Source: a virus
DNA: 24,857 bases
Reading direction: 5' to 3' (one strand)
Virus record (IMG/VR): IMGVR_UViG_3300036845_000498
Location: 1 to 24,857 of that record
The translations under genes and the position numbers were made by a program. Position 1 is the first letter of the stretch; every line of letters begins with the position of its first letter. The notes under the pieces were generated by a model. The model had not been told where the DNA came from. It made no database searches and saw only the letters and a list, made by a program, of their open reading frames with translations. Below are positions 1 to 24,857 of the stretch, piece by piece.

Positions 1-36
1 GAGAACGGCGCGGCACCGGTGAGAGGATGGCGATGA
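1..36 (+). CDS. C-terminal end of an upstream gene (partial)
   Basis: The first frame is open from the window edge and ends with TGA at 34-36, giving a tail of eleven residues. This stop forms an ATGA overlap with an ATG at 33, the same junction used by most genes that follow. Nothing can be said about function. The overlap is the only reason to call it coding. Confidence 0.4.
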   Translation, partial: ENGAAPVRGWR

Positions 37-233
37 CCAACTGCCCGTTCTACGGTCGCGCGATGTACGCGCAGATGATGCTGCCGCTCCGGTTCCTCCT
101 GCTGAACACGGAGGGCAATCAGTGCGGCTTGGTCACCGATGCGCATTCGCCGTGCATGCTCGAGACCGGCGGCGAGGAGATCGACTGGAGAAGGTGTCCG
201 CGCGTGCAGGACATTCGCATGGAGCACTCATGA
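33..233 (+). CDS. small conserved Cys-rich protein
   Basis: This 66-residue protein has four spaced cysteines within a pattern (NCPFYGR, GNQCGL, SPCMLE, RRCPRV) that I recall from short hypothetical proteins in acidobacterial genomes. That recollection is not verified here. A metal-binding role is plausible but unproven. I chose ATG 33 over ATG 27 because it makes an ATGA overlap with the preceding stop and lies six bases after the GAGAGG ribosome site, which would touch ATG 27. It overlaps the next start by ATGA at 230. Confidence 0.6.
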   Translation: MTNCPFYGRAMYAQMMLPLRFLLLNTEGNQCGLVTDAHSPCMLETGGEEIDWRRCPRVQDIRMEHS

Positions 234-532
234 AGGTGTATCTCGCCCAACTCAAATGCCCGAGCAACCATTGCGTGCTCGCACTGGCCGGAGTATTCGA
301 AAGCCTGGAGGACGCGCAAGCAGCGCTGGCATTGCGCCTGGGCACGACGTTCGGCGGGTTGGTCAGGGACAAGGTGCTCAATTACGAGTGCGGCATCTGC
401 CACTCCACCCGCTTGCACGTCGAAATAGCTCCGACCGTCTACGCCTCGATGGAAGAGGCGCTGCCTGAGTTGAAAGCGGCGGAGCAGGCCCAGGCTGAGT
501 TTCGGGCGGGCCTGAAGCAGTCGAGGAATTGA
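230..532 (+). CDS. hypothetical protein, 100 aa
   Basis: No family is recognised. The start at 230 overlaps the stop of the preceding gene (ATGA), and the longer reading frame to 122 would run through that gene. The protein has cysteines at KCPSNHC near the N terminus and CGIC near residue 55, so a bound metal is possible. The C-terminal third is charged and helical (many Ala, Glu, Gln). It sits in a chain of co-directional small genes, probably one transcript. Confidence 0.6.
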   Translation: MKVYLAQLKCPSNHCVLALAGVFESLEDAQAALALRLGTTFGGLVRDKVLNYECGICHSTRLHVEIAPTVYASMEEALPELKAAEQAQAEFRAGLKQSRN

Positions 533-538
533 AATAAT

Positions 539-736
539 ATGGTCACTTTTCGCATTCAGGAGCACACTATCCGAAACACCCAGGTGGTCGAGATCCTCGA
601 CGGCGAGCGGCTGCTGGGCACGATCTACCCGCAGGAGTGGGGCATCCGGCTGGTGAGCAAGTATCTCGACGGCAGTTTCGACCAGATCAGCATCGCGCCC
701 GGGCTGCCTGTGACGCTGGAGGTGCGCCTGCCATGA
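539..736 (+). CDS. hypothetical protein, 65 aa
   Basis: This is a short protein of mostly beta-type composition (alternating hydrophobic residues, with ILDGERLLGTIYP in the middle). No known motif is seen. It starts six bases after the previous stop, with no strong ribosome site, and its stop overlaps the next start by ATGA at 733, which supports translation as part of the same mRNA. Confidence 0.5.
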   Translation: MVTFRIQEHTIRNTQVVEILDGERLLGTIYPQEWGIRLVSKYLDGSFDQISIAPGLPVTLEVRLP

Positions 737-921
737 CACGGCAGCACACCTGGACCGTAACCGTGGCTGACCAATTGACGCGCGTCGAGACCTGCCTGCG
801 CTGCGGCCTCCTGCGTGTCGTTACGATGAATGGCGAGCATTTTTTTACGCGCCTTGATCGGCAGTTTGCGGTGTGCCCCTCGCCCTACCGGGAGCGGGCA
901 GTGGCCGACAGCGCTCCATAG
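733..921 (+). CDS. small CxxC protein, paralogue of the gene at 9523
   Basis: The 62-residue protein has one CLRC knuckle, the block VVTMNGEHFFTR and a CPSPYR end. The gene at 9523-9753 has the same layout (CEKC, IITMNGEHFFTR, CPSPYR), so the two are clear paralogues within one genome. The cysteines suggest a small zinc site, which is inference. ATG 733 is chosen because it overlaps the previous stop; an upstream in-frame ATG at 637 would lie wholly inside the previous gene. No function is known to me. Confidence 0.65.
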   Translation: MTRQHTWTVTVADQLTRVETCLRCGLLRVVTMNGEHFFTRLDRQFAVCPSPYRERAVADSAP

Positions 922-948
922 GAGGAAGTAAATGGAGGATCGCAGCAA

Positions 949-1257
949 ATGATGGTCTGGAGCGAGCAGAGTATCTCTAAGTGCCTAGAAGTGATGGACC
1001 ACGATCTGCGCAACCAAATCCGTTGGGCCGTGGTCATCATTGCGGCGAATCTAGGGGACGCAGCTTTCCACATCTGGCGGCGGAATTTCGCGGTGGCCTT
1101 CGCCTGCCTGTGGTGGGCCGCAGCCTCGGCGCTATTGCTCGCGAACGCGTTCGTCCAGCAGCGCACGCGCGACAAAATCCGCGTACTGACCTCGATCCAG
1201 CGAGCCATGGGCTACCGAAAAGAAGATGGATGTGATGATGGTGGTGACCGACGCTGA
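949..1257 (+). CDS. small membrane protein, 102 aa
   Basis: Residues 47 to 69 form a strongly hydrophobic helix (FAVAFACLWWAAASALLLANAFV), and a weaker hydrophobic stretch lies near residues 26-36, so one or two membrane segments are likely. Upstream, an AGGAGG site at 920-925 precedes a six-codon open frame (932-952) whose TGA overlaps the ATGs at 949 and 952. Function is unknown. The end overlaps the next gene by about 30 bases. Confidence 0.5.
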   Translation: MMVWSEQSISKCLEVMDHDLRNQIRWAVVIIAANLGDAAFHIWRRNFAVAFACLWWAAASALLLANAFVQQRTRDKIRVLTSIQRAMGYRKEDGCDDGGDRR

Positions 1258-1804
1258 CGAGAAGGACTTCGCCAAAATGACGAGCGCCGCGATGGGCCTG
1301 TTGAAGGCCGAGCTAGGGCGCACCGGCAGCGGTACGCCCGTCTTTTTGGTCCGCTATCCCAACGGCGATATCCAGAAGTTGCCCTTTCCCGAGGAGTACG
1401 GGAAGCTGATGAATCACGGCAAGGCGAAGGATGCGATCTTCGCAACCGTCCGCAGCATAGTGCGGAGCGCAGGCATTACGGCAGTCTGTTTCGGGACTGA
1501 GGCGTGGTTCGGCAAGCAAACCAAGGCGGGATGGGCTGCACCTCAAAAAGAATTTCTCAAGGCCATGCGCGAGCGCGGCTTTCAGAGAGCCGTTGACATG
1601 GGCTGGGCGGAGCGGCAGGAGTGCCTTGTTGTTACGCTCCAGACCGAGACGATGCTGCGGACTGTCACGCAGCCCTTCGAGCGCGATGACAGGGCGCATA
1701 CCATCTGGTATGTCGGCGAGCCGCGCCTCCGGGACGGGCCGCAGTCCCATTTCATGGGCCGTCAGAAAATGTACGGCGATCTGCGGGAGGAAAACCTGAG
1801 ATGA
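1226..1804 (+). CDS. hypothetical protein, 192 aa
   Basis: The protein looks soluble, with mixed alpha/beta composition, and carries no signal peptide or recognised motif. Several start codons lie close together (ATG 1226, 1235 and 1238), and the first overlaps the preceding membrane gene, so the exact start is open. The frame ends with an ATGA overlap with the next gene at 1801, which supports it as real. I do not recognise the family. Confidence 0.6.
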   Translation: MDVMMVVTDADEKDFAKMTSAAMGLLKAELGRTGSGTPVFLVRYPNGDIQKLPFPEEYGKLMNHGKAKDAIFATVRSIVRSAGITAVCFGTEAWFGKQTKAGWAAPQKEFLKAMRERGFQRAVDMGWAERQECLVVTLQTETMLRTVTQPFERDDRAHTIWYVGEPRLRDGPQSHFMGRQKMYGDLREENLR

Positions 1805-2073
1805 TCGGCGTTTTTACGAACCAGCAGTGGGTGCGCGTCTACCCGCACGGTGACGAGAGTAAGGCGGCGGTCGGCAAAGTCGTCGTGATCAGCGGCAACC
1901 AGCGGTCGATTGCCGTGGCCTTTGAGCACATTCCGCCGTTCGCGTTCCAGAATGGGCCGCTGGGCGTCGGCATTCACGCAGAGCACGGGCCCATGTTCTT
2001 CGCCTACCGCTATGAGATCGGGCCGTGGATCGAGATGATGGGCATGGGGCACTACGAAATCGAGGAGATATGA
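1801..2073 (+). CDS. hypothetical protein, 90 aa
   Basis: A small protein with beta-rich composition and a hydrophobic, Phe/Pro-rich centre (HIPPFAFQNGPLGVGIHAEHG). It is tied to both neighbours by ATGA overlaps (1801 and 2070), which is the best evidence that it is translated. No family is recognised. Confidence 0.55.
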   Translation: MIGVFTNQQWVRVYPHGDESKAAVGKVVVISGNQRSIAVAFEHIPPFAFQNGPLGVGIHAEHGPMFFAYRYEIGPWIEMMGMGHYEIEEI

Positions 2074-2753
2074 AAGAGTCCATGGCCGAGTTGGATGTGC
2101 TGATGCAGCGGATGCGCCTGTCCGCAGCGGCACGCGAGCGACAGCGTAAACTGCAGCGCTTCGACCCGGCGACCGGCAAGCTCGTGCCCAAGGTCAACCG
2201 CAATCGTTCGATCCGCGATGCCGCCGTGGTGCGCGAGCCAATCGGCAGGGGCAACGCCGAGCTGTGGATCACTTACACGCCGGGCCGGGAAGAATTCGTG
2301 CGTCTGCGCGAGCGGTGCCCTGAGCTGGTCCTGGCGATCTCGACTTGCGACCCCGACGCGCTCAACGGCTATGTGGCGTTCGACAAGCGCCATGCGCCGC
2401 GCCTGCCTATGACCACCGGCGACCTCGTGCAGTACATCCCGGTCCACGGCGGCGTGACGTACGCCTGCAAGGATTCCATCGCGGCGGTGTGGGGCTTCGA
2501 TACTATGCACGGCGGCAGCGAGAAAGTGCCGCGCACCGACCGGGACTGGATGCGCTACCAGTGCCACATCCTGCATCACGGCCTGGAGATCGCTGAGGAT
2601 CTGTGGCCGAAATTCCGCCGCGAGCGCAACCAAGTCAAGCGCGCTGAGATGGCACAGGGCCTGTTCGACATCGATCCGGCGGCCAGCGGCGATCTCAAGG
2701 AGCGGCTGGGCTTCGAAGCGCTGATCAGCCTGCTCTGCGGGAGGATCGGATGA
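2070..2753 (+). CDS. hypothetical protein, 227 aa
   Basis: The start at ATG 2070 overlaps the previous stop by ATGA; the frame stays open to 2025, but only within that gene. The N-terminal 45 residues are basic and helical (MKESMAELDVLMQRMRL, then RERQRKLQRF), which could bind nucleic acid. The rest is globular with several Cys and His but no clear metal motif. No family is recognised. It overlaps the next gene at 2750. Confidence 0.6.
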   Translation: MKESMAELDVLMQRMRLSAAARERQRKLQRFDPATGKLVPKVNRNRSIRDAAVVREPIGRGNAELWITYTPGREEFVRLRERCPELVLAISTCDPDALNGYVAFDKRHAPRLPMTTGDLVQYIPVHGGVTYACKDSIAAVWGFDTMHGGSEKVPRTDRDWMRYQCHILHHGLEIAEDLWPKFRRERNQVKRAEMAQGLFDIDPAASGDLKERLGFEALISLLCGRIG

Positions 2754-3337
2754 TGCCCGACCGCATCGCCCGCCTGGAGAAGGACAAGCGCGGCTACCCG
2801 ATCCCGTGGAACGTGCTGCGCGCGGATGACGGCACGCCGTTCTTCACGGTCAACGACGACCGCAAGGCGTGGCGCGCGGTTCGCGAGAGCCTCTGCCCCA
2901 TCTGCGGCGAGCGCCTGGGGCGCTGGCGCTGGCTGGTAGGAGGGCCGCGCAGCGCATTCGATCCTCACGGCGCTTATCTGGATTTGCCCATGCATCGTGA
3001 CTGCGGCGAGTTCTCCCTGGCGACCTGCCCCTATCTCGCGTTACCGCGCTACCTGGGCCGCATCGATGTGGTCAATCCAGAGAAGCTGCCTCCAGAGGCG
3101 CGCATTCTGTTGAACGAAACCATGATCCCCGAGCGGCCCGAGCTTTTCGTCGCCGTTCTCAGCGAGAAGATCCAGTTGCTGGACAACAGCCCGCTGCTCC
3201 CACATTTCAGGCCGGTGCCGCCGTTCGTGGAGTGGATCTTCTGGCGGCACGGGCAGCAGATCCCAGCGCATCGCGCGATGCCAATCCTGCGCGACATCTT
3301 CGGCGCGGACTGGGAGCTTCCCAGGAGGGCAGCGTGA
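2750..3337 (+). CDS. conserved phage protein with Cys/His metal site, 195 aa
   Basis: A short leader (KDKRGYPIPWNVL) is followed by LCPICGERLG near residue 49 and then MHRDCGEFSLATCPYL near residues 81-96. CxxC followed by HRDC and CP is the layout of a conserved hypothetical phage protein that I recall from actinobacterial and other phages; a zinc site is the natural reading. The function of the family is not known to me. It begins by ATGA overlap with the previous gene and ends in a GTGA overlap with the next. Confidence 0.65.
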   Translation: MMPDRIARLEKDKRGYPIPWNVLRADDGTPFFTVNDDRKAWRAVRESLCPICGERLGRWRWLVGGPRSAFDPHGAYLDLPMHRDCGEFSLATCPYLALPRYLGRIDVVNPEKLPPEARILLNETMIPERPELFVAVLSEKIQLLDNSPLLPHFRPVPPFVEWIFWRHGQQIPAHRAMPILRDIFGADWELPRRAA

Positions 3338-3549
3338 AATCAACTTTCCTGCCAGATCGCGCCATCGTGGAATTCACCAACGACGATTGGGCAGTGCTCA
3401 TGATGATCATGGGATATGCCCTTGGCGCGACTGCGAAGGATCGCGATTTCTTCCTCATGTCGGTTCGATTCGTCAACGCGCTCAACCGGGGAAACCCGTC
3501 ATACACGCCCTACGAGGAGGAGAAACACGAAGGGGGGATGCTGCAATGA
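3334..3549 (+). CDS. hypothetical protein, 71 aa, GTG start
   Basis: The GTG at 3334 overlaps the previous TGA and has a good ribosome site (AGGAGGG) five bases upstream. The frame continues to 3232 only inside the previous gene. The product has a hydrophobic Met-rich stretch (WAVLMMIMGYALGA) that could be a short membrane helix or a buried helix. No family is recognised. The stop overlaps the next ATG at 3546. Confidence 0.5.
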   Translation: MKSTFLPDRAIVEFTNDDWAVLMMIMGYALGATAKDRDFFLMSVRFVNALNRGNPSYTPYEEEKHEGGMLQ

Positions 3550-3782
3550 AAATCGCTCTGGACAGCGGCGGAGCCTACCTGGAGCCCGACGAAGGCCCGC
3601 GCGACACGCGCTTCCACAAGCGCATCGTGCGCGTCGAGCGAATCGCGAACACGCGCACCGGCCACAACGTGACGCTCGAATGCGGCCACGGCGTGCAGAC
3701 CTTTGGCGACCTTGCGCACGCCGAGGGCGTCGTGCTCTGCACCCAGTGCCGCGACCAGGAGGAACATGCCGAAAAACTCTGA
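3546..3782 (+). CDS. small CGH/CxxC protein, 78 aa
   Basis: The C-terminal half has LECGHGVQTF followed by LCTQC, a CGH plus CxxC arrangement typical of tiny zinc-knuckle phage proteins. The gene at 4465-4671 has the same arrangement (SCGHEVVF, GCAQC), so the genome carries two proteins of this type about 0.9 kb apart. Function is unknown. It starts by ATGA overlap, and its end overlaps the RHH gene. Confidence 0.6.
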   Translation: MKIALDSGGAYLEPDEGPRDTRFHKRIVRVERIANTRTGHNVTLECGHGVQTFGDLAHAEGVVLCTQCRDQEEHAEKL

Positions 3783-4212
3783 GGTCAAGCCGCGCCAGCA
3801 CGGCCCGCAGAAGGAGAAGACGCAGATCACGGTTCGCGTGGACACGGACCTGATGAACGAGGCTCACGCGCAGATGAAGGAGGACGACACGCGCATCACC
3901 GACATCGTCGAGCGCGGCATCTATCTGGCGCTCAGGGAGCGCAACCATCAGATGTCGCTCTACGAGAGACAGGTGCGTTTCATGGTATGCAATACCACTA
4001 AAAAGCAGCAGGTACTCCTGCGCGGCCTGCTGGTTGCCATGGTCGAGTACTCCGAAGGCAAGTTCACGCCCGAGGCCGGGAAGCTGTACGAGCTGGTGCG
4101 CTGGTTTCTTGAGAGCCGCAATAACGTGCCATACGTCAGCGCCTGCCTGGAACAGTACTCGCACTATGGCAAGAGCACCGAGGAGATCGATGAAACCAAG
4201 GCAAGCGAATGA
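3766..4212 (+). CDS. ribbon-helix-helix DNA-binding protein
   Basis: Residues about 18 to 60 fit a ribbon-helix-helix fold: a short strand TQITVRVD, a helix DLMNEAHAQMKEDD, a turn, then the helix ITDIVERGIYLALRERN. RHH proteins bind DNA as dimers through the strand and act mostly as repressors. Residues 60-148 are a helical extension with no recognised motif. ATG 3766 has the ribosome site AGGAGG just upstream; the frame is open further back only inside the previous gene. It is one candidate for the protein that binds the palindromic operators described elsewhere in this window, which is inference only. Confidence 0.65.
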   Translation: MPKNSEVKPRQHGPQKEKTQITVRVDTDLMNEAHAQMKEDDTRITDIVERGIYLALRERNHQMSLYERQVRFMVCNTTKKQQVLLRGLLVAMVEYSEGKFTPEAGKLYELVRWFLESRNNVPYVSACLEQYSHYGKSTEEIDETKASE

Positions 4213-4475
4213 TGGTGCGGCTGGCGATTCGCGGCTATCTTGGCAAGGCCGTTCAATTCGAGGAGCGGCTGGAGGTCGAGCAGGAGGGACTGGGGGACGT
4301 CCTCCCAGCGCTCGGCCTGAAGCATGCCGCAGCCATGGCCGACGGCAAGCTGGGCATGATCGAGCTTGAATTTCTCGACGAGCCCGACCGCAACCAGCGC
4401 TTCTTTCGCATCGGTGTGGATCCGAGTGGCATGGTGATGCCGATCTGTATCAACCTGGAGGGCAATGATGCTTGA
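4209..4475 (+). CDS. hypothetical protein, 88 aa
   Basis: A small acidic protein starting by ATGA overlap with the RHH gene. It has no cysteine cluster or recognised motif; the sequence alternates helix and strand (LGMIELEFLDEPDRNQRFFRIG). Genetic linkage and overlap are the evidence that it is translated. Confidence 0.5.
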   Translation: MMVRLAIRGYLGKAVQFEERLEVEQEGLGDVLPALGLKHAAAMADGKLGMIELEFLDEPDRNQRFFRIGVDPSGMVMPICINLEGNDA

Positions 4476-4671
4476 GATGACCGATGAGCAATTGGTCGGG
4501 CCCAGAACGATCACGGCCTGCGTCGAGGTCGGCGATGGAAGCTGGGAAGCCATCCTGTCGTGCGGACACGAGGTGGTGTTCGTGGTGCAGCCGCCGATGA
4601 CGTTGCCAGGATGTGCGCAGTGCCTGGATATTCTACTGGAGAGACGCAAGCATGCCTCGCCTGATCGATGA
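4465..4671 (+). CDS. small CGH/CxxC protein, 68 aa
   Basis: The sequence ILSCGHEVVFVVQPPMTLPGCAQC is cut here into its two parts, SCGHEV and GCAQC, which together make a CGH plus CxxC putative zinc knuckle like the one in the gene at 3546. GGAGGG lies four bases before the first ATG (4465); the second ATG at 4468 is equally possible. It overlaps both neighbours. Function is unknown. Confidence 0.55.
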   Translation: MMLEMTDEQLVGPRTITACVEVGDGSWEAILSCGHEVVFVVQPPMTLPGCAQCLDILLERRKHASPDR

Positions 4672-5575
4672 TCTCCGCGCGCCGTTGGCCCGCCTCAAGA
4701 AGCCGTTCTTTGTGCCGCCCGACAAGGAAGCCGCCTGGGCGTCCATCGCCAAGCACACGCACAACCTCCTCATGTCACCGGATCTCCCGGTGCTGTTGAT
4801 CGACAATGTGGCCGAATTCTTTTTCACCAGCGAGCAGGAATACTGGGATCTCAGGGACGACTTTCCGAATTTAGCACCGCCTTATCCGGCTTTCTGGTGC
4901 GAGTGCCGGATGGTCAAGAAGATCCACAGCAAGGAATGCGGCGATAACGACCTGGGCGCTCTGGTGCCGAATGGCCGCCTGGGCATGCTGATTCACGGCC
5001 TCGACCCCGCGCTCTGCAACGGCGAAGGTATACCCGCCAACGCGCGCTGGATTTTGTGGTGCGAGCTATTCGTCGATTATGGCAGGCGCGGTGTCACCGC
5101 CGATGGCCCTCACGGCTCGACGTTCCTGTGCATCGACGCCGAGGGCGTGATCATCGACCGGCCTTGGATGCAGTCGCTCGCCGCCGACCGGGACGCGGAG
5201 ATGATGCGGTCGTACATGACGTTCTTCAACCCGGCGTTTTTGGCGATGTCGTTTCTCCATTGCAAGAACGTCACCATCGTCGACAACGAGGTGCCCGCAG
5301 CGCTCGCCAAGCGCTACCGCGAGCGCCACGGCATCGCACCGTGCCGGTACAAGACGCTGATCATCGAGCCGCTCAAGAAAGTCCTGCGGCACGAGGGCAA
5401 GAGCGATAGCGTCGGCTTGCAGCGCGCTCTCCACATTTGCCGTGGGCACTTCAAGGATTACCGCGAAGGGCGCGGGCTGTTTGGGCGCTACCATCAACTG
5501 GTGTGGCAACCCAGCATCGTGCGCGGCACCAAGGGCAAGAGCGCGCCGCCGCGCGAGATCGAGGTGAAGGTATGA
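4652..5575 (+). CDS. conserved hypothetical phage protein, 307 aa
   Basis: This is the largest early gene. Near the C terminus it has SFLHCKNV (residues 200-207) and ALHICRGHFKDY followed by GLFGRYH (259-281). I recall this as the signature of a phage family of unknown function in which a His-Cys-Arg-Gly-His core precedes a Phe-Gly-rich end. The Cys/His spacing could hold a metal. ATG 4652 has GGAGAG upstream; the frame extends to 4613 only within the previous gene. It ends in an ATGA overlap at 5572. Confidence 0.6.
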   Translation: MPRLIDDLRAPLARLKKPFFVPPDKEAAWASIAKHTHNLLMSPDLPVLLIDNVAEFFFTSEQEYWDLRDDFPNLAPPYPAFWCECRMVKKIHSKECGDNDLGALVPNGRLGMLIHGLDPALCNGEGIPANARWILWCELFVDYGRRGVTADGPHGSTFLCIDAEGVIIDRPWMQSLAADRDAEMMRSYMTFFNPAFLAMSFLHCKNVTIVDNEVPAALAKRYRERHGIAPCRYKTLIIEPLKKVLRHEGKSDSVGLQRALHICRGHFKDYREGRGLFGRYHQLVWQPSIVRGTKGKSAPPREIEVKV

Positions 5576-5760
5576 CGCTAGATGAGGCACGACAACTGCG
5601 GCCCGGCGACAAGGTCCGCTACACCGAAGACATGACCATTAGCGAAATCACAGTGTTCAATGCACTCGAAGAGTTCCCAGATGGATACGTTGACATTTTC
5701 CACGACAACGGCTCTTACTCCGGTGGTCATTTGGAAAGGTTCTCTATCATCAAGCCATGA
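5572..5760 (+). CDS. small conserved phage protein, 62 aa
   Basis: It begins ARQLRPGDKVRY, the start of many short beta-barrel-like phage proteins with an RPGDKV turn. The rest is beta-rich and acidic. Both ends make ATGA overlaps (5572 and 5757). I know no function. Confidence 0.55.
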   Translation: MTLDEARQLRPGDKVRYTEDMTISEITVFNALEEFPDGYVDIFHDNGSYSGGHLERFSIIKP

Positions 5761-5927
5761 CGCATTGGGTTTCCTGCAACTCGTTCACGGTTGAGGTCAA
5801 GGTCGATGAACGCGGCGTGATCGTGTGGGCCGCGCCGCTGGTGAAGCGCTTCCTCCACCAGCCTATCGGGAACCTGCTCAACTGGGCGAAGCCGTTCGGC
5901 GGGCTGCGGCGAGAGATGTGGAAGTAA
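5757..5927 (+). CDS. small conserved phage protein, 56 aa
   Basis: Reading from the ATG at 5757, which overlaps the previous TGA, gives a 56-residue protein ending with TAA at 5925-5927. The layout, THWV then a beta pair (SFTVEVKVDERGVIVWAAPL), a basic VKRF and a final LNWAKPFGG, matches a tiny phage family I recall (an FTV-V...GVI..APP..RRF pattern). The function is unknown. It lies five bases before the next gene. Confidence 0.6.
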   Translation: MTHWVSCNSFTVEVKVDERGVIVWAAPLVKRFLHQPIGNLLNWAKPFGGLRREMWK

Positions 5928-5931
5928 AACT

Positions 5932-6267
5932 ATGAAGGATGAGGTCTACATCGGCGGGAGGGCAAGGCTGCCGTTGCTGCACTGCCCGGCGTGCAGCCAG
6001 TTGGTGGACGCGGCCAGATCCGTATCGCTGGACGATAAGCCTACCCGCCCGCGCAGCGGGGCTTTCACCGTCTGCCTGTATTGCGCGACTCTGCTGATGT
6101 TCGAGGAGAGTTCCACATCGACCTGCGGTCTGGGTTTGCGCCGAGTGTCGGCAAGCGAGGTGGAAGATCTGAAGCGGCGCGATCCGAAGTTCGCCGCCAT
6201 GTTGGCGAAGCTGCTCGAAGCGGCGCGCGAGTTGGCGTCTTCTCAAAAGCGAAAGGGGCAAGGTTGA
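5932..6267 (+). CDS. zinc-ribbon protein, 111 aa
   Basis: Two knuckles, HCPACSQ (residues 17-23) and VCLYCATLLMF (47-57), make a CxxC-x26-CxxC zinc ribbon followed by a helical, charged tail (SEVEDLKRRDPKFAAMLAK). Short phage proteins with this build are common and of unknown role; binding of nucleic acid or a partner protein is possible. It ends in a TGATG overlap with the next gene. Confidence 0.65.
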   Translation: MKDEVYIGGRARLPLLHCPACSQLVDAARSVSLDDKPTRPRSGAFTVCLYCATLLMFEESSTSTCGLGLRRVSASEVEDLKRRDPKFAAMLAKLLEAARELASSQKRKGQG

Positions 6268-6503
6268 TGAAGGCTTGCAAGGCATTGTTTCAGGTGAGCG
6301 CCGGTGTCGTGCCCGGCGAGCCCATCGCGGAGTACGGCAAGCGCTGGAGCTACGACGCCGACGAATTCGAGCAGGACCGCGAGACGCCGGAGGACCAGCC
6401 GACCATCTTCAGCAAGCGGCTGCAGGAGGCGCACCACTACGCGATGGGCCTGTCCAACCCGGCGTATGTCAACTGGGTGCGCGTCGATTGGCTCTGGGTC
6501 TGA
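6267..6503 (+). CDS. hypothetical protein, 78 aa
   Basis: The start at 6267 shares bases with the previous stop (TGATG). The protein is acidic and ends with aromatic residues (PAYVNWVRVDWLWV). No recognised domain is seen, although the ending resembles other small phage proteins. The next gene begins three bases after the stop. Confidence 0.55.
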   Translation: MKACKALFQVSAGVVPGEPIAEYGKRWSYDADEFEQDRETPEDQPTIFSKRLQEAHHYAMGLSNPAYVNWVRVDWLWV

Positions 6504-6506
6504 GTC

Positions 6507-6779
6507 ATGCTGCTGTTCGACCTCGGTACAATCGTCATCACCGACGGCGCGACAGCGCTGCTCACGGAGATCCAGGACATCGACGCGGCGGCGCGACTGA
6601 TCCGCCGTCACGTGACCGGCGACTGGGGCGAGCTGGATGCGCACGACCGGCAGGTCAACCAGGAGAATCTGCGGCGCGGCTGGCGGCTGATGTCGGTGTA
6701 TACTTTGCCCGGCGGGCAGCGCGTCTGGATCATCACTGACCAGGGGGTCACCACGATTCTGCTGCCGGATGAGTATTGA
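6507..6779 (+). CDS. plasmid-related-type small protein, 90 aa
   Basis: The order of motifs, LGTIVITDGATALL, then RRHVTGDWGELDAHDRQ, NQENLRRGWRLMSVY and RVWIITDQG ending in LLPDEY, is that of a widespread family often labelled plasmid-related protein. It occurs on plasmids, phages and integrative elements. The family is easy to recognise, but its biochemical role is not established as far as I know. It closes the first run of genes, since a separate promoter follows at 6797. Confidence 0.75.
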   Translation: MLLFDLGTIVITDGATALLTEIQDIDAAARLIRRHVTGDWGELDAHDRQVNQENLRRGWRLMSVYTLPGGQRVWIITDQGVTTILLPDEY

Positions 6780-6796
6780 GGTTTCACCCCAAGAGG

Positions 6797-6825
6797 TTGA
6801 CGTAAAACAACATGCGGTTTAACAT
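6797..6825 (+). promoter_or_regulatory. promoter with palindrome in the spacer (site 1)
   Basis: The -35 is TTGACG (6797-6802), the spacer is exactly 17 bases, and the -10 is TAACAT (6820-6825). The spacer holds AAACAACATGCGGTTT (6805-6820), a match to AAACnnCATGnnGTTT that occurs in the same register at four other promoters here. The predicted start of transcription, about seven bases after the -10, falls on the ATG at 6833, so the mRNA should be leaderless. Confidence 0.75.
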
Positions 6826-6832
6826 AGGAAGC

Positions 6833-7057
6833 ATGAATATCACCCAGAAAGAAACGCAAGTCTTGGAGTACGTCAAACGATACAGCATGGTCGCAACCGG
6901 CCTCGGTAGCCGCGAGCCTTTCCCGTCTTTCAATTCCATCCTGGAAGCGCTGAAGCAGAAGGAGCTTGTCCACCGCGAAGATCTCACCGCCATCAACGGC
7001 ACCTATTCCACCTGGACCCTGAGCGACAAAGGCCGCCGTCTGCTGGAGGCGCGCTAA
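6833..7057 (+). CDS. small winged-helix-like protein, 74 aa
   Basis: The sequence starts with a helical region (QKETQVLEYVKRY) and ends with STWTLSDKGRRLLEAR, which looks like the wing and last helix of a winged-helix DNA-binding domain. The call is tentative because the first helices are weak. I prefer ATG 6833 to ATG 6812 because 6812 lies inside the promoter spacer, while 6833 is where a transcript from TAACAT would begin. It makes a TAATG overlap with the next gene. It could be a regulator of the operator regulon, which is inference. Confidence 0.6.
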   Translation: MNITQKETQVLEYVKRYSMVATGLGSREPFPSFNSILEALKQKELVHREDLTAINGTYSTWTLSDKGRRLLEAR

Positions 7058-7320
7058 TGACGACCGGAGTCCTGGTCAGAATCACCGGCGCGCGAAACTT
7101 CACCGGGCGCGTGCTGATCGCAACTGACATCGCTATGATCGTGGCTGTCGGCGAAGATCGCACCGTGACGCTGCGGCGCGATCCCGCGAGCACCAAGCCG
7201 GATCAATGGCGGTTCGGGGGCCTGCCCGTCGGCGTGCGGCCCGTGGCGCAACCGTCAGGCGACTTCGCGAATCGGCTGGCCGCTCTCGAACAACGCACAC
7301 GGAGGGACGAGGAGGCGTGA
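7057..7320 (+). CDS. hypothetical protein, 87 aa
   Basis: The start overlaps the previous stop (TAATG). The first 45 residues look like a small beta-barrel (TGVLVRITGARNFTGRVLI, then IVAVGEDRTVTLRR), and the C terminus is basic and helical. No family is recognised. Its stop overlaps a GTG at 7317. Confidence 0.5.
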   Translation: MTTGVLVRITGARNFTGRVLIATDIAMIVAVGEDRTVTLRRDPASTKPDQWRFGGLPVGVRPVAQPSGDFANRLAALEQRTRRDEEA

Positions 7321-7898
7321 ACGCCCGGGAGCTTTTCGAGCAGCTCGCGCCGCTGGTTGCGCCTGCCCTGGAGCAGGCCTTCGACCGGCGCGATCTCTGC
7401 ATCCTGGCCGCGCGCGTGGCCATCGAGACGGCGGCGTACTTCGGCATCGAGGCCACGCCGGTCGCCGTCAAGGTGATGGCGTACAACGATTCCTTCGCCC
7501 GCCACCTCGCCGACAAGGACGTGGACTTCCAGCAGCCATGCTCGACGTGGGGCGACGATTCCTGGGCCGTCGGCATCGGCTGCGGCAAACCGCCTGACTG
7601 CAACCGGTGGGATGGCCATCTCATCGCCGTGGCCGACGGGTGCTTCGGCGACTTCTCCATCCAGCAGGCCGAACGCCTGGAGCGCAACATCCACACCGGC
7701 CCGGCGCTGGTGGGCCCGTACACCGGCCAGATGAAGTGGAAGGCAATCGAGGGGAATAGCGGCACGGTGGTCGAGTACTCGCGCATCGCCGATGACTTCT
7801 GGCGCAGTGCGCCTGATTGGAGGGACGCCAAGCGCCGCCGCCCCATCGTGGCCGCGCTGATCCGCACCGTGCGCGCAATGGAGCTGACTGCGCGATGA
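7317..7898 (+). CDS. possible papain-like or transglutaminase-like protein, 193 aa
   Basis: GTG 7317 overlaps the previous TGA and has GGAGG upstream. The pattern CILAARVAIETAAYFGI (Cys28 at the start of a helix), then AVKVMAYND, then WDGHLIAVADG (His101) and GDFS (Asp112) follows the Cys, His, Asp order of papain-like and transglutaminase-like folds. I recall a similar phage and actinobacterial family with C(I)..RVAIE and WDGHL. Whether it is catalytic is not shown; Cys28 sits before the hydrophobic helix as expected for a nucleophile. The C-terminal part is basic. Confidence 0.55.
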   Translation: MNARELFEQLAPLVAPALEQAFDRRDLCILAARVAIETAAYFGIEATPVAVKVMAYNDSFARHLADKDVDFQQPCSTWGDDSWAVGIGCGKPPDCNRWDGHLIAVADGCFGDFSIQQAERLERNIHTGPALVGPYTGQMKWKAIEGNSGTVVEYSRIADDFWRSAPDWRDAKRRRPIVAALIRTVRAMELTAR

Positions 7899-8152
7899 AC
7901 TGCGTATGGTGCGAGGAGCCGGTGCTCGCCGGTGAGCAGGATCCGGCTTTCCATGCGCAGGCGATGCACGTTGAGTGCGGCTTCCGCAGTATGGTCGGCA
8001 GCGTGGGTCACCTGCTGCGCCGCTGCCACTGCTTCAAGTTGAATTCGCACCTCGGCGATCCGCCCGGCTTGAAGAAGCGTGATGCCGCATGCGCCGCTCT
8101 GTCGCTATTCCGGCAGATGGTGGCGTGGTACGGCGAAGGCTTCGATGCGTGA
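7895..8152 (+). CDS. conserved small phage zinc protein, 85 aa
   Basis: It opens with NCVWCEEPV, has MHVECGFRSMVGSVGHLL in the middle and then RCHCFKLN, ending with PPGLKKRDAACAALSLFRQ. This CxxC, H..CxFR..xGS..H, CxC order is a recognisable short phage family whose function is unknown. Several Cys and His residues suggest a zinc site. It starts by ATGA overlap at 7895. Confidence 0.65.
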   Translation: MNCVWCEEPVLAGEQDPAFHAQAMHVECGFRSMVGSVGHLLRRCHCFKLNSHLGDPPGLKKRDAACAALSLFRQMVAWYGEGFDA

Positions 8153-8267
8153 GTGGGAAAGCCGCGCCTGTAACGGGTTTTTGACGCGCAAGCCCTTGCG
8201 CGGGCCCGCATCATGGGCGTACCATGCGTGTGGGCCGTGTCGGGACGGCCTTCGTCCCAAGCAATAG
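8145..8267 (+). CDS. possible 40-aa Cys-containing protein
   Basis: The ATG at 8145 overlaps the end of the preceding gene (stop at 8150-8152) and opens a 40-codon frame with Cys at residue 9 and ACGPCRD near the end. Overlap and cysteines resemble the other small genes in this run. Length and lack of a ribosome site keep it doubtful. Its end meets the promoter of the Pro-rich gene. Confidence 0.35.
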   Translation: MREWESRACNGFLTRKPLRGPASWAYHACGPCRDGLRPKQ

Positions 8268-8304
8268 CATCCCACTGACTTTTGCGCGTACGTCCTGTGC
8301 GCGC
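8265..8304 (+). promoter_or_regulatory. late-type promoter and 5' hairpin of the Pro-rich gene
   Basis: A -10-like TAGCAT (8265-8270) is followed by CCC and, 13 bases later, a hairpin with arms 8284-8291 and 8297-8304 (eight pairs, one of them G-U) and the loop GTCCT. The block CCAAGCAATAGCATCCC plus this hairpin is repeated before the major capsid gene (22640-22691). No convincing -35 is seen, so an activator or another sigma factor may be used. Confidence 0.55.
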
Positions 8305-8343
8305 GTTGCAAAACCCAATCGTCAAACACAAGGAGTAAAACGC

Positions 8344-9039
8344 ATGCTGCCGCCGCAAGCTTATTACATTACGCCCGTTTCAGACCAACCGCCCGGTGCG
8401 CCGGATCACGGTCTTCCAGGCCAACCGCCAACTGTCAATCCAGGTCCCGGTTCGCCAACGCATCCGATTGCGCCCGGTGGTGGACCGAGTCAGGGTCCAG
8501 GATTTCCAACGCATCCGATTGCACCCGGTGGTCCTCCGCCGACAGTAGGCGGCGGGCCCATCACACCTCCGCCGACAGTCGGCGGCGGGCCCATCGTACC
8601 GGACCTGCCGCCCGGTCATCCCGTCCAGCCGTTGCCGCCGGGCCACGCGCCCGTCGTGCCTCCTGGCAGCGGTGTCGGTAAGCCCCCCGGAGTGCCGATC
8701 ATTGGCGCGCCGCCAGACGCCAAACCGCCCATGACGCCTCCGCAACCTCCCGGGACATGGGTCAATTTGGACGGCGGAAAAGGCGAGCCGCCCGCATGGG
8801 GCTACGTCCCGCAGGGTGCGCCGGTCCTGCCGGATCACGGGCTACCGGGTGGCCCGCCGGTAGCAATGCCAGCCGGTGGTGCTCCGCCCGCACCCGGTCC
8901 ATCGGCAACGGGGCATTGGGTGGCCATTGGATCAGCAGCACCGCCGTCTCAACCCGACCCGAAGGGTTCGAACCCGGTGTGGGCCTGGGTGCCGCACATT
9001 GACGCGACTTACGGCACCAAGGTCGCGCAACCCAAATAG
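8344..9039 (+). CDS. Pro/Gly-rich protein with C-terminal Trp modules, 231 aa
   Basis: ATG 8344 has AAGGAG eight bases upstream; the frame opens earlier but would cross the promoter hairpin. Residues about 15-150 are Pro/Gly-rich and repetitive (PDHGLPGQPPTV, HPIAPGGGP twice, PPTVGGGPI twice). Two modules follow, each with GxWV early and WGYVP or WAWVP at the end. The low-complexity part should be extended. Similar proteins occur in environmental phages and their role is not known to me. A virion or decoration role is suggested by the promoter it shares with the capsid gene, which is inference. Confidence 0.7.
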   Translation: MLPPQAYYITPVSDQPPGAPDHGLPGQPPTVNPGPGSPTHPIAPGGGPSQGPGFPTHPIAPGGPPPTVGGGPITPPPTVGGGPIVPDLPPGHPVQPLPPGHAPVVPPGSGVGKPPGVPIIGAPPDAKPPMTPPQPPGTWVNLDGGKGEPPAWGYVPQGAPVLPDHGLPGGPPVAMPAGGAPPAPGPSATGHWVAIGSAAPPSQPDPKGSNPVWAWVPHIDATYGTKVAQPK

Positions 9040-9118
9040 ACCCACGAACGAATCGTGATGGCTCAGAATTCCACAGATCGCCGCCACCAACGAGCTTCGC
9101 CCTCGGACGCGCGGCGTA

Positions 9119-9192
9119 CCCGCTCCATTCCCTTTTGCCGCTTACGCGGAGCGGGGCAACCGGGGCAGCTCACCTCCCGAAGGGGGCTGCCC
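9119..9192 (+). other. structured non-coding segment
   Basis: Two hairpins stand side by side between genes. The first pairs CCCGCTCC (9119-9126) with GGAGCGGG (9148-9155). The second pairs GGGCAGC (9163-9169) with GCTGCCC (9186-9192) and has an inner CCC-GAA-GGG tip. No U-run follows, so it is not a standard terminator. A leader structure or small RNA is possible. The rest of 9040-9118 shows nothing. Confidence 0.4.
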
Positions 9193-9211
9193 TGCCTAAC
9201 GTGAGGTCAAT

Positions 9212-9349
9212 ATGATTACTGCGCACGTTCTGCTGATGATCCTGGCGATCATCTGCCTGTTCCTGGCCGCCATCGGCGTGCAATCGCCACGCGGCAACCT
9301 CCTGGCCGCCGGGCTGTGCCTGTGGGCTGTGGCCGTGACCATTGGCTGA
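9212..9349 (+). CDS. 45-aa membrane protein with two segments
   Basis: ATG 9212 follows GTGAGG and opens a 45-codon frame ending TGA 9347-9349. The protein is two hydrophobic helices (VLLMILAIICLFLAAIGV and LLAAGLCLWAVAVTIG) joined by a short QSPRGN turn. I recall such tiny two-helix proteins with this central turn in many phages. The function is unknown. Confidence 0.6.
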   Translation: MITAHVLLMILAIICLFLAAIGVQSPRGNLLAAGLCLWAVAVTIG

Positions 9350-9355
9350 ACGCCT

Positions 9356-9526
9356 GTGACCCATAACAGCCAATGTCCGTTCTGCTCGATGCGACTCTTC
9401 ACGACCGCATGCCCGCGATGCGGTGCCGTCTGCCAGGGCAGCCAGTGGTCCCAGCCGGGCTCGGTGCCGCCATCACCGCTGCGATCCGCCGGTGCCCATA
9501 GCGGGCTCCAGATGCTCAAGCAATGA
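9356..9526 (+). CDS. 56-aa zinc-ribbon protein, GTG start
   Basis: From GTG 9356 the frame reads through QCPFCSMRLF and ACPRCGAVC, a tight CxxC-x8-CxxC zinc ribbon, and ends at TGA 9524-9526, overlapping the next ATG by four bases. The overlap and the ribbon together make it convincing in spite of the GTG start and the weak ribosome site. The C-terminal half is Ser/Pro-rich. Function is unknown. Confidence 0.6.
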   Translation: MTHNSQCPFCSMRLFTTACPRCGAVCQGSQWSQPGSVPPSPLRSAGAHSGLQMLKQ

Positions 9527-9753
9527 CCAACCACGAGTGGACCTTCACCGCGAGTGGCCCGACTCTCACCGTCGAGACCTGTGAGAAATGCGGTCTCGTG
9601 CGCATCATAACCATGAACGGCGAGCACTTCTTCACGCGAATCGACCGGCAACATGCCCAGTGCCCATCGCCGTACCGCAAGCAAGCGCCGGGCACCCTCC
9701 CTGAAAACCCTAATTCAGTTTCGGATTTTCCGAATCCAAAAAAGTGCCCGTAA
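9523..9753 (+). CDS. small CxxC protein, paralogue of the gene at 733
   Basis: Residues 1-53 match the protein at 733-921 (VETCEKCG, MNGEHFFTR, CPSPYRK). After the shared end CPSPYR, this copy runs on for about 24 residues (PGTLPENPNSVSDFPNPKKCP) that are encoded by the start of the roughly 230-bp repeat at 9686. The repeat has therefore replaced or extended the original 3' end. It starts by ATGA overlap. Confidence 0.65.
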   Translation: MTNHEWTFTASGPTLTVETCEKCGLVRIITMNGEHFFTRIDRQHAQCPSPYRKQAPGTLPENPNSVSDFPNPKKCP

Positions 9754-9912
9754 TTTTTCTACGTGTCGGGAAAATCTTCTACCCCAGGTTGAGATCGGCA
9801 CCTGAAAACGGGGCGGTTTTTTCACCGTCGTCCGGTGTACACCTCGCCAAAGTGTTGGTCCTTTGTTTTCACGGAGATAGAGTTTATCCCCAATCCCGCA
9901 AAAACACGTCAT
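9686..9912. repeat. 230-bp dispersed repeat, copy 1
   Basis: This block recurs at 10964-11210 with long identical stretches. It contains CGGGCAC (9689-9695) pairing with GTGCCCG (9744-9750), an inner TTCGGA-TTT-TCCGAA (9720-9734), a 10-bp palindrome GGTGTACACC (9834-9843), and the end ACACGTCAT. The first 65 bases lie inside the preceding gene; the rest is non-coding. Differences between the copies fall on all bases, and copy 2 has extra sequence (a GCAGAGC-GCAA-GCTCTGC hairpin). Confidence 0.75.
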
Positions 9913-9917
9913 AAAAC

Positions 9918-10028
9918 GGCGACCACGGGCTCACCGGCGACCACGGGCTCACCACGGCGACCACGGGCTCACCACGGCGCTACCGGCGACCACGGGCTCA
10001 CCACGGCGACCACGGGCTCACCACGGGC
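9918..10028. repeat. tandem array 1, 18-bp units
   Basis: Five exact copies of GGCGACCACGGGCTCACC start at 9918, 9936, 9956, 9985 and 10005, separated by 0 or 2 bases (AC), with one shortened unit at 9976-9984. There are no unique spacers, so it is not a CRISPR. The array begins right after repeat copy 1 and ends just before the terminator of the minus-strand operon. Confidence 0.85.
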
Positions 10029-10035
10029 CTTAAAA

Positions 10036-10067
10036 TGAAAAAGCCCCACGCACCTAGCGTGAGGCTT
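10036..10067 (-). terminator. terminator of the minus-strand two-gene operon
   Basis: On the minus strand, arms 10067-10057 and 10051-10041 form an 11-bp stem (one mismatch), closed by a five-base loop and followed by a short T-run. It lies about 30 bases beyond the stop of the gene at 10099, as expected for intrinsic termination. Confidence 0.75.
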
Positions 10068-10098
10068 CAGTAGATTCGGGATTGTTGGACGCCGGGCG

Positions 10099-10455
10099 TC
10101 ACGATTCCTTTCTCACTTGCTGAAACGCGCGGCATAGGTCTTGGAAGATGGCCTGCAGTTGGTCGTCTTCGGGGTTGTCGCGCTCGAGCAAATCCGCCGG
10201 AGAGGCCGCCGGTGGATTCAGCGGGGCGTGCTCCGCCCGCAGCATGCGTAGCGTGTGGGCTGGATAGGTGATGGCCGGATCGTAGGCATCGGTGATGGCG
10301 GAATCGGGCGACCATATGGCGGCGACCACGCCGTCGTGGCTACCCAGTCCGTCGCCCTCAAATACTTCGAGCACGGGCACGCCATAGCTACTCATTGCGG
10401 AGTCCGTAGTCAGACGCCCCCGCAGGCCGCCTTCGATGGTTACCTTGATGTTCAT
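10099..10455 (-). CDS. hypothetical protein, 118 aa (second gene of minus operon)
   Basis: The start at 10455 (minus strand) has a strong ribosome site, TAAGGAG, nine bases upstream. The protein starts with a beta-rich segment (NIKVTIEGGLRGRL), has an acidic centre and ends in a helix (QLQAIFQDLCRAFQQVRKES). I do not recognise it. It follows the gene at 10477 by 21 bases and is ended by the terminator at 10036, so the two form an operon. Unlike its neighbours it points against the phage. Confidence 0.6.
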   Translation of the reverse strand: MNIKVTIEGGLRGRLTTDSAMSSYGVPVLEVFEGDGLGSHDGVVAAIWSPDSAITDAYDPAITYPAHTLRMLRAEHAPLNPPAASPADLLERDNPEDDQLQAIFQDLCRAFQQVRKES

Positions 10456-10476
10456 CGTCTTTTTCTCCTTACTGAC

Positions 10477-10872
10477 CTAGAGCCTCACACCAGCACAGAC
10501 GTGCGAGTAGATCTCGCTCACTGTGTGTCCGTCCGCTTCGTCTGCTTCGCGGCCATAGACGGCGCGGAACATTTTGCGCGCTTCTTCTTCCGTCATGCTG
10601 TCATCGTCAGGGCCGTAGCGCACGGTCCAATAGACTGAGGCAGCGGCGCGAGTAGTGATCTCATTTTTGGCGAGGGCTTCGGCATCCTCCAGCGTGCCAT
10701 CGATCCACGAGGGGACCAGATCCGGGGAGTTGCCGTCCGCTGCATCGGCGTGAAGCTCTACAGTTTTGGCGAGCACTTTATCAATCAATTTGATTCGCGC
10801 GGCAAAGCCCCCAAAATCGCGCTGACTGAGTCCGAATGCCGCGTCCGTAATTTGCTGTCTGTTCGTTTTCAT
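10477..10872 (-). CDS. hypothetical protein, 131 aa (first gene of minus operon)
   Basis: The start at 10872 has AAAGGAAA upstream on the minus strand. The protein is helical and acidic, with TEEEARKMFRAVYG near the end. No known family is seen. The promoter upstream (10954 to 10921) carries the same palindrome as the + strand accessory promoters, so this opposed operon belongs to the same regulon. Confidence 0.6.
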   Translation of the reverse strand: MKTNRQQITDAAFGLSQRDFGGFAARIKLIDKVLAKTVELHADAADGNSPDLVPSWIDGTLEDAEALAKNEITTRAAASVYWTVRYGPDDDSMTEEEARKMFRAVYGREADEADGHTVSEIYSHVCAGVRL

Positions 10873-10920
10873 GGTTGGTTTCCTTTTTCGTTTTTACTCT
10901 CGATTTACATCTGCTCTAAA

Positions 10921-10954
10921 ACTATAACACAAACCGCATGCAGTTTCGCGGCAA
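10921..10954 (-). promoter_or_regulatory. minus-strand promoter with palindrome (site 5)
   Basis: On the minus strand TTGCCG (10954-10949) is followed by AAACTGCATGCGGTTT (10946-10931), in the same register as at the other sites. The -10 is either TGTGTT at the 17-base spacing or the better TATAGT (10926-10921) with a TG extension. Transcription would enter the gene at 10872 after a leader of about 40 bases. Confidence 0.6.
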
Positions 10955-10963
10955 CGCGCCGCT

Positions 10964-11210
10964 TACCGGGCACCCTCCCGTAAAACCCAAATTCACTTTC
11001 GGATTTTCCGAATCCCAAAAAGTGCCCGTAATTCTCTACGCCTTGCAGAGCGCAAGCTCTGCGCTTAATACCAACCACCTGAAAACGAAGTGGTTTTTTC
11101 ACCGTCGTCCGGTGTACACCTCGCCAAAGTGTTTGTCCTTTGTTTTCATATGGATAGAGCTTCACTCCAATCCCACAAAAACCCGCAAAAACCTCAATAC
11201 ACACGTCATA
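10964..11210. repeat. 230-bp dispersed repeat, copy 2
   Basis: This is the second copy of the block at 9686. CGGGCAC (10967-10973) pairs with GTGCCCG (11022-11028); the inner TTCGGA-TTT-TCCGAA and the palindrome GGTGTACACC (11111-11120) are kept. It also holds a hairpin GCAGAGC-GCAA-GCTCTGC near 11045-11062 and AACCAC/GTGGTT followed by a T-run near 11078-11100 on the + strand, which could end transcription. No convincing gene is seen on either strand. Confidence 0.75.
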
Positions 11211-11238
11211 GGTGGTATCCCAAAACTTCCAAAAACGC

Positions 11239-11473
11239 CAGCACGCCAGCACGGACGCCAGCACGGACGCCAGCACGCCAGCACGGACGCCACGGACGCC
11301 AGCACGGACGCCAGCACGGACGCCAGCACGCCAGCACGGACGCCACGGACGCCAGCACGGACGCCACGGACGCCAGCACGGACGCCAGCACGGACGCCAG
11401 CACGCCAGCACGGACGCCACGGACGCCAGCACGGACGCCAGCACGCCAGCACGGACGCCACGGACGCCAGCAC
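11239..11473. repeat. compound tandem array 2 (8-, 12- and 9-bp words)
   Basis: The whole 235 bp parses without error into three words, A = CAGCACGC, B = CAGCACGGACGC and C = CACGGACGC, in the order ABB ABCBB ABCBCBB ABCB ABC plus a final CAGCAC. The mixed word lengths change frame repeatedly, so it is not a coding repeat, although its composition leaves all frames open. It starts shortly after repeat copy 2 and abuts the terminator of the GP88-like gene. Confidence 0.9.
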
Positions 11474-11503
11474 AAAAGGCGCTACCACGTGGTAGCGCCT
11501 TGA
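11474..11503 (-). terminator. terminator of the GP88-like gene
   Basis: A perfect palindrome occupies 11476-11501 (arms AAGGCGCTACCAC and its complement) and is followed on the minus strand by TT, extending the T-run. It lies 27 bases past the stop of the minus-strand gene at 11530. Confidence 0.75.
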
Positions 11504-11529
11504 TTCCATCCAAACGCCTAAAGCGCGAT

Positions 11530-12258
11530 CTAGTGCAATGGGTACGTGATCGCGGTTCCTTTCTCCCAGCACATGCGACAGTCTCCGCAATGGCCATCAC
11601 GTGTGTACGCTTCACAAGCGATCACATCGGCGTTAGTCGAATTGACGCCACTACCAGCACCTAACCCTGGAATCCGTGGGGTATCATCGCCGACAGCAAG
11701 TGCTGACGGTTTTACCGTGACGTTCTCCAATGCGTGAAGCTTCTGCAGCAAGTGCAGGATCGGATTGAACACGGGCAATAGCGGATTGAAGTCGCGTCCA
11801 GTTTGATAGCTACGTGTGGGAAACCAGAAGCGAACGTCTGGTAACTGGGAACAGATCTCAATCCAGCATTGGACATATACCGCGTTAAAGAAGTCGCCAC
11901 TATCGTGGCCACGAAAGAACACGTCACCTGTATCGCGGATTGCTTCCACCACTAGCGCCACGAATTGCGCTCTACCTTCTGGCGTCTTCATGCAATCACG
12001 GACCCATTGAAATCGAATTCCTTGATAGGCGTACGCCAGCTTGAACCGTTTGTACTTCTTTGCATAACACTTCTTACAGATCGCATCTTTGCGTGTGAAG
12101 TCGGCGAACGGGCACGATTCACCCGCTGTCATGGAGAATGAATGGCAAGGCATCTTGCTGGTATGCGTCAAGATTGGCGCATAGTAATCCTTATCGTGGT
12201 AATGCACGGGTGAGACGTCTGGTATCAGGTGAGTAACTTTCTTTTTTGCTGGCGTCAT
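11530..12258 (-). CDS. GP88-family-like Cys-cluster protein, 242 aa
   Basis: Cysteines at 38, 49, 61 and 64 (MPCHS, SCPFAD, ICKKCYAKK) open the protein, a middle block FFRGHDSGDFFNAVYVQCW leads to FWFPTRSY, and CEAYTRDGHCGDCRMCW (Cys215, 224, 227, 230) closes it. This order fits the phage GP88 family (mycobacteriophage gene product 88) and the related DUF5131 proteins, thought to bind metal or an iron-sulfur cluster; the activity is unknown. The gene is clearly AT-richer than its neighbours, points against the phage and has its own terminator and promoter, so it looks like a late arrival. Confidence 0.7.
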   Translation of the reverse strand: MTPAKKKVTHLIPDVSPVHYHDKDYYAPILTHTSKMPCHSFSMTAGESCPFADFTRKDAICKKCYAKKYKRFKLAYAYQGIRFQWVRDCMKTPEGRAQFVALVVEAIRDTGDVFFRGHDSGDFFNAVYVQCWIEICSQLPDVRFWFPTRSYQTGRDFNPLLPVFNPILHLLQKLHALENVTVKPSALAVGDDTPRIPGLGAGSGVNSTNADVIACEAYTRDGHCGDCRMCWEKGTAITYPLH

Positions 12259-12290
12259 AAGTCGCTATCATCGCGACTTACTTGTGTCAG
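12258..12290 (-). promoter_or_regulatory. inverted repeat and possible promoter of the GP88-like gene
   Basis: Arms TAAGTCGC (12258-12265) and GCGACTTA (12273-12280) form a perfect 8-bp inverted repeat that reaches into the start codon. On the minus strand CTGACA (12290-12285) lies 17 bases from TAGCGA, which falls in the repeat. Another TAAGTCGC lies at 12318. This suggests an operator covering the start of transcription. There is no ribosome site, so the mRNA may be leaderless. Confidence 0.45.
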
Positions 12291-12639
12291 TGGTTAGTGG
12301 TAGGCGAGTGAGTGGGAGTAAGTCGCCACCGTGGCACTAACTGAGCTAAACCCAATGGAATCTAGGCGAGGCGGAGTTATACACTTTGGGTCCTACGTAT
12401 AGTGGGAAGGCCGCGCGCCGGTGTCCGCAGTGCCCAACGCGCGCGATTCCCAAACACCTACTTAGAGCTGAATATCAGCTTTGCCCTGTAAGTCGTTGAT
12501 ACCATGGCGGATAAACAGCATGCGGAATACTGGCAGATGCTCGAAGACGTTAGGGCGCTGCGGCCCGCACGTAGCGTACTGCGATCCAGCCAAGGATTCT
12601 GCCGCCGGTTTACGCGCCCTATTCGTACAACGCCGAAGC
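12281..12639. other. intergenic stretch with inverted repeats, no gene called
   Basis: I see no supported gene here. GTTAGTG near 12293 pairs with CACTAAC near 12331. A larger imperfect hairpin pairs TGGGAA and a GCGCGC run (12403-12418) with GCGCGCG and TTCCCA (12438-12452). AGCTGA-ATA-TCAGCT lies at 12466-12480. AAACAGCATGCGGAAT at 12513-12528 is a degraded match to the shared operator without a good promoter around it. Confidence 0.4.
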
Positions 12640-12669
12640 GTGACAGCCCTGCTGGCGCGGTGGTAGAGT
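12640..12669 (+). promoter_or_regulatory. promoter of the packaging operon, leaderless type
   Basis: GTGACA (12640-12645), an 18-base spacer and TAGAGT (12664-12669) are followed by six bases and the ATG at 12676. The spacing puts the transcript start on the ATG, as at the operator promoters, but no palindrome is present. Confidence 0.5.
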
Positions 12670-12675
12670 GATCGC

Positions 12676-12987
12676 ATGCTCCGCGTTGTGAAAGCGCCCG
12701 ATACCGGCGATGCCGCGTTCTTCCTGCTGTGCGACCACCGGTGCTGCATGGAAGCGCGGCGCGGCAGCGCCCTGATCACCAATGCCGACGACTATCAGAT
12801 GCTCAAGAAGAAGTTCCTCAAGACCGCGATGGAAGAAGGCTGGTGGATCGACCTGGAAGGTGTCTACTGCCCGGCGCATGCGCGGGAGATGCTGCAGTTC
12901 GCGCGCGAGGCCAAGGAAAAGGGTCAGCAGGTCGTGGCGGCGGCGCGGCCCCAGGATGTCCTGGCCTTCGGCAAGGGGCGTGCATGA
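12676..12987 (+). CDS. conserved phage protein upstream of the terminase, 103 aa
   Basis: Cysteines in LLCDHRCCMEARRG (residues 18-31) and EGVYCPAHARE (about 61-71) suggest a CxxxCC plus CxxH metal site; the rest is helical. It is the first gene of the packaging operon, ends in an ATGA overlap with the small terminase and starts at the ATG expected for the leaderless transcript. The function is unknown; its position suggests a link with packaging. Confidence 0.6.
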   Translation: MLRVVKAPDTGDAAFFLLCDHRCCMEARRGSALITNADDYQMLKKKFLKTAMEEGWWIDLEGVYCPAHAREMLQFAREAKEKGQQVVAAARPQDVLAFGKGRA

Positions 12988-13541
12988 AGAAGCCGTCACC
13001 GCCGCCGACCAAGCAGCGCGTGGTTCACGTGGGCGTGGCCGCCCTGGCGCGAGAGACTGGCTATTCGAATACCACCGTGAGCCAGAAGCTGACTGAGGGC
13101 AAGACGCCAGACCAGATCCGGCGGGACGCGGCCAAGCGCGGCAAGATGGTCCTGCCAAGGAGCCAGGGGCCCGGCAGAGCGCCCGCAAGCAAGAGCGAAT
13201 ATGATCTGGTCGCCGAGAGCCGGGCGCGTGGAGACGCCATCGACGACGCCAAGCTGCGCCGTGCCCAGGCGCTCGCCGAGCACCAGGAGTTGGAGAACAT
13301 GCTGCGGCGCGGCGAGTTGATGCCGGTGAGCTATGTGCGGCTGTGGGCCACGCGCTTTCTGATCGATGGGCGCGATGAGCTGCTGAAGGCCCCCTCCGAG
13401 CTGGCCGACGGTCTTGCCGCTGAGAGCAGTCCGCTGAAGACGGCGGAGATCCTGCGCGGCTGGGTGGAGCGCGCCATGGCCAAATTCGAGCAGCTCGACC
13501 AGCTCTGGAAGGGCGAGTTCGAGAAACAGCGGGTGGCGTGA
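12984..13541 (+). CDS. terminase small subunit (Nu1-like)
   Basis: The N terminus has a helix-turn-helix (VAALARETGYSNTTVSQKL, residues about 17-35) fitting DNA recognition at the packaging site. Then comes a helical segment (KLRRAQALAEHQELENMLRRGELMP, quoted here as KLRRAQALAEHQELE and MLRRGELMP) as in lambda Nu1-type proteins, and a C-terminal helix that would contact the large subunit. It starts by ATGA overlap at 12984; the frame is open earlier only in the preceding gene. Its place, three genes before the large terminase, agrees. Confidence 0.75.
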   Translation: MKKPSPPPTKQRVVHVGVAALARETGYSNTTVSQKLTEGKTPDQIRRDAAKRGKMVLPRSQGPGRAPASKSEYDLVAESRARGDAIDDAKLRRAQALAEHQELENMLRRGELMPVSYVRLWATRFLIDGRDELLKAPSELADGLAAESSPLKTAEILRGWVERAMAKFEQLDQLWKGEFEKQRVA

Positions 13542-13729
13542 TGGCTGATGCACGATTCACAAAGATGTCACTCGCGGACGACCCGTTTGGCGGTGCACAT
13601 GGCCTCGCATGGTACGAACGGAAGCCTGCCAGCCTGACGCCTGCGGAATGGGCCGCGCTCGACGCCGCTGTCGGGGCGGGGCGGATCCACAGTTGGGAAT
13701 ACTTCGACTGGAAGGCGAACGTGCGGTGA
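13541..13729 (+). CDS. hypothetical protein, 62 aa
   Basis: A small acidic protein with several aromatic residues (GLAWYERKPASLTPAEW, SWEYFDWKANVR). ATG 13541 overlaps the previous TGA (TGATG); a GTG at 13538 is an alternative. It lies in the packaging operon between the two terminase genes. No family is recognised. Confidence 0.5.
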   Translation: MADARFTKMSLADDPFGGAHGLAWYERKPASLTPAEWAALDAAVGAGRIHSWEYFDWKANVR

Positions 13730-13845
13730 TGGACGCGATGCAAAGCTATGCTCTCGCCCATCCGTTGGCCAGGGCTAAGGGCGACCCGCAAGGTTTCCGC
13801 AGATTCCGTTGGCCGTGGTCAATCATTCTGACGGTCAATAAGTGA
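13729..13845 (+). CDS. possible 38-aa protein
   Basis: The ATG at 13729 overlaps the previous TGA and opens 38 codons to TGA 13843-13845. The product is basic with an aromatic end (RRFRWPWSIILTVNK). The overlap fits the operon style, but the short length leaves it uncertain. It ends seven bases before the next GTG. Confidence 0.4.
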   Translation: MDAMQSYALAHPLARAKGDPQGFRRFRWPWSIILTVNK

Positions 13846-13851
13846 CTGACG

Positions 13852-14142
13852 GTGAATTCCGGGCGGCCAGTTTGGCACGCCTCCATCGCACGACTCCCGG
13901 GTACTGCACCGATCCCGATCACACGGTGGGGCGATGGCACGATGCGGGAAGCCAAGCGACAGTTGGGGCAGGTGCTGGACGGTGTAGGTCAGGGACCGCC
14001 CGTGTTTGCGACTACCAAAAGCGCGCTGCACATGCGGCGGTCGCTCGCTCAGGCGGAAATGGAGTCGCTCGACCCCGCGTGGCTGGCGATTCCGGCGCGC
14101 GATGAATTCAGCCAGGACGGCGAGGTCGCGATGGAATTATGA
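13852..14142 (+). CDS. conserved packaging-operon protein, 96 aa, GTG start
   Basis: The protein begins GRPVWHASIARLP, contains REAKRQLGQVLDGVGQG and ALHMRRSLAQAEMESLDPAW, and ends IPARDEFSQDG. I recall this order from short phage proteins coded next to terminases. The role is unknown. GTG 13852 is chosen because no ATG is available; the overlapping frame from 13842 has unnatural composition. It ends in an ATGA overlap with the large terminase. Confidence 0.6.
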   Translation: MNSGRPVWHASIARLPGTAPIPITRWGDGTMREAKRQLGQVLDGVGQGPPVFATTKSALHMRRSLAQAEMESLDPAWLAIPARDEFSQDGEVAMEL

Positions 14143-16199
14143 GCGCCGCCCCGAGTCAGATGGTCCCCGGCTTTCCCTGGCCGCCGGTGTTTGAGGAGCT
14201 GCGCGAGATTTTCCGGCTGCGCCCCAAGGTCCCGCTGGCGGAGTGGGCCGAAGCCAACATCCTGCTGTCGCCCGAGTATTCCAACTCCACGGGTCCGCTG
14301 ATGTTATTTGGCTGGCAGCGCGCCATCTTCGACGCCATCACCGATCCCACCATCGAGACGGTGGTGATCATGTCGTCGACGCAGGTGGTGAAGTCGCTGG
14401 CGCTGATGTGCGCCATCGCCTACTGGATTGTGGAGGACCCTGGACCGATCCTGCTGGTCGAGCCGAAGAAGGACGCCGCCAGGGATTTCTCGAAGCGCCG
14501 TCTGATGCCGCTGGCGCGCGACTGCGCCGCTCTGCACGACCGCATCTCAGACAGCGTCCACGACGGGCGCAACACGATCCAGTCGAAGGATTTCCCCGGC
14601 GGCAACCTGCTGATCGTCAGCGCGCGCACGCCGGTCGATCTGGCGCAGCATACCATCCGCTATCTGGTGTGCGACGAGATCGACAAGTACGATGAGGACG
14701 TCGGCGGCAGCGTCGAGCGCCAGGGCGAAGGCGATCCTATCGATCTGGCCTGGGAGCGCGCCATGACCTTCGGGTCCCGCCGCAAGCGCGTGCTCGCCTG
14801 CTCGCCGACGGTGGCCGGGCAATCGCGCATCGGCAAGGCCTGGGCGCTCTCCGATCAGCGGCGGCCATGGGTGCCGTGCCCGTACTGCGGCGCGATGCAG
14901 GTGCTGCGCTTCCGCGACCGCTCAGGTTACCACGTGAAGTGGGACAGTTCAGTGGCGCGCGAGCTGCAGCCGCCCACGGCGCGCTACCACTGCATCCAGT
15001 GCGACAAGCCCTGGACGGAGCAGGAGCGTTGGACGGCCTGCAACCACCATGTCGAGTGGCGGGCGGAAAAACCGTCGGCGGCGGATCGCAAGGTCGCCGG
15101 ATTCTGGGTGAACCACATGTATGTGCCGCCCGCGTGGAAGACGGCGGCGAGCATCACGCGGCATTTTCTCGAAGCCAAGGATGACCGGCAGTCGCTGAAG
15201 ACGTTCATCAACACGGTGCTCGCTGAGGAGTGGGTGGAGGAAGGCGAAGCGCCGGAGAAGGAAGTGCTGTACGCGCGCCGCGAGGCGTACCCGTTCGGCG
15301 AGACGGCAGTGGTGCCGCAGCGCGGCCTGTTCCTGACGGCGGCCTGCGACGTCCAGGAGAATCCGCCGCGCCTGGAGGTTGAAGTCAAGGCCTGGGGCCG
15401 GGGCCGCGAGAACTGGTCGATGGGCTACTGGATCCTGCAGGCCTTCCACGAGAACGGCCAGGAGTTGCCGGTGAGCGCGCACGAACTGTGGGACAGGCTG
15501 GACGAGCTGCTCTACCGCGACTGGCAACACGAATCCGGCCACTTCATGCCGATTCTCGCCATCTGCGTCGACACCGGCAAGAATCCGAAGCCGGTTTACG
15601 AATTCGCCAGACGGCCTGGGCACCGTCAGCTTCATTACGGCGCGCAAGGCATCAAACTGGAGGCGCAGCACACGGTCGTGCCGATCAAGGGCAACTCCGA
15701 CAACCTGCGCATCATCTCCGGCATCTCGAAGGAGGACGCCGCGCGCAAGCGCCAGGGCGTGCGCATCATCAGCATCGGCACCAACTGCGCCAAGGCCGAG
15801 ATCTTCGACCTGCTGCGCCATGCCATGCCGACGCCCGACGACAGTCCGTCGCCCGGCTGCTATCACTTCCCGCTGTATGACATGGTTTACTTCGAAGGCC
15901 TGACTGCCGAAGTGAAGATCATCGAGCCGAACGGCGACGTGACCTATAAGAAGCGCGGGCGCAACGAACCGGTGGATCTGGCCGTCTACAATCGCGGCGC
16001 GGCGGCCATCGTGGGCATCGACCGCATGCGCGAGGAGCACTGGCAGCGCATGGAACAGGCTGTCGCCCCCATCGGCGGCGGCACCGCACCGCAGCGTACG
16101 CCTCCGCCATCGGCACCGGTGGCCCCACCGGCACCGGCAGCGCCCACCATTCAGCCCGCCGGGTTCCGGCCTCCGCGCTCTGGCTTCCGGCGGTGGTGA
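14139..16199 (+). CDS. terminase large subunit (lambda gpA family)
   Basis: This motor and nuclease protein packages DNA into proheads. In 686 residues it shows the gpA-type order: an adenine-motif region (LFGWQRAIFDAI, 56-67), a Walker A-like loop SSTQVVKS (79-86), Walker B YLVCDEID (175-182), a coupling motif near ACSPT (220-224), and a four-Cys knuckle (Cys247, 250, 285, 288; PCPYCGAM and CIQCDKPW). The nuclease part follows with Asp-rich motifs (ACDVQEN, CVDTGKN). The last 50 residues are Pro/Ala-rich and low in complexity. It is full length for the family and ends the packaging operon. Confidence 0.93.
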   Translation: MSAAPSQMVPGFPWPPVFEELREIFRLRPKVPLAEWAEANILLSPEYSNSTGPLMLFGWQRAIFDAITDPTIETVVIMSSTQVVKSLALMCAIAYWIVEDPGPILLVEPKKDAARDFSKRRLMPLARDCAALHDRISDSVHDGRNTIQSKDFPGGNLLIVSARTPVDLAQHTIRYLVCDEIDKYDEDVGGSVERQGEGDPIDLAWERAMTFGSRRKRVLACSPTVAGQSRIGKAWALSDQRRPWVPCPYCGAMQVLRFRDRSGYHVKWDSSVARELQPPTARYHCIQCDKPWTEQERWTACNHHVEWRAEKPSAADRKVAGFWVNHMYVPPAWKTAASITRHFLEAKDDRQSLKTFINTVLAEEWVEEGEAPEKEVLYARREAYPFGETAVVPQRGLFLTAACDVQENPPRLEVEVKAWGRGRENWSMGYWILQAFHENGQELPVSAHELWDRLDELLYRDWQHESGHFMPILAICVDTGKNPKPVYEFARRPGHRQLHYGAQGIKLEAQHTVVPIKGNSDNLRIISGISKEDAARKRQGVRIISIGTNCAKAEIFDLLRHAMPTPDDSPSPGCYHFPLYDMVYFEGLTAEVKIIEPNGDVTYKKRGRNEPVDLAVYNRGAAAIVGIDRMREEHWQRMEQAVAPIGGGTAPQRTPPPSAPVAPPAPAAPTIQPAGFRPPRSGFRRW

Positions 16200-16255
16200 C
16201 GGATATGCGATACTGTTGCCTGATGGTTTAGGTTTCTGGACAGAATTTCCTTTTT

Positions 16256-16281
16256 AGCGGCCCGCAAGGGCCGCTTTTTTA
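16256..16281 (+). terminator. terminator after the large terminase
   Basis: The stem AGCGGCCC paired with GGGCCGCT and the tetraloop GCAA are followed by six or more T. It lies 57 bases past the terminase stop and should end the packaging transcript. Confidence 0.85.
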
Positions 16282-16328
16282 TTGCCGCGAATGGCGGTAG
16301 GCTCGAATCAAGTCCTTCTCTATTTGAG

Positions 16329-16365
16329 GCCCGGCGCAGGTTCTTCTTTTTGCCGGGCTTTTTTT
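16329..16365 (+). terminator. second terminator after the terminase
   Basis: GCCCGGC (16329-16335) pairs with GCCGGGC (16352-16358) over a 16-base loop and is followed by seven T. It stands between the first terminator and the promoter at 16376, so it insulates the next unit. Confidence 0.7.
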
Positions 16366-16375
16366 GCGGCTCCAC

Positions 16376-16404
16376 TTGACATGAAACGACATGTTGTTTA
16401 AGAT
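16376..16404 (+). promoter_or_regulatory. promoter with palindrome in the spacer (site 2)
   Basis: TTGACA (16376-16381), a 17-base spacer and TAAGAT (16399-16404). The spacer holds AAACGACATGTTGTTT (16384-16399). The ATG of the next gene is eight bases after the -10, so the mRNA should have no leader or a leader of one base. Confidence 0.8.
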
Positions 16405-16411
16405 CTGAAGT

Positions 16412-16726
16412 ATGACCTGTCAATTCTGCAACGTCACGCACAAGACCACGGTGCCGACCGTCCACCTGAATGGCACACCGGCCAAGAGCCTGTTCGACGG
16501 CCTCCAGGCAACGCTCGAAGCACTGCATGAAGCCCAGCGGCGCATGGCCGAGGCCGGGCCGAACGGGCGCGATTACTACCCGCAGGGGCCGCAGGCCATG
16601 ACCGCCGTCATGGAGCAGCACGAGCAGCGCCACCTGGATCTCAACCGCATGATGCGGGAGCTGGAAGAGATGCGCGATCACGTTCAGGCCGTCCTGGACT
16701 TCCAGGAAACCAACCGGAGGAGGTGA
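16412..16726 (+). CDS. conserved small phage protein, 104 aa
   Basis: The N terminus has TCQFCNVT followed by VHLNGTPAKSL, then a long helical region with PNGRDYYPQGPQAMTAV, HEQRHLDLNRMMRELEEM and a basic end. The NGT..L, then ARDYY.QG, then QH..R pattern is a short phage family that I recognise; it is likely a helical bundle with an N-terminal CxxC. The function is unknown. The start at 16412 is fixed by the leaderless promoter. Confidence 0.65.
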   Translation: MTCQFCNVTHKTTVPTVHLNGTPAKSLFDGLQATLEALHEAQRRMAEAGPNGRDYYPQGPQAMTAVMEQHEQRHLDLNRMMRELEEMRDHVQAVLDFQETNRRR

Positions 16727-16729
16727 GCC

Positions 16730-16957
16730 ATGGACGCATCCGAACGCAACGAGATCGCGCTCGACATGATTCAGCGCCCGGCATTCTGGTGACGGGCCAA
16801 ATTGTTCCGCAGTCTGCGGAGCGCGCAGTTGGATGGGACGCTCGCGATGGTACTTGGCGAGATCGAAGGCCTCACCGACGAAGCCGTGGCCGCCATTAAT
16901 ACCCACCTGGAAACCTACTGGCCGGAGACGAAGGAAGATTTCACCCCTTCCTCTTGA
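16730..16957 (+). pseudogene. small gene interrupted by an in-frame TGA
   Basis: An excellent ribosome site (GGAGGAGGTG) precedes ATG 16730, but the frame meets TGA at 16790-16792 after 20 codons (ending RPAFW). The same frame then continues open for 54 codons (RAKLFRSLRSAQLDG to YWPETKEDF) to TGA 16955-16957. Reading CGA for the stop would give an intact 75-residue protein, so a C-to-T nonsense change is the simplest account. Readthrough is the alternative. TGA is plainly used as stop elsewhere here. The final stop overlaps the -35 of the next promoter. Confidence 0.55.
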
Positions 16958-16982
16958 CACGAAACAGCATGCAGTTTATGAT
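16954..16982 (+). promoter_or_regulatory. promoter with palindrome in the spacer (site 3)
   Basis: TTGACA (16954-16959), a 17-base spacer and TATGAT (16977-16982). The spacer holds AAACAGCATGCAGTTT (16962-16977), a near-perfect palindrome. The next ATG (16989) is seven bases after the -10, the expected point of transcript start. Confidence 0.8.
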
Positions 16983-16988
16983 AAAAAC

Positions 16989-17216
16989 ATGAGCAACGCA
17001 ATTACGATCACCAAGCTGGCCGCCGCGATTGAAATGCGCAAGGCGAAGGCACAAAGCACCATCGACGCCCTGTGCGGCACGGTCCATCCGCAGGAGTTGG
17101 AGATCCTCAACAACTGCCGTGGCGAAGTCGAGGCGTTCAATGAAGTCTTGGACGCCATCCGCTACCGCACTACTTACAACTTGGAGCGCTGGGGCGGCCA
17201 ACCCGCCCCCCGCTGA
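16989..17216 (+). CDS. hypothetical helical protein, 75 aa
   Basis: The protein is mostly helix (ITKLAAAIEMRKAKAQSTI, EVEAFNEVLDAIRYRT) and may form a coiled coil. ATG 16989 is chosen over the longer frame because the promoter starts the transcript there. No family is recognised. It stands alone between two promoters of the same type. Confidence 0.55.
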   Translation: MSNAITITKLAAAIEMRKAKAQSTIDALCGTVHPQELEILNNCRGEVEAFNEVLDAIRYRTTYNLERWGGQPAPR

Positions 17217-17241
17217 CGCAAAACGACATGCTGTTAGGATA
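17213..17241 (+). promoter_or_regulatory. promoter with palindrome in the spacer (site 4)
   Basis: CTGACG (17213-17218) and AAACGACATGCTGTTA (17221-17236) are in the usual register. The -10 is weaker (TAGGAT 17235-17240 or AGGATA 17236-17241). Here a short leader of about ten bases with AAAGAGAG precedes the ATG at 17258, so this copy is not leaderless. Confidence 0.6.
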
Positions 17242-17257
17242 GAAAGAGAGAACCCTT

Positions 17258-17467
17258 ATGAACTGCCCGCACTGTGAACACGAACTGACGCCGGAAGAGG
17301 TCAAGTCGCTCTGGGCCAGCTACACCGGCTCGCTGGCCACGCCGCACGCCGGTCCCGGCAGGCCGCGCTGGAAGAAGCGCTGCCGCTGCGGCGCGATGAC
17401 CCTGGCGCGCGCCAAGCAGCGCAACCACAAGTGCCCGCCGAAGGTGAAGGAAAAGGAGGCCGCCTGA
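17258..17467 (+). CDS. conserved phage zinc protein, 69 aa
   Basis: The order NCPHCEHELTPEEVKSLWA, then GPGRPRWKKRCRCGAMTLARAKQR and a final HKC is that of a common small phage family: CxxC, a helix with a Trp-Ala, a GRP basic turn and a CxCG knuckle. It looks like a treble-clef or ribbon that might bind nucleic acid; the function is unknown. A strong terminator follows. Confidence 0.7.
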   Translation: MNCPHCEHELTPEEVKSLWASYTGSLATPHAGPGRPRWKKRCRCGAMTLARAKQRNHKCPPKVKEKEAA

Positions 17468-17483
17468 AATGCTTCTGCAGAGG

Positions 17484-17526
17484 AAAAAAGCCCCGATCCA
17501 GCCCAGCGCTGGCCGGGGCTTTTTTA
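17484..17526 (+). terminator. strong terminator after the accessory insert
   Basis: AAAAAAGCCCCG pairs with CGGGGCTTTTTT, with an inner CCAGC/GCTGG, giving a long stem with a T-run on both strands, so it could work in both directions. It separates the accessory genes from the head operon. Confidence 0.85.
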
Positions 17527-17545
17527 TTTGGAGTACACTCCAGGC

Positions 17546-17791
17546 ATGGCAGCACCCAGTCCGACTCCGCCGATCTCCCAGTCAACCCTCGACGCACTCA
17601 ACATGGCCATCGCGACCGGCGTGCGCACGGTGCGCTTCCAGGACCGCACCGTCGAGTACTCCAGCGTCGATGACATGATCAAGGCGGCGAATTACATCTA
17701 CCAACTGCTCTATCCCAATGGCGGCGGCCCTAACGGCACCTCCGGCAGCGGCTACCGGCAGATCCGCTTCTACACCGACAAGGGTTTATGA
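17546..17791 (+). CDS. gpW-like head-tail joining protein
   Basis: The 81-residue product has a helix (TLDALNMAIATGV), a beta hairpin (RTVRFQDRTVEYSS) and a second helix (VDDMIKAANYIYQLLYP). This matches the alpha-beta-beta-alpha fold of lambda gpW, which closes the filled head under the portal. Position before the portal agrees with lambda. I chose ATG 17546; a TTG at 17528 also lies in frame. An inverted repeat TGGAGT-AC-ACTCCA (17529-17542) just before the start may be regulatory. The C terminus is Gly-rich. Confidence 0.7.
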   Translation: MAAPSPTPPISQSTLDALNMAIATGVRTVRFQDRTVEYSSVDDMIKAANYIYQLLYPNGGGPNGTSGSGYRQIRFYTDKGL

Positions 17792-17815
17792 TCGGGGAGA
17801 GAGGGAACTGAGGGT

Positions 17816-18169
17816 ATGACGCAGCCTGCTATCCTGCCAGCCGCGAAGAGGGCCGTCATCACGCCGCACGCGGCGCTGGTCTCGACCATCCGCACGTGGT
17901 TCCTCTACCGTGACGATGCCTTGTGGGCTTTCGTTGGTGGCACCGAGGCCGACAGGCCGCTCGAAGAGATCGCGGTCGGCGAGGAGGCCCTGGCCCACAT
18001 CGCCGAGGCCAACGCGGCCTGCAGGCGCGCCTGGGCCATGGCCGAGAAGATCGCCAAGGAGAACGAGCAGAAGGCCTCCAGCGTGATGCGTGAGGCCATC
18101 AACGAGCTGCTGGCCGCCGAGCGACCGGGCTTCCTGCTGGCGCTCGACCATCTACCCGGTTCTTTCTAA
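17816..18169 (+). CDS. hypothetical protein, 117 aa
   Basis: An alpha-helical protein with a long helix rich in Ala and Glu (AEANAACRRAWAMAEKIAKENEQKAS, quoted as AEANAACRRAW and AEKIAKENEQKAS). It lies between the joiner and portal genes, so a head role or a regulatory insert are both possible. The upstream block TATGAT, CGGG, GAGAGGGAACTGAGGG closely resembles the one before the protease gene. No family is recognised. Confidence 0.5.
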   Translation: MTQPAILPAAKRAVITPHAALVSTIRTWFLYRDDALWAFVGGTEADRPLEEIAVGEEALAHIAEANAACRRAWAMAEKIAKENEQKASSVMREAINELLAAERPGFLLALDHLPGSF

Positions 18170-18230
18170 GCTGCGCTATCATCGTCGCAACAGTGCTGTG
18201 TAGGCGAAGCGCACGCTGCGAGCTTTACCT

Positions 18231-19940
18231 ATGGCGTCGGCGCGTACTATCGGCAAGCTGCACAACGTCCCTGCATCTTCGTCTCTGACGCCGACCGTTC
18301 TCCCCCGGCAGGCGCAAGGCGCGTATCCGCCGCAGTACTCCGGCTACACCGGCAGCGGATCGCCCTACGACGCCACCGGCACGGGCCGACGGCTGGCCAC
18401 GTGGCAGCCGTCACGCCTGGGCCCCACTACGTCGCTCTGGTCAACGCGCGACCTGATGCTGGCGCGCTGCCATGACGAGGTGCGCAACAACCCGCTGGCC
18501 CAGAGCGCGGTGGACAACTTCGAATCGCAGATCGTCGGCAACGGGATCAAGCCGAAATGGAACAACCTGCCAGAGCAGGTGAAGCTCGCCATTGAGCGGG
18601 AGTTCCGGCTGTCGGCGCTCACCAAGGATTTCGACTACAACGGGCTCTCCGACTATTACGGCCTGCAGGCGCTCGCCTGCCGCGAGGTTTTCGAGGGCGG
18701 CGAGGTCTTCGTGCGCCGCCACATCCGGCCCGTCGGCTGGTCGGCGAATCCCAACGTCAAGCAGCCGATGCGTGTGCCGTGCCAGCTCCAGTTGATCGAA
18801 GCCGAGCAGTGCCCCATCTGGCTGAATCTCACGGCCACGCCCGGCCCTATTGTCGCCAAGCCGGGATCAGTGGTCCGCACCGGCAAGGAGTTCGATGCGC
18901 AAGGGCGGTTGGCGGCGTTCCACATGTACGCGGAGCATCCCGGCGAGACCATGTTCTTCACCTCGACGGCGCTCAAGTTCATCCGCGTCACCAGCGACTA
19001 CATGCTCCACTGCTACAAGCCGTTTCGCGCGGGTCTGTTGCGCGGCCAGCCGCATCTGGCGAGTGTGCTGGTGCTCTTGCACGAGTTGGCCAAATACAAC
19101 GATGCCTGTGTGGTCGCCAAAGAGATCCAGGCGATGATGGCGGGCTTCGTGACCCAGGTCAGCCCTGAAGCGGGCGTCCTCCCGACGGATACGCCCAACA
19201 CGGTAGGCGCGCCCGCCAGCGGCTACGTGCCGCCGTCAACCCGTTTCGCTGAGATGGAGCCGGGCACGATGAATATCCTGCTTCCCGGCGAGGACATCAG
19301 GTTTCCCAACCTGCCGCAGAACGCCGACCTGCCCGCGTTTATGAACGTCATGCTGCACCAGTTCGCGGTAGGCGTGGGCGCGACCTACGAGCAGATCACC
19401 GGCGACCTGCGCGGCGTGAATCTGTCCTCGATCCGCGCCGGTGTGCAGGACGCGCACCGCAAGTGCGAGCAGTTCATCTTCAACGTGCTGGTCACGCAGT
19501 TCTGCCAGCCCACGCTGCGCTGGTGGCTGGACGAAGCCGTGCTATCGGGCCGTCTCGACCTGCCGGGCTACGCCGAGGAGCCGGAAAAGTATCTGGACGT
19601 GACCTGGACGCCGTCGGGCTGGCCCTGGATCAATCCCAAGGACGACATCGACGCCAAGATGACGGCGGTACGGTGCGGCTTCATATCGCGCGAAGCCGTG
19701 GTCGCCGAGACCGGCGAGGACGCCGCCGCCATCGATCAGCAGCAGATGCGGGATAACAAGCGGGCCGATGCGGCGGGCCTTGTTTACGACAGCGATCCGC
19801 GCAAGATCCTGGTGGGCAGAGAGTCCAACCCCCAGGTGTCTGAAGAGAACGCGCCCGAATCCCAGGAAGAGGAACAGCCGGAAAAGCCGGAAGCACCACC
19901 GGCAAAGTCTGGTATGATGCGGGCTAAAGAGAGGAACTGA
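18231..19940 (+). CDS. portal protein (lambda gpB family)
   Basis: The dodecameric portal forms the DNA entry vertex and binds the terminase. The protein has the family landmarks: a Gly-rich start, RRLATWQPSRLGPTTSLW (54-70), RNNPLAQSAVDNFESQIVGNG (quoted as RNNPLAQSAVDNF and QIVGNGIKP, 85-108), FEGGEVFVRRH, PCQLQLIEAEQ, and GVGATYEQITGDL with SSIRAG. The last 60 residues are acidic and Pro-rich. The length, 569 aa, suits the family. A TATCAT at 18177-18182 could be a -10. Its 3' end carries a TGGTATGAT that might serve the protease gene. Confidence 0.92.
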   Translation: MASARTIGKLHNVPASSSLTPTVLPRQAQGAYPPQYSGYTGSGSPYDATGTGRRLATWQPSRLGPTTSLWSTRDLMLARCHDEVRNNPLAQSAVDNFESQIVGNGIKPKWNNLPEQVKLAIEREFRLSALTKDFDYNGLSDYYGLQALACREVFEGGEVFVRRHIRPVGWSANPNVKQPMRVPCQLQLIEAEQCPIWLNLTATPGPIVAKPGSVVRTGKEFDAQGRLAAFHMYAEHPGETMFFTSTALKFIRVTSDYMLHCYKPFRAGLLRGQPHLASVLVLLHELAKYNDACVVAKEIQAMMAGFVTQVSPEAGVLPTDTPNTVGAPASGYVPPSTRFAEMEPGTMNILLPGEDIRFPNLPQNADLPAFMNVMLHQFAVGVGATYEQITGDLRGVNLSSIRAGVQDAHRKCEQFIFNVLVTQFCQPTLRWWLDEAVLSGRLDLPGYAEEPEKYLDVTWTPSGWPWINPKDDIDAKMTAVRCGFISREAVVAETGEDAAAIDQQQMRDNKRADAAGLVYDSDPRKILVGRESNPQVSEENAPESQEEEQPEKPEAPPAKSGMMRAKERN

Positions 19941-19944
19941 CGGG

Positions 19945-22143
19945 ATGAAGGCTCCGTTAATTCACGTCGCGAGTCTGATATTCAACGAGCCGCTGGCGAT
20001 TCTCCCGCAAAAACTGGAAGCCATCCTGAACGCCATTGGGCCCCGGTTGGTGGCCGACGACTACGCGCTCGACGAGTTGGTGCGGCTCCGCGCCATCCCC
20101 ACGCGGCCCCTCCTGGTGGACATCGGCAGCAGCAACCTGATCGTGACCGGCGATGCCGTGGTGCTCGACGCCCAGATGCCGGGGCCGAACGGCAGCGGCC
20201 AGGACGAGAAGCCCTACCGGCTGACTCCTGAGGGCGTGGCTATCATCCCCATTCGCGGCACGCTGATGAAGCGCTTCTCCTGGATCAGTGCGGCCTCCGG
20301 CTGCAGCTCCTACGCGGGCCTGGGACAGGCGGCCACGCAGGCGCTGGCGGATCCCCAGGTCAAGGCTGTGCTCTTTGACGTGGATTCGCCGGGCGGCACC
20401 ACGCATGGCTGCTTCGAGTTGAGCGAGGCGCTCTACCAGATGCGCGGCGGCAAACCCATCTGGGCCGTGGCCAACGATCTGGCGGCAAGCGCCGCCTATG
20501 CCCTGGCGAGCGCCGCCGACCGGGTGCTCCTGACGCGCACGGCGGGAGTCGGCAGCGTCGGCGTGTTCGCGCTGCATGCGGACCAGTCAGGCCTCGACGA
20601 ACAGGCCGGGGTCAAGTACACCTTCGTCTTCGCCGGGGACAAGAAGACCGACGGCAACCCGCATGCGGCGCTCACCAAGTCGGCGCGCGCCGACATCCAG
20701 GCCGAGGTGGACAGAGAATATGCGATGTTCGTGTCCACTGTGGCGCGCAATCGCGGATTCGCGGGCGCTGACGCGGAGAAGGTGCAGAAGACCGAGGCGG
20801 CGGTCTTTTTCGCTGAAAACGCTCTGCCGCTGCTGGCCGATGAGGTCGCCACGTTCGATGACGCGCTCGCTGCCCTGACGGCCAAAGTTAATGGTTCCAA
20901 GCGGTCATCCTCTGGAAAAGTTGCGTTCGAAACGCAGGAGAGCAATAATGCTTCTAACCCGAAGGGTGCCGATATGCCCGCCATTGCGCCGCATCATACC
21001 GCCACGTCCGACAAGGGCTGGAGCGGACCCCGCGCCAAGAAAAACCTGCGCCAGGGGGAAGGTGCCGGTTACTATCGCAGCGCATACGCATTCGCGAAGC
21101 CGGGCGGCGATCCCAAGACCAAGGCCGGTTACACTTTCATACATCACGAAGTGTCATCGGGTGGGGATGTCGGTGCCGCCAACATCAAAGGCTGCCAGTC
21201 GAGCATCGGCGTATTGAACGGCGGTCGCGGGGGTACGGTTCTGACGGGCAGCGACCGCCGTGGGGTTTACAACCATGTAGCGGCGCATTTGCGCGATGCC
21301 AAGCTGGAGCCCGCCCCGCTGGCCGCCTACCGGACGTACATCACAGGCGTGCTGGCTCTGGCGCAGGAAACGCAGGATCAGGAGCGGTACGCATCGGCAC
21401 TGGATTACCTCGTCATCGGAGATGCCGGGGAGAGCGAGGAGAAAGGAGAAAAAGTCATGGCCAAGGCCACCGAGGATATGAAGAAGGCGAAGGCGGCAGC
21501 CGCCGACGCTGAAGCCAAGGACGTCGATCAGGAAGATGACGACGACGATGATGAGGACGACAAGAAGAAACCGTCCGACGACGACGAGGCCAAGAAGGCC
21601 AAGAAGACCAAGAAGCAGGACGACCAAGACGACGACGACAAGAGCGCTCACGTGACCGAGCTGCCGGTCGTTGCCAACGCCCCTGCCAAGCGCATCGCGG
21701 AGCTGTGCCAGATCGCCGGTGCGCCGGAGCTGGCCGCCGACTACATCATGCGCGGCTACACCGTGGACAAAGTGATCGAGAAGCTGAGTGCGCGGCGCGC
21801 CAAGGCCTCCGCCGAGGGCAGCGTCAGCTCCTATGTTTCAGGCGAGGCCGGATCAGGCAGCGGTCGTGTGACGGTCGAGCAGGCCGTCGAGCAGGCGCGC
21901 GTCATGAGCGCCAACTCCGGCGGCAAGCTCACGCAGTCGCAGTGCATGGAGCGGCTCCTGCGGGCCAACCCGGATATCTACAACGGCTACCTGGAGGAGC
22001 GCGGAGCGGTGGCCGCCCAGGTGGCGTTCACGGGTGGAGGCCGGGCGCTGAACGATTACGTGCTCAACAACCAGCGGCGCTACATGGCGAGTCTCGGTTT
22101 GAGCACCGTGATCGACGACGTACCCGCCCGCCGGGCGATGTAA
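19945..22143 (+). CDS. S49-type capsid protease with C-terminal extension (gpC-like)
   Basis: Residues 95-310 form an SppA/S49 peptidase: VDSPGGTTHG (146-155), nucleophile Ser182 in AASAAY, and Lys234 in GDKKTDGNP. The Ser-Lys spacing of 52 equals that of Bacillus SppA. It would cleave portal, scaffold or itself in the prohead, as lambda gpC does. Residues 344-470 hold a second domain (YYRSAYAFAKPGG, HHEVSSGGDVGAANIKGC, VLNGGRGGT, DRRGVYNHVAAHLRDA) that I recall as a conserved part of other phage head proteases. An acid/Lys run (about 525-570) and a helical end follow. At 732 aa it is far longer than gpC (439). Confidence 0.88.
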   Translation: MKAPLIHVASLIFNEPLAILPQKLEAILNAIGPRLVADDYALDELVRLRAIPTRPLLVDIGSSNLIVTGDAVVLDAQMPGPNGSGQDEKPYRLTPEGVAIIPIRGTLMKRFSWISAASGCSSYAGLGQAATQALADPQVKAVLFDVDSPGGTTHGCFELSEALYQMRGGKPIWAVANDLAASAAYALASAADRVLLTRTAGVGSVGVFALHADQSGLDEQAGVKYTFVFAGDKKTDGNPHAALTKSARADIQAEVDREYAMFVSTVARNRGFAGADAEKVQKTEAAVFFAENALPLLADEVATFDDALAALTAKVNGSKRSSSGKVAFETQESNNASNPKGADMPAIAPHHTATSDKGWSGPRAKKNLRQGEGAGYYRSAYAFAKPGGDPKTKAGYTFIHHEVSSGGDVGAANIKGCQSSIGVLNGGRGGTVLTGSDRRGVYNHVAAHLRDAKLEPAPLAAYRTYITGVLALAQETQDQERYASALDYLVIGDAGESEEKGEKVMAKATEDMKKAKAAAADAEAKDVDQEDDDDDDEDDKKKPSDDDEAKKAKKTKKQDDQDDDDKSAHVTELPVVANAPAKRIAELCQIAGAPELAADYIMRGYTVDKVIEKLSARRAKASAEGSVSSYVSGEAGSGSGRVTVEQAVEQARVMSANSGGKLTQSQCMERLLRANPDIYNGYLEERGAVAAQVAFTGGGRALNDYVLNNQRRYMASLGLSTVIDDVPARRAM
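21457..22143 (+). CDS. nested scaffold protein from an internal start (Nu3-like)
   Basis: Inside the protease gene and in frame with it, ATG 21457 (codon 505) has a very good ribosome site, AAAGGAG, eight bases upstream. The 228-residue product starts MAKATEDMKKAKAAAADAE, has a strongly acidic Asp run, and ends in helices (PAKRIAELCQIAG, RVTVEQAVEQARVM). Lambda makes its scaffold Nu3 in just this way from the 3' part of gene C. By analogy this is probably the capsid scaffold. A weaker in-frame start is ATG 20974. Confidence 0.6.
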   Translation: MAKATEDMKKAKAAAADAEAKDVDQEDDDDDDEDDKKKPSDDDEAKKAKKTKKQDDQDDDDKSAHVTELPVVANAPAKRIAELCQIAGAPELAADYIMRGYTVDKVIEKLSARRAKASAEGSVSSYVSGEAGSGSGRVTVEQAVEQARVMSANSGGKLTQSQCMERLLRANPDIYNGYLEERGAVAAQVAFTGGGRALNDYVLNNQRRYMASLGLSTVIDDVPARRAM

Positions 22144-22160
22144 AGGGAAGGGAGGAATGA

Positions 22161-22565
22161 ATGTCGTATAACGAAGGGCTACTGAACACTTACTCGACTC
22201 CGGCGGGGGCCGATCTGAGCGGCAAGCAATACTATGGCGTGGCGTTGGTCAACGATGCCTCCAATCCTCCCGGCGTGCATGCCGTGGTCGGGACGGCCCT
22301 CAAGGGGATTGCAGGCGTGCTCCAGAATAACCCGCTGCTCGGTCAGGCGGCCTGCTATCAGGTCGATGGCATCTCGAAGGTGGCGATCAGCGCCAACCAA
22401 GCGATTGTCGGCGGCACGACCTTTCTCGATCTGGATGTCGGTGGCACATTCACGGCGCACACCACCGGCGCTATCGTAGCTCAGGCTTTGGAAAGCGTGG
22501 CTTCGCAAGCGAAGATCACGATCATTAGTGCTCTGTTGATGCCGGGCAACGCGGCTACCGCGTAG
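22161..22565 (+). CDS. capsid decoration (cement) protein, DUF2190 or gpD-like
   Basis: The 134-residue protein lies between protease and major capsid genes, where lambda has gpD. Its pattern (GVALVNDASNPPGVHAV, then GIAGVLQNNPLLGQAACYQ, KVAISANQAIVGGT, GAIVAQALESVASQAKI, then TIISALL) resembles DUF2190-type cement proteins, whose beta-rich trimers sit on the capsid surface. GGGAGG precedes ATG 22161. It lacks Cys pairs. Confidence 0.75.
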   Translation: MSYNEGLLNTYSTPAGADLSGKQYYGVALVNDASNPPGVHAVVGTALKGIAGVLQNNPLLGQAACYQVDGISKVAISANQAIVGGTTFLDLDVGGTFTAHTTGAIVAQALESVASQAKITIISALLMPGNAATA

Positions 22566-22591
22566 TTCGGCTGGTTTCCCAGGTGGGAGTT

Positions 22592-22636
22592 TGCCGGGAC
22601 TCTAAAACCCGGCATTGGGCCTTGACGGGTAGGCCC
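22592..22636 (+). other. two hairpins between decoration and capsid genes
   Basis: TGCCGGG (22592-22598) pairs with CCCGGCA (22608-22614), and GGGCCT (22617-22622) pairs with AGGCCC (22631-22636). No T-run follows, so if they terminate they do so weakly. They may attenuate or process the message before the capsid promoter. Confidence 0.4.
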
Positions 22637-22639
22637 CCA

Positions 22640-22691
22640 GACCAAGTGATAACATCCCGCCCCTTTTAGGATGCGCACGTCCTGTGCGCGT
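22640..22691 (+). promoter_or_regulatory. promoter and 5' hairpin of the major capsid gene
   Basis: TGATAACAT (22647-22655) is an extended -10 (TGn plus TAACAT). It is followed by CCC and, after 15 bases, by a hairpin with arms 22671-22678 and 22684-22691 and the loop GTCCT. The same block precedes the Pro-rich gene (8265-8304). A separate strong transcript for the capsid protein fits the large amounts needed. Confidence 0.6.
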
Positions 22692-22754
22692 TTACCTCCA
22701 ATTACTTTTTTAAGCTGACCGGTGGATTCCATCCGTGCCGGGGAGTAAGGAACT

Positions 22755-23822
22755 ATGGCTCAACCTACAATGAGTGATCTGCACGTCAATGCTCTGCTGA
22801 CAGACATGAGCGGAATGTACGCGCAGGAGCAAGACGCTTTTATCGCGCGGGACGTGTTCCCTATCGTGCCGGTCACCAAGGTGAGCGACCGGTATGTCAT
22901 GTATTCGCGCGCCGACTTCAACCGGAACCAAATGGCGAAACGCGCGCCGGGGACGATGGTCAAGAATATCGGCTACCGGGTCGATACCAACCCGACGTAT
23001 CTGTGCGACGTCTGGGCGCTGGGCAAGCCGATTGACGATCAGGTGCGCGGCAACGCGGACTCGATCTTCAACCTCGACCTGGAGGCCACGCGGCTGCTCA
23101 CCACGCAGTCGCTGATCAACCGTGAGTTTCAGTGGATGAGCACGTTCTTCCAGCCCGGCGTCTGGAGCAACCAGTGGGCCGGAGCGGCGGCGGCGACCCC
23201 GCCCTATCCCACGGTCCCCGGCACCGCCTACAGCTTCATGAAGTGGTCGAATTCGGCGTCCACGCCGATCCAGGACGTACGCCAACTGAAGCAGCTCGTG
23301 CAACTGACGACCGGCTACCGCGCCAACCGCATGGTCATCGGGCGGCCCACCTTCGACGTATTGCTCGATCATCCCGAGTTCGTAGACCGCGTCAAGTACG
23401 GCCAGACCGCCCCCAAGCCCGCCCAGGTCATCCTCGACACCCTGGCCGCGATCTTCGAGATGGATCGCGTGCATGTCTCCGACGCGATCTACAACACCAG
23501 CGGCGAGGTCGCGGGCCCCGATTCGGGCGCGACTTACACGCCGCCTGCCTATAACGCAGGCGTCAACGCGGGCGAAGCCAACGCCTTTCTGGCGGGCCCG
23601 AACGTGTGGATCGGCTACACTCCTTCCGCGCCCGGCATCATGACGCCCGCCTGCGGCTATACGTTCGCATGGTCCGGTTACTTCGGAGCCACCCAGGCCG
23701 GTGAGCGCATCAGCAGCTACTACTTCCAGCCGGATCGCAGCACTCACGTCGAGATCGAGTCGGCCTACGTTCACAAGGTCATCTCCGCCGACATGGGCGG
23801 CTTCCTGCAGGGCTGCATCTAA
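22755..23822 (+). CDS. major capsid protein (gpE-like)
   Basis: The 355-residue product has the features of lambda-type HK97-fold capsid proteins: an N-terminal segment (NALLTDMSGMYAQEQDAFIA), FPIVPVTKVSDRYVMY, a central GYRANRMVIGRPTFDVLLDHPEF (quoted as GYRANRMVIGRPTFD), GPNVWIGYTP, and a C-terminal GYFGATQAG with VEIESAYVHKVISADMGGFL (quoted as VHKVISADMGGFL). It follows protease and decoration genes. It has its own promoter and a TAAGGA ribosome site five bases before the ATG. Confidence 0.9.
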   Translation: MAQPTMSDLHVNALLTDMSGMYAQEQDAFIARDVFPIVPVTKVSDRYVMYSRADFNRNQMAKRAPGTMVKNIGYRVDTNPTYLCDVWALGKPIDDQVRGNADSIFNLDLEATRLLTTQSLINREFQWMSTFFQPGVWSNQWAGAAAATPPYPTVPGTAYSFMKWSNSASTPIQDVRQLKQLVQLTTGYRANRMVIGRPTFDVLLDHPEFVDRVKYGQTAPKPAQVILDTLAAIFEMDRVHVSDAIYNTSGEVAGPDSGATYTPPAYNAGVNAGEANAFLAGPNVWIGYTPSAPGIMTPACGYTFAWSGYFGATQAGERISSYYFQPDRSTHVEIESAYVHKVISADMGGFLQGCI

Positions 23823-23833
23823 GGAGGGGACGT

Positions 23834-24325
23834 ATGGCAAATAAAGTGATCGCGCAGGGCGGCTGGAAGGGCCAAGAGATCCCAGTGACATTCGCCACGG
23901 CCCACGAAGCCGTGATCATGCGCGAAGCAGTCAGTACCTATCTGCGGTTGTTTGCTCATGCGGGTGACGCAACGCAAGAGGTCTGCGAGCAATTTATCGC
24001 GGTCATTGACGAGCAGTGGCGCGATGCCGCAGCGCCAGAACCGCCGCAACCCTCGCTGAACCCGCCGAGTCTCGACGCCTCAGCTACGGGCGGCCCATCG
24101 AATCTCTTCAACGTGATCACCGATGGAGATCCGGCTGAGTGGACGGCCACCGCAGGCGTGTCATGGCTCACGGTGATCGACCCGACTGAACCGAAGACGG
24201 GTGATGGAAGCGTGCTCTTTGCGGTCGCGGCCAACGCAATGTCGGCGCGCAACGGCTCGATCACAATCAGCGGGTTGAACCTAACGTTTCCGGTGAGTCA
24301 GGAGGCGGCCACGGCAGCTTTATGA
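23834..24325 (+). CDS. head-region protein with C-terminal BACON-like domain, 163 aa
   Basis: Residues 1-68 are a helical head with no known family. After a Pro-rich linker (PEPPQPSLNPPS), residues 75-160 read like a BACON domain: FNVITDG, WTATAGVSWLTV, GDGSVLFAVAANAMSARNGSI and TFPVSQ. BACON-type domains are Ig-like folds, in part linked to carbohydrate or mucin binding. This suggests a surface-exposed adhesive module on the head, which is inference. AAGGAGGGG precedes the start. Its place suits the lambda FI slot, although the sequence is unrelated. Confidence 0.6.
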   Translation: MANKVIAQGGWKGQEIPVTFATAHEAVIMREAVSTYLRLFAHAGDATQEVCEQFIAVIDEQWRDAAAPEPPQPSLNPPSLDASATGGPSNLFNVITDGDPAEWTATAGVSWLTVIDPTEPKTGDGSVLFAVAANAMSARNGSITISGLNLTFPVSQEAATAAL

Positions 24326-24705
24326 TCCATCAGCTCACACCCTGGTTCCAGCTCATTCGCACCGGCATCCCGGCGCTCAAGGTGGCGCGGCTGCCGCTGG
24401 TCGTCGGCGAGGTCACCGTGCCGGTCGGCCAGACGCTCGATCCCGAGTTGTTCCCGCATCAGATCCGCATCCAGCGGCTACGCCAGTTTTACGAGGCGCG
24501 GCGGCTGGAGCCGGTCGATCCCTTGCCTGACTCGCAGCAGTTCTACCGGGAGCGCTTCGAGCGTGCGCATGGCGGCATCCAGGAAGCGCCTGTCACGCCG
24601 ATCACGCCGGTCGCCTCGCGGGTCGTGGCGGGCAGTCTGCCGTCGGTCGAAGTGCCGGTCGCCGAAGAGCCCAGGCGCGGCAAGCCGTCGAAGGGAGCCA
24701 AGTAA
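24322..24705 (+). CDS. hypothetical head-operon protein, 127 aa
   Basis: It starts by ATGA overlap with the BACON-like gene. The N terminus is beta-rich (VARLPLVVGEVTVPVGQTLD), then comes a charged helix (HQIRIQRLRQFYEARRLEP), and the last 45 residues are Pro/Val-rich and basic (PRRGKPSKGAK). It is probably a head-completion or accessory protein by position. No family is recognised. Confidence 0.5.
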   Translation: MIHQLTPWFQLIRTGIPALKVARLPLVVGEVTVPVGQTLDPELFPHQIRIQRLRQFYEARRLEPVDPLPDSQQFYRERFERAHGGIQEAPVTPITPVASRVVAGSLPSVEVPVAEEPRRGKPSKGAK

Positions 24706-24857
24706 GTGGACTTCGATGCACTCGTAAGCGCGATGGATGACACGCTGGTCGCGGCCTTCGAGAAGGTCGATCCGGTGGCGGGCGTGCTCCCGGTGACGCT
24801 GCACTCCAACGATTTCATCACCCCTGACATTACGGTCCCGTGCATCGTCAAGAACCC
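24706..24857 (+). CDS. probable head-tail attachment protein (FII-like), cut by window end
   Basis: GTG 24706 directly follows the previous TAA and has AGGGAG upstream. The 50 visible residues start VDFDALVSAMDDTLVAAFEK and go on to a beta-like part with VTLHSNDFIT. Lambda FII starts in a similar way (a DFDNLF-type motif) and is coded in the same place after the capsid gene. The call rests mainly on position and the N-terminal motif. Confidence 0.5.
   Translation, partial: MDFDALVSAMDDTLVAAFEKVDPVAGVLPVTLHSNDFITPDITVPCIVKN

Follow-up and report, generated by a model that had tools for sequence, protein, structure and literature searches.

In cluster K mycobacteriophages, the SAS is a 13-bp asymmetric repeat located at translation starts and the ESAS consists of two 17-bp inverted repeats separated by 4-13 bp; the consensus of the inverted repeats varies between related phages while its association with genes is kept (PMC3203893, PMC12699233). 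In cluster A mycobacteriophages, the repressor and its stoperator diverge jointly between relatives (PMC6550527), and the stoperators, which are asymmetric, halt transcription elongation (PMC9283540). Leaderless bacterial genes are recognized by a TANNNT hexamer located about 12 bp upstream of the start codon, the criterion of Zheng and colleagues (PMC3160421).

The DNA analyzed here, hereafter the window, is a linear contig of viral origin with 24,857 bases, probably a fragment, in which several small genes are preceded by promoters that share a palindrome. The SAS 13-mer GGGATAGGAGCCC at translation starts was absent from the start regions of the promoter cassettes that we examined in the window and its relatives, and so was the paired arrangement of the ESAS, each cassette holding a single palindrome. 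An incomplete literature search found no paper describing this architecture or a box upstream of the -35.

A palindrome shared by promoters of the window

The palindrome AAACnnCATGnnGTTT occurs as four exact matches in the window (6805-6820, 10931-10946, 16384-16399 and 16962-16977). The site at 17221-17236, which the sequence-only reading had counted as a fifth occurrence of the same sequence, is a copy with a single mismatch (GTTA at the end instead of GTTT). Counting the pattern AAACNNCATGNNGTTT in the window with up to two mismatches gave six matches, versus a mean of 0.43 and a maximum of 3 in 100 shuffles, and the reversed pattern, read backwards, gave no match in the whole record. The motif is real and beyond chance. 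The sixth match, with two mismatches at 12513, sits just within the start of an ORF and looks like a chance occurrence. The features of the locus are as follows.

6782..6790, plus strand: box TTTCACCCC, 6 bp 5′ of the -35; kept in the related contigs G004, G006, G012 and G015
6797..6825, plus strand: promoter TTGACG-17-TAACAT, leaderless layout, 7 nt before the ATG at 6833
6805..6820, plus strand: putative operator AAACAACATGCGGTTT, exact motif match
6833..7057, plus strand: gene for a 74-aa predicted winged-helix protein (MarR/PadR-like fold; structure prediction, pLDDT 79.5) under the 6797 promoter
10477..10872, minus strand: gene for a 131-aa protein, with a leader, downstream of the minus-strand site
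10921..10954, minus strand: promoter region with TTGCCG (10954-10949), and a probable extended -10 TGTTATAGT, whose TATAGT lies at 10926-10921
10931..10946, minus strand: putative operator AAACTGCATGCGGTTT, read on the minus strand, exact motif match
16256..16275, plus strand: terminator-like hairpin between the terminase and the next promoter, from a terminator scan that overall does not exceed its shuffles
16376..16404, plus strand: promoter TTGACA-17-TAAGAT, without box, 7 nt before the ATG at 16412
16384..16399, plus strand: putative operator AAACGACATGTTGTTT, exact motif match
16412..16726, plus strand: HLNGT gene, 104 aa, with orthologs in many phages
16939..16947, plus strand: box TTTCACCCC, 6 bp 5′ of the -35
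16954..16982, plus strand: promoter TTGACA-17-TATGAT, 11/12 consensus, 6 nt before the ATG at 16989
16962..16977, plus strand: putative operator AAACAGCATGCAGTTT, exact motif match
16989..17216, plus strand: gene for a 75-aa protein
17213..17240, plus strand: weak promoter with CTGACG (17213-17218), a spacer of 16 and TAGGAT (17235-17240)
17221..17236, plus strand: putative operator AAACGACATGCTGTTA, one mismatch
17258..17467, plus strand: gene for a 69-aa Cys-rich protein, 17-nt leader; homologs in G001, G004-G007 and G012

At 6805, 16384 and 16962, the palindrome begins 2 bp past the -35, occupies a 17-bp spacer and ends on the first base of the -10. The claim that it does so at every site stands for these three, is weak at 17221, where the spacer is 16, and fails on the minus strand. 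There, a 17-bp spacer would impose TGTGTT as the -10 (2/6 consensus), and the extended -10 TG-T-TATAGT, whose TATAGT lies 22 nt after TTGCCG, is the better parse; the minus-strand operator is thus probably located just upstream of an extended -10, covering the -35 side. The putative operators overlap the polymerase binding site between the -35 and the -10, less exactly so for 10946(-). A plain promoter scan of the 6-18.3 kb region returned four promoter-like sites, a number not above its own shuffles (mean 2.5), and its top three were those at 6797, 16376 and 16954.

Leaderless layout and upstream box

At 6833, 16412 and 16989, the -10 ends 6-7 nt before the ATG, and its first base lies 12-13 bp before it; the transcript is therefore predicted to start at or beside the start codon. 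By their layout, these three good promoters count as leaderless. Neither this layout nor the upstream box figured in the sequence-only reading. Upstream of 6833 there is an SD-like AGGA, and an SD-like word was found in 8 of 35 cassette genes, a proportion for which the control is weak, the cassette genes being selected on layout and the control starts uncurated.

Across 713 kb of related contigs, the promoter pattern T[TC]G[AC]CN - 16-18 - NANNNT - 5-7 - ATG, required to match the consensus at 8 or more of 12 bases, identified 42 leaderless-type promoters versus 10 in dinucleotide shuffles. The spacer was palindromic in 21 of these 42, versus 0.1 in shuffles (maximum of 1 in 20 shuffles); as the contigs are related, neither count represents independent events. 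An ATG was required in this count and not in the box-based and type A searches (type A being the palindrome of the window), and in these the distance to the ATG was unchanged in nearly all cassettes.

The box TTTCACCCC is located exactly 6 bp 5′ of the -35 at two promoters of the window (6797 and 16954). In related cassettes it lies 6-7 bp, and once 8, from the -35, and 18-24 bp from the centre of the CATG core. G015 contains 12 copies, versus about 0.6 expected from a uniform-base estimate. Such a fixed distance to the -35 suggests that the box contacts the polymerase or an adjacent activator. It is not essential, since it is absent from G005 and from the 16376 promoter of the window. Matches from wider searches with the box pattern beyond the family were mostly chance occurrences, with the exception of G047 and G048, which were found through this pattern alone and carry the box with other spacers, partly with leaders.

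Putative operator types in related phages

Scanning viral contigs for TTGACNNNAAACNNCATGNNGTTT identified six stretches, and three of the contigs concerned also belong to the set whose terminase is 70-86% identical to that of the window. Exact type A sites were found in G004 (4), G005 (2), G006 (3) and G007 (1); three contigs that do not belong to the terminase set, G001, G002 and G003, also have them. The -35/-10/ATG geometry of the window is repeated in G004, G005, G001 and two of the three G006 sites; the G007 site has a poor -35, and the exact site at G006 1487 lies outside any recognizable promoter. All available type A contigs are fragments, none being a complete phage. Cultured phages have terminases that are at best about 35% identical to that of the window, and no prophage emerged when 84,980 bacterial and archaeal genomes were scanned twice with the terminase and capsid.

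Two larger relatives, G012 (70.8 kb, terminase about 85% identical) and G015 (73.6 kb, about 75%), contain the cassette with other palindromes, and no type A site was found in either. G015 (type B) carries CAGATGCATGCATC in about 12 boxed promoters, and G012 (type D) carries the degenerate GCATG(C/T)(A/G)G(A/T)CG in six such promoters, one of which precedes a serine recombinase. The spacer reads CACATGCATGCATGTG in G008 (type C) and AATAGGCCTATT in G028 (type E). A CATG core is common to types A, B, C and D and is lacking in type E. Type D operators show poor symmetry, which would fit a simple dimer less well. The related phages contain up to 12 cassette copies, and a single operator sequence is common to several promoters of the same genome (four exact and one near match in the window, about 12 in G015, six in G012 and four in G004).

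Orthologous genes are found behind different operators. The HLNGT gene is preceded by type A in the window, G004 and G005, by type D in G012, by type E in G028 and by another spacer in G011; among the 67 distinct upstream regions of its orthologs at large, only a few show a leaderless promoter. Likewise, one set of homologous genes displays type A at G006-690, type B at G015-6780 and type D at G012-50163, and the small Cys-rich gene displays type A at G004-5600 and G005-3818 and type C at G008-7734. After manual alignment of the sites on their core, with every cassette copy counted and possible duplicates included, the mean identity of the operator flanks was 0.77 within phages versus 0.43 between phages, and none of 5000 label shuffles reached as high a value. 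The operator type is uniform inside each phage and differs between phages at orthologous genes.

The putative regulator and its known counterparts

We consider it likely that the palindromes serve as operators for a single dimeric, phage-specific protein whose specificity has been repeatedly replaced. This regulator would be encoded by the phage, most likely as its own immunity-type repressor, and, bound between the -35 and the -10 of leaderless sigma-70 promoters, it would bar RNA polymerase from binding. The dispersed small accessory genes would be silent in its presence and expressed early in infection or upon induction, a timing that we infer. The promoter frame (the TTTCACCCC box, the -35, the -10 and an ATG at the transcript start) would be an old shared module, and the regulator and the operator sequence would have been exchanged several times during the divergence of these phages. 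A regulon under one dimeric repressor that blocks the polymerase had been proposed from the window alone; it is still the best reading and gains strength from relatives in which promoter and gene are retained and the palindrome is exchanged, uniformly in each phage. We also consider, more tentatively, a two-part chassis, in which a box whose spacing to the -35 is fixed, and which an activator or the host polymerase would read, is combined with a leaderless start, and in which the spacer operators are exchanged, the whole dispersed regulon switching immunity type jointly.

Repression is favored because promoters with near-consensus hexamers and a 17-18 bp spacer can do without a spacer-bound activator, and a protein bound in the spacer would exclude the polymerase. 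The opposite sign, a MerR-like or other spacer-bound activator that turns the promoters on, appears distinctly improbable. MerR-type activated promoters have 19-20 bp between the -35 and the -10, versus 16-18 bp here in the best parse, 19 being obtained only in alternative parses, and the type A hexamers come close to consensus, with up to 11/12. Imperfect -10 hexamers of the type B and D promoters are consistent with activation, and the tandem GATGCnnGCATC copies of L103/L104, found with poor -35s, could be activator sites there. The position of the operator within the spacer nevertheless varies, and an activator would tolerate such shifts poorly; as the operator slides while the distance from box to -35 holds, occlusion is the better fit. 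That the repeats have a role other than transcriptional control, in replication or packaging or as a methylation mark at CATG/GCATGC, seems very improbable. The CATG core of types A to D is what a methylation-sensitive site might show, and the start-associated repeats of cluster K mycobacteriophages are of unproven function (PMC3203893), but almost every copy is flanked by a -35 and a -10, with the ATG at a fixed distance, and the G028 spacer is without CATG.

Attribution to a host factor, which the sequence-only reading had kept as an option, is disfavored by the difference in palindrome between close relatives, and we regard it as unlikely. Under this view, the palindrome would belong to a host regulator such as a LexA-like stress repressor, into whose regulon the small phage genes would be plugged. 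This would be in line with the type A operators found outside the terminase family (G001, G002 and G003) and with the fact that no phage regulator was found. Yet phages with 75-85% identical terminases display different palindromes at orthologous promoters, uniformly in each phage, even if their hosts may differ, and the G001 site could have been acquired along with a transferred module, since G001 has a homologous Cys-rich gene. A phage-encoded repressor is preferred because the operator diverges between close relatives, is uniform per phage, and coexists in G012 and G015 with serine recombinases, which indicate temperate relatives.

Among the related contigs compared, no regulator gene was found whose distribution tracks the operator type, and a Pfam scan of 39 small G015 proteins gave no convincing match to a regulator. 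Two genes of the window had been put forward. The 6833 product has a predicted structure whose best PDB match (E 0.004) points to MarR/PadR folds; being a predicted winged helix under one of the promoters, it could be an autoregulated regulator, or merely a regulated gene. Its candidacy is supported by this fold and position and weakened by the lack of a homolog in the other type A contigs, all of them fragments. The RHH-like protein 3766 matches a phage repressor family weakly (E 0.0011), and its single-sequence structure model (pLDDT 44) is unusable. It is disfavored as the repressor, since the comparison with other motif-bearing contigs gave no homolog and the one relative found, in G047, retains a near-identical putative DNA-contact strand (KTQITVRV in 3766, KSQISVRI in G047) despite a different palindrome. 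Separately, an AraC-family gene common to G012, G015 and G021 lies antisense to its neighbours, between the tail genes and the recombination operon, and is adjoined in G012 by an HTH_3 protein; type A contigs are without this region or without the gene. Its role as reader of the box is unsupported, G047 having the box without an AraC-type match.

These phages bear on the evolution of immunity, namely on how the specificity of a master repressor changes when many dispersed operators must follow. The group provides different operator outcomes at orthologous promoters in which the rest of the promoter is kept, a situation testable with reporters. Leaderless genes are, moreover, brought together here in what looks like one phage regulon, along with a box 5′ of the -35 of which our literature search gave no description.

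Temperate-phage repressors that control many promoters through repeated operators include P1 C1 and the phiC31 repressor acting at CIR sites; the present cassettes differ from these regulons in their sequences, leaderless layout, TTTCACCCC box and operator exchange at orthologous promoters. As with cluster A stoperators, many dispersed sites are present per genome and the site diverges between related phages, but those are asymmetric 13-bp sites located mainly outside promoters, whereas the sites described here are palindromic and inside promoters. The position of the -10 relative to the ATG matches that of leaderless bacterial genes (PMC3160421), to which the phage cassette adds a full -35, a spacer operator, an upstream box and a set of small phage genes. 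The nearest precedent is the SAS/ESAS of cluster K, also present in many copies per genome at the starts of some small non-structural genes, with a consensus that differs between relatives; unlike SAS/ESAS, the element found here is a single palindrome of about 12-16 bp between the -35 and the -10 of a leaderless promoter, accompanied by an upstream box.

Sites ahead of the recombination operon

Viral contigs compared with the window carry repeats or an operator in this region, type A being the putative repressor palindrome of the window's promoter spacers:

L029 (G012) 11210-11252: direct repeats of TTTGGCACC, 11-bp steps
L086 (G021) 10991-11034: direct repeats of TTTGGCACC, 11-bp steps
L026 (G003) 11182: type A operator within the longer inverted repeat TTGTCATTAAACAACATGCTGTTTAATGTCAA

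In G012 and G021, the TTTGGCACC repeats adjoin an AraC-family gene, and roughly 30 bp separate their end from the operon's TTGACA promoter, which lies downstream. They are possible phased activator sites. The TTGTCATTAAACAACATGCTGTTTAATGTCAA site of G003 also precedes the recombination operon, in the region holding the AraC gene in related phages.

Divergent cassettes and tandem arrays

L209 (G048) 5153-5275: two back-to-back boxed cassettes (promoters with the conserved box upstream of the -35)
Window 9916-10028: G+C-rich tandem array, 20-bp units
Window 11235-11473: G+C-rich tandem array, 12/41-bp units

The G048 pair would drive divergent genes. Both arrays flank the window's minus-strand genes, the second extending up to a GP88-like gene (11530-12258).

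Other palindromes

L103 5958-5986 and L104 5641-5989: tandem GATGCnnGCATC palindromes, 17 bp apart
L149 4999, 5969, 6283 and 7020, also L153 and L157: perfect 16-bp palindrome TGTCCAAATTTGGACA

Downstream of the tandem GATGCnnGCATC palindromes lie starts of leaderless type whose -35s are poor; the place expected for the -35 is taken by one of the palindrome copies. L149, L153 and L157 represent other phages carrying the window's HLNGT gene, and their TGTCCAAATTTGGACA copies (3-6 repeats) stand immediately upstream of genes with Shine-Dalgarno sequences; TGTCCAAATTTGGACA is possibly an operator system separate from that predicted in the window.
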